The notes under the pieces: model-generated
The model's input: the letters and a program-made list of their open reading frames with translations, nothing else
The model's database searches: none
What the model was told of the DNA's origin: nothing
Assembly: GCF_000377705.1 (NCBI RefSeq)
Contig: NZ_KB898624.1
Span: forward strand, 364,516 to 428,515
Direction: 5' to 3'
Length of the DNA: 64,000 bases
DNA from: Salsuginibacillus kocurii DSM 18087
GTDB lineage: Bacteria > Bacillota > Bacilli > Bacillales > Marinococcaceae
Shown here: positions 1 through 64,000 of the stretch, piece after piece
Numbering within the stretch: position 1 is the stretch's first letter
Layout of the letters: each line of letters starts with the position of its first letter
Made by a program: the position numbers and the translations under genes

Positions 1-1783
1 CATCTACTGACGGGCGCTGAGTAGCCAGAATCATATGAATCCCGGCAGCCCTTGCCATCTGAGCGAGGCGTGTAATCGCATCTTCCACTTCGCCTGATGC
101 TACCATCATTAAGTCTGCTAATTCATCCACGATCACGACAATATAGGGGAGTTCGGCCTGTTTTTCCTCCTTCGTATCATTGTGCTTCTTTACATAGTCA
201 TTATACCCTTCAATATTCCGAGTGCCTGAATGAGAAAATAGGTCATAGCGTCTTTCCATCTCAGCTACCACTTTTTTCAAAGCCTGGGCTGCTTTTTTCG
301 GCTCTGTCACAACAGGCGATAACAGATGCGGCACACCGTTATAAACATTGAGCTCTACCATTTTCGGGTCAATCATCATCAGTTTCACTTCATGTGGTTT
401 AGCTTTTAATAATATACTCGTTACAATCCCATTGATACACACACTTTTTCCGCTTCCGGTCGCCCCGGCAACGAGCAAATGCGGCATTTTGTTCAAAGAA
501 GCCATAATCGGCTTACCGGAAATATCACGCCCTAAAGCGACTGATAAGATGTGGTCTTCACTTTCACTTTCTAACACTTCGCGCAATGTTACCATCGAGA
601 CAGCTTGATTAGGTACTTCAATACCGACAGCCGCTTTTCCAGGGATTGGAGCTTCAATCCGAATATCCTTAGCGGCAAGCGCGAGTGCAATATCATCGGC
701 CAAGTTAACAATTTTACTAACCTTTACGCCCGTGCTCGGCTGGATTTCATACTTCGTGACTGCTGGACCGACATGGACTTCAATCACCTTGGCCTGGACC
801 CCAAAGCTTTGCAGGGTGTCTTCTAAGATTTTTGCATTTGAAGAAATTTGGGATCGCTCGTACGTTTGGTTTTCCTTGGCTGGTGTTTGCAGCAAATTCA
901 TACTTGGCAGTTCATATGCTTCATTTTCCGTTTCTGCTTGCAACAGCGACACCGGTGGTTGTTCTTCCTCTGCCTCGTTTGCCGGTTTCACAGCTGCCGC
1001 TTCCTTTTTCTTTTTTGGTTGGGCTTGATCTGTAAAACTATAAATGACCGGTTCCTCTACTTCGGCGCTATTTGCTGGCTCTGGAGCCGGCTTGTCCTGT
1101 TTTTCTTTTGTTTTTGTACTCGCTGGTTCCTGCTTTTGTGCTTTACTTTGTTGTCTCGCTTGCTGTTTGGTTTGAATCTTTTGTTTCAAAGTTAGGTAGA
1201 TTTTTTTCAGGTTGTGCAGAAACTTTGTCCCTATCTCGTGGAACGAACGGTTCGTAATGAAAAGAAAAGCAATTAAGAAAAACAAAACAGCTACCACTCG
1301 TGTTCCTGCAGTATCAAATAAAAAGTGGCTCATAGCAAACAACAAAGCACCTAGCATGCCTCCGCCAATATCAGCAGAACTCATTTGGCCTGTGATCTCC
1401 ATCCAATAAAGCATCCATGTATTTATGAGTACAGAGCCTTCAGAAAAGGGTCCTGATGCTCCTAACGCTTCAAATAACCTGACATGAGTTAATAATAAAA
1501 GGCCACCCATTAAAAAATAAAAACCCATCATTCGTTTTGTCACAAGCGGAGGAAATGAACGTTTAACCATCAAGTACCCTGACAAAAACATAAGAACAAT
1601 TGTAATAATCATATGCCATTCGCCAACAAATAATCGGAATAATTGAATTAAGGTCCATCCGACTATGCCTAACCCGAATAAAGCAAACAAACTTAAAGCA
1701 AAAAGAGCCAAGGCGCCTAATTCATACCCAAACTGAGTTCGCCATGATTGTTTGCTCTGTTTTTTCTTTTTTTTCTTAGCCAT
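1..1783 (-). CDS. spoIIIE: DNA translocase SpoIIIE/FtsK (3' end outside window)
   Basis: ATP-driven DNA pump that moves the chromosome through the sporulation or division septum. The first 594 codons are present and the C-terminus runs off the window edge. The ATG follows a strong AGGAGG at 1791-1796. Residues ~20-175 contain several long hydrophobic segments (membrane anchor). A Lys/Gln/Glu-rich linker follows (~190-300), then the FtsK motor domain with Walker A GATGSGKS near 440-447, a Walker B-like [11 protein letters not shown], and ATQRPSVD close to the cut. The DNA-reading gamma domain is not visible. Placement next to tepA and ylzJ and the membrane anchor favour SpoIIIE over the soluble paralogue SftA. 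Confidence 0.93.
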
Positions 1784-1838
1784 CTTTATCCCTCCTCGTA
1801 AGGGGCTGAATTCTCGTGTTGCGGTGCTAATCATATGT

Positions 1839-1867
1839 ATTATGTAAACAGAGGCTAGGTTCTTGAA
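1839..1867 (-). promoter_or_regulatory. candidate sigma-A promoter for spoIIIE
   Basis: On the minus strand TTCAAG (1862-1867) and CATAAT (1839-1844) are separated by 17 bp and lie 56 bp upstream of the spoIIIE ATG. The -10 matches five of six consensus positions but the -35 is weak. It lies downstream of the ylzJ terminator, so a separate promoter is needed for spoIIIE. This is pattern-based only. Confidence 0.35.
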
Positions 1868-2027
1868 GTTGGGTTCTCAAAGGAGAGGGCCTCATTACCT
1901 CCGTTGCATGCAGGGGCCTTACCACATTCATATGTACGCCATCGGCTCCTATTGTTCAATGGCGCCGTAGCCCTAGCTGATTATGGGTAAGTTCATGCAA
2001 TCAAGGAGCAATTTTCCTCTCTTTGAC

Positions 2028-2059
2028 AAAAAGGAAGCCGCTATAAGCGGCAGACTTCC
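2028..2059 (-). terminator. Rho-independent terminator after ylzJ
   Basis: Arms GGAAG and CCGCT pair with AGCGG and CTTCC in an interrupted hairpin (2033-2059). Read on the minus strand it is followed by CCTTTTTG. It sits just past the ylzJ stop codon and ends the tepA-ylzJ unit. Confidence 0.75.
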
Positions 2060-2065
2060 AGAGTT

Positions 2066-2317
2066 CTATTGTATCATATTTTCCTTAGTTTCCCTATGGT
2101 TCTGAAGCATAGCAAGGGGAATAGAACTCCCCGGCGTTAAGCTTTCATCCAAATAATCTGCTGGATTGGTACTAACAACTCGCTCAACCGTCCAATCTGT
2201 CCCCTGCTTAGAAGCAATCATCCACCCATGCTTTAAGGGAATTTCCATGCTTTCTGGCTGTTCCTTATTATCAAAGGCTCCGATTTCTTCCATAGAAAGT
2301 GGTGTATAAAGCATCAA
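2066..2317 (-). CDS. ylzJ: YlzJ-like protein
   Basis: Small 83-residue protein beginning [12 protein letters not shown], matching the YlzJ-like family that sits between tepA and spoIIIE in Bacillus. No membrane segment, signal peptide or enzymatic motif is visible and the function is unknown. The ATG overlaps the tepA stop codon by 4 bp (ATGA), so translation is probably coupled to tepA. Identification rests on the N-terminal motif and on position. Confidence 0.8.
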
Positions 2318-3042
2318 TGAATCACTCCTTTTTGTTCGCGAATAAGAGCATTGAGCTTAGCAAGTGCGGGGCCGATCCCTCCAGTCTCATCAATTAATCC
2401 ATGAGCTACCGCGTCTGTACCAACAACATTCGTGCCAATGTCACGCGTAAGATTTCCTTTTTCAAACATCAATTCCTTCATTTTTTCTTCACTTACTTGA
2501 GAATGCTGCGTCACAAAGGTAATAACCCGTTCTTGCATTTTATCCAAGTATTCAAACGTTTGCGGCACCCCTAAAATAAGCCCATTCAAACGAATAGGGT
2601 GAATCGTCATTGTCGCTGTCTCCGCTATAAAGGAATGATCAGCAGCCACGGCGATAGGAACCCCAATCGAATGGCCTCCACCCAATACGAGCGTTACTGT
2701 CGGTTTGCTCATGCTTGCTACCATTTCAGCCATAGCGAGGCCTGCTTCTACATCTCCACCTACAGTGTTCAGCACGAGCAAAAGCCCTTCTATTTTCTGG
2801 TTTTGCTCAGCAGCCACTAACTGGGGGATCATGTGTTCATATTTTGTTGTTTTGTTTTGAGGAGGCAACTGCGTATGGCCTTCAATTTGCCCGACGATGG
2901 TCATGCAATGAATGTTCGCCGGGTCCAATTCAGGTACTGTAGTTTGCCCCATCCGTTCAATGTTACTGGCCGTTGACGCTTCACGATTTTCTTGTTCTTC
3001 TGGTTTTGGTTTCGTTTGCTGATTTTCTTCGCTATTATTCAA
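2314..3042 (-). CDS. tepA: ClpP-like serine protease TepA (translocation-enhancing protein)
   Basis: Cytoplasmic protease of the ClpP/crotonase fold, reported in B. subtilis to aid protein translocation. The catalytic serine lies in GGHSIGVP (~Ser125) and the histidine in MTIHPIR (~His148). The N-terminal ~40 residues are charged and low-complexity. A GTG 24 bp upstream (3066) would extend the protein to 250 residues, but it directly abuts an AGGAG with no spacer. The TTG at 3042 is preceded by GGGAGGTG at ideal spacing and is the better start. It forms a two-gene unit with ylzJ. Confidence 0.88.
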
Positions 3043-3219
3043 AGAAGCACCTCCCAACAGGATCACTCCTAGTATGAGACAGGAGAGGGATGCTTCATTC
3101 GCCTAAAAAAGATTCTGTCTAGCCTTTTGATCTTAGTGGACGATAAAAAGCCGTTGAACAAAAGGATTGCTACCAACACCCTTAGCAGTGGGCCGATACG
3201 TATCAACTCGTTTGCCGGA

Positions 3220-3258
3220 GCCAAAAACAAACCCCCTCAGCAACAATCACTGAGGGGA
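3220..3258 (-). terminator. Rho-independent terminator after rnjB
   Basis: CCCCTCAG (3233-3240) pairs with CTGAGGGG (3250-3257) around a short loop. On the minus strand the hairpin is followed by a T-rich TTTGTTTTTG. It lies immediately downstream of the rnjB stop. Confidence 0.8.
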
Positions 3259-3266
3259 GGAGCGTG

Positions 3267-4931
3267 TTACACTTCCATAATAATAGGCAAAATCATTGGA
3301 CGTCGCTTTGTTTTTTCATAGAGAAAACGGCTTAATATGTCACGAATGTTACTTTTCAATGATGACCATTCACTAATGTTTTCGTCCATGCATTTTTTTA
3401 AAGTATCATTTACTTTTTGGTTCGCTTCTTCCAATAGCTTTTCCGATTCGCGAACATATACGAATCCACGTGAAATAATGTCTGGGCCTGAAACAATTAC
3501 GCCGGTCTTTTTTTGTAAGGTGACGACCACAACGAGAATACCATCTTCAGATAGAAGCCTGCGATCTCTTAACACAATGTTTCCTACATCACCAATTCCC
3601 AGGCCATCAATCAGGACATTTCCTGAAGGGACTTTCCCACTCCGACTCGCTTGTTGTTTGGAAAATTCGACGACTTCCCCTTTATCAAGCAAAAAGATGT
3701 TATCACGGTCTACCCCCGTCCGCTCAGCCAATTCTTGATGGGCGTACTGCATGCGGAATTCACCGTGTACAGGAATGAAATGCTTTGGTTGCAATAAGTT
3801 TAACATGAGCATTAATTCTTCTTGGCTTGCGTGCCCAGACACGTGAACACGATCTGAATAAATCACTTCTGCGCCTATTTTGTAAATGTGGTCCATAATC
3901 CGGCTGACGGATTTCTCAGAGCCAGGTGTCGGGGTAGCTGCGATCACTACTGTATCACTTGGTTGAATGGAAAGCTCCCGGTCAGCTCCCTTTGCCATTT
4001 GTGTTAATCCTGACATCGGTTCACCCTGATTGCCAGAACAAAGCACGGTAAGCTGTTGGTCACTGTACCCATGAATATCTTCGGGTTTTACAAAAATTTG
4101 TTTCGGGGTTTTTAAATACCCGAGCCTTCTAGCCATCTGCACGGTTTTATTCATTGATTGACCAAAAATAGTCACTTTGCGTTTCGTTTTCGCTGCTGCG
4201 TCAATCACTTGCTGAATACGATGTAAATTTGAAGCGAACGTCGTTACTACGACGCGTCCTTGCGCTTCTTGAAAAACATCATTAATACCTTCAGCGGTAG
4301 ATTGTTCAGACGGAGTGGTCCCTGGACGCTCCGCGTTGGTGCTGTCTGACAATAGGCAGAGCACACCTTTCTTACCGATGCGCGTGAGCTTATCCATCTC
4401 GGTGAATTTTCCATCAACCGGCATTTGATCAAATTTAAAATCACCTGTGTAGACGATTAACCCTTGTTCTGTTTCGATACTTACCCCAATGCAGTCGGGC
4501 ATACTATGGTTCGTTCGAAAAAAGGAAACAGGAACATTTCCGATTTTTTCTTTAGAATCTGCATGGATAACACGCAAATCAGATTTTTTGTGCATTCCAT
4601 TTGCTTTTAATTGTTCTTCTAATAAACCAAGAGTCAGTTTCGTACCGTAAACTGGCACATTAATCTTTTGCAGTACGTATGGCAGTGCTCCTGCATGATC
4701 TTCATGGCCGTGAGAAACAACAATCCCTTTCACGCGTTCCTTGTTTTGCACGAGATAAGACACATCGGGTATAACAACATCTACACCGAGCATGTCATCT
4801 TCTGGAAACATCAAGCCTGCTTCAAGCACAATAATATCTTCATTCACTTCGACAACGAACATGTTTTTGCCCACTTCTCCTATACCGCCCAGGGCATACA
4901 CACGTATCTTATCTGCATTTGACTTTGACAA
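3267..4931 (-). CDS. rnjB: Ribonuclease J (RNase J2 by position)
   Basis: Metallo-beta-lactamase/beta-CASP ribonuclease for mRNA decay and 5'-end processing. The HxHxDH metal motif is seen as SHGHEDHAG (His74, His76, Asp78, His79). Further conserved stretches are YTGDFKFD, SGNQGEPMS and HVSGHAS. Length is 554 residues, normal for the family. Its place between dapA and tepA is that of rnjB (ymfA) in B. subtilis, so J2 rather than J1 is inferred from synteny. The start is a TTG behind AGGAGG with 9-bp spacing; there is no ATG in frame nearby. Confidence 0.9.
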   Translation of the reverse strand: MSKSNADKIRVYALGGIGEVGKNMFVVEVNEDIIVLEAGLMFPEDDMLGVDVVIPDVSYLVQNKERVKGIVVSHGHEDHAGALPYVLQKINVPVYGTKLTLGLLEEQLKANGMHKKSDLRVIHADSKEKIGNVPVSFFRTNHSMPDCIGVSIETEQGLIVYTGDFKFDQMPVDGKFTEMDKLTRIGKKGVLCLLSDSTNAERPGTTPSEQSTAEGINDVFQEAQGRVVVTTFASNLHRIQQVIDAAAKTKRKVTIFGQSMNKTVQMARRLGYLKTPKQIFVKPEDIHGYSDQQLTVLCSGNQGEPMSGLTQMAKGADRELSIQPSDTVVIAATPTPGSEKSVSRIMDHIYKIGAEVIYSDRVHVSGHASQEELMLMLNLLQPKHFIPVHGEFRMQYAHQELAERTGVDRDNIFLLDKGEVVEFSKQQASRSGKVPSGNVLIDGLGIGDVGNIVLRDRRLLSEDGILVVVVTLQKKTGVIVSGPDIISRGFVYVRESEKLLEEANQKVNDTLKKCMDENISEWSSLKSNIRDILSRFLYEKTKRRPMILPIIMEV

Positions 4932-5344
4932 TGTTTTGTTCCTCCTAAATTATTCAATTCTACTATGTTGTGTATGGCATTAAACCTCAGGTTGTTGATC
5001 CACCATTTTTCTATTGCTCTGTCAGCTAATAGCGTATAAGCTGTAATTTTCCGGCGAGAAGGTTGTCCCAGCTAAAAGCCTAGTTACCGTTTTTACTTCA
5101 GCTTAAACCAGCCCATCCCCCATATTATCAACATCGTTTCAACAAGCTACCCGAACACTCACTTGCATGTAGTATAACTTACCAGTAAAAGAGAAAACAA
5201 GCCTTGCTATTTTTCCTTTGATCTTGTAAGACCTTCTCTTTACCGCAAAGTCCAATCCAAACACGTCCCCAAATCCCTGGAGGAAATAAGGATACGCCTT
5301 TTTTGTCTCTATATTATGTTTCGTTTAACCATATAAATTTTCAA
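4932..5344. other. intergenic region between dapA and rnjB
   Basis: About 410 bp with no convincing gene. Short frames on either strand lack a ribosome-binding site and family features. The only signals I see are the rnjB Shine-Dalgarno (just above 4937) and the candidate rnjB promoter at 5171-5200. This leaves a 5' leader of more than 200 nt for rnjB, in which I do not recognise any known riboswitch. Confidence 0.6.
5171..5200 (-). promoter_or_regulatory. candidate sigma-A promoter for rnjB
   Basis: Minus-strand TTGTTT (5195-5200), an 18-bp spacer and TATACT (5171-5176). The -10 is a five-of-six match. It lies about 240 bp upstream of the rnjB TTG and downstream of the dapA terminator. Confidence 0.4.
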
Positions 5345-5377
5345 GAAAAAATTTCCCTCCGGCCTTACACCGAAGGG
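5345..5377 (-). terminator. Rho-independent terminator overlapping the dapA stop
   Basis: CCCTTCGG (5370-5377) pairs, with one G-U, with CCGGAGGG (5355-5362), and AAATTTTTTC follows on the minus strand. The dapA stop codon (5365-5367) lies in the loop. It ends the asd-dapG-dapA unit. Confidence 0.8.
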
Positions 5378-6234
5378 AAGATATTATCCAAAGCTTGGGC
5401 CTTTTCAATAGGCATGGGTAAAAGCGGAAGTCGAGTTGATGCTTCAATAATCCCTCTAACCTTCATCACACCTTTTACGGCGGATGGGTTAGGCGCAGAA
5501 AAGCAAGCCTGCATGGCTGGTAAACATTCGCGGTGGAGCTGAGCTGCTCGTTGCACTTCTCCCTTGAAAAATGAGTCGATCATCTGCTCCATTTTCGTGC
5601 CAATTAAATGGGCTGCGACAGAGACAACGCCATCACCGCCAATTGATAACAATGGCAGCGTCATAGAATCGTCGCCGCTGTACACTTTAAAATCTTCTCC
5701 AGTATGTGCAATAATGTGCGCGCAGTTTTCAAGGTTTCCACTTGCCTCTTTTACGGAAGTAATATTTTCAATGGAGGCCAGTTCTATAATTGTATCAGGT
5801 AATAAATTAACCACACATCTTCCGGGAATATTATAGATCATCACTGGGAGAGACGTGGAGGCTGCAATCGCTTTAAAATGTTCAAACATACCTTCCTGCG
5901 AGGGCTTATTATAATACGGGGTGACCGCCATAATACCATCCACACCGGTTTTTTCCAGCTCTTTTGTAGCTGAGACACTGCCTGCAGTTGCATTTGTTCC
6001 TGTGCCTGCATAAATGGGCACACGTCCATTTGTATGGCGTACAACTGCCTTTGCCAATTCAATTTTTTCATCTAGTGAGAGAGTTGGAGCTTCCCCAGTG
6101 GTCCCTGCAATCACAAATGCTTCGCTGCCGGTTTCTATTAAATGATCGACAAGCTTTGGCAAACGATCAAAATCAATCTCTCCAATTTCTGTAAAAGGCG
6201 TTACCATGGCTGTGAAGAGACGCTTTTCATTCAT
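5365..6234 (-). CDS. dapA: 4-hydroxy-tetrahydrodipicolinate synthase
   Basis: Condenses pyruvate with aspartate semialdehyde, the first step towards diaminopimelate, lysine and dipicolinate. TIM-barrel protein of 289 residues with Schiff-base lysine in SVKEASG (~Lys162), GTTGE (Thr45-Thr46) and YNIPGR (Tyr134, Arg139). The ATG is preceded by GGGGGAGG at short spacing. Last gene of asd-dapG-dapA, so substrate supply and use are encoded together. The stop codon sits inside the terminator hairpin. Confidence 0.96.
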   Translation of the reverse strand: MNEKRLFTAMVTPFTEIGEIDFDRLPKLVDHLIETGSEAFVIAGTTGEAPTLSLDEKIELAKAVVRHTNGRVPIYAGTGTNATAGSVSATKELEKTGVDGIMAVTPYYNKPSQEGMFEHFKAIAASTSLPVMIYNIPGRCVVNLLPDTIIELASIENITSVKEASGNLENCAHIIAHTGEDFKVYSGDDSMTLPLLSIGGDGVVSVAAHLIGTKMEQMIDSFFKGEVQRAAQLHRECLPAMQACFSAPNPSAVKGVMKVRGIIEASTRLPLLPMPIEKAQALDNIFPSV

Positions 6235-6329
6235 AAGCCTCCCCCTTTTTATCAGGAATTGTTACATATCATTGATATAGTTCAAGCGGGGATACCTCCC
6301 CGCCTGACCATTCCCGATATTCTATGCGA

Positions 6330-7580
6330 CTACACCTTTTCCTGTTCTTGGTCCAAGGTAGTAGGTTGATCTAACCCAAAGATTTGATGCAAGGCATTTA
6401 TGGCTTGCTCCATATGTATACCTTCCACCAATACCCAAATTGTTGTGTGTGAATCCGCAGCTTGCAATATCGGTATTTCTTTTTCCGTTAAAGCGGTAGT
6501 GATCTTGGAGGCAACACCTGGAAGTCCAGTCATTCCTGCCCCAACAGCAGAGACCTTTGCACACCCACTTATTACATCAATTTTGTATCCTTTTGCTTCT
6601 AGTTTTTCAATGGCTTCGTCTTTTAGTTCATCTGGAACTGTATACACGACTCCGGAAGGGCTAATATTAATAAAATCAACACTAATGCCTGCTTCCGCCA
6701 TCGTTTTAAAAACAATTGACTGAAGGGAAGGGTCATATGTCTTAGCATGCACATGGATCTGCGTCAATTTTGCCATATGGGCAATCCCTGTCACCATGCG
6801 ATCCTCCGTATCTCGAACTGTCGAGCCTTCTTCAGCCGAAGAGGTAATTAATGTTCCCGCGGACTCTGAACGAGTGGAACGAATCCGAATCGGAACTTTT
6901 GCCTGCATGGCTATTTCAACTGCGCGCGGGTGAATGACTTTTGCTCCTTGATACGCCATATTACAAATTTCATTATAAGTGACTGTTTTTAACGGTCTTG
7001 CTTTTTGCACAAAACGGGGATCTGCTGTCATAACCCCTTCTACGTCTGTAAAAATATCTACCCAAGAAGCATCCATAGCAGCTCCTAGGGCTGTTGCAGA
7101 CGTATCACTGCCTCCTCGCCCCAATGTCGTTATTTCTCCAGTAGGAGATTGACCTTGAAAGCCTGCTACGACGACGACGTCAACTTCTTTTAACTTTTGC
7201 TCTACTTTGCCTGTAGACATTTCGGTTATTTTAGCTTCTCCAAACTCTTCATCGGTTTGAAAGCCAGCTTGACTTCCGGTCATAGCAACAGCAGTCAACC
7301 CAAGTTCTGCTAGTTTTTCCGAGAAGACGACAGCTGATATAACTTCGCCGCAGGAGGTTAGTAAATCTTTTTCACGTTTTCCTACACGCGATTTGTGATC
7401 CCCCACCAACGAAAGAAGTGTATCGGTAGCGTAAGGATCGCCGTTTCGACCCATGGCCGAAACGACCACGACCACTTTGTACCCTTCTTCTACAGCATGT
7501 TTAACCCTGGCTGCAGCATAACTTCTCGTTTCCTCATTTCGAACAGAAGTACCTCCGAATTTCTGCACAATGACGTTCAT
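6330..7580 (-). CDS. dapG: Aspartokinase I (diaminopimelate-sensitive type)
   Basis: Phosphorylates aspartate, the entry step of the aspartate pathway. Begins with the kinase motif KFGGTS (residues 7-12). The amino-acid kinase domain extends to ~residue 245 and two ACT-type regulatory domains fill the C-terminus (~265-400). In B. subtilis the isozyme at this locus responds to meso-diaminopimelate; the same is inferred here from synteny. It starts 16 bp after asd. The 95-bp gap to dapA contains a 6-bp GC-rich hairpin (6286-6303) without a U-tract. Confidence 0.95.
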   Translation of the reverse strand: MNVIVQKFGGTSVRNEETRSYAAARVKHAVEEGYKVVVVVSAMGRNGDPYATDTLLSLVGDHKSRVGKREKDLLTSCGEVISAVVFSEKLAELGLTAVAMTGSQAGFQTDEEFGEAKITEMSTGKVEQKLKEVDVVVVAGFQGQSPTGEITTLGRGGSDTSATALGAAMDASWVDIFTDVEGVMTADPRFVQKARPLKTVTYNEICNMAYQGAKVIHPRAVEIAMQAKVPIRIRSTRSESAGTLITSSAEEGSTVRDTEDRMVTGIAHMAKLTQIHVHAKTYDPSLQSIVFKTMAEAGISVDFINISPSGVVYTVPDELKDEAIEKLEAKGYKIDVISGCAKVSAVGAGMTGLPGVASKITTALTEKEIPILQAADSHTTIWVLVEGIHMEQAINALHQIFGLDQPTTLDQEQEKV

Positions 7581-7596
7581 AAGTCACCTCTTCACC

Positions 7597-8646
7597 TTAT
7601 TTAAGAATGCCGAGCTTGACCAAGCTTTCTGCAATCTGCACGGAATTGTATGCTGCTCCTTTTACTAGATTATCTGATACAACCCAAAGGTGATAACCGT
7701 TTTCTTGGTCAAGGTCTTCACGAATGCGGCCGACAAAAACATCAGGCAAGCCAACACTATCTACCGCCATTGGATACAGTTGTTCACTTGGATCATCTTG
7801 TAAAGTAATTCCTTCTCCATCAGCCATGGTTTTTTTGAATTCTTCAAGGCTTGCTGCTTTCTTTTCAGTTTCCACATATACAGACTCGGAATGGCCTGTT
7901 TCTACAGGAAGGCGCACACAAGTAGCTGCAACGGCTAATGAAGAATCTTCTAAAATTTTCTTCGTTTCATTAATCATTTTCATTTCTTCAAAAGTATAGC
8001 CGTTTTCTTGAAAGACGTCGATTTGCGGCACAGCGTTGTAAGCAATTTGATAATGCTTTTTGTCACTTCCGACTGGCAGCACTTCAGGATTTGCCGGCTT
8101 GCCGTCCAAAATGTCGCGCGACTGCTGCCTCATTTCGTCCACCGCTTCTAAGCCAGCTCCTGACACAGCCTGGTACGTGGAAACGATCACTTTTTTCAGT
8201 CCGTATCTTTCACGCAGCGGCTGAAGAGCAACTACCATCTGGATTGTAGAACAATTAGGGTTTGCAATAATTCCTTTATGCTCGTGCAGAGCTTCTTCAT
8301 TTACTTCCGGCACGATAAGAGGCACTTCTTCATCCATGCGAAATGCACTCGTGTTATCCACGACAAGCGCTCCACGTTTTACAGCTTCGGGAGCTAATTT
8401 CTTTGATACACTTCCACCTGCTGAAAAAAGAGCGAGCTGGACATTTTCAAAGCTCTCTGGAGTTGCTTCTTCAACGACGACTTCTTCTCCTTTAAACGTC
8501 AGTTTTTTGCCGGCTGAACGTTTTGAAGAAAGTAGCTTAAGCGAATCAATTGGAAAGTCCTTCTCTTCTAGCGTTTTAAGCATCTGTTCACCAACAGCCC
8601 CAGTTGCACCGACGACCGCTACGTTAAATCCATTTTCAGTTGCCAT
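7597..8646 (-). CDS. asd: Aspartate-semialdehyde dehydrogenase
   Basis: NADPH-dependent reduction of aspartyl phosphate to aspartate semialdehyde. N-terminal nucleotide-binding motif VVGATGAVG (residues ~11-19), catalytic Cys in NPNCSTIQ (~Cys132), and conserved RLPVETGH (~Arg245, His252). 349 residues, full length for the Gram-positive type. The ATG is preceded by AAAGGGAG at normal distance. First gene of the asd-dapG-dapA unit, with a proposed sigma-A promoter in the 117-bp gap after dpaB. Confidence 0.96.
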   Translation of the reverse strand: MATENGFNVAVVGATGAVGEQMLKTLEEKDFPIDSLKLLSSKRSAGKKLTFKGEEVVVEEATPESFENVQLALFSAGGSVSKKLAPEAVKRGALVVDNTSAFRMDEEVPLIVPEVNEEALHEHKGIIANPNCSTIQMVVALQPLRERYGLKKVIVSTYQAVSGAGLEAVDEMRQQSRDILDGKPANPEVLPVGSDKKHYQIAYNAVPQIDVFQENGYTFEEMKMINETKKILEDSSLAVAATCVRLPVETGHSESVYVETEKKAASLEEFKKTMADGEGITLQDDPSEQLYPMAVDSVGLPDVFVGRIREDLDQENGYHLWVVSDNLVKGAAYNSVQIAESLVKLGILK

Positions 8647-8721
8647 GTTGAAATACTCCCTTTCTTATATGTCAGCTTAGTGTTTCTAAAAGAATGCCTG
8701 TTACTTTTTGCATCTTTTATT

Positions 8722-8750
8722 AACATATAAGATGTTGGAAGATTTGACAA
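8722..8750 (-). promoter_or_regulatory. candidate sigma-A promoter for asd-dapG-dapA
   Basis: Minus-strand TTGTCA (8745-8750), exactly 17 bp, then TATGTT (8722-8727), 76 bp upstream of the asd ATG. A vegetative promoter here would let lysine and peptidoglycan precursor synthesis run independently of the sporulation-specific dpaA-dpaB unit upstream. Confidence 0.5.
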
Positions 8751-8763
8751 CAGTGGTTTTTCT

Positions 8764-9357
8764 CTAATCTATTACTTTTTGCACGAGAACAGGCTGAATT
8801 TGCTGACCATCTAGAGCTTTATTAATTGTAGCCGGTATTTCTTTCATTTCAGCTACCAATGAGTTTGGCTTTTTTTCAGGATGGTCCTGCCCAAATGGTA
8901 CAAAATAAATATTTTTTGCTTGCATAAGTTTCATTAAATTTGAACCGTTAAGTCCCAGCGCATCATTTGTGGAAATGGCCAAAACGACTGGCCCCTGATT
9001 CCTAAGAGTAGCTTTTGCTGCCATTAAAACGGCTGAATCTGTAAGGGCGTTTGCCATTTTAGCTAAGGAATTGCCAGTGAGCGGTGCGATAACCATTACA
9101 TCAAGCGGTGTTTTAGGTCCAAAGGGTTCCGCATCGACAATTGTTGTAATAGGTTCTTTGTCTGTCGCTTCAATAACTGCTTGCTTCCATTTCTCACTGG
9201 CACCGAATTTCGTATCGGTTTTTAATACGGTAGGTGTTAAAAATGGATAAACTGTATTGCCCGCTTCTTTTAATTCTTTCATCACTGGAAGTACTTCTTC
9301 CAATGTACAATGAGAGCCCGTTACGCCAAAACCTATTTTTTTCCCCGAGACAGTCAT
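8764..9357 (-). CDS. dpaB: Dipicolinate synthase subunit B
   Basis: Subunit B (SpoVFB) of the mother-cell enzyme that converts dihydrodipicolinate to dipicolinic acid for spore heat resistance. Flavoprotein-like fold with GFGVTGSHCT at the N-terminus, VMIAPLTGNS-type motif (seen as VMVIAPLTGNS), STNDALGLNG and FVPFGQDHP. A TTG at 9363 could add two residues, but the ATG at 9357 has AAGG at good spacing and agrees with the family N-terminus. It follows dpaA by 18 bp. Confidence 0.94.
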   Translation of the reverse strand: MTVSGKKIGFGVTGSHCTLEEVLPVMKELKEAGNTVYPFLTPTVLKTDTKFGASEKWKQAVIEATDKEPITTIVDAEPFGPKTPLDVMVIAPLTGNSLAKMANALTDSAVLMAAKATLRNQGPVVLAISTNDALGLNGSNLMKLMQAKNIYFVPFGQDHPEKKPNSLVAEMKEIPATINKALDGQQIQPVLVQKVID

Positions 9358-9375
9358 ATCCAACCTTGCCCCTTT

Positions 9376-10236
9376 CTATAATTGATTCAAATCAAATAAA
9401 ACTGTTTCAGCTAACATTTGCCCTGCCCGCTTTGGCGCCAGCCAACCTGGTAGCCCTGGGGCGAGCATTGCTTTTAACCCTCTTTCTTTGGCGTACTCAA
9501 AGTCAGTGCCTCCTTCTCCAGAAGCTACATCTAAAATAAACAATTGAGGTTTGGCTTCTCGCAATAAACTTTTTGTTAAAACAAGAGCTGGAATCGTGTT
9601 AACGACCATATCAGCTGACGGCATCATGTCCGGTAACTTTTCTAATGGACCATTTTTAATTTGCATCGTTTTCAACCGTGCCCGTTCATATGGATCATTC
9701 GAGATTGAAGTGACATGCGCCCCCATAGCTTGCAACGTATTGGCAACAGTAAGGCCTACCCTGCCCGCTCCTAGTACGACAATGTCCGCACCGTGAATAG
9801 TGATATCGGTATGTTTAATTAGCAAATAGACGATTCCCTCCGCTGTCGGAATGCCATTTAAAATCGCCACATCATCTCGTTCTAATAAAGGATGCAGCTT
9901 TCGTTTCATGCCCTTTTCAAGTGCTTTGCCTCCTGTGCCTTTTATTCCCGTATACCACTTACAAGCAGAGGACGTTTTTTGCAATTGTTCCCGATCGATA
10001 ACAAGGGGTTGTGACGAAAATACAGCCTCTACTGTATCTTGTTCTTTGATCCCTGAAACAGGGAACAAAAGTGCCTCTATTTGCTGCCACGGCACCTCTT
10101 GGAACGTGGCTTTCAACCCATGATGCAGCTGAACATGATCAAAACCTAAAGCATAGGTGCGGATGTTTTCATCAGCAAAGGTCCGCATCATTTCAATTTG
10201 TCTGGCATCCCCTCCTATAATCGCAATGCTTCTCAT
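9376..10236 (-). CDS. dpaA: Dipicolinate synthase subunit A
   Basis: SpoVFA subunit, NAD(P)-binding. It has an N-terminal IIGGDAR motif, a central Rossmann motif VVLGAGRVG (~residues 156-164), and near the end LPGWLAPKRAG, typical of the family. 286 residues, full length. The ATG is preceded by GAAAGGAAG. A sigma-K-type promoter 40-65 bp upstream fits its known mother-cell expression. Forms an operon with dpaB. Confidence 0.95.
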   Translation of the reverse strand: MRSIAIIGGDARQIEMMRTFADENIRTYALGFDHVQLHHGLKATFQEVPWQQIEALLFPVSGIKEQDTVEAVFSSQPLVIDREQLQKTSSACKWYTGIKGTGGKALEKGMKRKLHPLLERDDVAILNGIPTAEGIVYLLIKHTDITIHGADIVVLGAGRVGLTVANTLQAMGAHVTSISNDPYERARLKTMQIKNGPLEKLPDMMPSADMVVNTIPALVLTKSLLREAKPQLFILDVASGEGGTDFEYAKERGLKAMLAPGLPGWLAPKRAGQMLAETVLFDLNQL

Positions 10237-10274
10237 TAGTCCCCGCTTCCTTTCTATATAGGAATCATTTACTG

Positions 10275-10302
10275 TACCTTATGTAGGGAGGATTCCTAGT
10301 GT
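10275..10302 (-). promoter_or_regulatory. sigma-K-type promoter for dpaA-dpaB
   Basis: On the minus strand CATAAGGTA (10275-10283) fits the sigma-K -10 pattern CATANNNTA exactly. AC dinucleotides lie 15 and 17 bp upstream (10299-10302), matching the sigma-K -35. It lies 40 bp upstream of dpaA, and spoVF genes are known sigma-K targets in B. subtilis. Confidence 0.6.
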
Positions 10303-10317
10303 GTGCGCATCTACCTA

Positions 10318-10353
10318 ATAAGCGCCGCCTTTATAAATTAAGGCGGCGCTTAT
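10318..10353. terminator. perfect 14-bp hairpin between ymxH and dpaA (terminator-like)
   Basis: ATAAGCGCCGCCTT (10318-10331) and its exact complement AAGGCGGCGCTTAT (10340-10353) flank an 8-nt loop. The structure is very stable but neither strand has a U-tract after it, so it may terminate poorly, protect the ymxH transcript end or act with a factor. Confidence 0.55.
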
Positions 10354-10360
10354 AAACGTC

Positions 10361-10594
10361 TTATTGTTTTTCAATGATAATCATGTCTTCTCCCATCGTT
10401 TTCAATTCGTTCCACGTAATCTCTATATGAGAGGTGTCTTTTTGAAACATATGTTTCCTCGCTGTCGGAAATAAAAAAGAATGAATGTATCCGCTGCTTG
10501 GGTCAAACCAGGCATCTACTTTACCCGGCACCCCAAGCCTTCCTCCTTCGGTAAAATCAACTATTTCCTTCGACCCAATCTCACTTAATCGCAT
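10361..10594 (-). CDS. ymxH: YlmC/YmxH family sporulation protein (PRC-barrel)
   Basis: 77-residue protein beginning MRLSEIGSKEIVD, with alternating short beta-strand-like segments typical of a PRC-barrel. In this family YmxH lies between mlpA and dpaA, as here. The precise role is unknown; family members are linked with sporulation. The ATG follows a clear AAAGGAGG. A CATAGAATA motif at 10697-10705 fits a sigma-K -10 but lacks an obvious -35. Confidence 0.88.
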   Translation of the reverse strand: MRLSEIGSKEIVDFTEGGRLGVPGKVDAWFDPSSGYIHSFLFPTARKHMFQKDTSHIEITWNELKTMGEDMIIIEKQ

Positions 10595-10696
10595 GTTGAC
10601 CTCCTTTCGGTTTTCCTGCTGTCTTTCTCCTTAGCTAACGAGCAGCAAGAGCTACTTGTACGTTTAAACGTGCTGGTCAGTTAGCCTGCTCACGAT

Positions 10697-10705
10697 TATT
10701 CTATG
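10697..10705 (-). promoter_or_regulatory. possible sporulation-type -10 element upstream of ymxH
   Basis: Minus-strand CATAGAATA fits CATANNNTA (sigma-K) and resembles sigma-E -10 elements. No convincing -35 AC or GAATA-type element is found at the right distance, so this is weak. It lies in the 292-bp gap between mlpA and ymxH, which otherwise holds only the mlpA terminator. Confidence 0.25.
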
Positions 10706-10842
10706 ACTCGATTCATATATACTTTCATAAAATTAAAACACTTTTACCGCTTACACGTTAGGCGTGACATCTCACTGCCTCAATTGGTTTATGCCTTTAA
10801 GCTCGAGCGTAACAAACATATGCCGCACAGGAACCAGCAGAG

Positions 10843-10888
10843 AAACTAAAAGGACCTGCCCCCCTCAGGGAACAGGTCCTTTTAGTTT
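10843..10888 (-). terminator. terminator after mlpA
   Basis: A perfect 16-bp inverted repeat (10843-10858 with 10873-10888; core AAAAGGACCTG/CAGGTCCTTTT). On the minus strand the distal arm is itself U-rich (CCTTTTAGTTT). The repeat reaches into the mlpA stop codon at 10887-10889. Confidence 0.8.
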
Positions 10889-12122
10889 AAATCGATGTCG
10901 GCAACTGTCCCTCTTTACTAATTAATGAGAGACTGTAATCGTTGGAAAATGTAGCCTTAGCTACTTCTGATAAATCAGCTACACTCACCTCTTGAATTAA
11001 AGCTAATACATCGTCTAGGCTTCGGTGATGGCCAAGCATTAATTCATTTTTTCCATTTCGGCTCATGCGACTGTTCGTACTTTCCAAACTTAACATGATA
11101 TTTCCTTTTAGCTGTTCTTTGCCATTTTCCAAGTCTTTCGACGTTATCCCTTGCTGTTTTACTTCAGTAAGAGTAGAAATCGTTGCTTCAAACAATTCAT
11201 CTAATTGATCTTCTGCCGTGCCTGCATAAATTGTAAACATGCCTGTGTCCTGAAAGGCCGAATGATACGAAAAGACAGCATAAGCCAAACCGCGTTTTTC
11301 GCGAATTTCCTGAAACAGCTTGCTGCTCATGCTCCCACCTATGTAATTATTAAGTAAAATCATCGTGTACATGCGGTCACTGCCGATTTCAAGGCCTGGG
11401 AAGCCAAGACAAAGATGGGCCTGTTCCGTTCGTTTTTGATAGGTTCGTTTATCTTGATAAAAACGAGGGGGTGTCAATGCTCGCTGTTCTTTTTTGGCTG
11501 GCACTTCAGCAAAGCGTGCCTTTGTTTCTTCACGAATCGACTCTGTCACATTGCCAGCAAGGGAAATGACTACATTTTCCGCTGAATAATGTTTGTCCAT
11601 ATATTCCTGCAAGGTGTTACGGTCAAACTGTTCTAGCGTATCTTCAGTGCCAAGAATCGGCCTTCCGATTGGATGGTTATGGTATGAAGCTTCACCTAAA
11701 TAATCATGGACAATATCATCCGGCGTATCATCAACCATTTTAATCTCTTCTAAAACGACACTTTTTTCTCTTTCTACTTCCTCTTCTTGAAAAGTTGATG
11801 AAAAGAACATGTCCGCTAAAATGTCAATCGCCCGACTAGCATGCTCATCTAATACTTTTGCATAAAAACATGTGTATTCTTTTGATGTAAATGCATTCAC
11901 ATGACCGCCAATCTGATCGAATGCTTCAGCAATCTCGGCCGCTGTCCGGTTTTCTGTCCCTTTGAATAACATGTGCTCTAAAAAATGAGAGATCCCATTT
12001 TCAGCAGCGTTCTCATAACGTGAACCTGTTCCAATCCAAATCCCGATCGAAACCGATCTGACATGCGGCATATGTTCTGTGACTATACGTAATCCATTTG
12101 GTAGTTGGTCTCGTTCTATCAA
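10887..12122 (-). CDS. mlpA: M16-family zinc protease MlpA
   Basis: Insulinase-type (M16) metalloprotease; the B. subtilis homologue (YmxG/MlpA) has been linked to control of aprE-type protease expression. The inverted zinc motif HxxEH is HFLEH (His46, Glu49, His50), with distal acidic residues in VVLEEIKM. 411 residues, single-chain two-domain M16 size. It starts 22 bp after ylxY and is probably cotranscribed with it. Confidence 0.93.
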   Translation of the reverse strand: MIERDQLPNGLRIVTEHMPHVRSVSIGIWIGTGSRYENAAENGISHFLEHMLFKGTENRTAAEIAEAFDQIGGHVNAFTSKEYTCFYAKVLDEHASRAIDILADMFFSSTFQEEEVEREKSVVLEEIKMVDDTPDDIVHDYLGEASYHNHPIGRPILGTEDTLEQFDRNTLQEYMDKHYSAENVVISLAGNVTESIREETKARFAEVPAKKEQRALTPPRFYQDKRTYQKRTEQAHLCLGFPGLEIGSDRMYTMILLNNYIGGSMSSKLFQEIREKRGLAYAVFSYHSAFQDTGMFTIYAGTAEDQLDELFEATISTLTEVKQQGITSKDLENGKEQLKGNIMLSLESTNSRMSRNGKNELMLGHHRSLDDVLALIQEVSVADLSEVAKATFSNDYSLSLISKEGQLPTSI

Positions 12123-12144
12123 CTGAACGCCTCCTTTACCCTGT

Positions 12145-13104
12145 TTATCTTTTTGCGGGAAGCCGTTTTTCTGAGGTGAGCTGAGATAGCGTCCCTACAT
12201 GCAATCCTTCATCATGAGCTCCCTCGATGAGCCGCTCTAACGAACGAGAAGTAGCTTCAGTAGGATGCATTAAAACAGTGGCTCCTGGATGCAGCTTGCT
12301 TAACACACGATTAGTTAACTGTTCAGGGCTCGGTTTTTGCCAATCAATTGTGTCAACAGTCCACATAACCGTCCGCATTCCTCGTTCATCTGCAAGCTCA
12401 ACGACCTCATCGCGGTAGCTTCCTGAAGGAGGAGCGAACCAAGTAGGGGTCGTATTTGTTGTTGCCTCGATAATCCGCTGGGTCTGTTCGAGTTCTTGTA
12501 CAACTTTTTGAGCCGGCAATTGCGCCATATCTGGATGTGAATATGCATGGTTGCCTATTTCATGGCCCTCTTCTTTAATCATTCTAGCTAATGACGGATG
12601 CTTTCTCACCCATGAACCATCAAGAAAGAAAGTTGCCTTAACATTGTTGTCTTGAAGAGTCTGCAGCATATCAGGAATATACTCTTCTCCCCAGGCAACA
12701 TTTATTAAAAAAGCAGTAGCGTTTTTATTTGGATGCCCTCTATACAACGGGGCCGCAGGCAAATCTTCCAGGTGAACTGAAGGTGACGTTTCCCGGAGAA
12801 CAAGTTTATTTTTATCAAATGTACCTGCTTCTTTCATATTTTCATAGGAGGCTTCTATATCAACTTCAATCCCGGAATAGCCGGGCGTTGCCCGCCACAC
12901 ACTATCATCTTCTGCATTTTCAGCAGGTTCATTTATTGCTTCAGCAGCTTTTTCGATTTCGTACGTAAGCTGCAATGAATCAAATGTAGCTGAAGAAACT
13001 ACTTCTACCTGCTCTTGTTGCTCACTGATCGAAAAATCGAATGAGAAAAAAACAAGGTATATAAGAACACACATACTTGCTCCCATGATAAAAAACTTAA
13101 ACAT
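12145..13104 (-). CDS. ylxY: YlxY-type polysaccharide deacetylase-like protein
   Basis: 319-residue NodB-fold protein with an N-terminal membrane/signal segment (residues 1-25) and a Ser/Glu-rich spacer. The NodB domain spans ~125-310. The metal-site His pair is retained in HEIGNHAYSHPDM. The first NodB motif (usually TFDDGP) is replaced by NVAWGEEY, removing the catalytic aspartates; B. subtilis YlxY is, to my knowledge, altered in the same way. Peptidoglycan deacetylation is therefore doubtful. Sits between pnp and mlpA as in B. subtilis. Confidence 0.87.
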   Translation of the reverse strand: MFKFFIMGASMCVLIYLVFFSFDFSISEQQEQVEVVSSATFDSLQLTYEIEKAAEAINEPAENAEDDSVWRATPGYSGIEVDIEASYENMKEAGTFDKNKLVLRETSPSVHLEDLPAAPLYRGHPNKNATAFLINVAWGEEYIPDMLQTLQDNNVKATFFLDGSWVRKHPSLARMIKEEGHEIGNHAYSHPDMAQLPAQKVVQELEQTQRIIEATTNTTPTWFAPPSGSYRDEVVELADERGMRTVMWTVDTIDWQKPSPEQLTNRVLSKLHPGATVLMHPTEATSRSLERLIEGAHDEGLHVGTLSQLTSEKRLPAKR

Positions 13105-13249
13105 CCAAACCCCTCCCCGCTCAATCGTATGTAGGAAAAAGCAGAGAAAGAACTGCTTTAATAAGGGAGAGAGGGGATGGATGAATCCTTTTACAAGCAG
13201 GAAGCTTGGCCTGCTGCCCTCCAGCTAGACCTAAACTTTCTTCTAAAAG

Positions 13250-13278
13250 TGTAAAAAGAACTTGGCTCAAGGCCAAGC
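13250..13278 (-). terminator. Rho-independent terminator after pnp
   Basis: CTTGGC (13261-13266) pairs with GCCAAG (13272-13277), followed on the minus strand by TTCTTTTTAC. It lies 23 bp beyond the pnp stop. Confidence 0.75.
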
Positions 13279-13300
13279 CTTTTCTTATTGATTGAAATGA

Positions 13301-15421
13301 TTATCCTTTCGACGGTGCTTCGGTTTGTTCTTTATTTTTCTCTTCATTTAGTATCGCTTTGCGGGAAAGATTGACGCGGCCCTGATTATCGATTTCTGTC
13401 ACTTTGACCTCGATTTCGTCGCCGATTTTCACAACATCTTCAACTTTTTCGACACGCTCTTGCGCCAATTGAGATATATGAACAAGTCCATCTTTTCCTT
13501 TAAAGAGTTCTACAAATGCTCCGAATTTCTCAATTCGTTTGACTTTCCCTGTGTAACGTTCGCCAACTTCTACTTCACGGACAATATCTTCGATCGTCTT
13601 TTTCGCTTGCAGGTTGGCTTGTTGGTCAGCAGAAGAAATATAAACCGTGCCGTCCTGTTCAATATCCACTTTCACGCCATTATCATCAATAATTTGATTA
13701 ATGGTCTTTCCACTTGGACCAATGACATCACGAATTTTTTCCGCTTTAATATGCATGGTAAGAATCTTAGGTGCGTATTCCGAAAGCTCTGTCCGGGACT
13801 CGCTGATTGCTTCGAGCATATTATTAAGCACTTTTAAGCGGGCGTGGTGAGCTTTTTCCAGGGCATGCTCCAGAATCTCGCGGTTAATCCCTTCAATCTT
13901 AATATCCATTTGCAGCGCTGTTACACCTTCTTTAGTACCAGCTACTTTAAAGTCCATATCCCCTAAAGCATCTTCCATTCCCTGAATATCGGTCAACACA
14001 GCAACATCATCATTTTCTTTAACGAGCCCCATTGCGATACCAGCTACTGGTGCTTTAATTGGGACACCAGCGTCCATCATCGCCAATGTGCTGGCACAGA
14101 TACTCGCCTGAGAGGTGGACCCATTTGATTCCAACACTTCAGAAACGAGGCGAATCGTGTATGGAAAAGCTTTTTCGTCAGGAATCACTGCTTCTAAAGC
14201 ACGCTCCCCTAATGCTCCGTGACCGATTTCGCGCCGGCCCGGTCCTCGAATTGGCCCTGTTTCCCCTACACTAAAGGAAGGGAAGTTGTAGTGGTGCATG
14301 AAACGTTTCGATTCTTCAAGGTCGAGTCCATCTAAAATTTGCACATCACCAAGGGCTCCTAACGTACAAACGCTGAGTGCCTGCGTTTGGCCGCGCGTGA
14401 AGAGTCCTGACCCATGTGTCCGTGGTAGTAATTTTACCTGAGAAGCTAAATCCCGAATTTCCTCCGGCTGTCGGCCATCAGGACGAATACCTTCTTTGGT
14501 AATGGAACGGCGAAACTCTTCTTTCACCAGGTCTCCAAGAATCTCTCCAACTTCGCCTTGCTGTTCTTCATCAAAATGCTCAAGAACTTCAGCTTTTACT
14601 GCTTCAGTTGCTTCATCACGCGCATGCTTTTCTTTAACAAGGACCGCTTCGTGCAGGCGGTTTCCTGTTTTTTCTTTGACCTTCGACACCAAGTCTTGAT
14701 CAGGCAGTTTTAATTCGACTTCCATCTTTTCTTTGCCAACTTCTGCCACGATTTTCTCTTGAAAAGCGACAAGGCGCTTAATCTCTTCGTGCCCGTACAT
14801 GATAGCCTGCAGCATGGTTTCTTCAGGCACTTCCAAAGCACCGGCTTCTACCATGTTAATCGCGTCTTTTGTACCGGCAACAATCAAGTCAAGATCGCTT
14901 TTTTCCATTTGTTCATTTGTTGGGTTCGTAATAAATTCCCCTTTGACTCTGCCGATTTGCACACCAGCAATCGGTCCGCCAAATGGAATGTCAGACACAG
15001 CAAGAGCAAGTGAGGATCCCAGCATTGCTGCCATTTCCGTAGAACAATCCTGATCTACGCTCATCACGGTGCTGATCACTTGCAAATCATTTCGGAATCC
15101 ATCTGGAAATAGTGGACGGATCGGCCGGTCGATTAAACGACTCGTAAGAGTAGCCTTTTCACTCGGGCGTCCTTCCCGCTTAATAAATCCACCAGGGATT
15201 TTACCAGCTGCATAGAGCCGTTCTTCATAATTGACAGTTAACGGGAAAAAAGGCAGGTCTTTTGGTTCTTTTGATGCAGTAGCTGTAGTTAAAACGGCAG
15301 AATCTCCATAACGAATTAAAACCGCTCCATTTGCCTGTTTGGCAAGCTGGCCGACTTCAACCGTTACTTCACGCCCTGCCCACTCTAGGGTGAAGATTTG
15401 CGGTGTATTTTCTGAATTCAA
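13301..15421 (-). CDS. pnp: Polynucleotide phosphorylase
   Basis: 3'-5' phosphorolytic exoribonuclease for mRNA turnover. Two RNase PH domains (first to ~215, second ~310-540, with [18 protein letters not shown] and [10 protein letters not shown]), then a KH domain around [13 protein letters not shown] and a C-terminal S1 domain beginning [19 protein letters not shown]. 706 residues, full length. The start is a TTG with AGGAGG 8 bp upstream. The TTG overlaps the stop of a possible 13-codon leader ORF (TTGA). Confidence 0.96.
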
Positions 15422-15459
15422 TTCATATTCCTCCTGTATCTCATCAATCGCTTCAACAT
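15418..15459 (-). CDS. possible leader peptide coupled to pnp
   Basis: A 13-codon frame encoding [13 protein letters not shown] starts at ATG 15459 behind AAAGG with 6-bp spacing. It ends in TGA that overlaps the pnp TTG start. Its Shine-Dalgarno lies in one arm of a 9-bp inverted repeat (15463-15471 with 15507-15515), and the pnp Shine-Dalgarno lies inside the frame. Such short frames occur by chance, so translation is unproven. Confidence 0.3.
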
Positions 15460-15690
15460 GGAAAGCCTTTCGATTTTAGCCAGTCATGATGAAGCTGCCG
15501 CCCCTTGAAAGGCTTATACTAGAGAAACGATGATATTAATAAGGGTTTTTAGTATAGGTATACCCTTTTAAAGCATGTCCATCCGTGCATTCTCTCATAA
15601 GAAAAACGTTCCATCTGCTGCATAGCAGCATTATTGATTGTTCCTGATCCATTCATTTTTTAACAAGATTTAACATGATCTAACTGTAAC
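15422..15690. other. pnp leader/promoter region
   Basis: Roughly 270 bp between the rpsO terminator and pnp. It contains the leader ORF above, the inverted repeat AAGCCTTTC/GAAAGGCTT, a smaller GCTGC/GCAGC hairpin and a TATACT box on the minus strand near 15556-15561 with a TGGACA 19 bp upstream, a spacing longer than usual. No larger gene is visible. Confidence 0.5.
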
Positions 15691-15719
15691 AAAAAAGCGG
15701 GAAATCTCCCGCTTTTTGT
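15691..15719 (-). terminator. Rho-independent terminator after rpsO
   Basis: AAAGCGGGA and TCCCGCTTT arms around a short loop, followed on the minus strand by TTTTTTG. Immediately downstream of the rpsO stop. Confidence 0.9.
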
Positions 15720-15721
15720 GG

Positions 15722-15991
15722 TTATCGACGCAGCCCAAGGCTTCGAATAAGATCGCGATAACGCGTGATATCTTTATTACGAAGATACGTTAGCAAATTA
15801 CGACGACGACCTACCATTTTTAGCAGACCGCGGCGTGAATGATGGTCTTTTTTGTGCGTACGAAGATGCTCGTTTAGATCCTTGATTTGCTCAGTAAGGA
15901 TTGCAACTTGTACTTCTGGAGACCCCGTATCATTTTCATGCGTTTTGTACTGCTCGACGATTTCCTGTTTGCGTTCTTGGGTAAGTGCCAT
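15722..15991 (-). CDS. rpsO: 30S ribosomal protein S15
   Basis: 89-residue S15 ([10 protein letters not shown]...), binding the 16S rRNA central domain, with the conserved [24 protein letters not shown] and RRRNLLTYL segments. The frame can be extended by two codons to a TTG at 15997, but the ATG at 15991 has AAGGAGGTG at correct spacing and gives the standard length. It has its own promoter and terminator. Confidence 0.97.
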
Positions 15992-16086
15992 ACCCAAACA
16001 CCTCCTTAAATTATTACCGCCTACTCCCTAGCCGATCGTCGGAGGAACGAATTGGCCAAGAAAAGGCTGAATGTCATACAGTTCAT

Positions 16087-16115
16087 AGAATACCTTTTTT
16101 CGAGCTAGAATGCAA
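16087..16115 (-). promoter_or_regulatory. candidate sigma-A promoter for rpsO
   Basis: Minus-strand TTGCAT (16110-16115), 17 bp, TATTCT (16087-16092). It sets a leader of ~90 nt before rpsO that contains CCTCC and GGGAG segments able to pair. S15 leaders are autoregulatory in several bacteria, but I cannot confirm such a fold here. Confidence 0.55.
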
Positions 16116-16221
16116 TAGTAAAGGTGAAGGAGCTTTTGGCAAATTACAAAAGTGTTTCCTTCATGTAAGACAAAGCACCCTCTTTGTATTTTAGCACCTT
16201 TTTAAGCTAACCATACCTATC

Positions 16222-17169
16222 CTAGCTAGAAAAATAGGAACGTGCTGCTGCTCTATCTTTTCCAATTTGCTCTTTCAATTCGTCAATCGAAGAGAATTTA
16301 ACTTCTCCTCTTAGCCGCTCATGCCAAACAACCGTTGCTTTTTTCCCGTACAAATCTCCCTCAAAATCCAGCAGATGAACTTCAACAGTAGGATCATCCT
16401 CACTGATTGTATGAAATGTTGGCTTATACCCTACGTTAGCTACCCCGTGAATGGTCTCTCCCTCTACGATGAAAGATACCGTATAAACACCTGTTGCCGG
16501 CAGCATAAATGGCTCCTCACACTGAACATTTGCTGTGGGAAAACCGATCGTCCGCCCACGCCTCTCACCCGTTACAACTTTTCCAACAATGGAAAATTCA
16601 CGGCCTAGCCAGACGTTCACCTCCTGCATGTCCCCTGCTTGAATTAATTCACGAATTTTTGTAGAGCTGACTTTTTCACTTTCTAACACATAAGGGCTTA
16701 CTGTCGTCTGTTCAAAACAGCCCCGCGCATGAAAGGGCAGGGTCTCCATTGTGCCTTTTCCAAGCTGACCGTATGTATAATCAAACCCAGCCACTACATG
16801 TACAGCTCCAAGATCAATTAAATAATGATCCACGAAGGCCTGAGGAATGAGTTTAGAAAACGTAGCGTCAAATGAGACAATTAAGAGCCGATCGCAGCCG
16901 AGCGCTTCGATGGTTTTTTCTTTTTCAGGCAAGGGGGTAATGTAACGCATATCTTCTTCATTCACATCCGCTGACAGTACAGCTTTTGGGTGGGGATGGA
17001 AAGTCATTACCACACATTCTACATTACGTTCCTCTGCTTTTTGCTTTGCGGTTCTAATAACTTCTTGATGCCCAAGGTGAACACCATCAAAATAACCGAG
17101 CGCAAACACTGCAGGAGATCGTTCTTCTCTATGCCACCGATGTGGGTGATAGATATACTCTGTAATCAT
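16222..17169 (-). CDS. ribC: Bifunctional riboflavin kinase/FAD synthetase
   Basis: Makes FMN and FAD from riboflavin. The N-terminal nucleotidyltransferase domain carries ALGYFDGVHLGHQ (~residues 23-35) and MTFHPHPKAVL; the C-terminal riboflavin kinase domain carries GRTIGFPTANV. The usual start is ATG 17169, 6 bp after AGGTGG; an upstream in-frame GTG (17172) is too close. It starts 29 bp after truB. No FMN riboswitch is present in the short gap, so control is with truB. Confidence 0.95.
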   Translation of the reverse strand: MITEYIYHPHRWHREERSPAVFALGYFDGVHLGHQEVIRTAKQKAEERNVECVVMTFHPHPKAVLSADVNEEDMRYITPLPEKEKTIEALGCDRLLIVSFDATFSKLIPQAFVDHYLIDLGAVHVVAGFDYTYGQLGKGTMETLPFHARGCFEQTTVSPYVLESEKVSSTKIRELIQAGDMQEVNVWLGREFSIVGKVVTGERRGRTIGFPTANVQCEEPFMLPATGVYTVSFIVEGETIHGVANVGYKPTFHTISEDDPTVEVHLLDFEGDLYGKKATVVWHERLRGEVKFSSIDELKEQIGKDRAAARSYFSS

Positions 17170-17198
17170 CACGTGCCACCTACTTCATTTAAGTCTAG

Positions 17199-18119
17199 TT
17201 ATGAGGGGAGTTCGAGCGCAAGCATAGCTTGTGGTTTTAGCGCGTTCATTCGTTTAACATCTTCCATATACAAAGCTAGCGGCTGCCCTTTATAAAGAAA
17301 GAGTACCGGGCTGCTTTCTAAACCTGCAAAGCGCTCGAGCACAGCTCCATGCATAATTTTTTGTGCAGTGCCTTGGTCCACCTCAACGTGAGCTATATCC
17401 GGCAGAGCTTCTTGGATGGTAAAAAGATGCGTATATGCTTCCTCTGCTCGTTGTAACTCTTCCATTTTATCATAAGATATACAATCAGAAGTGGTAAATG
17501 GTCCTGCAGCTGTGCGAACGAGGGCAGACATATGGGCCGGATATCCGAGCTTCGCTCCAATATCGACAGCCACAGTGCGGACGTAAGTGCCTTTGCTACA
17601 ATGAATATCGATATCAAAGCTTGCGGTGCCGTTATCCGCAAAGGAAAGCTCAGACGTTCTTTCACAAGTAAAAATAGTGACCTCACGCTCTGGCCGTTCC
17701 ACCTCCAGGCCTTCTCTCGCATATTCGTATAATCGTTTCCCTTTTACTTTAACCGCCGAATAATAAGGGGGGACCTGAGTAATGGTACCTTGAAATGCGA
17801 CCAACGCCGAATCGACTTGATCATGATTTAACGTTTTATCTACTTTTTCCTCTTGCACGATTTCCCCGCTTGCATCTTCTGTAGTGGTGGCTGTGCCAAT
17901 CGTCACTGTCGCTGAATATTTTTTTTCAAGGCCGCTGATCATATTGGCCACCTTAGTAGCACGTCCAATACATAACGGCAGCACCCCAGTTACATCAGGG
18001 TCAAGGGTCCCTGTATGCCCGACTTGTTTTGTTTTAAACCAGCGCCGAGCTTTCATGACACAGTCATGGGAAGTCATTCCTTTTGGTTTATATAATGGTA
18101 AAACCCCAAGAGGCTTCAT
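17199..18119 (-). CDS. truB: tRNA pseudouridine(55) synthase
   Basis: Isomerises U55 in the tRNA T-loop. Catalytic Asp in GHTGTLDPDVTG (~Asp40), with KPKGMTSHD at the N-terminus, PPYYSAVKVKGKRLYEYAR and GTYVRTVAVDIG downstream. 306 residues, full length. It follows a terminator after rbfA, so it needs its own promoter or read-through; the 185-bp upstream gap has a TTTACT-16-GATAAA pair and a complex AAGGCT/AGCCTT inverted repeat, both weak. Confidence 0.95.
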   Translation of the reverse strand: MKPLGVLPLYKPKGMTSHDCVMKARRWFKTKQVGHTGTLDPDVTGVLPLCIGRATKVANMISGLEKKYSATVTIGTATTTEDASGEIVQEEKVDKTLNHDQVDSALVAFQGTITQVPPYYSAVKVKGKRLYEYAREGLEVERPEREVTIFTCERTSELSFADNGTASFDIDIHCSKGTYVRTVAVDIGAKLGYPAHMSALVRTAAGPFTTSDCISYDKMEELQRAEEAYTHLFTIQEALPDIAHVEVDQGTAQKIMHGAVLERFAGLESSPVLFLYKGQPLALYMEDVKRMNALKPQAMLALELPS

Positions 18120-18304
18120 TTGCTCTCACCTGCTTTTGGATAGGTATATGTATTTAATTAAACCGGTGGTATTCTTGCTAATCACATGCTAAACCGTGCT
18201 TTATCGCTTTAAAGAAAACTAAGTAAAGCCAAGGCTACGGCGTAGGCTGAGCCTTAGTAGCGCTTATACCGTTTCCTTCACCTATTTAAACGTTCTTACG
18301 GTGT

Positions 18305-18332
18305 AAAAAAGCGAACGGTCTCCCGTCCGCTT
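18305..18332 (-). terminator. Rho-independent terminator after rbfA
   Basis: GCGGACGG (18323-18330) pairs with CCGTTCGC (18311-18318), with one G-U, followed on the minus strand by TTTTTTAC. It closes the rimP-rbfA unit. Confidence 0.85.
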
Positions 18333-18678
18333 ATTCCTCTTTATGCAGGTCCTGGATTAATTTTTCGATGCGATTGCCATAATCAATCGAAGGATCAAAC
18401 TCAAATTGCAGTTCCGGTGTTTTCCGGAGCTGAATTCGTTTCCCTATCTCTGAGCGAATAAATCCTTTCGCTTTACGCAGAGCGGTTAACGTTTCTTCTT
18501 GGGTTTGATCTTCGCCAAGGACAGTGATAAATACTTTTGCCTGTTGAAGATCTCCTGTCACCTCAACATCAGTAACTGTTACAAACTGGACACGCGGGTC
18601 TTTAATTTGGCGTTGAAAAATATCAGCCAATTCTTTTTTCATTTGTTCACCTACGCGCTCTGCTCGAACATTACTCAT
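18331..18678 (-). CDS. rbfA: Ribosome-binding factor A
   Basis: Cold-shock and 30S maturation factor of the KH-like RbfA fold, 115 residues. Conserved features are the N-terminal [16 protein letters not shown], the central [24 protein letters not shown] and [10 protein letters not shown]-like region (seen as [15 protein letters not shown]). The ATG follows AAAGGAGAG. Last gene of the rimP-nusA-infB unit. Confidence 0.95.
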
Positions 18679-18699
18679 AGCGCAGCTCTCCTTTCTAAA

Positions 18700-18978
18700 C
18701 TACAGCCATTCAAATTCCGTCAGTGTGCGCTCTGCTTCAACAAAGGAATCAATGATCTCAAGTGCTCGATCAAGTTCCTTTTCTAAGGGTGCCCGATTTG
18801 AGTTAACACTAACAATTGTAAGTGCTGTACGCTGCCATACATTTTGATGGTCCACTTCAGCTACTGCTACATTCAGCCGGTTCATCAAGCGATGACGCAT
18901 GCTTTGAAGAACGGCTCGCTTCTCTTTAAGCGAGCCGGATTCATAAATATAACACTCTACATGGACAACACCGATCAT
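18700..18978 (-). CDS. ylxP: YlxP, DUF503 family protein
   Basis: 92-residue protein of the DUF503 family that regularly sits between infB and rbfA. Recognisable by [17 protein letters not shown] at the N-terminus and the HQNVWQR and LTIVSVNS segments. Its biochemical role is unknown; its ferredoxin-like fold and location suggest a ribosome-related function (inference). The ATG overlaps the infB stop by 4 bp, implying translational coupling. Confidence 0.9.
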
Positions 18979-21110
18979 GTCGGTTTAACTTCCTCCATGA
19001 TATAAGCTTCAATGATATCTCCTTCGCGAATATCATTGTAATCTTTAATGGTGACCCCGCACTCATAGCCGGAGGCCACTTCACGAACGTCATCTTTGAA
19101 TCGTTTCAAAGCATTGACTTCGCCTTCATGGACGACAACGCCATCACGGATTAAGCGCACATTTGAATCTCTCGTTACTTTCCCCTCCATTACATAGCTC
19201 CCGGCGATGGTGCCAATTCGAGAAACTTTAATAAGCTGGCGCACTTCTACCTGACCAATTACTTTTTCTTGATAGACTGGGTCAAGCATCCCTTTCATTG
19301 CAGCTTCAATTTCTTCGATCGCTGTATAAATGACGCGATGAAGACGAATGTCCACTTTTTCTGCTTCGGCTGTACGTTTGGCGTTAATATCTGGACGCAC
19401 ATTGAAGCCAATTACGATAGCATTCGAAGCTGCCGCAAGGATAATGTCAGATTCAGCAATGCCGCCGACACCTGTGTGAATAATATTGATATTCACGCCT
19501 TCAACATTAATTTTTTCCAACGAACCTTTAACCGCTTCAACTGAGCCTTGAACATCAGCTTTAACGATTAAATTTAATTCTTTCATTTCCCCTTGCTGAA
19601 TTTGTTCAAACAGATCATCAAGCGAAACTGTTGATGTTTGTTTTCTTTCGGCTTCACGAGCACGTACTGAGCGAGCTTCTCCAATTTGGCGAGCTTTCTT
19701 TTCATCTTCAAAGACGACGAATTGATCCCCTGCTTTTGGCACATCACTAAGACCTGTGATTTCAACAGGAGTAGAAGGTGCTGCTGTCTCTACACGCTGG
19801 CCGAGGTCATTCACCATCGCACGAATCCGACCAAACGTATCGCCAACAACCACTGGATCTCCTATTTTCATAGTACCCGATTGCACGAGCAATGTAGCTA
19901 CAGGACCTTTGCCGCGGTCAAGCTCTGCTTCTACCACAGACCCTCGTGCCCGTTTGTCCGGGTTGGCCTTCAACTCTTCAACTTCAGATACAAGCAGAAT
20001 CATTTCAAGTAATTCGTCAATACCTTCGCTCTTAATGGCTGAAACATTTACGAAAATGGTGTCGCCACCCCACGCTTCAGGTACGAGTCCATGCTCAGTA
20101 AGCTCTTGCATGACACGGTCGGGGTTAGCTCCTTCGCGGTCCATTTTATTGACAGCTACAATAATAGGTACTTCCGCTGCTTTAGCGTGGTTGATTGCTT
20201 CTTCCGTCTGCGGCATAACACCATCATCTGCAGCTACTACAAGGATGGTTATATCCGTGACTTGGGCACCTCTTGCCCGCATGGTTGTAAATGCTGCGTG
20301 TCCCGGTGTATCTAAGAACGTAACTTTTTTATCGTTCTCTTCCACTTGATAAGCGCCGATATGCTGTGTGATTCCACCTGCTTCTTCAGCAGTTACTTTG
20401 GTATGGCGAATCGCATCCAAAAGCGTGGTTTTACCATGGTCGACGTGGCCCATGATCGTAACAATTGGCGGGCGTTCTTCCAACGTTTCCGGATCATCCT
20501 CTTCTACGTACAGGTCAATATCAAGCGTATCAATTTCGATTTCTTCTTCAGCTTCTACCCCATATTCAGCAACGATCAATTCAATCGTATCTTTATCTAA
20601 TTCTTCATTTTTAGTCGCCATAACACCTAAGCCCATGAGCTTTTTAATGATCTCGGCCGACTCTTTGCCGAGCTTTTCAGCCAATTCAGCAACACTCAAA
20701 CTGTCAGAAAAGGTGATTTTATCTGGAAGGGGCTTCGCATGCCTTTCAGCCTTTCTTCCTTTACCACCGCGGCCGCCTTTGCGCTGTTTTGGATTATTTT
20801 TAAAGGCACCTTTTTGCTTTTGCTGTGGGCGCTGTTGATTTTTTTGTTGTGTTTGGCCGCCTTTTTTATCATTCTTAGGAGCTGAATTCACATTTTGAGC
20901 TGTCTTTTTCCCTTGTTCATTCGAAGAGTGCTCGCTTTTAGTAGAGGTTTCTTGCTGCTTATTTTTTTGGTCAAGCTTAGCAATTACTCCCTCTTCTATC
21001 ATCGCCATGTGATTTGAAACTTCTTCGCCTAAGTCTTTTAACTGACCTAGAATCTCTTTACTTGATTTATTTACTGTCTTTGCATATTCGTGCACTCGCA
21101 TTTTGCGCAT
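18975..21110 (-). CDS. infB: Translation initiation factor IF-2
   Basis: GTPase that delivers initiator tRNA to the 30S subunit. IF2-N domain [18 protein letters not shown] at the start, then a basic Gln/Lys/Gly-rich linker (~55-130), a second IF2-N motif, and the G domain with GHVDHGKTT (~221-229), DTPGHAAF and NKMD. Domains III-IV follow. The listed frame opens at TTG 21125, but ATG 21110, 8 bp after GGAGG, gives the family N-terminus. 711 residues. Confidence 0.96.
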
Positions 21111-21128
21111 AAGCAAAACCTCCAACCT

Positions 21129-21428
21129 CTATTCTTCCAGCATCGCTATTAACTTTTTAGCAAAACCTTTATCCGTTATACCTATAATCACCCGTGTTTC
21201 TTTGCCAATCGCTTGTCCTAATTCTTCACGCGTAGCAAATTCAAAGCAAGGTGTGTGGTACGTACGACTTTTATCAATTGCCTTTTTTTTGATATTACCT
21301 GAGCCATCTGTACTTACTAAAACGAGATGCAGCTCTTCATTTCTGAGCGCTTGAACGACAAGGTCCTCTCCACTTATCACCTTGCCAGCACGCATGGCCA
21401 ATCCTAAAAAGTCTAGTATTTGTTTCAT
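21129..21428 (-). CDS. ylxQ: L7Ae-family ribosomal protein YlxQ
   Basis: 99-residue RNA-binding protein of the L7Ae/L30e fold (also called RplGA), beginning KQILDFLGLAMRAGKVISGED. The LGLAxRAGK motif is characteristic. Probably binds a kink-turn RNA, perhaps in rRNA or RNase P; the target is not evident from sequence. The ATG overlaps the ylxR stop by 4 bp. Confidence 0.92.
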   Translation of the reverse strand: MKQILDFLGLAMRAGKVISGEDLVVQALRNEELHLVLVSTDGSGNIKKKAIDKSRTYHTPCFEFATREELGQAIGKETRVIIGITDKGFAKKLIAMLEE

Positions 21429-21700
21429 TTCGTTATGAGCTCCTCACGTTCTTTCATGAGACGCAAGTAATCCTCTTCAGTGACGTTCACTTTTAAGTGC
21501 CTGGAGAGCAAATCTTTCTTTTGAGCAGCTAAAAATACCTCTTCATTATTTGAAAGATAGGCACCGCGCCCATTCTTCTTGCCAGTAGGATCAAGAAAGA
21601 TATCCCCTTCGGGTGAACGTACGACACGAATCAATTCTGATTTCTGTTTCATTTCATTGGTTACGATACATTTACGAAGTGGGATTTTTTTCTTTTTCAT
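21425..21700 (-). CDS. ylxR: YlxR/RnpM RNA-binding protein
   Basis: About 91 residues, DUF448 family, with KIPLRKCIVTNEMKQKSELIRVV and the GKKNGRGAYLS motif. The B. subtilis homologue (RnpM) has been reported to modulate RNase P. A GTG six bp upstream (21706) is possible, but the ATG at 21700 gives the family N-terminus MKKKKIPLRK. It begins 13 bp after the nusA stop. Confidence 0.92.
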   Translation of the reverse strand: MKKKKIPLRKCIVTNEMKQKSELIRVVRSPEGDIFLDPTGKKNGRGAYLSNNEEVFLAAQKKDLLSRHLKVNVTEEDYLRLMKEREELITK

Positions 21701-21713
21701 TCTCACTCAGTCC

Positions 21714-22937
21714 TTATGGTGTTTCGTTTGAAGAGTCAGTCGGTTCTTCATCCATTTCGACTTCCTCATCGTCAGGCCATGTATCTTCCTCCAGGTCTTC
21801 CTCAACTTCCTCTGCATCTGGGCTCTCTAGTTCTTCAGTAAACATTTCAAGGTCATGAGGTTCACCTGGTACGTTTGCCGTTTCGGGATCATAGATACCT
21901 AGTTCCTCTGCCTCTGATTGACTTTTGATATCAATTTTCCAGCCGGTAAGCTTTGCAGCAAGACGTGCGTTTTGCCCTCTTTTACCGATGGCAAGTGAAA
22001 GCTGATAGTCCGGCACGACTACTAGCGTGCTGCGTTCAGCTACATCCACTTGCACGTCAAGAACTTTTGAAGGGCTTAACGCATTACCCACATAATCTAT
22101 CGGGTCTTCAGAGTAATGAACAATATCAATCTTTTCCCCTTTTAATTCATCCACTATCGTTTGCACACGTTGTCCTTTAGGACCAACACAGGAACCGACT
22201 GGATCGATCTCAGGGTCTTCAGCATGGACAGATATTTTAGAACGGTCTCCGGCTTCACGAGCAACCGAACGAATTTCTACTGTCCCGTCATATATCTCTG
22301 GTACTTCTAGTTCAAACAAACGTTTTAATAAACCCGGATGCGTCCTGGAAATCATGATCTGCGGCCCTTTTGTTGTTTTTTCAACTTTGGTGATATAGGC
22401 CTTTAAACGATCATTATGCTTATACGTTTCCGAAGGCATTTGTTCACTTTGCGGGAGCAAGGCTTCTACTTTGCCAAGGTCCACATAAATAAAGCGATGG
22501 TCCTGCCGTTGAACAATTCCTGTCATAATGTCTTCTTCCCGGTCTATAAAGTCTGCGTATATAATACCGCGTTCTGCTTCTCTTACCCGTTGTGTCACAA
22601 CTTGCTTTGCGGTTTGGGCGGCAATTCTGCCAAAATCTTTCGGCGTGACTTCAATTTCTACCACGTCATCAAGCGAATATGCCGGGCTGATTTCATGCGC
22701 CGCTTCCAGCGAGATTTCCATACGTGGGTCAAAAACTTCCTCTACGACTTGCTTTTGGGCAAACACACGGATAAGTCCGTTGTCACGATTAATGTCAACC
22801 CGAACATTGTGTGCTTGATTAAAATTACGCTTATAAGCAGAAATAAGCGCCGATTCAATTGCTTCTAAGACAAGTTCTTTGTCAATTCCTTTATCCGTTT
22901 CCAGTGATGTCAATGCATCCATAAAATCGTTGTTCAT
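21714..22937 (-). CDS. nusA: Transcription termination/antitermination factor NusA
   Basis: RNA polymerase-associated pausing factor. N-terminal domain to ~130, S1 domain around GIVQRQDHRFIYVDLGKVEALLP (cited in part: VDLGKVEALLP), then KH1 with VGSCVGPKGQRVQ and KH2 with LAIGKRGQNARLAAKL. 407 residues, longer than the 371-residue B. subtilis protein because of an extra ~40-residue, very acidic C-terminal tail (Glu/Asp-rich, ~365-407). The tail is not the AR repeat domain of E. coli NusA. Confidence 0.96.
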   Translation of the reverse strand: MNNDFMDALTSLETDKGIDKELVLEAIESALISAYKRNFNQAHNVRVDINRDNGLIRVFAQKQVVEEVFDPRMEISLEAAHEISPAYSLDDVVEIEVTPKDFGRIAAQTAKQVVTQRVREAERGIIYADFIDREEDIMTGIVQRQDHRFIYVDLGKVEALLPQSEQMPSETYKHNDRLKAYITKVEKTTKGPQIMISRTHPGLLKRLFELEVPEIYDGTVEIRSVAREAGDRSKISVHAEDPEIDPVGSCVGPKGQRVQTIVDELKGEKIDIVHYSEDPIDYVGNALSPSKVLDVQVDVAERSTLVVVPDYQLSLAIGKRGQNARLAAKLTGWKIDIKSQSEAEELGIYDPETANVPGEPHDLEMFTEELESPDAEEVEEDLEEDTWPDDEEVEMDEEPTDSSNETP

Positions 22938-22976
22938 GGATGAACATTCCCCCTTTCATCAGTTAATTAACCAGAC

Positions 22977-23447
22977 TTAAAATATGATCGCCAAACGTGC
23001 ATGCGCGACATTGTCATACTCTACAGTGAGCTCTCGCTTTTTCTGCTTTTCTTTTACTTCCAAGGTTAGCACCTCTCCGTCGAAATCAGAAAGCTTTCCT
23101 TCGAGTACATTTTCGCCTTCTACAGGGTGTTTGGTCTTCACGTGAACATTTTTTCCCACAGCCCGGGTTATTGCCTCTTTGCCTTTAAGCGGCCGTTCCG
23201 CCCCAGGGGAAGACACTTCCAAATAATAAGCTGTTTTAACAGGGTCTAGTTCATCTAATTGTTCGCTTAAGCGTTCGCTAATTTTGCTGCAATCATCAAT
23301 ATCTACTCCGTCATCACTATCAATGAATACGCGGAGGAACCAATTCTTTCCTTCTTGTTTATATTCTACATCAACAACTTCAAACCCGAGTTCAGCAGCA
23401 ATTGGCTTAGCAAGCCGCTCTGTCAATTCAATAATTTGCTGACTCAT
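22977..23447 (-). CDS. rimP: Ribosome maturation factor RimP
   Basis: 156-residue 30S assembly factor (YlxS). N-terminal KH-like domain with GFEVVDVEYKQEGKNWFLRVF-type motif (residues ~18-38) and DDCSKISERLSEQLD, LEVSSPGAERPL, then a C-terminal Sm-like domain. The ATG follows AAAGGAGGG. First gene of the nusA-infB unit; a possible 14-codon leader ORF ends 22 bp upstream. Confidence 0.95.
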   Translation of the reverse strand: MSQQIIELTERLAKPIAAELGFEVVDVEYKQEGKNWFLRVFIDSDDGVDIDDCSKISERLSEQLDELDPVKTAYYLEVSSPGAERPLKGKEAITRAVGKNVHVKTKHPVEGENVLEGKLSDFDGEVLTLEVKEKQKKRELTVEYDNVAHARLAIIF

Positions 23448-23468
23448 GTGTTCCCTCCTTTCAGGCTG

Positions 23469-23513
23469 TTATGGCAAATCACCCAAAGCCATTTCTTTTT
23501 CTGCTTCACTCAT
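23469..23513 (-). CDS. possible leader peptide upstream of rimP
   Basis: A 14-codon frame, MSEAEKEMALGDLP, starts at ATG 23513 behind AAAAGGAA at ~6-bp spacing and ends at TAA, 22 bp before rimP. It could be a leader peptide or a chance frame; no repeated regulatory codons are present to suggest classical attenuation. Confidence 0.25.
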   Translation of the reverse strand: MSEAEKEMALGDLP

Positions 23514-23687
23514 CACATTTCCTTTTTTAATGGATAAAACACGTTTAGTTGATGTCTTTTCTTGACCAGAGCCTATACACTCCTTAACTGTCAGCTAGCG
23601 TTGGCTATAGCCTGCCCAAAGAAGACATTATCAACAATATCGATTACTAACGTCATTTCTTTCCATACGTTTTATAAAGACACAATG
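23514..23687. other. intergenic region upstream of rimP
   Basis: Between the polC terminator and the rimP leader ORF. No gene is supported. The minus strand contains TTGATA followed ~18-19 bp later by CTATAG/TATAGC, a poor promoter match. Read-through from polC or a non-consensus promoter must drive rimP. Confidence 0.4.
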
Positions 23688-23722
23688 TACAAACGAAAGA
23701 GTGGGGAATCCCCACTCTTCTC
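23688..23722 (-). terminator. terminator after polC
   Basis: AAGAGTGGGG and CCCCACTCTT (within 23697-23721) form a near-perfect 10-bp stem. The minus strand continues with TTTCGTTTG, a moderate U-tract. 60 bp beyond the polC stop. Confidence 0.8.
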
Positions 23723-23785
23723 CACACATTTCTTTATTTAACCATTATTAAATTTATCACAGAGCTTCGTTGTTTGCAACCGCGC

Positions 23786-26700
23786 TTAGAAGAGAGAGAG
23801 TTGATTTGAATCGGGCAGTCCATCAAGGCAGCCGTGGAGGTCAAGGTGTTCAATAACCGTCTTGGTCGCGCGGCTTCTTTGCTGCAGATCTTCCTTTGAC
23901 AGAAACTCCCCGTCCTCTCGTGCCTTCACAATATTGATCGCTGCATTTGTCCCTACCCCGTCCAGGGCATTAAATGGAGGGATCAGCTGCTCACCATCGA
24001 CAACAAATTCTTCTGCTTTTGAACGGTATAAATCCACTTTAGTAAACGAGTAGTTTCTTTCTGTCATTTCAAGTGCAAGCTCCAACACTGTGACAAGGCT
24101 TTTCTCTTTCGGGCTTGCATCAAATCCTTTTGCTTGAATATCTTCAATTCTCTGCCTAATCGAGGTTGGGCCTTTAATCATCGTGTCAAGCTCAAAGTCA
24201 TCCGCTCGTACCGTAAAATATGAAGCATAAAACATAATAGGATGATGAACTTTAAAGTAAGCAATTCGAACCGCCATCAAGACATATGCGGCCGCGTGTG
24301 CTTTCGGGAACATATATTTAATCTTTAAGCACGAATCAATATACCAATCTGGCACACCATTATTTTTCATTTCTTCAATCCAGCTCTCATCGAGTCCGCG
24401 TCCTTTACGAACGAACTCCATAATTTTAAAGGCCAGTGAGTGTTCTACACCTTTGTAAATTAAATATACCATGATGTCATCACGACAGCCGATAACATCT
24501 TTCAACTCACAAGTGCCATTGCGGATCAACTCTTCTGCATTGCCGACCCAAACGTCAGCACCATGGGAAAGACCAGAGATCTGAACCAATTCCGAAAAAG
24601 TGGTTGGCTTTGTTTCTTCTAGCATCTGCCGAACAAAGCGGGTCCCAAACTCGGGGATGCCGTAAGTACCCGTTTTGCACATGATTTGTTCTGCAGTAAC
24701 CCCAAGCACTTCTGGACCGCTGAAGATTTTCATCACTTCTGGATCATCAATTGGAATCTTTTTGGGGTCCATTCCACTTAGGTCTTGAAGCATACGAATG
24801 ACAGTTGGATCATCGTGCCCCAAAATATCCAGCTTCAATAAATTATCGTGAATGGAATGAAAATCAAAATGTGTTGTTTTCCATTCTGACGTCTTATCAT
24901 CCGCTGGATACTGCACTGGACAAAAATCATGGATGTCATACTCTTCCGGTACAACAATAATACCGCCCGGATGCTGTCCGGTAGTTCGCTTCACCCCCGT
25001 GCAGCCAGACACGAGCCGGTCAATTTCTGCCCCGCGATAATATAAGTCATGATCACTTTGAAATCCGCGTACAAAACCATAAGCTGTCTTCTCTGCTACA
25101 GTGCCTATAGTACCAGCTCGGTAGACGTTTTCTTCTCCGAATAAATCTTTCGTATAATGGTGAGCAACCGGCTGGTAAGCGCCAGAAAAATTCAAATCGA
25201 TATCAGGTACTTTATCACCTTTAAAGCCGAGAAACGTTTCAAACGGAATATCATGCCCATCGGCAATATAGGTAGTGCCACACTTCACACACGCTTTATC
25301 CTCCAAATCGAAACCAGAACCGACCGTTCCATCATTAAAAAACTCTGAATGATGGCAAGACGGGCAAACGTAGTGAGGGGGAAGCGGATTAACTTCTGTG
25401 ATTTCTGTCATCGTCGCCACAAAGGACGAACCGACTGAACCACGCGAACCAACGAGATAACCATCATCTAATGATTTCTTCACGAGTTTGTGTGAAATGA
25501 GATAAATGACGGCAAAGCCGTGACCAATTATACTTTCTAGTTCTCGTTCCAGCCTTTTTTCAACCAACTCTGGCAGAGGGTCGCCATAAATGCTTTTCGC
25601 ACGATTATAACTCATCTCACGGACTTCCTGGTCTGCCCCTTCAATTGTGGGGGTGTACAAGTCATCCGGAATGGGCTGAATTTCCTCCACTTGCTCTGCA
25701 ATGTCCCGCGTCGATTGGACTACTACTTCTTTTGCCTTTTCCTCTCCTAAAAAGCGGAACTCTTCAAGCATTTCAGCTGTCGTACGATAGTGTACAGGCG
25801 GCTGAGTCTGCTTATTTAATGGGTTGGCTCCGCCTTGAGAAGCGATCAAAATTTTGCGGTACACGTGGTCTTCCGGGTCTACGTAGTGGACATTGCCTGT
25901 CGCTGCAACTGGCTTGTCCAGCTCTTCGCCCATCTTTACCAAATTAGAAATGATTTCTTTTAATGCTTCTTCACTTCGAACAAGTTCTTTTTCAATTAGT
26001 GGTGCAAGGATAGAAGGGGGCTGAATTTCAATGTAATCATAAAAAGCCGCTACTTCTTTCGCCTCTTGATAGGATTTTTGCATCATCGTCTCAAACACTT
26101 CGCCTTTATCGCAGCCGGAACCTATAAGTAAGCCTTCTCGGTATTTTTGTAATTCAGACCGGGGGATCCGCGGTGTTCGGTAAAAATAATGAAGATGAGA
26201 GCGTGAAATTAATGTATATAAGTTTTTTAACCCCTGTTGTGAGGTAGCGATCACGGTACAATGCGTAGGGCGCACTTTATAAAAGTCACCAGAGCCCATT
26301 TGATCATTCAATGAGGCATGTTTTGTCATTCCTGCTTCAATCGCATCTTTAACCATTTTCCAAAGCAAGTAGCCAGTAGCTTCAGCATCATAAATAGCCC
26401 GGTGGTGGCTGACTAACTCGATATCAAATGCTTTACATAACGTGTTTAAGCGGTGATTTTTCATTTTAGGATAGAGAAGACGTCCCAACTCAAGGGTGTC
26501 AATTACCGGTTCTTCTGCAACAGACAAGTTCGCATGTTTATAACCTGCATTTAAAAAGCCCATATCAAAGCTTGCGTTATGCGCAACCAAAATGGAACCT
26601 TCTGTAAAAGCTTTAAAATCAGCAAGCACTTGCTCCACTTCAGGAGCATCTTTCACCATATCATCAGTAATGCCTGTTAAATCAATGATTGTGCTCGACA

Positions 26701-28090
26701 ACTTTTCGTGCGGGTTAGCAAACGACTCGAATCGGTCGATAATTTCACCATCCCGCACTTTTACAGCTGCAAGCTCGATGATCGTGTCATATACGGCAGA
26801 AAGACCGGTCGTTTCCACGTCAAAAACGACATACGTTTCCTCGGCAAGATCTCGGTCGGCTTCATTATAAGCAACCGGCACCCCATCATCGACAAGATTT
26901 GCTTCAAGCCCGTAAAGCATTTTTATATCATGCTTTTTTGCTGCATTATATGCTTCAGGAAAAGCCTGGGCTACAGCATGGTCAGTGATTGCAACCGCTG
27001 GATGGCCCCATTCCTTTGCTTGTTTCACATATTTATCAATACTAGCCATACCGTCCATCTGGCTCATCGTAGAGTGCAGATGCAATTCCACCCGCGTGTC
27101 AGACTCTTCATGAGGTTCCGTCCGGGTAGCCACCTGAATTTCGTGCACATCATTGGCAATCATAACAAGGTCGCGAACAAAGGTGTCATTTTGAACACCG
27201 CCGCGTACTTTGAGCCACATCCCTGCTTTAATGGCTTCAAAATTCGGCACATCTTCTTTGTCGCGTGAGAACATTTTTACAAGAATGGAATCTTTGTAGT
27301 CCGTGATTTTAAATGTAAGTAGCGTTCTACCGCTGCGCAGCTCTCTTGTTTCTGCTTCAAACACATATCCTTGCACCGTCACCCTGCGTTCTTCTTCTAC
27401 AATGGTATCAAGTGTTACTGGTTCTTCTTTGATTGGATAACCAATTGAGAGTGGCTGCTCTTTCACTTTCTTGTCAGCTTGCTGTTCTTGTTTTTCTTTC
27501 TCCATTAAGCTTTCTAATACTTTGGTTTGATCTTCTGCTTTTTTACGTTCTTCAAAATGCTGATGTTCTTCTTCACTTACATCGACTACCGTTGTATCGA
27601 TTTTCATTGCTTGAAAGCCTAAGTCCTGCAAAACTTCTGCTAAAGGGTCTTTCACTTTTCGTAAGAGGGCCTCACTCTCTGCTTCATTTTTGCATTGAAT
27701 AAGAAGCTGGCCGCCCTCTATTGCTGGAATTGATCCATTGAGCCGCTGTTTAGCATAAGGAGCGAGTCCTTGTAAACGGGCAGTTATAAAAGGCCAATAC
27801 GATTCAATCTCTTCAGGCCCAAGCCCTTTGCCGTTATAGCGAATGCTAATATTCACTTGATTTACAATCGACGAAAATGCCTCATCCAATCGAGCTTTTA
27901 ACAATTCATACATGGCAGCCGGGAGTAGATGCTCAAGTCGAAAGATAAAATGCCAGCTTTTTTTCTCTTTATCTATCGTTAATTTTTCAATTTGGCCGTC
28001 TGAAAAGTGGTTCTCTTTGACATCTTCTGGAATCCCGGCCTGCTCTAAAAGTAATGCAAACCGTTCTTTGCGAATGGCTGTTTCGCTCAT
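23786..28090 (-). CDS. polC: DNA polymerase III PolC-type alpha subunit
   Basis: Replicative polymerase of low-GC Gram-positives with built-in proofreading. In order: N-terminal tau-binding region, OB fold (~240-320), PHP domain with [11 protein letters not shown] (~337), the inserted DnaQ-type exonuclease with FDVETTGLS (~423), the polymerase core including the zinc-binding CPSC/CVKC cysteines (~908-930) and PDIDLNFSG (~963). 1434 residues, full length. The frame opens at TTG 28105, but ATG 28090 follows GAGGAGG by 6 bp. Confidence 0.97.
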
Positions 28091-28221
28091 CTTTTCCCTC
28101 CTCAACGCTCACACGCTTCGACTTCCTGAGCTTAAAAAGTATCATGTAAACAAAATGTAAAAGGAATCCTTCTCTTATAAGTTCGTTCAGTGAAATAGGA
28201 GAGAACTCCAGGAAAAGGGAA

Positions 28222-28247
28222 GGTACCTCGTCACTAGATGAGGTACC
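28222..28247 (-). terminator. hairpin after proS, weak terminator
   Basis: GGTACCTC (28222-28229) and GAGGTACC (28240-28247) form an 8-bp stem. Only a pyrimidine-rich CTTCCCTTTTCC follows on the minus strand, so it may allow read-through into polC. Confidence 0.45.
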
Positions 28248-28256
28248 CGCGGCTTG

Positions 28257-29966
28257 TTACATACAAGTTTGATAAAGTTTTTCAAGATATTGTGGCAGCT
28301 CGCTTACGTCAACCTCTTCTACTTCCCCGGTTCGTCTCACTTTTACTTCAACTATATTTTCATTTGCCCGCTTTCCGCAAGCAATCCGAAGCGGAAGTCC
28401 ATACAAGTCAGCATCTTTAAACTTAACGCCAGCTCTTTCTTTGCGGTCGTCAAATAAAACATCGTAGCCTTGGCTCGTTAATTCTTTATACAGCTGTTCG
28501 CCAAGCTCAAATTGTTCCTCGTTCTTTGGATTCAGTGTAAGCAAATGCAAATCAAAAGGAGCCACCGATTTCGGCCAAATAATGCCATCTTCGTCATGGT
28601 GCTGTTCGATGACAGCGGCAAGCGTGCGGCTGATGCCAATGCCGTAACAGCCCATAATAATCGGCTGAGCCTTTCCGTTCTCATCTAAGAACTGAGCGCC
28701 AAGTGCTTCGGAATATTTTGTCCCGAGCTTAAAGACATGCCCGACTTCAATTCCTTTTGCAAACTGAATTACGCCTTTTCCATCTGGAGAAGGGTCGCCT
28801 TCTTGAACAAAGCGGATGTCCGCAAAGGTAGCAGAAGGCAGGTCACGGTTTGGCTGAACTTGTTTGTAATGCGTTTCGTCTTCATTTGCCCCGCAGACAG
28901 CATCCGTCATTGCGCGCACAGCGTAGTCAGCAACTACTTCGATTTCTTCGCTGACTCCAAGCGGGCCAATATAGCCTGCCGAAGCAGCTAAATAAGTACG
29001 CACTTCTTCTTCTGTAGCTGTTTCAACTTGCACAGTCTTAAAAAGGTTGCCGATTTTCACGTCATTTATATCGTGGTCTCCCCGGCAAAGAGCAAGAACC
29101 GGCTTTCCTTCCACTATGAATAAAACTGATTTAATAATTTGATCAGGAGTAACGCTTAACCCTTCACTCACTTCACTGATCGTTTTCATATTTGGCGTTT
29201 GTATTTTTTCTGCAGCCGGCCCTTCTGTACTGCCTGCTTCATATAAATCAGGCAATTCAGCAATCTCCAGATTAGCTGCATAAGAAGAACTGTCTGAATA
29301 CGCAATCGTGTCTTCCCCTATGTCAGAAAGAACCATAAACTCATGCGTATCTGTCCCGCCAATAGCACCTGAGTCTGCTACTACAGCGCGAAAGTCCAGA
29401 CCGCAGCGTGAGAAAATATGCGAATACGCTTCGTACATTTTATTATAATTTTCATCCAACCCGTCTTTTGTAGCATCAAACGAATAGGCATCTTTCATAA
29501 TGAACTCGCGTGAACGAAGAACGCCAAAACGTGGCCGTCGTTCATCCCGGTATTTTGTTTGAATTTGATATAAATTCATCGGGAGTTTCTTATATGAAGA
29601 AACGCCGTCGCGCACAAGGCTTGTAATAACTTCTTCATGGGTTGGGCCTAAAACAAAATCCCGTCCATGCCGGTCATTGAGACGAACAAGCTCAGGACCG
29701 TAATCCTCAAGGCGCCCCGACTCTTCCCAAAGTTCAGCCGGTTGAATGGCAGGCATGAGTAATTCCTGGCCCTCTTTTGCGTTCATTTCTTCCCGAACAA
29801 TTGTTTCAATTTTTTCTAAAACACGGGCTCCAAGCGGTAAATATGAATAGATTCCCGCCGCAGTCTGCCGCATTAAGCCAGCACGCAGCATGAGCTGGTG
29901 ACTGGCAATGTCAGCATCGGCTGGTACATCCCGCAATGTAGGAGCAAAAAGCCATTGTTGTCTCAT
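28257..29966 (-). CDS. proS: Prolyl-tRNA synthetase (bacterial type with editing domain)
   Basis: Charges tRNA-Pro. Class II motifs appear as [24 protein letters not shown]-type motif 1 (residues ~31 on), motif 2 in [20 protein letters not shown] (FGVLRSREF), and motif 3 near [10 protein letters not shown]. The insertion (~225-405) between motifs 2 and 3 is the Ala-tRNA-Pro editing domain. 569 residues, expected for this type. The ATG is 8 bp after AAGGGG. Follows rseP by 35 bp. Confidence 0.96.
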
Positions 29967-30001
29967 TGTCTATTCCCCTTCACGTAAACAAGTTTTCTTC
30001 A

Positions 30002-31264
30002 TCATAAAAATAAGCGATTAATGTCATTCCAAGTTACGGCTAAAACGAGCAACATTAATAAGGCAAAGCCGACAAAATGGACAAGTCCTTCTTTTTGCGG
30101 GTCAACCGGACGCCCCCGCACGGCTTCGAGTCCAATAAACAGCAGCCGTCCTCCGTCTAAAGCAGGAAGCGGCAAGAGGTTAATGATACCGAGATTTACG
30201 CTGAGCATCGCTGCCCATTCAAATAAAATGAGAAGCCCCATGTCTGCCACTTCACCTGTATAATTGTAAATCCCAACCGGTCCTGCTAAATAATCAAGAG
30301 AGAAGGAACCAGTCACGATCATACCGAGAACATCAAAAATAAGTACACTTACTTCATATACTTGGGTAGCCCCGTATTGAACAGCAAGAAGCGGAGACAT
30401 TTCTGATGGCCTGTTCACCCCAATAAAGCCTTCATCCCGCTCGGTCATCTCATTATATCTAGAGTCCGTAGCTACGGTAACATCTTCCGTGCCATTCTCG
30501 CGTTCTACAGTAAACGTTAAATCTTCATCCGGGTATTCCTGAATCAAAAGTGTCATTTCTTCCCAGCTGTCCACAGGTTCTCCGTTTACCGCTTGAATTT
30601 CGTCTCCTTCATTCAAACCAGCTTCGTCAGCAGGCCCGCCTTCAATCGTTTCACCCATCACCGAATCATCAACTGGGACACCAGCAATTAAAGCGAAGGT
30701 CATAAATAAGACAAAAGCCAAAATAAAGTTCATCGCCGGCCCAGCAAAAATAGCGACTGCCTTTTGGCCAGGATTTTTGGACCCGAACTGCCGGTGCCAA
30801 GGAGCAATTTGTGACGCTTGCTCATCTACGATTAGTTTTGCTTTCTCATCAACTTTAAACGTTTCAAGCTCTGCTTCGTCATCAGAATAAGCTTCAATTT
30901 TTAATTGGTGCTCCAGGTCAACTCGTTCCACCGATACAAGTTTTGCTTCCGGGTGCTTGGACTTATTGTTGACGATGATTTCTTTTACACGTCTCTGGTC
31001 ATTAAAGGTAAGTCCAACCTCATAGCCAGGTTTAATGGTTACCGATTCCGGATCTTCCCCCGCCATGCGAACAAAGCCACCTAATGGAAGAAGGCGGAAC
31101 GTATAGACGGTTTCATTCCGTTCAAACGAAAACATTTTCGGTCCAAAACCAATTGCAAATTCCCGGCACAAAATGCCTGCCCGCTTCGCAAAAAACAAAT
31201 GGCCCCATTCATGGACAGCAACCAACAGGCCAAATATTAAGATGACAGCTATCAAAGTCTGCAC
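30002..31264 (-). CDS. rseP: Site-2 zinc metalloprotease RseP/RasP
   Basis: Intramembrane protease that cleaves anti-sigma factors such as RsiW and membrane remnants such as FtsL. Zinc motif HEWGH (His18, Glu19, His22) in the first transmembrane helix, a central PDZ domain (~200-285) and [10 protein letters not shown] (~365) in a later helix supplying the third metal ligand. 420 residues. The start is GTG 31264, six bp after GGTGGG. It follows dxr by 13 bp. Confidence 0.95.
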
Positions 31265-31277
31265 GTTATTCCCACCT

Positions 31278-32426
31278 TCATTTGATTTGAGACGCTACGT
31301 GTTCACGTGTTGTCTGATCAACCTCTATGATTTGTTCGAGTGTTGGAGATTGAATGTTCACATGTCTATTTAACATATCCTCAATATAATCCTCTATCTC
31401 CAAAAATTCAATTTGTTTCTTTAAAAAGGCAGCGACCGCTGTTTCATTGGCTGCATTTAATACAGTTGGATACGTCCCTCCAAGCTGTCCTGCTTCATAG
31501 GCAAATGAAAGACAACGGAAACGTTCCAGTTTCATTTCTTCAAAGTGCAGCGCACCTACTTCCCATAAGTTTAACTGCTTTTTCCCTTCGAATTCAAGCC
31601 TGTTCGGCCAAGACAATGCAAACTGAATAGGCGCTCTCATATCAGGATGTCCAAGTTCTGCCATCGTGTTACCATCTTTAAATTCAACAAAAGAATGAAC
31701 AATGCTTTCACGATGCAAAACGACATCAATGTCTTGATAAGGGGTATTAAACAACCAATGAGCTTCAATCACTTCAAGCCCTTTGTTCATCATGGTGGCT
31801 GAATCAATAGTAATCTTTGCTCCCATTGACCAGTTTGGATGCTTTAATGCTTCATCTACAGTAACACCACGCAGCTGTTCGCGGGCTTTATCACGGAAGG
31901 TACCGCCTGAAGCTGTAAGTATTAAACGTTTAATATCGTCTGTGCTACACCCTTGTAAACACTGAAAAATAGCAGAGTGTTCGCTATCCACCGGCAATAG
32001 TGTAGCTCCGTATTTATCTGCGGCTTCCATAACCAAATGACCTGCTGTAACCAATGTTTCTTTGTTGGCTATGCCAATCGTTCTGCCTTTTTCTATGGCC
32101 CGTAATGTCGGTTGTAAGCCAATGCTTCCTAACACTGCATTCATTACAAAGGTAGCCTCAGGATGAGTGCTCACTGCTTCCATCCCTTTTTGGCCATACA
32201 TGACTTCAATCGAAGCAGAAATTCGCTCTTTTATAAATGGGATATCTTCTTCCTCAGCTACTGAAACAAGGGCAGGCTGAAACTCGTTGATTTGTTCAGC
32301 AGCTAGAGCCACATTACGCCCCACAGACATAGCTACAAGTTCAAATTGCTCATTGTGGCTTCTAACTACATCCAGCGTTTGCGTTCCAATTGACCCTGTA
32401 GACCCAAGCAGCGCAATTTTTTTCAT
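31278..32426 (-). CDS. dxr: 1-deoxy-D-xylulose 5-phosphate reductoisomerase
   Basis: Second enzyme of the MEP isoprenoid pathway, NADPH-dependent. Rossmann motif [15 protein letters not shown] at residues ~5-19, [23 protein letters not shown] with the metal-binding Asp and Glu, and TASGGTFRD. 382 residues, full length. It lies in uppS-cdsA-dxr-rseP-proS, feeding isoprenoid precursor to the UppS made from the same unit. The 133-bp gap to cdsA contains no clear terminator or promoter. Confidence 0.96.
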
Positions 32427-32559
32427 CGTGACGTCCTCATTTCTAAATGACCCTCTTAATAGTAGTTTGCTAACAGCTTGTTTTATCTAACTGCATACGT
32501 TTTTGAAACCTTGTCCACTTTCGACTCTGACTAGAGCTTGAGCCCTTTTGCCAGCTACC

Positions 32560-33345
32560 TTAAAAAAAGCCAAAGACATATAATATCGGCATGACAAATA
32601 GAAGACTGTCAAAACGATCTAAAATACCACCATGTCCAGGTAACAGCATGCCTGAATCCTTTATGTCATAGTGCCGTTTTAAGGCGGACTCGACCAGATC
32701 TCCAATTTGCCCAGCTAAAGCCGTAACAAGAACAAATAAGACAAAGACAAGTAACGAAGAAAAGACAGGTGCTGCCAAATGGAAGAGGCTTGCAAACACA
32801 AATGCAAAAGCCACCCCACCTAAAGAACCCTCAATTGTCTTTTTCGGGCTGATTGCTGGCCAGAGTTTGTGTCTTCCCCATTTACGACCAATAAAATAGG
32901 CTCCTGAATCCGTAGCCCAAATGGTAATCAGCGTTAGGAAAACAAACCAAGCTCCAGCTTCAGCCTCTATTCGGGCTAGCAAGAGAAAATGAAACCCTAG
33001 TCCAACATATAAAGCTCCAACCACGAGTAAGCCGGCATGATCAAAGGTGAATCGGTTTTTTGAAGTTACTGTCAGAATTAACAGGCCCCAAACAAAGACC
33101 AAATACAGGAGCTGTTCATTAACATACGTGTCCAGCCAAGCGCTGGGCATAAAGATAAGAACAGCTAAACTCACACCGATCAGACCAGGAACGGACAGAG
33201 GTTTAATCTTTTTCATTTTTACTACTTCACTCATCCCTACAATAACAAGAGCAGCCATCAGCAACGAAAAAATCCAGCCTCCGGCTATGACAGCACCTAA
33301 AAATACAATGCCCCCAAGAACCCCAGTAATAATGCGCTGTTTCAT
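32560..33345 (-). CDS. cdsA: Phosphatidate cytidylyltransferase
   Basis: Membrane enzyme forming CDP-diacylglycerol for phospholipid synthesis. 261 residues with about seven or eight hydrophobic helices and the family signature near the C-terminal third: WATDSGAYFIGRKWGRHKL followed by SPKKTIEGSLGG. It starts 9 bp after the uppS stop. Confidence 0.95.
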   Translation of the reverse strand: MKQRIITGVLGGIVFLGAVIAGGWIFSLLMAALVIVGMSEVVKMKKIKPLSVPGLIGVSLAVLIFMPSAWLDTYVNEQLLYLVFVWGLLILTVTSKNRFTFDHAGLLVVGALYVGLGFHFLLLARIEAEAGAWFVFLTLITIWATDSGAYFIGRKWGRHKLWPAISPKKTIEGSLGGVAFAFVFASLFHLAAPVFSSLLVFVLFVLVTALAGQIGDLVESALKRHYDIKDSGMLLPGHGGILDRFDSLLFVMPILYVFGFF

Positions 33346-33354
33346 GTTTTCCTC

Positions 33355-34116
33355 CTAGACTCCGCCATACCTTCGTTTTCGACTTTTATACACTTCAATT
33401 GCTTCATCTAAATGTCCTTTTGTAAAGTCTGGCCATAAAACGTCTGCAAAATAAAACTCACTATAGGCTAGTTGCCATAGCATGAAATTGCTTAAGCGGA
33501 TTTCACCGCTCGTGCGAATCAACAGATCGGGATCAGGAAGCGAATGACTCATCAGATGTTCGCTGAACAAGTAGTCATTAATATGATCTGTTGTTAATTC
33601 GCCTTTCTCTACCTTTGCTGAAATTTTCCGCACCGCTTCAATGATTTCAAAACGGCCTCCATAATTTAAAGCAAAATTTAAAACCAACCCATCATTTTGA
33701 CTCGTTTTTTCCACTGCTTTCCTCACTGCTTGAATGGTATGTTTTGGGAGTTCTTCCGTCGTTCCCATGATTCTTACTTGAACATTGTTTTCATGTAACT
33801 TCGGCAGTTCTACATTTAAAAAACGTTCTGGCAGTCGCAGCAAAAAGTCAACCTCGCCTTTAGGGCGCTTCCAGTTTTCCGTAGAAAACGCATAAAGTGT
33901 TACATAGCCTACCCCATGCGCTTTAGCATGTTCAGCTATTTTATGAATAACTTTCATACCTTCGCGGTGTCCAGCCACTCGCGGCAACCCTTTATTTTTG
34001 GCCCAACGGCCATTTCCATCCATAATAATCGCAATATGAGAAGGCGTAGTCGCATTTGTTTCTGCTTCTTCAGTTTTAAGCGTCCACGCATTTTGATTTA
34101 TGAATCGTTCAAACAT
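33355..34116 (-). CDS. uppS: Isoprenyl transferase (undecaprenyl pyrophosphate synthase)
   Basis: Cis-prenyltransferase making the C55 carrier for cell-wall synthesis. Signature HIAIIMDGNGRWAK (catalytic Asp in MDGNG), RVAGHREG, FSTENWKRP and RTSGEIRLSNFMLWQ. About 253 residues from ATG 34116. A GTG at 34125 (three residues longer) has AAGG too close, so ATG is preferred, though neither site is ideal. First gene after the frr terminator. Confidence 0.94.
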   Translation of the reverse strand: MFERFINQNAWTLKTEEAETNATTPSHIAIIMDGNGRWAKNKGLPRVAGHREGMKVIHKIAEHAKAHGVGYVTLYAFSTENWKRPKGEVDFLLRLPERFLNVELPKLHENNVQVRIMGTTEELPKHTIQAVRKAVEKTSQNDGLVLNFALNYGGRFEIIEAVRKISAKVEKGELTTDHINDYLFSEHLMSHSLPDPDLLIRTSGEIRLSNFMLWQLAYSEFYFADVLWPDFTKGHLDEAIEVYKSRKRRYGGV

Positions 34117-34245
34117 AGTAGGCACCAGCCTTGTTATAGATTGGCTGCCTCTTCATTTGTTCCGTGAAAACAAAGGAAAGGATAGCCTTTGCTTCATCCA
34201 TTCATGTGAACTTGGAACAAATCTATAGCGGCAGATTCATTGCGC

Positions 34246-34273
34246 TAAAAAAACCCCCTAGAATAGAGGGTTC
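34246..34273 (-). terminator. Rho-independent terminator after frr
   Basis: AACCCTCTA and TAGGGGGTT arms with a tiny loop, then TTTTTTT on the minus strand. 32 bp beyond the frr stop; one of the strongest terminators in the window. Confidence 0.92.
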
Positions 34274-34304
34274 TTCTACTGATACCATTTTACCTTGAAA
34301 CGGC

Positions 34305-34862
34305 TTAAACTTCCATAATTTCTTCTTCTTTATTTTCAGCCGCTTCGTCTACTGATTTAATGTGTTTATCTGTAATTTTTTGAGTTTCATCTTGAAACTT
34401 GCGAGCTTCGTCTTCACTAAGATCGCCATTTTTCTCTTGCTTTTTCAGCTCATCATTTGCATCGCGGCGAACATTACGAACTGCTACCCGTGCATCTTCA
34501 GCATACTTTTTCACCAACTTAACAAGCTCTTTACGGCGTTCTTCTGTTAAAGCTGGAATACTGATACGAATGACGTCTCCGTCATTGTTTGGAGTTAAGC
34601 CGAGGTCTGCTTTTTGGATGCCTTTTTCAATATCTCCGATAGAAGATTTATCAAACGGGGCTATTACCAACATACGTGCTTCTGGAACTGAAATTGTCGC
34701 AAGTTGGTTCAAAGGGGTGTCCATCCCATAATAACTTACCATTACTTTATCGAGCATAGCAGGATTTGCTCGTCCTGCCCGAAGTGTTGCAAGCTCCTTG
34801 TGGAGAGCTTGTACTGCTTTTTCCATTCTGCTATTTGCGTCTTGAATGACATCTTTTGCCAC
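34305..34862 (-). CDS. frr: Ribosome recycling factor
   Basis: 185-residue RRF that splits post-termination ribosomes with EF-G. Recognisable by [26 protein letters not shown] and the C-terminal three-helix-bundle segment. The start is GTG 34862, eight bp after GGGGG. The GTG overlaps the pyrH TAG by one base (TAGTG), so translation is probably coupled. Confidence 0.96.
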
Positions 34863-35581
34863 TATTTATTCCCCCTTACAATAGTTCCTAGGTCTTCGCC
34901 CAGTACTGCCTTTTTAATGTTACCCTCTTCCATAATTGAAAAAACGAGCAATGGGATATCATTATCCATACATAACGTAGAGGCCGTAGAATCCATAACT
35001 CCTAATCCATCTCGCAAAACATCGAAATAAGACAGTTCATCATATTTCTTCGCATTTACATCAACCGACGGATCCGCGTCATACACACCATCCACATTAT
35101 TTTTTGCCATTAATATAACATCTGCTTCAATCTCTGCAGCTCTTAGCGCCGCAGTAGTATCAGTGGAAAAATACGGGTTCCCGGTGCCTGCAGCAAACAA
35201 TACGACACGTTTCTTTTCTAGATGCCGAATCGCTTTTCGACGTATGTAAGGCTCTGCAACCTGTCGCATTTCTATGGAAGTTTGGACTCTCGTCTCGACT
35301 TCATTGTGTTCCAATCGATCTTGCAAAGCTAATGAATTCATTACGGTAGCAAGCATTCCCATATAGTCGGCAGTCGCCCTGTCCATTCCTTTTGCGCTGC
35401 CAGCCATACCTCTCCAAATATTACCTCCGCCAACAACAACTGCCACTTCCGTCCCTAATTTTACTACATCTTTAATCTGGGCAGCAATTGACTGAATGAC
35501 CTCAGGGTCAATACCGTAGCCCTGGTTCCCGGCAAGGGCCTCTCCGCTAAGTTTCAACACGATTCGCTTATATTTACTCAT
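34862..35581 (-). CDS. pyrH: UMP kinase
   Basis: Phosphorylates UMP to UDP; hexameric amino-acid-kinase fold. N-terminal [41 protein letters not shown]-type region and [17 protein letters not shown]. 239 residues, full length. The ATG follows TTGGAGG. It lies downstream of the tsf terminator, and no convincing promoter is visible in the ~110-bp gap. Confidence 0.96.
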
Positions 35582-35689
35582 AGTTTACCTCCAACTTATA
35601 ATCCGTCGCGCCGGAATGAAAAAAGAAAGCTACCTAATAATTCCTTAGTTTGACGTAAGCACAAATGGAGGGAAAACCTCCGAACGTGC

Positions 35690-35716
35690 AAAAAGAGGGA
35701 ACACAGTGTGTCCCCT
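35690..35716 (-). terminator. Rho-independent terminator after tsf
   Basis: GGGGACAC (35708-35715) pairs with GTGTTCCC (35697-35704), with one G-U, followed by TCTTTTTG on the minus strand. Ten bp past the tsf stop. A second small hairpin (GGAGG/CCTCC, ~35667-35681) follows. Confidence 0.85.
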
Positions 35717-35725
35717 GCTTTCTTG

Positions 35726-36607
35726 TTACTTTTTCACTTGTGACATAACTTCATCAGCAAAGTTTTCGTCACGCTTTTCCATGCCTTCGCCTACTTCATA
35801 ACGAACAAAAGATTTAACAGTTGCACCTTGGCTCTTCAAGTATTGTTCAACTGTTTGGTCACTATCTTTTACAAATTCTTGATCAAGTAGACATACTTGC
35901 TCAAAGAACTTTTTCAAACGGCCTTCCACCATTTTTTCAACAATGTTTTCTGGCTTGCCTTCATTAAGAGCTTGTTGCTTAAGCACTTCACGTTCTTGGT
36001 CTACTTGTTCTTTTGGAACTTCATCGCGAGTTACATATTGTGGGTTAATAGCAGCAACGTGCATCGCAACATCTTTTGCTACCGCTTCGTCTGTAGTTCC
36101 TTCAACATGAGTCAACACGCCAATTTGGCCACCCATGTGAAGGTAAGCGCCAAAGGCTTCGTTGTCACCTTTAGAAACTACTTCAAAACGGCGAAGCGAA
36201 ATCTTTTCACCGATCTTAGCAATCTGGTCATTAATGAATGTTTCAAGCTGTACGCCATCTTCAGTTTCAAGTTGCAAAGCAGCTTCAACATCAGCTGGCT
36301 TATTTTTAAGGATTTCTTTCGCAATTGTAGACACGAGAGCTACAAAGTTTTCATTTTTAGCAACGAAATCTGTTTCTGCGTTCAATTCGATAATAACCGC
36401 ATGCTCTCCGTCAGTTTCAACTGCCGTAAGACCTTCAGCTGCTACACGGTCAGCTTTTTTCTGCGCTTTGGCCATTCCTTTTTCACGCAAGAAATTAACT
36501 GCTTCCTCCATGTCACCGTTTGTTTCATTAAGGGCTTTTTTACAATCCATCATGCCAGCCCCTGTTTGTTCACGTAGCTCTTTTACCATGCTTGCTGTAA
36601 TTGCCAT
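35726..36607 (-). CDS. tsf: Elongation factor Ts
   Basis: Nucleotide exchange factor for EF-Tu. N-terminal UBA-like domain with [19 protein letters not shown], the [10 protein letters not shown] core motif in the first dimerisation region, and a C-terminal [16 protein letters not shown]. 293 residues. The ATG follows AAGGAGG. The 352-bp gap from rpsB contains the rpsB terminator and a TTGACA-type promoter, so tsf can be transcribed separately from rpsB. Confidence 0.97.
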
Positions 36608-36885
36608 CGTATTTCCTCCTTATAAATAGCTTTCTTATACCTTCTAGCAGAAGGCCAAAAATTTACACTCTTCCTCACGCAAGGAAAGTGTGATCAAGCT
36701 GTTTTCTATTATTTACCTTCACACTTTCTCTAAAGAAAAAGGCCATTAGTTTGTCAACATACGCTCGCTGCACTACCAATCATTCATAAAAGACAAAAGA
36801 TACAAAGCTCACTTGCTTTCTTACCTTTTCCTTTCTAGTATGTTTTAAAACCGAGTGACTTAGTAAGAAAGGTAAGTCGTGCGTT
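36608..36885. other. tsf leader and promoter region
   Basis: Between the rpsB terminator and tsf. It holds the TTGACA promoter (36729-36757), a 10-bp inverted repeat GAAAGTGTGA/TCACACTTTC at 36684-36693 and 36719-36728, and a GGCCTTCT/AGAAGG hairpin-like region closer to the gene. No gene is supported. Confidence 0.6.
36729..36757 (-). promoter_or_regulatory. candidate sigma-A promoter for tsf
   Basis: Minus-strand consensus TTGACA (36752-36757), 17 bp, TTTAGA (36729-36734). The -35 is perfect and the -10 weak. The expected start site falls in the first arm of the 10-bp inverted repeat. Confidence 0.5.
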
Positions 36886-36926
36886 TAAAAAGGGTGATAA
36901 AGGGTCAGCCCCTTCATCACCCTTTG
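36886..36926 (-). terminator. Rho-independent terminator after rpsB
   Basis: A long two-part stem: AAAGGGTGAT pairs with ATCACCCTTT and inner AAGGG with CCCTT, followed on the minus strand by TTTTTAAAC. 33 bp beyond the rpsB stop. Confidence 0.88.
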
Positions 36927-36959
36927 AACGTTCTGCTAAATTTTCGCATTCATTTTCAT

Positions 36960-37688
36960 TTAGGAGACCGGGGTTTCATCTTCTGCTTGCTCTTCTTCTG
37001 CAGCTTCGCTTTGTGTAGCTTCAATAACAGCGTCAGCCATTTTAGAAGTCAAAAGGCGAACCGCACGAATTGCGTCGTCGTTCCCCGGAATCACTTGATC
37101 AATTTCGTCAGGGTCGCAGTTTGTATCTACAATTCCGATTAGCGGAATACCAAGTTTATGCGCTTCAGCTACTGCAATACGCTCTTTACGTGGATCAATG
37201 ATGAAGATTGCGTCTGGAAGGTCTTTCATTTCTTTGATTCCACCGAGAAACTTCTCAAGACGATCCATTTCCTTTTGAAGAAGAATAACTTCTTTCTTTG
37301 GAAGAACGTCAAACGTACCATCTTCTTGCATGCGCTCTAAGTCTTTAAGACGAGCAATACGCTTTCTGATCGTTTCAAAGTTCGTAAGCGTTCCACCTAA
37401 CCAGCGCTGGTTAATGTAGTACATGCCACAGCGTTCTGCTTCTTCGCGCACAGAATCCTGCGCTTGTTTTTTAGTGCCGACAAAGAGGATTTTCCCTCCG
37501 TCTTCTGCGATACTGCGTACTCGCTTGTAAGCTTCTTCTACTTTCTTGACCGTCTTTTGCAGGTCAATAATGTAGATTCCGTTACGTTCAGTGAAAATGT
37601 AACGGCTCATTTTTGGGTTCCAACGGCGTGTTTGGTGACCGAAGTGAACACCTGCTTCAAGTAATTGTTTCATGGAAATTACAGCCAT
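36960..37688 (-). CDS. rpsB: 30S ribosomal protein S2
   Basis: 242-residue S2 with [20 protein letters not shown] (here split by motif: [13 protein letters not shown]), IYIIDLQKT, the coiled-coil insertion and [13 protein letters not shown]. The open frame extends 27 codons further upstream, but ATG 37688 follows AAAGGAGG by 8 bp and gives the normal protein. The C-terminus is acidic and Ala/Glu-rich. It has its own strong promoter just after swrB. Confidence 0.96.
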
Positions 37689-37736
37689 TTTAAAGGCCTC
37701 CTTTTGGTTTTTTTCCTCCGTCTGCTTCATCTTTGC

Positions 37737-37765
37737 GCAACACTGCCATTGGCAGCACCGGTTGC
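37737..37765 (-). promoter_or_regulatory. two-part hairpin in the rpsB leader
   Basis: On the minus strand GCAAC-CGGTG-CTGCC-AAT-GGCAG-T-GTTGC folds into an inner CTGCC/GGCAG and an outer GCAAC/GTTGC stem within the ~108-nt leader. S2 leaders are autoregulatory in some bacteria; equivalence here is inference. Confidence 0.4.
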
Positions 37766-37802
37766 CCAAATCAGACAGACGTGTGTGCTAACACCGTGAA
37801 AT

Positions 37803-37831
37803 ACTATATCACAAGGCTTACAAGAAGACAA
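37803..37831 (-). promoter_or_regulatory. sigma-A promoter for rpsB
   Basis: Minus-strand TTGTCT (37826-37831), 17 bp, TATAGT (37803-37808), the -10 matching five of six positions. Located 15 bp after the swrB stop, about 115 bp upstream of rpsB. Confidence 0.7.
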
Positions 37832-37846
37832 GGGGAAGAGATGAGA

Positions 37847-38428
37847 TTATTGCCGGAATTTGAGAAACAAATCCACTTCTCCTTTACCGATTTGAAGTTT
37901 CTGGGCAATCTCATCTGGGGGCAACCCTTCTTCATAGAGAGCTATCACTTGTGCTTCAGTAGATTGCTCCACTTTATCCGTAACATCATCGACTGGCAGT
38001 TCATATAGATTATGCTCGTCTCTATCTTCTAGTGTATTATTATTCACTTTTTTATAAGACTGATTAGCTTGGACAGAGGCAAGTGTGGATTGGAAGGTGT
38101 TCACCTTTCCCCTTTTTTTAGCCGGGCCTGTCTTGTTTTCAGGTTCTTTGCTGCCGGCAGTGGTAGTGTCAGGAGATGGTGCTTCCTTCTGGCGGTGGTT
38201 TTGATCTTCTAACCGCTCTTCAGTATGGGTGGTTTGCAGTTTATTTAAAAGTTGCTCGTTTTCTGCTTTCATTTCTTCAGTGTGGGCAATGAGTAAATCT
38301 TCAATTTCTTTTTTTAATCGCTCCCCACCTGCGTCAACACCTTGTCTATGAAGTTTCTTGTAAAGAAGTATAATAAAAAAAATTGAAAAAACGTGGAGTC
38401 CAAAGCTTACGATCGCAAATAAAGTCAA
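37847..38428 (-). CDS. swrB: Swarming motility protein SwrB
   Basis: 193 residues with one N-terminal transmembrane helix (residues ~2-24), a charged variable middle and a conserved C-terminal helix-turn-helix-like segment (ALYEEGLPPDEIAQKLQIGKGE). In B. subtilis SwrB promotes assembly or activation of the flagellar export apparatus. The start is TTG 38428, seven bp after GAGGGA. It is the last gene of the motility unit here, separated from sigD by a DUF342 gene. Confidence 0.85.
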   Translation of the reverse strand: MTLFAIVSFGLHVFSIFFIILLYKKLHRQGVDAGGERLKKEIEDLLIAHTEEMKAENEQLLNKLQTTHTEERLEDQNHRQKEAPSPDTTTAGSKEPENKTGPAKKRGKVNTFQSTLASVQANQSYKKVNNNTLEDRDEHNLYELPVDDVTDKVEQSTEAQVIALYEEGLPPDEIAQKLQIGKGEVDLFLKFRQ

Positions 38429-38550
38429 TCTGTCATCCCTCGATTATTGTTATTCGATGTTGAAACAAATGGTACCAAAAGTTTGAGGCTGCGGCGAGTT
38501 GTCTTATGCCTCCACTGCAAGATTTAGTATCCTAGCTGAGACGGTGCTCC

Positions 38551-38579
38551 ATTATAATACAGAAGCAACACCTGCACTA
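38551..38579 (-). promoter_or_regulatory. candidate promoter upstream of swrB
   Basis: A perfect TATAAT on the minus strand (38551-38556), about 120 bp before swrB in the 174-bp gap after the DUF342 gene. The -35 region (TAGTGC at 38574-38579, 17-bp spacing) is poor, so activity is uncertain. Confidence 0.35.
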
Positions 38580-38602
38580 CCGAACAATGCCTCACGTTTC
38601 GT

Positions 38603-40000
38603 TTATAAAGAAGTAATTTTGATCTCGCTATCTTTTACGAAAAGTCTAACATATTGATGATTGGTCGTAATTTTACGCCGATACTTACCAAAGTTTACGT
38701 CTGTATTCGGATACATACATCCCTCTATTTTCACTTCCCCTGTCCCCTGATGTTCAAACAAATCATTAAGCTCCTGCAATTCTTCTTCAGCATTTTCTTT
38801 TTTCTCTCTGTTTAATACAAGCGAACTACGAATTCGAAGTTTCGTAATTCGTTCTTTTGAGGATAGAGGAGTACCCGCCTCTTCTTTTTGGGCAAAAGCA
38901 CGTTGTAATGTTTCCAGCTTTTCAATTTCTTGCTTTGTTTCTTGTGCTATAGTGTTATAGTCGTTCTGTTGTTCTAGCAACTTTTGGTTGACCCCTAAAT
39001 AAAGAGATGTCGGTGTGTTCATGTTATTGCCTACATCTTTAGCATGAATAAGCGCTCCAGCAGAAGCTTGGCCTCCCACAATGTTCCCTTTCCCTTCGTA
39101 ACAGTAGATGCTACCTGTTGCTTCTACGTGGCTGTGTAGAAGGGCTTGTTTAACATATAAATCGCCATCTATATTCACATTGCCTTGATTCACATAAGTC
39201 GCATGTAAATCCTGCCCTGCTTTGATCAATCCTCCACCCTGGCCGACGATTCCCGCGCCGACATAGACCGAACCGCCAGCTTCAAGAACAGCAGCTTCGA
39301 CAGTTCCACTCACTCGAATGTCACCTTTTGCTTTCACTTCAAACCCAGCCGGCACATTCCCTTTAATAGAGACATTGCCAACAAAATCGATGTTCCCAAC
39401 CCGTAAGTCCAAATCCCCCTTCACTTCATATACGGGGTAAACATGGATCATTTTTTTGTCTATACTAACTTGTCCGTCAACCACAGCGTAAAGGCGCAAC
39501 CCATCTTCAGAAATTCGTGTATTTTTCCCGGCTCTTAATTGAAAATCTTTACCGGGAATTGCGGACACATCTTCTCCATGAACATTTTTACCATTTGCCC
39601 CTTGGGTAGGAGGAATTTTCTCTCCAACAAAATCACCTTGTGCAACCATCGGAATATCGATGACTTGTTTGAGGTCAACATAATGCTGATCTCCTTCGGT
39701 CTCCGCATGATTAATTTCAGAGAATTGGGCAGGTTTTAGATAAGCAGGATCGCCATTTACCGGCTCTTTTCCTTCTGCAATGGTTAATGGGAAGGAAAGA
39801 GATTCAGGGTCCTCCGCAATGGCATCAAGCAACGATTCATTAACCCCATAAACCACCTTGTGCTTCTTATAAATAAACGCTTTCACTTCATCTAACGTAA
39901 CTTCTGTCTCTTCCTCGTATTCTTTGAAACGGGAAAGTACGGCCATTAACTTATCTGGAGTAATTTTTAGTTCGAAGTAATCATCAAGGTTCACTGCCAT
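38603..40000 (-). CDS. FapA-like DUF342 domain protein
   Basis: About 465 residues. After an N-terminal ~75-residue region, repeated short beta-strand units with VKGDLDLRVGNIDFVGNVSI-type pattern, GNVPAGFEVKAKGDI and GQGGGLIKAGQDL indicate the right-handed beta-helix of DUF342/FapA. Then come a coiled-coil (~345-420) and a short C-terminal beta segment. No catalytic motif is evident. Its place between sigD and swrB suggests a motility or envelope role, unproven. A GTG at 40009 is an alternative start; ATG 40000 has AAAGG at a more suitable distance. Confidence 0.85.
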   Translation of the reverse strand: MAVNLDDYFELKITPDKLMAVLSRFKEYEEETEVTLDEVKAFIYKKHKVVYGVNESLLDAIAEDPESLSFPLTIAEGKEPVNGDPAYLKPAQFSEINHAETEGDQHYVDLKQVIDIPMVAQGDFVGEKIPPTQGANGKNVHGEDVSAIPGKDFQLRAGKNTRISEDGLRLYAVVDGQVSIDKKMIHVYPVYEVKGDLDLRVGNIDFVGNVSIKGNVPAGFEVKAKGDIRVSGTVEAAVLEAGGSVYVGAGIVGQGGGLIKAGQDLHATYVNQGNVNIDGDLYVKQALLHSHVEATGSIYCYEGKGNIVGGQASAGALIHAKDVGNNMNTPTSLYLGVNQKLLEQQNDYNTIAQETKQEIEKLETLQRAFAQKEEAGTPLSSKERITKLRIRSSLVLNREKKENAEEELQELNDLFEHQGTGEVKIEGCMYPNTDVNFGKYRRKITTNHQYVRLFVKDSEIKITSL

Positions 40001-40046
40001 TTTAATCACTTGCCTTTACTGAAATATAATGATTAAGCAGATTTTC

Positions 40047-40817
40047 TTAACGTTCATTAAAACGAGGAGCTAATACTTGTCTCATTTTATACAATGCTTT
40101 GGAATGAATTTGTGAAATCCGAGAGGTAGAGAGCTCTAAAACTTCTCCAATTTCAGTGAGGGTCAGCCCTTCATCATAAAATAAGCTAATGACTAGCTGT
40201 TCTCTGTCATTCAACTTCTCTATGACCGAACGAAGGTCTTCTTTTAGTGCATCTCTGTCTAATTGTTGTTCAGGAGTAGGTGTGTTGGGGTCTTCAATCG
40301 TGTTGCGGTAACTTTCTTCCCGTTCTGAATCGGCAGTTTCTTCATCAATAGAGAGCATATTACTCACAAAACTGTCTGCATTTACTTTTATAACTTCCTC
40401 TGTATTCATTTCTAGTTCTTCAGCAATCTCTTCTGCTGTTATCAATCGACCTTTTTCTTGTTCAAGCCGTTCAGTCACGTCATCAATTTTTTTGGCTTTA
40501 TCCCGCACGGAACGAGGAAGCCAATCTTCGCGACGGAGCCCATCAATAATGGCCCCCCGCACCCGAAATGAAGCATATGTATCAAATTTCAAATCACGAC
40601 TTCTATCGAATTTTTCCAATGCATCGTACAAACCTATTAGTCCATGGCTGATTAACTCTTCTTTATCTACATTTTTAGGAAGGCCCACTCCAATTCGATG
40701 AACATGATAATGAACGAGTGACATATAAGATTCCACCAGCACATCAGCTGCGGTGCTTGAACGATTTTCTTCCCACTCTATCCAAGCTTTATCAAGCGTC
40801 TCTTCTGTAATTCGAAT
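40047..40817 (-). CDS. sigD: RNA polymerase sigma factor SigD (sigma-28)
   Basis: FliA-family sigma factor for late flagellar, autolysin and chemotaxis genes. Region 2 is in VGLPKNVDKEELISHGLIGLYDAL and KFDTYASFRVRGAIIDGLR; region 4 ends LSTSRISQIHSKAL. The first ATG/GTG/TTG in frame is GTG 40742, which has no Shine-Dalgarno and would remove the conserved first ~25 residues. In-frame sequence upstream (ETLDKAWIEWEENRS) resembles the B. subtilis SigD N-terminus. The strong AGGGGGT at 40825-40831 is 7-8 bp before an ATT at 40815-40817, so an AUU start is proposed (256 residues). Confidence 0.9.
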   Translation of the reverse strand: MRITEETLDKAWIEWEENRSSTAADVLVESYMSLVHYHVHRIGVGLPKNVDKEELISHGLIGLYDALEKFDRSRDLKFDTYASFRVRGAIIDGLRREDWLPRSVRDKAKKIDDVTERLEQEKGRLITAEEIAEELEMNTEEVIKVNADSFVSNMLSIDEETADSEREESYRNTIEDPNTPTPEQQLDRDALKEDLRSVIEKLNDREQLVISLFYDEGLTLTEIGEVLELSTSRISQIHSKALYKMRQVLAPRFNER

Positions 40818-40829
40818 GACGATTACCCC

Positions 40830-41195
40830 CTATCGTTCATTGACCATTTCTTTTAAAACGTTTGCCGTAGCTTCGGCATTTTCTTCGGAGAAATCAGGGT
40901 CCTCTTTACGCTCAGTCTGGTAAGAAGAAGGAGAGTTTTCCTTCGTTTCAGCCTCTTCCTGTTTACGTTGTTCGATCTGTTCAGGCGAGTCTTCTAACTG
41001 AGTACCGTCATCTTTTAATAATGCTGTGTAAATAAGGTATCTAATACCATATGAAGCAACAAAAAACACCGCAAAGCCAATCCCTGCCCGAAGGAGGGCA
41101 CGTTCAGGCAAAACAGCTGTCAGCGAAAGAAAAAATACTGTTAGAAATGCAAAGGTCGCGATTACAGCATTCATTTTCCAAGTTCCTATCATCAT
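40830..41195 (-). CDS. small membrane protein between cheD and sigD
   Basis: 121 residues of unknown family. Two hydrophobic segments (residues ~8-28 and ~35-58) are followed by a charged, Glu/Gln-rich cytoplasmic-like tail. The first ATG overlaps the cheD stop by one base; a second ATG at 41174 has AGGA upstream and is an alternative. Its stop is 12 bp before the proposed sigD start and lies in the sigD frame. It is absent from this place in B. subtilis. A motility role is suggested only by its neighbours. Confidence 0.75.
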   Translation of the reverse strand: MMIGTWKMNAVIATFAFLTVFFLSLTAVLPERALLRAGIGFAVFFVASYGIRYLIYTALLKDDGTQLEDSPEQIEQRKQEEAETKENSPSSYQTERKEDPDFSEENAEATANVLKEMVNER

Positions 41196-41692
41196 TAAAT
41201 CACAACTTCTCCTTGGTTAACTGTTCGTATTTTCAAACTTGCATCCTCAGGATCAAATTCTATCGTCCTGCCATTACTTCCACCGGTGTCTTCGGCAATC
41301 AGCCTAATCTGATAATTGTTTAAAAACTTTTTAACTGCTTCAACATTACGAGGGCCGACGCGCATGATTTCAGATGAACCAGCAAATGAAAACATTTGTG
41401 CGCCCCCTGCGATTTTTGCTTGCATATTAATTTTCATGCTTCCAAAGGATTCTAGTTTTTCAATGGCAGCTGCAATGGCGGTGTCTGCATATTTAGCTAT
41501 ATTCAACGCCCCTGGCTTGCTCATTGACGAATCCGGGAGCATCACATGAGCCATCACTGCCCTTTGGCATTGCTCATCGTATATCACTAGTCCTATACAT
41601 GATCCGAGACCTGAAGTACGCAACAGCTGTGGTGGACTGCAGTCATTCATATCCGCCATTCCCACTTTTACTACTTGTCTGACACTAGGCAT
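41195..41692 (-). CDS. cheD: Chemoreceptor glutamine deamidase CheD
   Basis: 165 residues. Deamidates receptor glutamines and works with CheC in adaptation. Catalytic Cys in GLGSCIGL (~Cys32) and His in MAHVML (~His49), then a conserved KIAGGAQMF and GPRNVEAVKKFL. The ATG overlaps the cheC 3' end by 8 bp. The adjoining cheC matches its known partner. Confidence 0.94.
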   Translation of the reverse strand: MPSVRQVVKVGMADMNDCSPPQLLRTSGLGSCIGLVIYDEQCQRAVMAHVMLPDSSMSKPGALNIAKYADTAIAAAIEKLESFGSMKINMQAKIAGGAQMFSFAGSSEIMRVGPRNVEAVKKFLNNYQIRLIAEDTGGSNGRTIEFDPEDASLKIRTVNQGEVVI

Positions 41693-42305
41693 GCAAGTCG
41701 ACTCCTAAAGCGTGAAATAAAGGTGTAAACGAATCCGGATCCGGCAATAAAAAGAATTGTCCAGTTGAAGCATAGCCATATTCATTTGTCACTTCACGTA
41801 TCTCCGTATCAATGACAATTGCAAAGTCACCAACACGTGAAATTTCAAGTAAGCCAAAACTAAGGATAGCCCCTGCCATGTCAATTGTTAACGAAGGAAC
41901 GGATGGTTGGATGTTTAAATTAGTGAAATCCGATAACGCTGATAAATACGAACCAGCTAAAATGTTGCCTAATTCTTGTAAAGATGAGAGTCCCATTTCA
42001 CTGTATCCTATTTTACTTGATTCCCCGGTTAAGTCATAAATCAACTGCACCGCTTCATCTTCAGGCACGATTAAAAACATGCTGCCGGGCACTTCGCCCT
42101 CTATCCGCAAAAAGGTGGCCGCTACTACCTCTTCAGCCCCGCCAACTAATTCGGTAATCTCTTGAAAGCTAACAATTCGAACGGAAGGAACTGTCATTTC
42201 AATCGGTTTTGCCAACAGTGCAGAAAACGCAGTGGCCGCATTGCCTGCTCCAATGTTTCCAATTTCCTTTAAGATATCAAGGTGATAAGACTGAATCCGC
42301 TTCAT
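41685..42305 (-). CDS. cheC: CheY-P phosphatase CheC
   Basis: About 206 residues. Both phosphatase helices are intact: LKEIGNIGAGNA near the N-terminus and LQELGNILAGSY in the second half, each with the E..N pair. Dephosphorylates CheY-P and binds CheD. The frame opens at GTG-type codon 42326, but ATG 42305 is 6 bp after GGGTGG and gives the family N-terminus MKRIQSYHLDILKEIGN. It directly follows cheB, with no cheA or cheW between. Confidence 0.94.
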   Translation of the reverse strand: MKRIQSYHLDILKEIGNIGAGNAATAFSALLAKPIEMTVPSVRIVSFQEITELVGGAEEVVAATFLRIEGEVPGSMFLIVPEDEAVQLIYDLTGESSKIGYSEMGLSSLQELGNILAGSYLSALSDFTNLNIQPSVPSLTIDMAGAILSFGLLEISRVGDFAIVIDTEIREVTNEYGYASTGQFFLLPDPDSFTPLFHALGVDLHA

Positions 42306-42375
42306 AATTTCCACCCACACGCACAACCTTTAATTTCCATTATTTTTACCCGCTAAGGTCTTAACGTCTAATTCA

Positions 42376-42405
42376 ATTATACCATTTCCAGGCGAATCTT
42401 GGCAT
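42376..42405 (-). promoter_or_regulatory. extended -10 promoter in the cheB-cheC gap
   Basis: Minus-strand ATGCCA (42400-42405), 18 bp, then TGGTATAAT with a perfect TATAAT (42376-42381) and the TGn extension. It lies 70 bp upstream of the cheC ATG, in the place where cheA and cheW are missing. It would drive cheC, cheD, the small membrane gene and sigD. Confidence 0.6.
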
Positions 42406-42415
42406 AATTTCGGAA

Positions 42416-43471
42416 TTAATTCATTCCGTCAACAGTTTGGTTGGTAGCTGCTACGATTTCAGCAGCAACATCCGGAAGAGATACAACTGCATCAAGTTCG
42501 CACGCTGCTTCTGCTGCTTTCGGCATGCCATACACAATAGAAGTAGACTCATCTTCAGCAATCGCATAACAGTTACCAGCCTGCTTTAAATAGTGGAGGC
42601 CATTGCTCCCATCATCTCCCATACCAGTTAGAATCACTGCCACAGCAGCATAGTCTTCGAGCTGATAAGCTGATAAGAACAAGCTATCAACAGATGGACG
42701 ATGCCCTTTTATTGGAGGTGCATCACTCAGTTGAATCGTAACGCTTCGGCCAGTCATTTTCACTTCCATATGAGAACCACCCGGCGCGATGTAAATGGTA
42801 CGGTTTTGTACAATCTCGCCATCTTCTCCTTCTTTAACAGTTAAAGAAGTTAATGAATTCAAGCGCGCTGCCAGCGACTTTGTGAACTTCGGCGGCATAT
42901 GCTGTACAATAAGCACGGGTACAGAAAAATCTCGCGGCAAGTCAGTGAGTACTTGTTGAAGAGCTTTGGGTCCTCCAGTTGAAGTCCCAATTAAGACAAG
43001 CTTTTTACCATCTGGTTCAAAAGAAAGGGGGGCAGCACTTCTTTTGCGAGCTGGCCTTTTCTCCAGTTTGTTCAAATTAATACTTGCAGCTGTTTCAATC
43101 TTTTGAAGCAATTCCTCTTTAACTTCTTCCATGCTAAGAGAAATAGCGCCTCCAGGTTTTCTCACTACATCAACAGCACCTAAGCTCAAGGCTTTAATCG
43201 TATTTTCTGTTCCAAGAGCGGTGGTGCTGCTTACCATAATTGTAGGAATGCGGTCGTGCTCCATGATTGCCTGTAACGTAGCTAACCCATCTAATACAGG
43301 CATCTCTATATCGAGGGTTATCACATCGAATCGTTCTTGAGAAAGCTTTTTCAGCGCATCTTCTCCATTTCTAGCAGTTGCTTTCACTTCCATGTTCAAA
43401 GAAGTATCGATGAAATCTGATAGAACCTTTCTCATAAATGCTGAGTCATCTACAACCAGCACTTTAATCAT
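42416..43471 (-). CDS. cheB: Chemotaxis methylesterase CheB
   Basis: Two-domain enzyme removing methyl groups from chemoreceptors. Receiver domain with VVDDSAFMR and phospho-acceptor Asp54 (ITLDIEMP); methylesterase domain with IGTSTGGPKAL (~Ser164), VQHMPPKF (~His191) and MGDDGSNG. 351 residues from ATG 43471, which follows GAGGAGG by 6 bp and lies one bp after the flhG stop. Its normal activating kinase CheA is not encoded beside it. Confidence 0.96.
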   Translation of the reverse strand: MIKVLVVDDSAFMRKVLSDFIDTSLNMEVKATARNGEDALKKLSQERFDVITLDIEMPVLDGLATLQAIMEHDRIPTIMVSSTTALGTENTIKALSLGAVDVVRKPGGAISLSMEEVKEELLQKIETAASINLNKLEKRPARKRSAAPLSFEPDGKKLVLIGTSTGGPKALQQVLTDLPRDFSVPVLIVQHMPPKFTKSLAARLNSLTSLTVKEGEDGEIVQNRTIYIAPGGSHMEVKMTGRSVTIQLSDAPPIKGHRPSVDSLFLSAYQLEDYAAVAVILTGMGDDGSNGLHYLKQAGNCYAIAEDESTSIVYGMPKAAEAACELDAVVSLPDVAAEIVAATNQTVDGMN

Positions 43472-43472
43472 A

Positions 43473-44348
43473 TCATCCCTCCTCTTTGCCAAAAAAACGG
43501 CGAAAACGGGTAGCAAACGCCGTAAATGTGGAAGAAGGATTCACGGCTTCTTCCCCTGAGAACGTTTCAGCCAAATGTTGTATCGCCCGGCTCGCTTTTG
43601 CTTTTGGCTGGTTAATTAGAACAGGCACCTGCCTCCGCACTGCTGTTAAAACAGATGAATCATCCGGGATGGTGCTTAATACTCGAAGCTCTTTTTGCAA
43701 AAATTGGGCGGTAACACGGCTTAAATTCTCCCCTGTCTGTTTCCCTTCATGAGGCGACTGGACCCGGTTAACTATTAAAGAAATCGGCAAGTCTTTATCT
43801 TCAAGGTGTAAATACTTTATCATCGAATACGCATCCGTAATTGAAGTGGGCTCCGGCGTAGTAACTAAGAGTGCTTCGTGAGCTGCCATTATAAAATGCA
43901 TGCTGTCATGCGTAGCTCCCGCTCCCATATCGAGGACAATCGTATCAATATGTCCCTTTAATGATTCAAGTTGAGTTAAAAAGCGTTCGCGCTTTTGTTC
44001 ATTCATTTCAAATAAATTGGTAAGTCCACTACCGCCAGCAATAAACTTCAACCCGTATGGCCCTTCATTCATAATGTCCCAGATAGAAAACTCACTATCT
44101 ATCATGTCGACAATAGAATAAGGCGAGCTTTTCCCAAGTAAAATATCGATATTAGCCATCCCTACATCAAGGTCTAAAAGCAACACGCGCTGCCCTGCTT
44201 GTGAAAGAGCAACTGAGAAATTGACAGAGACGTTGCTTTTGCCTACGCCTCCCTTACCACTTACAACTGTGACTATTTTCATCTCTTCAACAGTCTTTGC
44301 TTGCCTCGCTTCCATCCGCTTTCTTAAATTTCTCGCTTGGTCACTCAT
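43473..44348 (-). CDS. flhG: MinD-like ATPase FlhG (YlxH)
   Basis: Controls flagellar number and placement with FlhF and feeds FliM/FliY into the C-ring. Deviant Walker A GKGGVGKS (~31-38), LLDLDVGMANIDILLG, and VLDMGAG. 291 residues from ATG 44348 (GAGGGA 7 bp upstream); a start 15 bp upstream is open but less well placed. The N-terminal DQARNLRKRM resembles the activator helix that stimulates FlhF. Overlaps flhF by 8 bp. Confidence 0.94.
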   Translation of the reverse strand: MSDQARNLRKRMEARQAKTVEEMKIVTVVSGKGGVGKSNVSVNFSVALSQAGQRVLLLDLDVGMANIDILLGKSSPYSIVDMIDSEFSIWDIMNEGPYGLKFIAGGSGLTNLFEMNEQKRERFLTQLESLKGHIDTIVLDMGAGATHDSMHFIMAAHEALLVTTPEPTSITDAYSMIKYLHLEDKDLPISLIVNRVQSPHEGKQTGENLSRVTAQFLQKELRVLSTIPDDSSVLTAVRRQVPVLINQPKAKASRAIQHLAETFSGEEAVNPSSTFTAFATRFRRFFGKEEG

Positions 44349-45543
44349 TGGATAGTCCCTCATTTAATACTTCAGTCATGCGATCTGATGTAGCTTCAAA
44401 CATATCATCAGGCACATTTTGACCAGTTGTGACGTAGGCGATGCCAGTACCATAAGCTGCAATCATATTCATAATAGCCCCATAGCTCGTTGTTTCATCT
44501 TTTTTAGTGAAAATCAACTTATGAATTGGAATTAATGAAAAAGATTCATATATTTGCTTCATATCTTGATATTTAGACGTTAATGCAAGAACGAGGTATG
44601 TTTCCATTTCCGTATCAAAGTCTATCAGCTTTTTTAATTCTTCAACGTATAGTTCGTTACGAAAGTTACGGCCAGCTGAATCGACGAGCACGACATCGTA
44701 CTCTGCATAGTTTGCTTTTGCTTCGCGAAAGTCTTCGATTGAATAAGCTACTGACACTGGCACATTTAATATTTTCGCATACGTTTTCAACTGATCTACC
44801 GCTGCGATTCGGTAGGTATCCGTGGTTATAAGAGCGACTGATTTTTTCTTTTTTAATTGAAAATCTGCGGCCATTTTTGCAATAGTCGTCGTTTTACCTA
44901 CGCCGGTAGGTCCAACGATGTTAATGAAGCGGCCTCCTCGCTCCGATTCTCCGCCAAAGGCAATGCCTTCCATTAATTGCTGAACGTAAGAAGATAACCA
45001 CTGAAGAATGGTTTTTTCACTTGGTTCGCTCTCTTCCTCGTACCAACGCTTTAATAAATGACGCATCATATCGAGACGAAGCGTATCATCAACCTCTTGT
45101 TGTTCTAGTTTTTGATGAATGGTTTCCAATAGTGGTGGATAAGAAGTGTCTTTTTGCTGTGATAAACCTGCGATCATCTTTTTTAAATCTTTTACTTCTT
45201 CATGCAAGTCGTCTCGCTGAGCTTCTTTAGACACTAGCTTCTGCCGGTTATCTTCATTCTCAGCCAGCATTCCTTCTGGATGCCGGGCAGTAGTCTTTGG
45301 TGTTCGAAGCGGTGGCTCCTGCTGTTTATTCATATGAGTGGGCTTACTATGCTTTTGTTCAGCTTTTGGCGGTTTAGGGTCAATGGCGGCAATAACTTCA
45401 ATTGATTGCCGCTTAAAAAAACCTAAAAAACCGCCGCGCTCCACTTTTTTTTGATTTAAAATGACAGCCTGGTCTCCCAGTTCATTTCGGACCTGCTGCA
45501 TCGCTTCAGGCATAGAGCTTGCTTGAAATTTTTTCACTTTCAT
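44341..45543 (-). CDS. flhF: Signal-recognition-particle-type GTPase FlhF
   Basis: Directs the placement of new flagella. N-terminal B domain (MKVKKFQASSMPEAM..., VILNQKKV), variable linker (~65-110), NG GTPase domain with VGPTGVGKTTTIAK (~210-223), VLVDSAGR and TKKDE. 400 residues. Its ATG overlaps the flhA stop by 4 bp. Neighbour flhG is its regulator. Confidence 0.95.
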   Translation of the reverse strand: MKVKKFQASSMPEAMQQVRNELGDQAVILNQKKVERGGFLGFFKRQSIEVIAAIDPKPPKAEQKHSKPTHMNKQQEPPLRTPKTTARHPEGMLAENEDNRQKLVSKEAQRDDLHEEVKDLKKMIAGLSQQKDTSYPPLLETIHQKLEQQEVDDTLRLDMMRHLLKRWYEEESEPSEKTILQWLSSYVQQLMEGIAFGGESERGGRFINIVGPTGVGKTTTIAKMAADFQLKKKKSVALITTDTYRIAAVDQLKTYAKILNVPVSVAYSIEDFREAKANYAEYDVVLVDSAGRNFRNELYVEELKKLIDFDTEMETYLVLALTSKYQDMKQIYESFSLIPIHKLIFTKKDETTSYGAIMNMIAAYGTGIAYVTTGQNVPDDMFEATSDRMTEVLNEGLSNE

Positions 45544-47582
45544 TGATCCTTCACCACCCCTACACTTTGAACTTCCACATTTGGCTCAAGCTCGTTGTAA
45601 GATAAAACCGGAACTTGTGGAAAGTACCTGGCTATGAGCTGTCTAACATGCAAGCGGACAGCCGGAGAACACAGAAGAACCGGAGTCTGCCCCATTTCAG
45701 ACAGACGTTCAGCTTCTTTTGCGATCGACTCTACCAATTGCTGGGCTTCTTGCGGATTTAAAGATAGAAAGTTCCCGTGTTCAGAACGCTGAATATGATC
45801 TGAGATTTTCTTTTCAACTTCTCCGCTTAGTGTTACCACATACAACGTATCCCCGTCCGGAACATATTGTTTTGTAAGTTGCCTGGACAACGATTGGCGA
45901 ACGTACTCTGTTACTAAATCCATATCTTTTGTCATTGGAGCATAGTCCGCCAACGTTTCAAATATGGTCGGCAAGTTTCGGATTGATACTTTTTCTTTTA
46001 GCATATTGGTGAGTACTTTTTGAATTTCCCCGAGGTTAAGGGGGTTGGGCGTCACTTCTTCTACAAGTGTCGGATAAGTTTCTTTTAAGTTATCAACGAG
46101 CTGCTTTGTTTCTTCCCGGCCCAGTAATTCATGAGAATGGCGCTTTATCACTTCGGTTAAATGAGTGGAAACCACAGACGGTGGGTCTACTACCGTATAA
46201 CCAGACAGCTCAGCCTGCTCTTTCATGTCTTCACCAATCCAGAGAGCAGGCAGACCAAAAGCAGGCTCTACTGTATCAATGCCTGTAATATTCTCATCTT
46301 CCACCCCAGGACTCATAGCCATGTAATGGTCAAGCAGCAACTCTCCTTTTGCTACTTCTCCACCTTTAATTTTTATCACATACTCATTCGGCTGCAGCTG
46401 AATATTGTCCCTAATTCGGATTACAGGCACCACCATTCCGAGTTCGAGTGCCAGTTGCCGGCGAATCATAACGACCCGGTCTAGTAAATCGCCACCCTGG
46501 TTCGCGTCAGCCAACGGAATCAGCCCATAGCCAAATTCAAATTCAATCGGATCAACAGAAAGTAAGCTGACGACGTTCTCGGGTGATTTCATATCATCTT
46601 CTTTTTCTTCTTCTTCTGCTACTTCCTCGTCTGCTTCCTTTGCTCCTTGTTTTTCATTGCGATTAAGCAAGAAACCCCCACCTATTAGGAGACATGCCAT
46701 CATCCCTGTAACTACAATAGTAATGGGTGTAAATATGCCTAGCAGCAAAATGGTAGCTCCTGCTACGTATAATAGCTGCGGATAACGGAACAATTCTCTT
46801 GTTACATCCTGTCCCAAGTTCCCATCAGACGTTGCTCTTGTGACTACAATACCTGTTGCTGTGGCCACCAACAGGGCAGGGATCTGTGAAACAAGTCCAT
46901 CCCCAACGGTTAAAAGTGTATAGGTCGAAGCGGCTGTGCCAAGGTCCATTCCGTGCTGCATCATGCCAATGACTAAACCAAAAATGATATTAATAATAAC
47001 AATGACTATTCCAGCAATGGCATCTCCTTTTACAAACTTGCTGGCACCATCCATTGAACCGTAAAAATCAGCTTCTTGTTCAATTTTCTCGCGTCGTTCT
47101 TTTGCTTCCATTTCTGAGATCATGCCTGCATTTAAATCGGCATCAATACTCATTTGTTTACCCGGCATGGCATCAAGAGTAAAACGAGCCCCCACTTCAG
47201 AAACACGCTCCGCCCCTTTTACTATAACAACAAACTGGATAATGACTAAAATTAAGAAGACGACAAAACCGACCAGCGGGTTGCCACCCACTACAAACGA
47301 ACCAAACGTAGCGATCACATTTCCCGCTTCAGCGTTTCCTAAAATGGACCGAGTGGTAGAAACATTCAACCCAAGTCGAAAGAGGGTTACAAGCAGAAGC
47401 AGCGTTGGAAAAATAGAGAACTGAAGCGCTTCTTTTGTATTCATTGCGACCAAAATAATAATTAACGCAAGAGATATGTTTGTAATAATTAAAATGTCTA
47501 GAATTTCAGTTGGCAAAGGGATAATAAGCATAACAACGATCATGATTACGCCAACGAGTACAGATAAATCTCTTGCTCCCAT
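45540..47582 (-). CDS. flhA: Flagellar export protein FlhA
   Basis: Largest part of the export gate. 680 residues: about eight transmembrane helices in the first ~320 residues with the cytoplasmic-loop signature around GARFTLDAMPGKQMSIDADL, then an acidic linker (~325-345, EEEEKEDD) and the cytoplasmic domain that forms the nonameric ring. The ATG follows AAAGAGGAG. It starts 28 bp after flhB. Confidence 0.96.
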   Translation of the reverse strand: MGARDLSVLVGVIMIVVMLIIPLPTEILDILIITNISLALIIILVAMNTKEALQFSIFPTLLLLVTLFRLGLNVSTTRSILGNAEAGNVIATFGSFVVGGNPLVGFVVFLILVIIQFVVIVKGAERVSEVGARFTLDAMPGKQMSIDADLNAGMISEMEAKERREKIEQEADFYGSMDGASKFVKGDAIAGIVIVIINIIFGLVIGMMQHGMDLGTAASTYTLLTVGDGLVSQIPALLVATATGIVVTRATSDGNLGQDVTRELFRYPQLLYVAGATILLLGIFTPITIVVTGMMACLLIGGGFLLNRNEKQGAKEADEEVAEEEEKEDDMKSPENVVSLLSVDPIEFEFGYGLIPLADANQGGDLLDRVVMIRRQLALELGMVVPVIRIRDNIQLQPNEYVIKIKGGEVAKGELLLDHYMAMSPGVEDENITGIDTVEPAFGLPALWIGEDMKEQAELSGYTVVDPPSVVSTHLTEVIKRHSHELLGREETKQLVDNLKETYPTLVEEVTPNPLNLGEIQKVLTNMLKEKVSIRNLPTIFETLADYAPMTKDMDLVTEYVRQSLSRQLTKQYVPDGDTLYVVTLSGEVEKKISDHIQRSEHGNFLSLNPQEAQQLVESIAKEAERLSEMGQTPVLLCSPAVRLHVRQLIARYFPQVPVLSYNELEPNVEVQSVGVVKDQ

Positions 47583-47610
47583 ACTGATAACTCCTCTTTC
47601 TCAAAAATGA

Positions 47611-48690
47611 TTAGATCTCGCCTTGAAGGCGATAGACGTAGGCCAACACTTCTGCTACAGCTTTAAACAAATCTTCTGGAACTTCATCACCAATGTCTGT
47701 CTGGTGATAGAGGGCACGGGCGAGAGGCTTGTCTTCCACTAACACCACTTCATTAACTTGTGCGAGTTGCCGCATGCGCAGCGCCACAAAATCTACCCCT
47801 TGAGCTACAATAATCGGGGCGTCCATTTTCTCTTCTTCGTATTTCAGGGCTACTGCAAAATGCGTCGGGTTAGTTACTACAACATCAGCTTTTGGTACTT
47901 CCTGCATCATGCGCTGTGTCGCCATTTCTTGCTGTTTCTGTCTTCGTTTTGATTTGATTTTAGGGTCGCCTTCCATTTTCTTGTGTTCATCTTTCACGTC
48001 CTGTTTGGACATACGAATTTGTTTTTCATAATCATGTTTTTGATAGACATAATCGGGAATAGCAAGAAGTAATAACAAAAAAGCAACTAATACACCGATT
48101 AATCCAGTTAGAAAAGCTACTTCCAAAAAGCCTTCCATCACATCTTTTTGCATGAGCTTTAAAAGAGAATCCGCGTTCATCCACAAGATAAAAAAGGCTA
48201 ACAGTCCAACTAGGGTTATTTTAAGCAAGGATTTTGCTAGTTCAACGAGGGCACGCACTGAGAAAATTCGCTTTAAGCCTTTAAGTGGGTTAATTTTTGA
48301 TGGCTTCGGCTTGATTGCTTCAGGAGCAAACATGACCCCAACTTGAAGCAAATTAGCAAGTACCCCTCCTGTAACTGCCACCAGCATAATAGGCAACACG
48401 ACGATCGCTGTTTCAACTGCTACTTCTTGAAGCATCGCAGGCAGAGATTGCATCGTGATTTCGTTTGTAAGAAATTCAGTAAAAACATGCTGTGTCATCA
48501 AGAAAATATGCTCACCTAAAACCCCTGCGTATAGGAACATAAAAAGAAAGACAAGCAGAAGCACAATAGCTGTATTGACGTCATTGCTTTTGGCAACTTG
48601 TCCTTTTTTACGGGAGTCCTGCTTCTTTTTCGGCGTGGCTTGTTCTGTTTTTTCTTGATTAAAAAACTGCAAATCTACTTGAAGTTTCAT
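47611..48690 (-). CDS. flhB: Flagellar export switch protein FlhB
   Basis: Controls substrate-specificity switching from rod/hook to filament export. Four transmembrane helices in the first ~210 residues and a cytoplasmic domain with the autocleavage motif NPTH (residues ~273-276, in VVTNPTHFAVALKY). 359 residues. The start overlaps the fliR stop by 4 bp. FliK, its hook-length partner, is in the same operon. Confidence 0.96.
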   Translation of the reverse strand: MKLQVDLQFFNQEKTEQATPKKKQDSRKKGQVAKSNDVNTAIVLLLVFLFMFLYAGVLGEHIFLMTQHVFTEFLTNEITMQSLPAMLQEVAVETAIVVLPIMLVAVTGGVLANLLQVGVMFAPEAIKPKPSKINPLKGLKRIFSVRALVELAKSLLKITLVGLLAFFILWMNADSLLKLMQKDVMEGFLEVAFLTGLIGVLVAFLLLLLAIPDYVYQKHDYEKQIRMSKQDVKDEHKKMEGDPKIKSKRRQKQQEMATQRMMQEVPKADVVVTNPTHFAVALKYEEEKMDAPIIVAQGVDFVALRMRQLAQVNEVVLVEDKPLARALYHQTDIGDEVPEDLFKAVAEVLAYVYRLQGEI

Positions 48691-49472
48691 TCATCCACCC
48701 CTCCGAACATTTCTAAGAGTGTTCGGATTGTAATACCTATAAAATCAACCATATCACTGACGACTGTAAAAAAAGCAGGCAGCATTAACAATAGGATCGG
48801 CAGCCCGAGGAAAATTTTTAAAGGCAGTCCGACAACAAATACATTCATCTGCGGAACAGCCCGCGACATCATCCCCAGAGCAATATCCACCAGAAATAAA
48901 GACCCTACAATCGGAAAGGAGATTTGAAAGGCAATCAAAAACGTTTGTGAAAAAGTCTCAACAATAAACCGGGCAATTCCTTCTTCTCCAAACGGTAAGT
49001 AAAGTTGCGTGAGCGGTACATATTCATAACTATAATAAATGCCGTCAAGCATAACATGATGGCCGTCTACGGCTAACAAAAAAAGAATGGCAAATGCATT
49101 GAGTAGCCCTCCCGAAAGCGGAGTCTGCGCACCTGTTTGGGGGTCAATGACGTTTGCTACTAAAAACCCCATCTTGTAATCAATAAAAGCCCCTGCTGTT
49201 TGAACAGCGCTAAAAATAATATTTGCAGCCATGCCTAAAAACAAACCAAGCATGATTTCTTTACCTATGAGCAAAAAATACAAACCGTCAACAGGAATGG
49301 GGTCTGGTTCAACGATAAAAAACATAATAAATGATAAATAACCAGCGATTCCTATTCGAAATGTAGTAGGAAGGGTTTGAAATGAAAAAATGGGCAAAGC
49401 TGAAAAAAATGCTAATACTCGTACAAACATAAGCAGCCAGGCAGGAAACAAATTCAGCCATTCAAGTTCCAC
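48687..49472 (-). CDS. fliR: Flagellar export protein FliR
   Basis: Export-gate core subunit, 261 residues with about six to eight hydrophobic helices; conserved GFLVANVIDPQTGAQTP and LDIALGMMSRAVPQMNVFVVGLP-type segments (seen in part as GMMSRAVPQMNVF). The start is GTG 49472 behind GGAGGGGAG. 18 bp after fliQ. Confidence 0.94.
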   Translation of the reverse strand: MELEWLNLFPAWLLMFVRVLAFFSALPIFSFQTLPTTFRIGIAGYLSFIMFFIVEPDPIPVDGLYFLLIGKEIMLGLFLGMAANIIFSAVQTAGAFIDYKMGFLVANVIDPQTGAQTPLSGGLLNAFAILFLLAVDGHHVMLDGIYYSYEYVPLTQLYLPFGEEGIARFIVETFSQTFLIAFQISFPIVGSLFLVDIALGMMSRAVPQMNVFVVGLPLKIFLGLPILLLMLPAFFTVVSDMVDFIGITIRTLLEMFGGVDE

Positions 49473-49490
49473 AGGCTCCCCTCCGTTCCA

Positions 49491-49760
49491 TTACCCGACA
49501 AAATTGTGCAAATTACTAAGCACTTGGTTGGCAAAATTTACGACATGGTTTAGCATCCAGGGGCCAAATACAACAAGCGCTCCCATGACGCCAGCGATTT
49601 TTGGAATAAATGCTAATGTTTGTTCCTGAATTTGCGTGGTAGCTTGAAAGATAGCAACCCCTAGACCTAATAGTAAAGCTACCAGTAACAGTGGCCCAGC
49701 CACTATAAAGATAGTCAGTACGCCATTTTCAGCTACTGTAAGCACTGTTTCTGCGCTCAT
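49491..49760 (-). CDS. fliQ: Flagellar export protein FliQ
   Basis: Export-gate helical-hairpin subunit, 89 residues with two transmembrane helices separated by FQATTQIQEQTLAFIPK, the family hallmark. ATG after GAAGGTG. 15 bp after fliP. Confidence 0.95.
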   Translation of the reverse strand: MSAETVLTVAENGVLTIFIVAGPLLLVALLLGLGVAIFQATTQIQEQTLAFIPKIAGVMGALVVFGPWMLNHVVNFANQVLSNLHNFVG

Positions 49761-49775
49761 TTTTGATCACACCTT

Positions 49776-50456
49776 CTAATAACTGAGCAAGAGCGATTCG
49801 ACAATTAAATACCACCCATCCACCAACACAAATAATAGGATCTTAAACGGCAGAGAAATCATAACTGGCGGAAGCATCATCATACCCATAGACATTAAAA
49901 CACTCGCCACAATCATATCGATAACAAGAAAAGGAATAAAAATGAGAAATCCTATTTGAAAAGCCGTCTTTAATTCACTAATAGCAAATGCCGGCACCAT
50001 CGCTGTTAAAGGAATATCTTCAATGGTTTCAGGCTGCTCCATTCCCGCATAATCAATAAAAAGTGCCAAGTCTTTTTCACGGGTATGCTCGGCCATAAAT
50101 TCTTTCAATGGAATTGAAGCTTCTTCAAAAGCTTCATCCTGATTAATATCTCCATCTAAAAATGGAGTGAGAGCTTCTTCATTTATTTCAGCAAACACCG
50201 GCGCCATAATGAAAAATGTTAGAAAGAGCGCCAGGGCAATTAATACTTGGTTCGGGGGCATTTGCTGGGTCGCAATACCTTGCCGGACAAATGACAAGAC
50301 CACCACAATACGAGTGAAGCAGGTCATTAAAATCAAAATCGCCGGTGCCAGCGATAACACAGTAAGAAGAAGTAAGAGCTGAAGAGCTGTCGACATGTTT
50401 TCAGGATCGTCCCCTAAAAAGTTTCCTATATCAATAGCTGGTACCATTGCAATCAT
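49776..50456 (-). CDS. fliP: Flagellar export protein FliP
   Basis: Export-gate core subunit, 226 residues. Conserved ILMTCFTRIVVVLSFVR, MPPNQVLIALALFLTFF and MSMGMMMLPPVMISLPFK segments; four transmembrane helices. No clear cleavable signal peptide precedes the first helix, as in B. subtilis. The first ATG overlaps the fliZ stop by 4 bp (ATGA); a second ATG three codons later is possible. Confidence 0.95.
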   Translation of the reverse strand: MIAMVPAIDIGNFLGDDPENMSTALQLLLLLTVLSLAPAILILMTCFTRIVVVLSFVRQGIATQQMPPNQVLIALALFLTFFIMAPVFAEINEEALTPFLDGDINQDEAFEEASIPLKEFMAEHTREKDLALFIDYAGMEQPETIEDIPLTAMVPAFAISELKTAFQIGFLIFIPFLVIDMIVASVLMSMGMMMLPPVMISLPFKILLFVLVDGWYLIVESLLLSY

Positions 50457-51118
50457 CGGTTCTGATCCCTCACAACATTCTTGATGTCTTCTCTTGATTT
50501 GTTCACATCATCTAATCGTTCTTTCAGCAGTGGCTCTAGTTCTTGCGATGAAGCTTGGGGAGAATTTTTTGCCCTTTGCTGGCGCCACCAATCCAACGCT
50601 TTTTTGGACAGATCGGGCGCAGGAGCTTCATCTTCTTTTAGAAGCTGCTCAATTTCTGCTTCGTCTTCAATCTCCCGCAGCAATTGAATTGAATCCCCTA
50701 CCCCGACAACAAGCAAACGGTCGCCAACCTTTACAATTTGGACAGATTTATTGCTGCCAAGTGGCACCCCGCCCACATTCTGAAGGGTCCGTTTCCCCCG
50801 GTACGCCTGGGACCTGCTTTTAATAATTTTCAGCAGGACATACATAATAAGAACAACAATCCCTAAGCCTATCATCATTTGAAAAAATGAACTGACAAGC
50901 GATTGATCAGCTAGAGGAGCAGTGTCGTCACCTTGTTCTCCTACCGGAAGTTCGCCTTCTTCTTCTTCTTCCTCTTCGGATTCTTCGGCTTCTTCGTTAT
51001 TTAGCATGTCATCGACACTACCGTCTTCTTCCTCTGCTAACGCTGCACCTGGAGTCCCCAGTAAGCTAAGAAGCAGAATCAATATAAAACAAGTTATCCG
51101 TTTTCTCAGCTGAAACAC
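50453..51118 (-). CDS. fliZ: Flagellar assembly protein FliZ/FliO
   Basis: Helps assemble the FliPQR complex. About 221 residues: an N-terminal signal peptide (to ~AALA), a very acidic extracytoplasmic stretch (SEEEEEEEGE), one transmembrane helix (~85-105), then the conserved FliO domain (LQNVGGVPLGSNKSVQIV, RLLVVGVGD). The start GTG 51118 has AGAGGG 8 bp upstream; GTG 51127 abuts it. In B. subtilis this position is called fliZ (fliO). Confidence 0.9.
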   Translation of the reverse strand: MFQLRKRITCFILILLLSLLGTPGAALAEEEDGSVDDMLNNEEAEESEEEEEEEGELPVGEQGDDTAPLADQSLVSSFFQMMIGLGIVVLIMYVLLKIIKSRSQAYRGKRTLQNVGGVPLGSNKSVQIVKVGDRLLVVGVGDSIQLLREIEDEAEIEQLLKEDEAPAPDLSKKALDWWRQQRAKNSPQASSQELEPLLKERLDDVNKSREDIKNVVRDQNR

Positions 51119-51139
51119 ATTGAGCACCCTCTCTTCTTC

Positions 51140-51502
51140 TTATGCCAGGGTTTTATTAATCGCTTCTAATACGCGGTCTGCCTGAAAAGGCTTGACAATG
51201 AAATCTTTTGCTCCGGCTTGAATCGCATCAATCACCATAGCCTGCTGCCCCATAGCAGAACACATAACGATATTTGCTTCCGGGTCGAATGTTTTAATTT
51301 CCTTTAATGCAGCGATGCCGTCTTTTTCTGGCATGGTAATGTCCATTGTCACTAAATCAGGAGTTACTTCTTTATAAAGATCAACTGCTTCCTGACCGTC
51401 TTTTGCTTCTCCCGCAATTTCATACCCATTTTTCTCTAAAATATCTTTAACCATCATGCGCATAAAAGCAGCATCATCTACGATCAAAACTGTATAAGCC
51501 AT
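51140..51502 (-). CDS. cheY: Chemotaxis response regulator CheY
   Basis: Single receiver domain of 120 residues that carries the signal to FliM. Acid pocket Asp9/Asp10, phospho-acceptor Asp54 (VTMDITMP) and Lys104 (FIVKPF). The frame opens three codons earlier, but ATG 51502 is 5 bp after AAGGTGG and gives the standard protein. Lies between fliY and fliZ as in B. subtilis. Its kinase CheA is not encoded in this window. Confidence 0.96.
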   Translation of the reverse strand: MAYTVLIVDDAAFMRMMVKDILEKNGYEIAGEAKDGQEAVDLYKEVTPDLVTMDITMPEKDGIAALKEIKTFDPEANIVMCSAMGQQAMVIDAIQAGAKDFIVKPFQADRVLEAINKTLA

Positions 51503-51529
51503 CATTTCCACCTTCCGTGTTCTATAGGT

Positions 51530-52801
51530 TTATTTCAATTTTTTGAGCCGGTCTTCTGGACTTACAATATCCGTCACACGTACGCCGAAGTTTTCTTCAA
51601 TCACTACAACTTCCCCTTTGGCAATCAGCTTTTGATTCACAAGGATATCGACTGGCTCTCCTGCTAATTTATCCAGTTCAATAATAGACCCTTGAGAAAA
51701 TTCGAGAATCTCTCGAATTGAACGCTTCGTTCTGCCCAGCTCGACTGAGACTTCAAGTGGAATGTCCATCAGCATATTTAAATTCTTCGTTTCTGTTTCA
51801 TTTAATTGCGGCGCGTCAAATGAAGAAAAAGCAGCCGGCTGCACATCTTTTGCTCTATTATTCATGTGCCCTCCCAATTGCTGTGGCTCAGAAAAACCTC
51901 CCGGCGCCTGTTGATAAGCGGGCTCCTGATTCGTGCTCATGCCTTGATTCGGCTGGGTATTTGGCTGAGGTTCGGGCTCTATTTGTTCTGACTCACTTGT
52001 TTCAGGCGAAGCAAGAGTTTCTGCTTCCTCCTCAGGCGGGTTCATTAAGTCTTCTACCATTTGCTTCGCAAACCCTACTGTTACTAATTGCATCAACACT
52101 GAATCTATCAGATCTCCTACTTGGAGACGGAAGGAGATTTTTATTATTGTTTCATCTCCTGGCACTTTGTCTGTGCCTTCTTTTTCTGTAACATCCAGTA
52201 CATCAATGCCAGGAGGGGAAATATCCACCCGTTTGTTAAAGACCGTCGACATAGAAGTCGATGCACTACCCATCATCTGATTCATCGCTTCTTGGACAGC
52301 ACTTAAATGCATATCGCTTAATTCCTCAGCTGGTGCCGTGCCGTCGCCCCCCAGCATAAGATCGGCAATAATTGCCGCATCCGTTGAATCAATAACGAGT
52401 AAATTCGTGCCTTCAAACCCATCTGTATATTGGACATGGATCGATACATGTGGGTTCGGGAATTCAGCTTCTAATAATTCTGAGTGAATAGCACTTACGA
52501 CCGGCGTTGTAATATCTACTTTTTGGTTTAAAAGCTGAGCTAACGCTGTTGCCGCGCTCCCAAATGAAATATTTCCGATTTCACCTAGAGCGTCCTGTTC
52601 AATCGTGGTCAAGTAATCATCTACATTTAATGCCGCTTTACTGTTCGGTGGAGGGTAGCCGTTACCATCTCCACCATCATCTCCGCCGCCTCCTCCAGTT
52701 GGAGGCTGGCTGTCACTGTCCTTATCTCCTGCATCATCATTATTTACGCCTTTTAGCAGTTCATTGATTTCATCCTGCGACAGCATATCATCATTCATCA
52801 T
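51530..52801 (-). CDS. fliY: Flagellar motor switch phosphatase FliY
   Basis: C-ring component combining a CheC-like CheY-P phosphatase with a FliN domain. From ATG 52801 (423 residues): N-terminal DMLSQDEINELLKG that binds CheY-P, an acidic Gly-rich linker (~25-50), phosphatase helices EIGNISFGSA and VQEAMNQMMGSA, a variable Glu/Pro/Gln linker, and a C-terminal SpoA/FliN domain ending VTDIVSPEDRL. Its 5' end overlaps fliM by 11 bp. Confidence 0.95.
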   Translation of the reverse strand: MMNDDMLSQDEINELLKGVNNDDAGDKDSDSQPPTGGGGGDDGGDGNGYPPPNSKAALNVDDYLTTIEQDALGEIGNISFGSAATALAQLLNQKVDITTPVVSAIHSELLEAEFPNPHVSIHVQYTDGFEGTNLLVIDSTDAAIIADLMLGGDGTAPAEELSDMHLSAVQEAMNQMMGSASTSMSTVFNKRVDISPPGIDVLDVTEKEGTDKVPGDETIIKISFRLQVGDLIDSVLMQLVTVGFAKQMVEDLMNPPEEEAETLASPETSESEQIEPEPQPNTQPNQGMSTNQEPAYQQAPGGFSEPQQLGGHMNNRAKDVQPAAFSSFDAPQLNETETKNLNMLMDIPLEVSVELGRTKRSIREILEFSQGSIIELDKLAGEPVDILVNQKLIAKGEVVVIEENFGVRVTDIVSPEDRLKKLK

Positions 52802-53783
52802 CTTCACCCTCCTCAATTTCCTCGGTTACTTGAACCGCTAAATGGTGGTTCACTTGTCCCGGCTGTGCTTTATATTTTCTTTCGCCACCGACATAAACGG
52901 GCAATGGCTCGTCAATTCTTTGGTCAAGTTCCATAACATCGCCAGAGTTTAAATACAACAATTCTTCTACCGTAATCTGCGAGCGGCCAAGTAGAGCCTG
53001 GATAGGTAATGGAGCTTTTTTAACAGTAGCTTCAAGCGCTTGTTCCTCTCCTGCGTTTCGTTCTCGTTTTTTGGTCTGCATCCAGTGATGGACATTCAAT
53101 TTTGGCAGAATCTCTTCTAGAACCACGTGTGGAAGACAAATGTTAATCATGCCGGTCGTTTCATTTATCGTGGTAGAAAGGGAAATGACAACGACCGTTT
53201 CATTCGGAGAAACCATCTGTAAAAACTGGGGGTTCACTTCTAAATCTTCCATAACTGGTTCCATGTCAATGACTGAACTCCACGCTTCCTGAAAGCTGTC
53301 AAGCATTCGTTGAAATAATTGAGATATAATTCTCGTTTCAATTTCAGTAAGATTATCTACTTTATTTATGCTTGACCCTTTTCCCCCTAACAACCGATCA
53401 AGCATGGCATAGCCAATGTTTGGGTTCGTTTCCATGAGTAAGCGCCCTTCAAGCGGATAAGAATCAAAAACATTTAACAGCGTCATTTTGGGCACTGACC
53501 GGATAAACTCTTCATATGGAAGCTGATCTACTGAAGCAACAGAAATTTGCACGAAGGTGCGAAGCTGAGCTGATAAGGCAGTAGTTAAAAGCCGGGCAAA
53601 GTTTTCGTGGATTCGAGAGAGGGAACGGACCTGATCTTTTGAAAAGCGAAGCGCTCGTTTAAAGTCATATGTTTTTACTTTTCGCTCCGTTTCTTCTTGT
53701 TTTAAATCATCCGCATCCATTTCTCCAGTTGATATCGCGGACAAGAGTGCGTCAATCTCACCTTGCGACAGAACATCGCTCAT
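52791..53783 (-). CDS. fliM: Flagellar motor switch protein FliM
   Basis: C-ring subunit that binds CheY-P and FliG. N-terminal CheY-binding motif SDVLSQGEIDALL, central CheC-like middle domain without a phosphatase site, and C-terminal SpoA domain (LPIQALLGRSQITVEELLYL). 330 residues from ATG 53783, which follows AGAGGTG by 6 bp; the frame is open three codons further. Confidence 0.96.
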   Translation of the reverse strand: MSDVLSQGEIDALLSAISTGEMDADDLKQEETERKVKTYDFKRALRFSKDQVRSLSRIHENFARLLTTALSAQLRTFVQISVASVDQLPYEEFIRSVPKMTLLNVFDSYPLEGRLLMETNPNIGYAMLDRLLGGKGSSINKVDNLTEIETRIISQLFQRMLDSFQEAWSSVIDMEPVMEDLEVNPQFLQMVSPNETVVVISLSTTINETTGMINICLPHVVLEEILPKLNVHHWMQTKKRERNAGEEQALEATVKKAPLPIQALLGRSQITVEELLYLNSGDVMELDQRIDEPLPVYVGGERKYKAQPGQVNHHLAVQVTEEIEEGEDDE

Positions 53784-53819
53784 GTAGTTCACCTCTTTTC
53801 TTCCCTGTACAAACGTTGA

Positions 53820-54257
53820 TTATTGAATCATGCGTTCTGTCGTATAGACCCGGATAATAGACCCTTCATCAAGAAGTTCATCGGCCTGGAGACGCACACG
53901 TTCCTCCAATTCATCGATGCCATCCTGTGAAGAAAGCTCAGATGCAGACATACCGGCCAATTCACGAATAATAATATTATTAACCTGAAAATCACGCTGC
54001 TCCAGCTCATCACGAGCATTACCCGAATCAGCATGAATTCTAAATTGAGCACGAATAAATTGGTTTCCATCTTCAAGGTTGGTCGTAATCTCTTCAGTTT
54101 CCCATGAATGTTCAATAATTTCATCAATCGTTGGCTCACCATCAGGTGACGTATTCCCTTGCGCAAACTGATTCACTAATACAAGAGTCACTACGCCGAC
54201 AAGTGTCAGCGCTACGAGGATGATGAGCATGATATTTATGAGCCGATTTTCAAACAT
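53820..54257 (-). CDS. fliL: Flagellar basal body protein FliL
   Basis: 145-residue stator-associated inner membrane protein with one N-terminal transmembrane helix (~8-30) and an extracytoplasmic domain. The C-terminal region has IRELAGMSASELSSQDGID as in other FliL proteins. The ATG follows AGGAGGGG. Sits between swrD and fliM as in B. subtilis. Confidence 0.92.
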   Translation of the reverse strand: MFENRLINIMLIILVALTLVGVVTLVLVNQFAQGNTSPDGEPTIDEIIEHSWETEEITTNLEDGNQFIRAQFRIHADSGNARDELEQRDFQVNNIIIRELAGMSASELSSQDGIDELEERVRLQADELLDEGSIIRVYTTERMIQ

Positions 54258-54259
54258 AA

Positions 54260-54481
54260 TTAAGTCCCCTCCTCATCTGTCAAAAAACCACGGACTCCGA
54301 CAAGGCCGAAGGACCGGTAGCAAGCATGAATTAACCGTTTCACTTCATCGAGCGATTCTTTAACCACAATCTTTTTGCTGTTGGTCAATGTAATCGTCGT
54401 ATCAGGAAACGCCTGAATTTGTTCGATATGAAGTGCGTTAAGTAAAAACGCCTGTCCGTTCAGACGGGTTAGTTCAATCAT
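54260..54481 (-). CDS. swrD: SwrD/FlbD family flagellar protein
   Basis: Small protein (73 residues from ATG 54481) starting MIELTRLNGQAFLLN; in B. subtilis SwrD increases flagellar torque. The ATG lacks a Shine-Dalgarno; the nearest good one (AAGGGAGGTG) is ~34 bp upstream, with a GC-rich GGGGC/GCCCC repeat between. The frame is open to a TTG at 54541, and an in-frame TTG at 54505 is also possible. The product is clear but the start is not. Confidence 0.85.
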   Translation of the reverse strand: MIELTRLNGQAFLLNALHIEQIQAFPDTTITLTNSKKIVVKESLDEVKRLIHACYRSFGLVGVRGFLTDEEGT

Positions 54482-54545
54482 ATGTATAGGGGGGCCAGTG
54501 GCCAATGCCCCGGCCCGCACCTCCCTTAATAATAGATTCAAAACC

Positions 54546-55376
54546 TTACTGCTTTAAGTTTACAAGTTCCTGCAAAATTTCATCCGATGTTGTAATAATG
54601 CGCGTATTTGCCTGGAAACCACGCTGCGCGGTGATCATTTCCGTAAACTCTTCAGAAAGGTCGACGTTCGACATTTCAAGCGTCCCGGCTACAAGTTCAC
54701 CAGCTCCATCGGCGGTTGGAGCACTGATTTCAGGCTCCCCTGAGTTAGCTGATTCTTGTAATAAATTATCTCCTATTTTATTAAGTCCCTCTGGATTTGC
54801 GAACTGAGCCACTTCGATTTGTCCCGCCACTTCTGTTTCTCCATCTTCTACAAAGTTCACCGTACCATCTTGTCCAACACTAAAACTCTCAGCATCTACT
54901 GGAATTTGAATCGTTCCATCACCATCTTGATCTCCAGCAAAGTCTTCCTCATCATTGCCAATCAAATATAAACCATCCTGATTTACAATATACCCCTCTT
55001 CGTCTAGGTAAAAATTCCCAGCTCTAGTGTAAGAAATGGCTCCATCCTCTTCCGGGTCTTCTTGTACCTGAAAGAAACCATCACCAGAAATCCCTAAGTC
55101 CAACTCTCGATTTGTATTCTGCAAGCTTCCTTGGGTATGGATGTTGTCAATAGAACCCATTTGCGCACCCAAACCAACTTGCTGGGCATTTACGCCGCCC
55201 CGTTCATCAGTTGGGCCAGTAGCGCCCTGTGACTGTTGGCTGACCATATCACTAAAGGTAGCCCGCCCTTTTTTAAAGCCGAAGGTGTTAACGTTTGAGA
55301 TATTATTACCTAACACATCTAATTTTTCTTGGTGGTTGTTTAAGCCGGAAATCCCGGAATACATGGATCTTAGCAT
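54546..55376 (-). CDS. flgE: Flagellar hook protein FlgE (formerly FlgG at this locus)
   Basis: 276-residue hook/rod-family protein. N-terminal LRSMYSGISGLNNHQEKLDV and LGNNISNVNTFGFK, and C-terminal NVDLSEEFTEMITAQRGFQA are the conserved D0 helices. The middle is highly acidic. In B. subtilis the gene at this position is the hook gene. The ATG is preceded by a weak GAGCGTGA-type site. Confidence 0.9.
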   Translation of the reverse strand: MLRSMYSGISGLNNHQEKLDVLGNNISNVNTFGFKKGRATFSDMVSQQSQGATGPTDERGGVNAQQVGLGAQMGSIDNIHTQGSLQNTNRELDLGISGDGFFQVQEDPEEDGAISYTRAGNFYLDEEGYIVNQDGLYLIGNDEEDFAGDQDGDGTIQIPVDAESFSVGQDGTVNFVEDGETEVAGQIEVAQFANPEGLNKIGDNLLQESANSGEPEISAPTADGAGELVAGTLEMSNVDLSEEFTEMITAQRGFQANTRIITTSDEILQELVNLKQ

Positions 55377-55457
55377 TCACTTCACGCTCCTGTATAAGTT
55401 CTTTACTCACCGCTTCAATCGGTCCGCGGTGGGTCGGCTTCCATTTTGGTCCAGCCG

Positions 55458-55853
55458 TTACTTTTTGTTCATCACAATTGTTCCGTCAATGTTGGTAAAA
55501 ATGTGGCTTTCTGCTTCTCCCCGGTCCATGGCTGTCACGACAGTGTCATTTTTTGCACTGATGACAAGAGCAGCATCTTCAGTTAACACAAGCGAATCAC
55601 GTACGCCTTTCTCTTTTGCTTCAGCTACTTTAGCTTGTATCTTCGTCCACTCTTCATCATTAATTTGAATATCTCGACTTTCCATCCGTTCGGCCGCATG
55701 CCTGCTCATTTTCAGTTCTTTAGTATCATCAATCTTTTGTTGAAGCATATCCTGAAAACGGGTCTGGCTTTCTTTACTTTCGGTTTCAGGCTTGCGGGTT
55801 GGTGTCGGTTTGGGCAACGGCTGGAGGCTGTACGGGTGGATAGTAGGATCCAT
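55458..55853 (-). CDS. TIGR02530-type flagellar operon protein
   Basis: 131 residues. N-terminal Pro/Lys-rich segment, then LKMSRHAAERMESRDIQI and a C-terminal SAKNDTVVTAMDRGEAESHIFTNIDGTI-type end (cited in part: TNIDGTIVMNKK) that mark the family found between flgD and flgE in many Bacillaceae and Clostridia. Function unknown; possibly an early hook-assembly factor. ATG 55853 follows AAGGGGG by 7 bp. Confidence 0.85.
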   Translation of the reverse strand: MDPTIHPYSLQPLPKPTPTRKPETESKESQTRFQDMLQQKIDDTKELKMSRHAAERMESRDIQINDEEWTKIQAKVAEAKEKGVRDSLVLTEDAALVISAKNDTVVTAMDRGEAESHIFTNIDGTIVMNKK

Positions 55854-55875
55854 AATTACGCCCCCTTATTTCTTC

Positions 55876-55980
55876 TTAAAATAGTTCGTCTAAGCTCGGA
55901 TCTTGATCTTGGTCCACAGGCTCATCGATGAAATCTTCTTCCTCTCCGAAACTCTCATCAGCAGGCATTTCATCTACGAC
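55876..55980 (-). pseudogene. out-of-frame acidic C-terminal fragment after flgD
   Basis: In the frame +1 relative to flgD, codons from 55980 read VVDEMPADES and continue acidic to DPSLDELF and a stop at 55876. This echoes the in-frame FlgD end [14 protein letters not shown]. There is no start codon with a Shine-Dalgarno. It looks like a remnant or duplicated copy of the FlgD tail separated by a stop and a frameshift. Confidence 0.4.
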
Positions 55981-56009
55981 AAGCTGCCATCTGTGCCATC
56001 TGAGACGGT

Positions 56010-56507
56010 TTAATCAGATTCATCGTCCTCTGGCATCTCATCCATCTCTTCTCCTGGTGCAGCAACTTGAGCGAGCTGTTCACTCGATATCCAGTTATCA
56101 TCATCTAATAAGAGACGTATATTTCCATCACTGTCTCGTTTAACAGATACAACTTCGTTTTCTACTAGCTCTGTTTCTGTCCGGTATTCATCAACTTCTA
56201 CTTCTCGTTCCCACTGAATTTTATTACCGATCAGTTCGCTATGCTGTACGAGCGCACCGCCTTCATGAGCATCCACAAAGTCCTGGATGGCATCGCTCAT
56301 ATTGGTCATTTGTTCTAATGAAGTGAATTGAGCCATCTGCGCCACAAAATCTTTATCATCCATGGGGTCGAGCGGGTCTTGATTTTGAAGCTGGGCAATC
56401 AATATTTGCAGAAAGTCGTCTTTTCCCATGACTGTATCTTCGGGGTCTTTAATTTCTGCCTTTCGTTCCTGGGGAATGCTGTATGTTTCGTGGACTGTAT
56501 TGGACAA
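56010..56507 (-). CDS. flgD: Flagellar hook capping protein FlgD
   Basis: Scaffold at the tip of the growing hook. [36 protein letters not shown] is the family core (short motif: LQNQDPLDP, ~45), followed by a beta-rich domain and an acidic tail ending DEDDESD-like. About 165 residues from TTG 56507 (AGGTG 6 bp upstream); GTG 56516 is also open but has no Shine-Dalgarno. An acidic out-of-frame remnant follows in the 156-bp gap. Confidence 0.93.
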
Positions 56508-56516
56508 TCCTCTCAC

Positions 56517-57869
56517 CTACACTTTTTCGTTAAATGTTAATTCATCAAGAAGTTCCTCAAAGCTTTTTTCTTCCTCTTCCTGGTCGTCAGCTACCTCGGC
56601 CTCTACCTTGTCTTTGTCTTGTTGTTCTTGCTGGCCTTTGCGTTGTTCACGTTCTTCATGCTGTTGCCAGTACGTAGACTGCTGTTGCAATTCAATCCGT
56701 TCAATATTGATATTCTGCTGCTGGAAAGCATTACGCAACTGATGAAGCTGAGATTCAACCAATTCTCTTGCAGCCGTACTGCTTGTCATAAGTCTTGCAA
56801 TCACCCCTTCATCTGAACGCGTAAGTTGCACATCTAACCGCCCCAGATTTTCAGGATAGAGCTTTATAGAAAGCTGTTGGGTATGTTGGTTCACTTGTTG
56901 GAGATTCCCTTTTGCCAAAACATTTTCAAACTGCCGTAAAAACTGGCTTTGCTGTACTTCACTTGACTTACTTTCCCCCATATGAATCGCTAATTGCTGG
57001 GCCCGGTTTAAAGCCTGGTTCGTGTCACTTAATTGTAAGGATGGCTGGCCCACAGCTGAATCCGCAGATCGGGTAAACGTCCGGTTTAATAACTCCTGCA
57101 TAAACGATTGCGAAGAAGAACGATTGTTTTCTGTACGTTGAACTTGTGTTTGCTCTCGTTCGAGACGCTCACCTGCACGTCCGTCTAACATGCTGCGGTC
57201 AAATCGCTGTTCAAAAGTCCGCTCTCTTACTAGTCCTTCTTGTCGATGCAAGCTATTCGCACTACTCTCATTGGAGTTTAAGTAAGCGGCCAGCCAGGCC
57301 ACAGCCCCCTCTTCTTCGATCTCTTCTCCACCATCTAGAGTAGCTAGCCACTCATTCATTTCCGCTTGTACTTGCAGTGCTTCGTCACTTTCTGTGTTTT
57401 CTGTTTGCTTAAAAAGCATGGCAGTGGCACTTAATAGTGAAAGCGGATCAAGCTGAGCACTTTGGAGGTCAATTACCTGTTCAATCGACTCTTCATCTTT
57501 TATAGCATCTTCCAGCGTACGAGCAAGTTCTTCCGGCATACTTTCAAGCAATGCTTGAACCTCACCATCTTCTAGTAACTCTTTTTGAAAATAACCGTCT
57601 TCTAATGCCATAGTTTCGAAGAGCTCTTCCCATTTGGATAAGTCAAGGAGGCTTTCGTGTTCTCCTTTGTCTGCCCTCTCTTCTGTTAATAAAGCTAGCA
57701 GCTCTTCTTCGTCCATTCCTTCAGCAGCTTCTTTATCGGTGCCTGCTGCTCCGCTCAGTAATTCCAAAAAAGAAAACGCCCCGGTCCCCTTTTCTTTTAC
57801 TGAAGCTTTGCCTTCTTGTCCGGGAACAGGCGGGGAAGCCGTTCCCATTTGCATCATGTTTGCCTGCAC
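56517..57869 (-). CDS. fliK: Flagellar hook-length control protein FliK
   Basis: Molecular ruler secreted during hook growth. About 450 residues. Long acidic N-terminal region, Gln-rich middle, and the conserved C-terminal domain with LYPENLGRLDVQL (~325-337). The end is charged (Glu/Gln/Lys). GTG 57869 follows AAAGGGGG by 8 bp and is preferred to GTG 57878. Sits between ylxF and flgD as expected. Confidence 0.93.
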   Translation of the reverse strand: MQANMMQMGTASPPVPGQEGKASVKEKGTGAFSFLELLSGAAGTDKEAAEGMDEEELLALLTEERADKGEHESLLDLSKWEELFETMALEDGYFQKELLEDGEVQALLESMPEELARTLEDAIKDEESIEQVIDLQSAQLDPLSLLSATAMLFKQTENTESDEALQVQAEMNEWLATLDGGEEIEEEGAVAWLAAYLNSNESSANSLHRQEGLVRERTFEQRFDRSMLDGRAGERLEREQTQVQRTENNRSSSQSFMQELLNRTFTRSADSAVGQPSLQLSDTNQALNRAQQLAIHMGESKSSEVQQSQFLRQFENVLAKGNLQQVNQHTQQLSIKLYPENLGRLDVQLTRSDEGVIARLMTSSTAARELVESQLHQLRNAFQQQNINIERIELQQQSTYWQQHEEREQRKGQQEQQDKDKVEAEVADDQEEEEKSFEELLDELTFNEKV

Positions 57870-57951
57870 ATATCTCACCCCCTTTCAACGTTTTACAAAG
57901 AAATCTTACTCCTTTCAGCCCTGTTAACTTACAAAGCTTTGAAAAGAACTA

Positions 57952-58533
57952 TCATTCTTGAGCTGCAAATTGTTGCATGATTGTAGCTGCAAGTTCTGCG
58001 TCCATTTCTGATAAAATATCAGCCCGGTTTTCTTCATCCATCTCTGACATATGTAACAAGATTTCTTCTGTTGACATTTCCATTAAAATAGCTGCTGCAT
58101 CATCAGAAGACATGTTTTCATATACGCGGGCAAGCCTTGAGATTTCTTCCTGTACATCAGTTGAGAATTCTTCCTCTAATTCGAGTTCAATTTCTAATTC
58201 CTCAAACTCATTGGCCAAGTCAGCATAATCCTCTTCTTGTTCTTCCAGCTCTTGTTCTAGCGCATCGATTTCATGTTCATAACGATCGATCATTGCCAAA
58301 AGTTCTTCCCGGCTCGGACCTTCCCCCTCTTCCTCTTCCTCTTCAGGCATCCAGTCAGAAACGATAGGAACCGCTCCGCCGATCGAACGAGCTGTATCAG
58401 CAAGGTTAAATCCCATAAAATAAAGCATTACACCCGCCAATAACACGGCAAAAAAACCAGGAATCATGACGATAAAAAAGAACCACTGCAACCTATTCGG
58501 GCCTTTTTGTTCGTTTTTTTCTTTACGTGCCAT
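57952..58533 (-). CDS. ylxF: YlxF (MotE-like) flagellar operon protein
   Basis: 193 residues: a transmembrane helix at ~18-42, a very acidic stretch (EEEEEEGEG), a coiled-coil (~75-125), and a C-terminal MgtE-N-like helical domain (ENMSSDDAAAILMEM). Resembles MotE, a chaperone-like protein associated with motor function in other bacteria; the function of YlxF is not defined. 14 bp after fliJ. Confidence 0.88.
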   Translation of the reverse strand: MARKEKNEQKGPNRLQWFFFIVMIPGFFAVLLAGVMLYFMGFNLADTARSIGGAVPIVSDWMPEEEEEEGEGPSREELLAMIDRYEHEIDALEQELEEQEEDYADLANEFEELEIELELEEEFSTDVQEEISRLARVYENMSSDDAAAILMEMSTEEILLHMSEMDEENRADILSEMDAELAATIMQQFAAQE

Positions 58534-58547
58534 TTCCTCACCTAATT

Positions 58548-58985
58548 TCAGCGCATTGCGTAGAGCTGAGTTGCAATTTCATCCATCTGCTGTTCTTCAT
58601 GCTTTTTTATTGTTTCTTCGTATTGTTGCCGTTTCATCGCTTTCATTCGTTCATATTTTTTCACTTCAACAGCAGCTTTCTGCACTTGTTCTTCCTGTTG
58701 ATACATCAGATCACGCGCTTCGTTTGTCTTCGATTGTGCCTGCAAAATACGCGTTTTCATTGTCATTAATGCTGATTCTGCTTGTTGAAGCTCTAGTATG
58801 GCGACCCCGTTCTTTAATTTTTCGTTATAATCAGCTTCCATTTCTTCTTTTGCTTTCAATAATTCATAGAGCTGGGTTCCCATTTCTTCAAAGGTTGACC
58901 GTGAAGATTGGTAGTTTTCTTCGGCTTCTTTTTTCTCACGCTCTTTTAATTCCAAGAGCTTTTGCAATGAGAACTGAAACGACAT
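58548..58985 (-). CDS. fliJ: Flagellar export chaperone FliJ
   Basis: 145-residue coiled-coil protein, nearly entirely helical (Glu/Lys/Gln-rich heptads). Escorts chaperones and couples FliI to FlhA. Starts MSFQFSLQKLLELKEREKKEAE. The ATG lies 3 bp after the fliI stop, implying coupling. Confidence 0.92.
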   Translation of the reverse strand: MSFQFSLQKLLELKEREKKEAEENYQSSRSTFEEMGTQLYELLKAKEEMEADYNEKLKNGVAILELQQAESALMTMKTRILQAQSKTNEARDLMYQQEEQVQKAAVEVKKYERMKAMKRQQYEETIKKHEEQQMDEIATQLYAMR

Positions 58986-58988
58986 AAA

Positions 58989-60305
58989 TTACGACTCTCC
59001 TCTGCCAAATAATTCGACTAGTAATTCTATCGTCTCTTCAAACGAATAATTATCAGTTGTTCCTTGCTGTAAAAATTCTTCAATTTTTGGATACATCTTA
59101 ACCGCCCGGTCAACTTTTTTCGAAGAGCCTCGCTTGTAGGCCCCAATTTGAATCAAATCTTCGGACTCTGTATAGGTAGAAAGCAGCTGCCTCACATTTT
59201 CTGCTGCTGCTTTATGATCGGGGGATGCTATATCACCCATGATCCGGCTTACGCTTTTAAGCACATTAATTGCAGGATAGTGACCTTTATTGGCCAATTC
59301 ACGGTCTAGTACAAAATGGCCATCCAAAATGCCTCGCACCGCATCCGCCACCGGTTCATTAAGATCATCACCGTCCACAAGCACCGTATAGAAAGCGGTA
59401 ATGCTCCCATGTTCACTGGTTCCTGAGCGCTCAAGAAGTTTAGGGAGTAAGGCAAATACAGAAGGGGTATACCCTTTTGTAGTAGGGGGCTCTCCTATTG
59501 CCAGTCCAATTTCACGCTGAGCCATTGCAAATCGTGTGACAGAGTCCATCAATAAGTTGACAGTTTTGCCCTGGTCCCGAAAATACTCTGCTATAGCTGT
59601 GGCTGTCTGCGCTCCTTTAATTCGCATTAATGCAGGCTGATCTGAAGTAGCGACAACGATTACTGTATTTTTTAACCCTTCCTTGCCCAAGTCCCGCTCA
59701 ATAAATTCTTTAACCTCCCGGCCTCGTTCGCCGACTAGTGCAATCACATTTATATCGGCTGCGGAATTTTTAGTGAACATAGCAAGAAGTGTGCTTTTCC
59801 CTACACCGCTACCCGCAAAAATGCCAACCCGCTGGCCTTTCCCAACTGTAAGCAATCCATCTACCGCTTTCACCCCTAACGTTAACGGTTCTTCAATTCG
59901 GGGCCGCTCCAGCGGATTAGGTGGTACGTTGTTGATAGGGTAAGGGGAAAGACCTATGGGTGGAGCACTACCATCAAGCGGTTCTCCAAGCCCGTCAACA
60001 ACCTTGCCTATAAGGCCAGTTCCTACTTTTACTTGCAAAGGTTTTCTGCTTGCTTCTACTAAACTTCCCGGACTGATGTCTCCCGTAGATGTTAAAGGCA
60101 TAAGCAGTACATGTTCTTCTCTAAAACCGACCACTTCTGCTTTAACGGGTGGATGCAGTTTATTAGTGTAGATAAAACACAACTCACCAACCGCCGCTTG
60201 TGGACCTTTAGCTTCAATCGTAAGCCCAACGACCTGGGTCACGCGGCCGTACATTTTATAAGGGTTAATGGCAGGAACTTCGTGCACAAGGTCAGCGGCT
60301 CTCAT
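58989..60305 (-). CDS. fliI: Flagellum-specific ATPase FliI
   Basis: F1-like hexameric ATPase of the export apparatus, 438 residues. Walker A AGSGVGKST (~167-175), GERGREVKEFI, and Walker B NLLMDSVTRFA. The ATG is 7 bp after AGGAG; it overlaps the fliH 3' end by 14 bp. Its regulator FliH and partner FliJ are adjacent. Confidence 0.97.
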   Translation of the reverse strand: MRAADLVHEVPAINPYKMYGRVTQVVGLTIEAKGPQAAVGELCFIYTNKLHPPVKAEVVGFREEHVLLMPLTSTGDISPGSLVEASRKPLQVKVGTGLIGKVVDGLGEPLDGSAPPIGLSPYPINNVPPNPLERPRIEEPLTLGVKAVDGLLTVGKGQRVGIFAGSGVGKSTLLAMFTKNSAADINVIALVGERGREVKEFIERDLGKEGLKNTVIVVATSDQPALMRIKGAQTATAIAEYFRDQGKTVNLLMDSVTRFAMAQREIGLAIGEPPTTKGYTPSVFALLPKLLERSGTSEHGSITAFYTVLVDGDDLNEPVADAVRGILDGHFVLDRELANKGHYPAINVLKSVSRIMGDIASPDHKAAAENVRQLLSTYTESEDLIQIGAYKRGSSKKVDRAVKMYPKIEEFLQQGTTDNYSFEETIELLVELFGRGES

Positions 60306-61116
60306 GAGAATTCTCCTTCAAGCTGGTATGGAGCTGCGCTTTAATTTCTTCTAATTGGCTGTCGACTGACGCTTCAATACGCCCATAGCTTGTCTCTACC
60401 ACGCAACCATCTGCCTCTAGTTGAGCGTCGGGATAAATAAGTAAATCCTGACTATAACTTAATAAAGCTTTTAATTCTTCTTTCTGTTTTAACGTCGTTT
60501 CATAGTGAGCTGGCGCGACAAATAGTTTCACTTCTTCATGTTCACGCACTTCTTGAATGGCTTCTTTCACAATATTCTTCCAAATGCCCTCATCTTGTTC
60601 TAATGCTTCACCTAAAACCCTTTTAGCTACGGCATGAGCTAAATCAATAATGACAGGTTCCGCCTCGTGTAAATGAGTCTGATAATCTTCCCGGGCGGAA
60701 GCAATGATTTTTTGTGCTTCCTTAATCTTTTTTTTATAAGACTTTTCTCCAGCTGTTTCACCTTTATTGAACCCTTCTTCATAACCTTCCTGTTTAGCAG
60801 TAGCAAACGCCTCTTCAATTCGTTGTTTGGAATCTGCTTCTTCAAAAGCTATCTGTTGACGGGCATTCTCTAGTTCCTCTTCAGCTTGCTGCCTTATTTG
60901 TTCGGCTTCTTCTTGTGCTTGTTGAAGACGCTCGCTTCTTTCTATTTCAATCTGTTTACTTGCCTCAGCAAGGCTGGGGGCAACGGTTTCACTATGTTGC
61001 CTTTCCTGCGCTGAATCTTCTAGCTCTTCTGGCTGGGAGTGTATTTGCTGAACAGAAATTGTTACTTTTTCACGTTCTAAACGATTGGCCCGAGAGGCCT
61101 TGATCAATTTAGACAA
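60292..61116 (-). CDS. fliH: Flagellar assembly protein FliH
   Basis: Regulates FliI and links it to the C-ring. 274 residues: a long coiled-coil with Ala/Glu/Gln-rich heptads (~60-130) and a C-terminal domain resembling the F1 delta/V1 stalk, ending CVVETSYGRIEASVDSQLEEIK. Overlaps fliG by 8 bp. The ATG lies within the fliG 3' end. Confidence 0.92.
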   Translation of the reverse strand: MSKLIKASRANRLEREKVTISVQQIHSQPEELEDSAQERQHSETVAPSLAEASKQIEIERSERLQQAQEEAEQIRQQAEEELENARQQIAFEEADSKQRIEEAFATAKQEGYEEGFNKGETAGEKSYKKKIKEAQKIIASAREDYQTHLHEAEPVIIDLAHAVAKRVLGEALEQDEGIWKNIVKEAIQEVREHEEVKLFVAPAHYETTLKQKEELKALLSYSQDLLIYPDAQLEADGCVVETSYGRIEASVDSQLEEIKAQLHTSLKENSHESR

Positions 61117-62125
61117 TTACATCATCCCCTCCACCGCGGGCAATCACAATTTCTCCAGACTCTTCCAACTTGCGGATCACAGCAACAATGCGTGTTTGAG
61201 CTTCCTCAACGTCTTTCAGACGCACAGGGCCCATAAACTCCATTTCTTCTTTGAAGGTGTCTGCCATCCGCTGGGACATATTATTAAAGACGATCTCTTT
61301 CACTTCTTCACTTGCTACTTTCAGTGAGAGCTGCAAGTCTTCGTTTTCCACGTCGCGAATAACACGCTGAATGGACCGGTTGTCAAGAGTGACAATATCT
61401 TCAAATACAAACATACGTTTTTTGATCTCTTCAGCAAGTTCTGGGTCTTGAACTTCAAGTGAATCCAAAATGGTCCTTTCTGTACTGCGGTCAACGCTGT
61501 TAAGCACTTCCACTACCGCTTCGACCCCGCCTGCTTCCGTATAATCTTGGGTAGCTGTGGCAGATAACTTTTGTTCAAGCATGGTCTCAACTTCATTTAT
61601 AATTTCAGGAGAGGTACTATCCATTGTTGCAATACGTTTGGCAACATCTGCCTGAACTTCTTGTGGAAGCTCGGAAAGAATCTGGCCTGACTGCGCTGAA
61701 TCCAAGTATGAAAGAATCAAAGCAATCGTTTGCGGATGCTCATTCTGTATAAAGTTCAATATTTGCGTGGGATCTGCTTTCCGAGCAAAATCAAATGGCC
61801 TCACCTGCAAGGTGGAGGTGAGACGGTTGATAATATCCATTGCCTCATTTTCTCCCAACGCTTTTTCGAGCACACTTTTGGCGTAACCGATGCCACCCTG
61901 AGCAATATAATCTTGAGCCACTGCAATTTGATGGAATTCTTGAAGTACTTCTTCTTTCGTATCACTATCTACTTTGCGGACGTTGGCAATTTCAAGCGTC
62001 AACTTCTCAATTTCCTCTTCCGACAAATACTTATAAACTTGAGCTGATACATCTGGTCCAAGGGAAATGAGGAGCATTGCTGCTTTTTGTTTGCCGGTTA
62101 ATTCTTCTTTGTTGCTTCTAGCCAA
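61109..62125 (-). CDS. fliG: Flagellar motor switch protein FliG
   Basis: C-ring rotor protein, 338 residues. N-terminal domain (KQKAAMLLISLGPDVSAQVYKYL), middle ARM domain with NEHPQTIALILSYL, and C-terminal charged torque helix with EEMEFMGPVRLKDVEEAQ. The ATG is 8 bp after GGGGGAG. 14 bp after fliF. Confidence 0.96.
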   Translation of the reverse strand: MARSNKEELTGKQKAAMLLISLGPDVSAQVYKYLSEEEIEKLTLEIANVRKVDSDTKEEVLQEFHQIAVAQDYIAQGGIGYAKSVLEKALGENEAMDIINRLTSTLQVRPFDFARKADPTQILNFIQNEHPQTIALILSYLDSAQSGQILSELPQEVQADVAKRIATMDSTSPEIINEVETMLEQKLSATATQDYTEAGGVEAVVEVLNSVDRSTERTILDSLEVQDPELAEEIKKRMFVFEDIVTLDNRSIQRVIRDVENEDLQLSLKVASEEVKEIVFNNMSQRMADTFKEEMEFMGPVRLKDVEEAQTRIVAVIRKLEESGEIVIARGGGDDVIV

Positions 62126-62139
62126 CTACCTCTCCCCCT

Positions 62140-63711
62140 TTAATCATCAGATAACCACGAACGTAATAGTTTGGAAAATTCATCAGGACGTTCTTTAGCT
62201 AAGCGCTCTAACTGCTGCCGTGTCATTGACCCTTCCGAATCATCCGGTAAGTCAGGTACTTCTTCGACTGTTTCGATTTCTTCCATTTCTTCGCTTGTTT
62301 CGCCTCGTCTTCTAAGCGCCATTATGAGTAATAGAATAACAGCTGCAATTAAAATAACCCCTACGACATATACCCAGAGCGGGATTTGCGGCCCTGGCTC
62401 TTCAAAATCAGTCGCTCCCATAAACTCCTGCGATGAAACAAAGATATTTTCTTCAATATCGTCATCGTCAAGTTCTGCTAAGTATTCTTGGTCAATACTT
62501 GTGCGAGCAATTGTACTTAATATCTCTTCAATATCGTCTAAGGTCTCCGGCGGCAGAGAATCGGGATCTTCAGGATCAGGAGGCTCTACCATAACCTGTA
62601 ACCCTAAATCCCTTAAAGCATAGGGACTTTCTTGAATCTCGCTATAAATTCGATTCACTTCATTGTTTACGCGCTCTTCTGTTCTTTCATAATCAGAGTC
62701 GCCAGCCCCGGCTCCGGCTGGGAAGTTCGGAATATCGTCTTCCCCTGCGCCAGGGATCCCGCCTTCATCTAATCCTTCTGTTTCGTATGTCTCTTCGATG
62801 TTTTCTACACTTATGGCAATGCCTTCCATGTTTTCTTCATCAACTGGTTCAACAAGTTGTTCTTCCCGATTTTCACGCGTAAAGTCCATATCAGTGCTTA
62901 CGGACACTAGCACTTTTTCTTGCCCCATCATTGTTCCTAACATTTGCTGCACCTGACGCTGAATATCCTGCTCAATATCTTGTTGAATAGCTCGCTGCTG
63001 TTCATATATATCCCCAGTGGAATCGACACTTCCACCATCTGCATAATCAAAATGATTAAACATATGGTCCATGATGACGATATTATGAACAGGAAGGTCA
63101 GGAACACTGCGTGAAATCAAATGATAAAGCGCCTGAACCTGATCATCTTCCGGGTTGTAGTTCCCACTTGTCTCCAAAACGACAGAAGCCGATGCTTCTT
63201 CTGAATCTTCACCAACCCACATCGTCTCATCAGGCAGAGTAATCATTACATCAGCATTTGTGATCCCATCAATGCTTAGCAAAAGGTTGGAAAGTTCAGT
63301 TTGCATCGCCGCACGTTCCATGACAGAAAATTCATTATCTGTCATTCCAAAGCCCATTTGGTCCTCAAAAACACTATAATCAATGGTGCCGCTTTGTGGA
63401 ATCCCTTCAGCTGCCAATTCCACTTTTAGTGTATCGACATGCTGTTCGGGCACTCTTACTGTTGTACCATCATCTGTCACTTCTGAAGAAACCCCTTGGC
63501 CGTCTAATGTTTCAACAATTTGTCCTGCCTCTTCCGGAGAAAGGTTTGAGTAAAGTGGAACATAGTGAGACCTGGTACTCAGAAGGATCGTCAGAACGAT
63601 GAGAAGAAGAACTAGCAAAGTCCCTCCAATTAGGAGCCCTTTTTGCCACTTTGTGCGCTCCCGCCAATATGCAACTATTCGATCTCTGGCTTGTATAACT
63701 TTTTCGTTCAT
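62140..63711 (-). CDS. fliF: Flagellar MS-ring protein FliF
   Basis: Forms the MS-ring on which the rotor is built. 523 residues: first transmembrane helix at ~25-45, ring-building domains with YVPLYSNLSPEEAGQIV and RVPEQHVDTLK, an acidic middle segment (~310-355, rich in Glu/Asp/Gly), second transmembrane helix (~440-465) and a C-terminal FliG-binding tail (LAKERPDEFSKLLRSWL). The ATG follows GCAGGAGGGG. Confidence 0.96.
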   Translation of the reverse strand: MNEKVIQARDRIVAYWRERTKWQKGLLIGGTLLVLLLIVLTILLSTRSHYVPLYSNLSPEEAGQIVETLDGQGVSSEVTDDGTTVRVPEQHVDTLKVELAAEGIPQSGTIDYSVFEDQMGFGMTDNEFSVMERAAMQTELSNLLLSIDGITNADVMITLPDETMWVGEDSEEASASVVLETSGNYNPEDDQVQALYHLISRSVPDLPVHNIVIMDHMFNHFDYADGGSVDSTGDIYEQQRAIQQDIEQDIQRQVQQMLGTMMGQEKVLVSVSTDMDFTRENREEQLVEPVDEENMEGIAISVENIEETYETEGLDEGGIPGAGEDDIPNFPAGAGAGDSDYERTEERVNNEVNRIYSEIQESPYALRDLGLQVMVEPPDPEDPDSLPPETLDDIEEILSTIARTSIDQEYLAELDDDDIEENIFVSSQEFMGATDFEEPGPQIPLWVYVVGVILIAAVILLLIMALRRRGETSEEMEEIETVEEVPDLPDDSEGSMTRQQLERLAKERPDEFSKLLRSWLSDD

Positions 63712-63739
63712 GGCCCCTCCTGCTTACCTTCCCTAATGA

Positions 63740-64000
63740 TTAAATTTGCATCTGCATAACTTCTTGATACGCTTCAATTACACGGTTTCGTACTTCAGCG
63801 GTTGTTTGGAACGTTATATCTGCTTTTTGAGCTGCAATTGTTACATCATGAATATTATCTACATCTCCTGCAGCCAAGCGTTTAGTCATATCTTCTGAAT
63901 GCAGTTGGGAGTCATTCACACCCTCCAGCGCTTCTTGAAAAGCCTGTTTAAATGACTCCTGAGCTTCATGAGCTGTCGCCGCTCCTTCCTGGCTGGCATT
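63740..64000 (-). CDS. fliE: Flagellar hook-basal body protein FliE (5' end outside window)
   Basis: The last 86 codons are present, in frame to the window edge; the start lies beyond 64000. Conserved end DVDNIHDVTIAAQKADITF and RNRVIEAYQEVMQMQI identify FliE, which links the MS-ring to the rod. The stop at 63740-63742 is 28 bp before fliF. flgB and flgC are expected further upstream. Confidence 0.93.
   Translation of the reverse strand, partial: NASQEGAATAHEAQESFKQAFQEALEGVNDSQLHSEDMTKRLAAGDVDNIHDVTIAAQKADITFQTTAEVRNRVIEAYQEVMQMQI

Follow-up and report, generated by a model that had tools for sequence, protein, structure and literature searches.

The chemotaxis genes cheA and cheW departed from the fla/che operon once, in the common ancestor of five families, and now lie in a separate operon together with a second cheY and sometimes cheX, a reading to which we assign a probability of about 0.92. 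The change in gene order is real, functional-looking and old, and it is ordinary inside its clade. We analysed it starting from a stretch of 64,000 nucleotides of the Salsuginibacillus kocurii DSM 18087 genome, hereafter the window. In Bacillus subtilis, the genes are arranged in the order flhG-cheB-cheA-cheW-cheC-cheD-sigD. Apart from the cheA-cheW block, the gene order of the operon is the same in the window, where the relevant features are as follows.

40047-40742, minus strand: sigD, named from similarity and conserved order
40830-41195, minus strand: small gene between cheD and sigD without a Pfam match, swrB-like by position only
41195-41692, minus strand: cheD (Pfam PF03975)
41685-42305, minus strand: cheC, of the CheY-P phosphatase family (Pfam PF04509), with its start ATG at 42305
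42306-42415, minus strand: cheB-cheC gap of 110 bp, the site of cheA-cheW in other Bacillales, which holds a candidate extended -10 box
42416-43471, minus strand: cheB, with receiver and methylesterase domains (Pfam PF00072, PF01339)
43473-44363, minus strand: flhG, named from similarity and conserved order
51140-51511, minus strand: cheY of the fla operon (Pfam PF00072)
51530-52816, minus strand: fliY, with CheC-like and FliN domains (Pfam PF04509, PF01052)

The junction is as an earlier note on this DNA had described it: cheB ends at 42416 and the ATG of cheC lies at 42305 on the same minus strand, 110 bp apart, and the pair that separates these two genes in operons of the B. subtilis type is missing from the site. 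After flhA, the orders flhF-flhG-cheB and cheC-cheD-sigD are kept, where flhF, flhG and sigD are what we take these genes to be from similarity. CheY, CheB, CheC, CheD and FliY, all listed as present in that note, were each named by Pfam, and their active-site residues were judged by eye against known motifs. The absence of cheA and cheW from the window was likewise confirmed. The CheW-domain family (CheW itself; the domain is also part of CheA and CheV) matched three places in the genome, none of them within the window, and tblastn with the CheA and CheW of the same genome as queries yielded no match in the window at an E value of 1 or better.

The kinase was found elsewhere, as the note had expected. 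The fla/che operon with cheB-cheC-cheD is on contig 2 of the assembly and cheA-cheW on contig 1, where cheA (691 aa), cheW (153 aa), cheY2 and cheX (156 aa) follow each other in one direction. The encoded CheA has all five domains (Hpt, P2, H-kinase_dim, HATPase_c and CheW in Pfam), and the products of the three genes beside it matched CheW, Response_reg and CheX. The CheW-domain matches correspond to the CheW and CheA of contig 1 and to position 267020 of contig 2, where a CheV-sized frame of 318 aa with a CheW domain is located about 2.6 kb from a receptor. The whole-genome check for cheA, cheW and chemoreceptors that had been proposed recovered all of them, with 14 receptor signalling domains and one CheR, so that the genome holds CheW, CheY, CheB, CheC, CheD, FliY, CheR and receptors. 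Since CheA, CheW, CheR, receptors and a CheV-sized protein were all found, a Bacillus-type chemotaxis set is present, and we infer that the contig-1 cheA and cheW drive chemotaxis. The suggestion that the adaptation and phosphatase proteins might be fed from a different phosphate source is unsupported. The further suggestion of a deletion or relocation of a two-gene block holds in part: cheA-cheW moved and were not lost, both genes being on contig 1, whereas the separate operon, with its second cheY and cheX, exceeds two genes.

The assembly is a draft of 23 contigs, and a misassembly that displaced cheA and cheW from their true position between cheB and cheC could be suspected. The junction is however located inside a contig of 469 kb, and many other assemblies, including some that consist of a single contig, have the identical junction. 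Because it recurs in independent genomes, we reject misassembly, whose probability we consider negligible. A tblastn search of 25 split junction loci at E 0.01 detected no remnant of CheA or CheW. The cheB-cheC gap was at most 62 bp or replaced by an overlap in 23 of the 25 split relatives measured and is longer in the window genome; the two relatives with longer gaps are G001 from the window's genus, with about 104 bp, and G072, with about 132 bp. Inside the G072 gap (L208) there is a long inverted repeat.

The distribution of the arrangement was examined in a linkage sample of 61 genomes, consisting of the window's own genome and 60 relatives. With a strong CheA match defined by an E value below 1e-100, and the trivial G050 and G053 hits excluded, CheA was recorded in 58 of the 61 genomes and CheD as well in 55, the three genomes with CheA and no CheD being G005, G023 and G051. 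The two genes were linked, at distances of 1257-1499 bp, in 26 of the 55 genomes, all of them outside the window's family. In the remaining 29 they were widely separated or on different contigs. These 29 comprised every genome of the window's family that had both genes (27/27) and 2 of 28 others, namely G030 (f3) and G033 (f6). Another 30 genomes were added from a 299-genome order sample (15 from f3 and f6, one from each of 13 new families, and two from f24), so linkage within that sample refers to chosen genomes, a minority of it. All of the added genomes except G094 contained CheD; by reading or by coordinates, 17 were split and 12 linked. For G063 linkage was scored by the CheW-CheD distance, and the split calls for G072, G169, G286, G306 and G170 combine the cheB-cheC junction with a genome-wide CheA match. 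In all, the split was observed in five families: f1, f3 (10/10), f6 (7/7), f42 (1/1) and f45 (1/1). The note had named a standard order across the genus as an outcome that would count against it, and with respect to peculiarity this is what was observed: the arrangement is standard in the genus (2/2), in the window's family (27/27) and in the genomes tested from four sister families (19/19).

We also scanned named loci, taking the best 80 of 473 matches (top identity 49%). Among these 80, flhG was located upstream of cheB in 31, including loci from Tissierella, Paenibacillus and Fusobacteria, and 27 of the 31 had the order cheB-cheA-cheW-cheC; three others extend only as far as cheA or cheW, and one only to cheB. 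The other 49 loci, with different che clusters or none readable, are uninformative on order. The order containing cheA-cheW was read in loci of Bacillus litorisediminis, Melghiribacillus, Piscibacillus, Paenibacillus and Tissierella.

Trees inferred from different genes group the split genomes. In a tree of RpsB, Tsf, SigD and FlhA with 50 rows, from which G013 and several near kin were left out, the 27 split rows formed one clade with 99 bootstrap and 98 SH-aLRT support, and a smaller quick tree (20 split of 39 rows) recovered the split clade with an SH-aLRT of 97. The genes for all four proteins are in or beside the same operon, so this is not a genome-wide species tree. A quick CheA tree placed 27 of 29 split rows in one clade (SH-aLRT 99), and another placed 28 of 30 in a single clade. 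The rows outside the split clade in free trees were those of g7 (G007 and G015), on a long branch. A separate origin of the g7 CheA was considered and is not forced, since AU tests do not reject one clade (p 0.556; p-AU 0.783 with 29 rows). The long or broken rows G051, G042 and G025 were dropped from the CheA trees with AU tests, further near kin within genera were dropped from the tree with 29 split rows, and the G021 CheA, which consists of two short frames, was left out of every CheA tree. The two frames of CheA in G021 and G025 (L145, L149) reflect either true breakage or draft errors.

These trees bear on the alternative that the resident cheA-cheW was deleted and that a foreign chemotaxis operon took over. 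While the cheX in the operon and the position of the g7 CheA outside the clade would fit such a replacement, the split CheA proteins branch among the Bacillales fla-type CheA, beside linked rows, and the second-type CheA present in G032, G033 and G037 shares only 38-41% identity with that of the window genome. Moreover, the CheA tree and the tree of the neighbouring genes both group the split genomes, g7 aside. We therefore regard a xenologous replacement as very improbable.

The 13 relocated CheY proteins, from f1, f3 and f6, formed a single clade (SH-aLRT 95) in a tree for which the fla CheY came from a minority of the genomes; the fla CheY of G012 and G014 were missed by the motif search. 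The relocated CheY are 74-82% identical to the CheY of the window, and this close paralogy to the fla CheY indicates that duplication did occur. It is compatible with a two-step history, in which duplication of the whole block preceded loss of the fla/che-operon copy, instead of a one-step move. Yet in none of the 55 genomes did a linked fla-type cheA coexist with a relocated one, the second matches being either weak or of the 38-41% type, and we consider duplication followed by loss the unlikelier route, though not a negligible one.

The gene content around the relocated kinase varies. Next to cheW there was a cheY in all 14 clusters read from f3, f6 and f42, 4 of which had a recognisable cheX, and in the 29 clusters from the window's family cheY was present in 11 and cheX in 9. 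In the stretch read, pst genes were near cheA in 20 of these 29 family clusters, with one PhoU confirmed among the pst-site neighbours, and rodA or pdaA in 6 more. The G001 cluster, near a contig end, has one other neighbour in common with the window genome, and the two g7 genomes have no cheA neighbour in common with it. The g7 loci (L131, L139) have cheW before cheA in a different neighbourhood; together with the position of the g7 CheA outside the split clade, this suggests that g7 could have obtained its copy by replacement at a later stage. The kinase operon of the sister families is located in other neighbourhoods than that of the window's family, which implies that the operon moved again or that the genomes were rearranged. 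From the sequences, a single departure would be the simplest history: cheA-cheW would have left the fla/che operon and gained a copy of cheY and a cheX, and the operon of the window's family would then have settled at the pst site, with losses of cheY2 and cheX later.

Other features of these loci were recorded in individual genomes. The relocated cheA of G030 is preceded by a gene for a PAS-GGDEF-EAL protein (L153, 3959-5644), and frames of 562 and 543 aa adjoin cheA in G142 and G193, respectively. In g8 (L171, L178) the order was cheB-cheD, with no cheC recognised by BLAST. No flhA, flhF or flhG was recognised beside cheB in G013 (L176), where cheC and fapA are in two frames and 3 of the 5 receptor matches are in frames shorter than 150 aa, and its motility genes may thus be decaying.

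The cheB-cheC gap of the window contains a candidate extended -10 box, TGGTATAAT, at 42376-42384 on the minus strand, and a matching short island, TGGTACAAT, is present in the gap of G001 (L165, around 4668) from the same genus. Given how often the motif occurs across the window's minus strand, 110 bp would be expected to hold 0.01 such sites. None of the gaps in the other 20 split relatives scanned contained the box, the one match in G069 being inside cheC. It could be an internal promoter for cheC-cheD-sigD. Matches to sigma-70-type promoters around the operon were at the chance level (10 versus 11.3 expected), and there were 2 in the cheB-cheC gap region against 0.8 expected. A SigD promoter for the window genome's own cheA was not supported, as there was no exact pattern and the best score was equalled by 0.475 of the shuffles; a TAAA-N-CTCGATA string before this cheA is weak. 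The SigD-like core YCGATAT was present upstream of the relocated cheA in 16 of 31 regions versus 0.66 expected, the own genome being among those without it, and all 16 came from four genera (g3, g6, g8 and g12) and thus represent few independent cases. We predict that the relocated kinase operon has a promoter of its own.

The move brought sigD closer to the start of the operon. In 20 split loci, sigD starts a median of 4358 bp after flhA ends, versus 6881 bp for the 16 linked loci, in a comparison that excludes loci lacking further genes, for instance flhF or flhG. In the window this distance is 4801 bp. According to PMC9250202, which cites Cozy and Kearns 2010, the fall in transcript along the operon and the location of sigD near the 3' end matter for bistable SigD in B. 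subtilis. Since sigD is about 2.5 kb nearer the operon start, higher SigD would be expected by analogy, and sigD is predicted to be expressed somewhat more strongly in the split operon.

In the working that we propose for the split system, the receptors, CheW and CheV would control CheA as in B. subtilis, CheA would phosphorylate both CheY proteins and CheB, and phosphate would be removed by FliY, CheC and CheX. The kinase would be transcribed from its own promoter, and sigD somewhat more strongly than in an unbroken operon. Compared to the operon of B. subtilis, cheA-cheW is found elsewhere and is accompanied by a second cheY and by cheX; CheX is not known from B. subtilis. Of the B. subtilis chemotaxis set with CheV, CheC, CheD and FliY (PMC11357200), the window genome has CheA, CheW, CheB, CheC, CheD, FliY, CheR and receptors, along with a CheV-sized protein, and it differs by the extra CheY and CheX. 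The CheB of G012 (209 aa; L175, 4286-4912) consists of the esterase domain only. Going by length only, the CheB frames from three f3 genomes and from G061, which measure 199-208 aa (L210-L212, L205), suggest the same, as do those from G035 and G043, with 199 and 211 aa. CheA phosphorylation would presumably not control an esterase-only CheB in the normal manner.

Two separate genomes that have flagellar operons encode a CheA without the P5 domain:

L129, 6150-7739: P5-less CheA of one genome
L155, 5549-7135: P5-less CheA of the other genome

One of them, G005, belongs to the window's family and has cheA at the relocated site; the other, G051, belongs to f24 and has cheA inside the fla/che operon. 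Both proteins contain the Hpt, P2, H-kinase_dim and HATPase_c domains and lack the CheW domain. The HTLKGM and ATPase motifs are kept and the protein stops right after the last ATPase motif, with the next gene about 200 bp beyond cheA in G005 and about 155 bp beyond it in G051, which leaves no room for P5 and CheW. Family searches of the two genomes detected no CheW-domain protein, CheD, receptor or CheB. CheY, FliM and FliY are kept in both, with FliM and FliY confirmed in G005. The G005 operon presumably reads from fliG to flhA and then directly sigD, as similarity suggests, and the order in G051 is flhG-cheA-sigD. In the 299-genome order sample, CheA and the CheW domain were each present in 272 genomes. 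Comparison by eye of the genomes listed gave two mismatches, G051 with CheA only and G228 (80% complete) with the CheW domain only, where seven unlisted genomes were taken, from their missing numbers, to be the same for both. Within the genus of G051, G094 had no CheD and one weak CheW-domain match (3.6e-17), and G127 had the usual linked set.

G005 and G051 are located in different parts of the four-gene tree, and hence the P5-less state arose twice. The nearest kin of g5 in this tree are g4 and g11, for which a CheB family search was negative in all five genomes tested (G004, G011, G017, G022 and G026); the two genomes tested for receptors had 2 and 4. In loci L168, L174 and L179 from g4 and g11 there was no flhF, flhG or cheB between flhA and cheC. 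In B. subtilis, according to PMC12848376 and PMC11357200, CheY-P promotes counterclockwise rotation and smooth swimming, unlike in E. coli. As CheY-P favours straight runs there, a receptor-less cell would need unregulated basal CheA activity to swim well. A tentative reading, which we place just short of even odds, is that the sensory half was lost twice independently and the kinase kept as a receptor-free generator of a fixed run bias, in which case g4 and g11 would be steps on the way. The P5-less CheA may instead represent decay on the way to loss, or may serve another partner.

A survey of 13,673 CheA proteins (PMC10782961) reports a CheW domain in 100% of them and identifies CheA by its kinase and CheW domains. 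Judged by the domains named there, the proteins of G005 and G051 have P1, P3 and P4 and lack P5, the CheW domain, and with such a definition P5-less proteins could have been missed. Some CheA proteins, among them variants from Rhodobacter sphaeroides, are known to lack domains (PMC2829493, PMC10782961); compared with these non-classical forms, the CheA of G005 and G051 keep P1-P4 and are without P5 only. A search of the full-text literature by titles and the starts of abstracts, with most subscription journals outside its coverage, found no description of a split or of a P5-less CheA.

A gene order common to Tissierella, Paenibacillus and most sampled families of the Bacillales has thus been disrupted, most likely in a single event, at the base of a clade of five families. 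The split genomes offer a natural experiment on whether motility is tuned by how far sigD lies from the operon promoter, and on whether the kinase and adaptor must be co-transcribed with the receptor-modifying enzymes. A P5-less CheA in cells without detectable receptors would show chemotaxis reduced to a role in motor bias.
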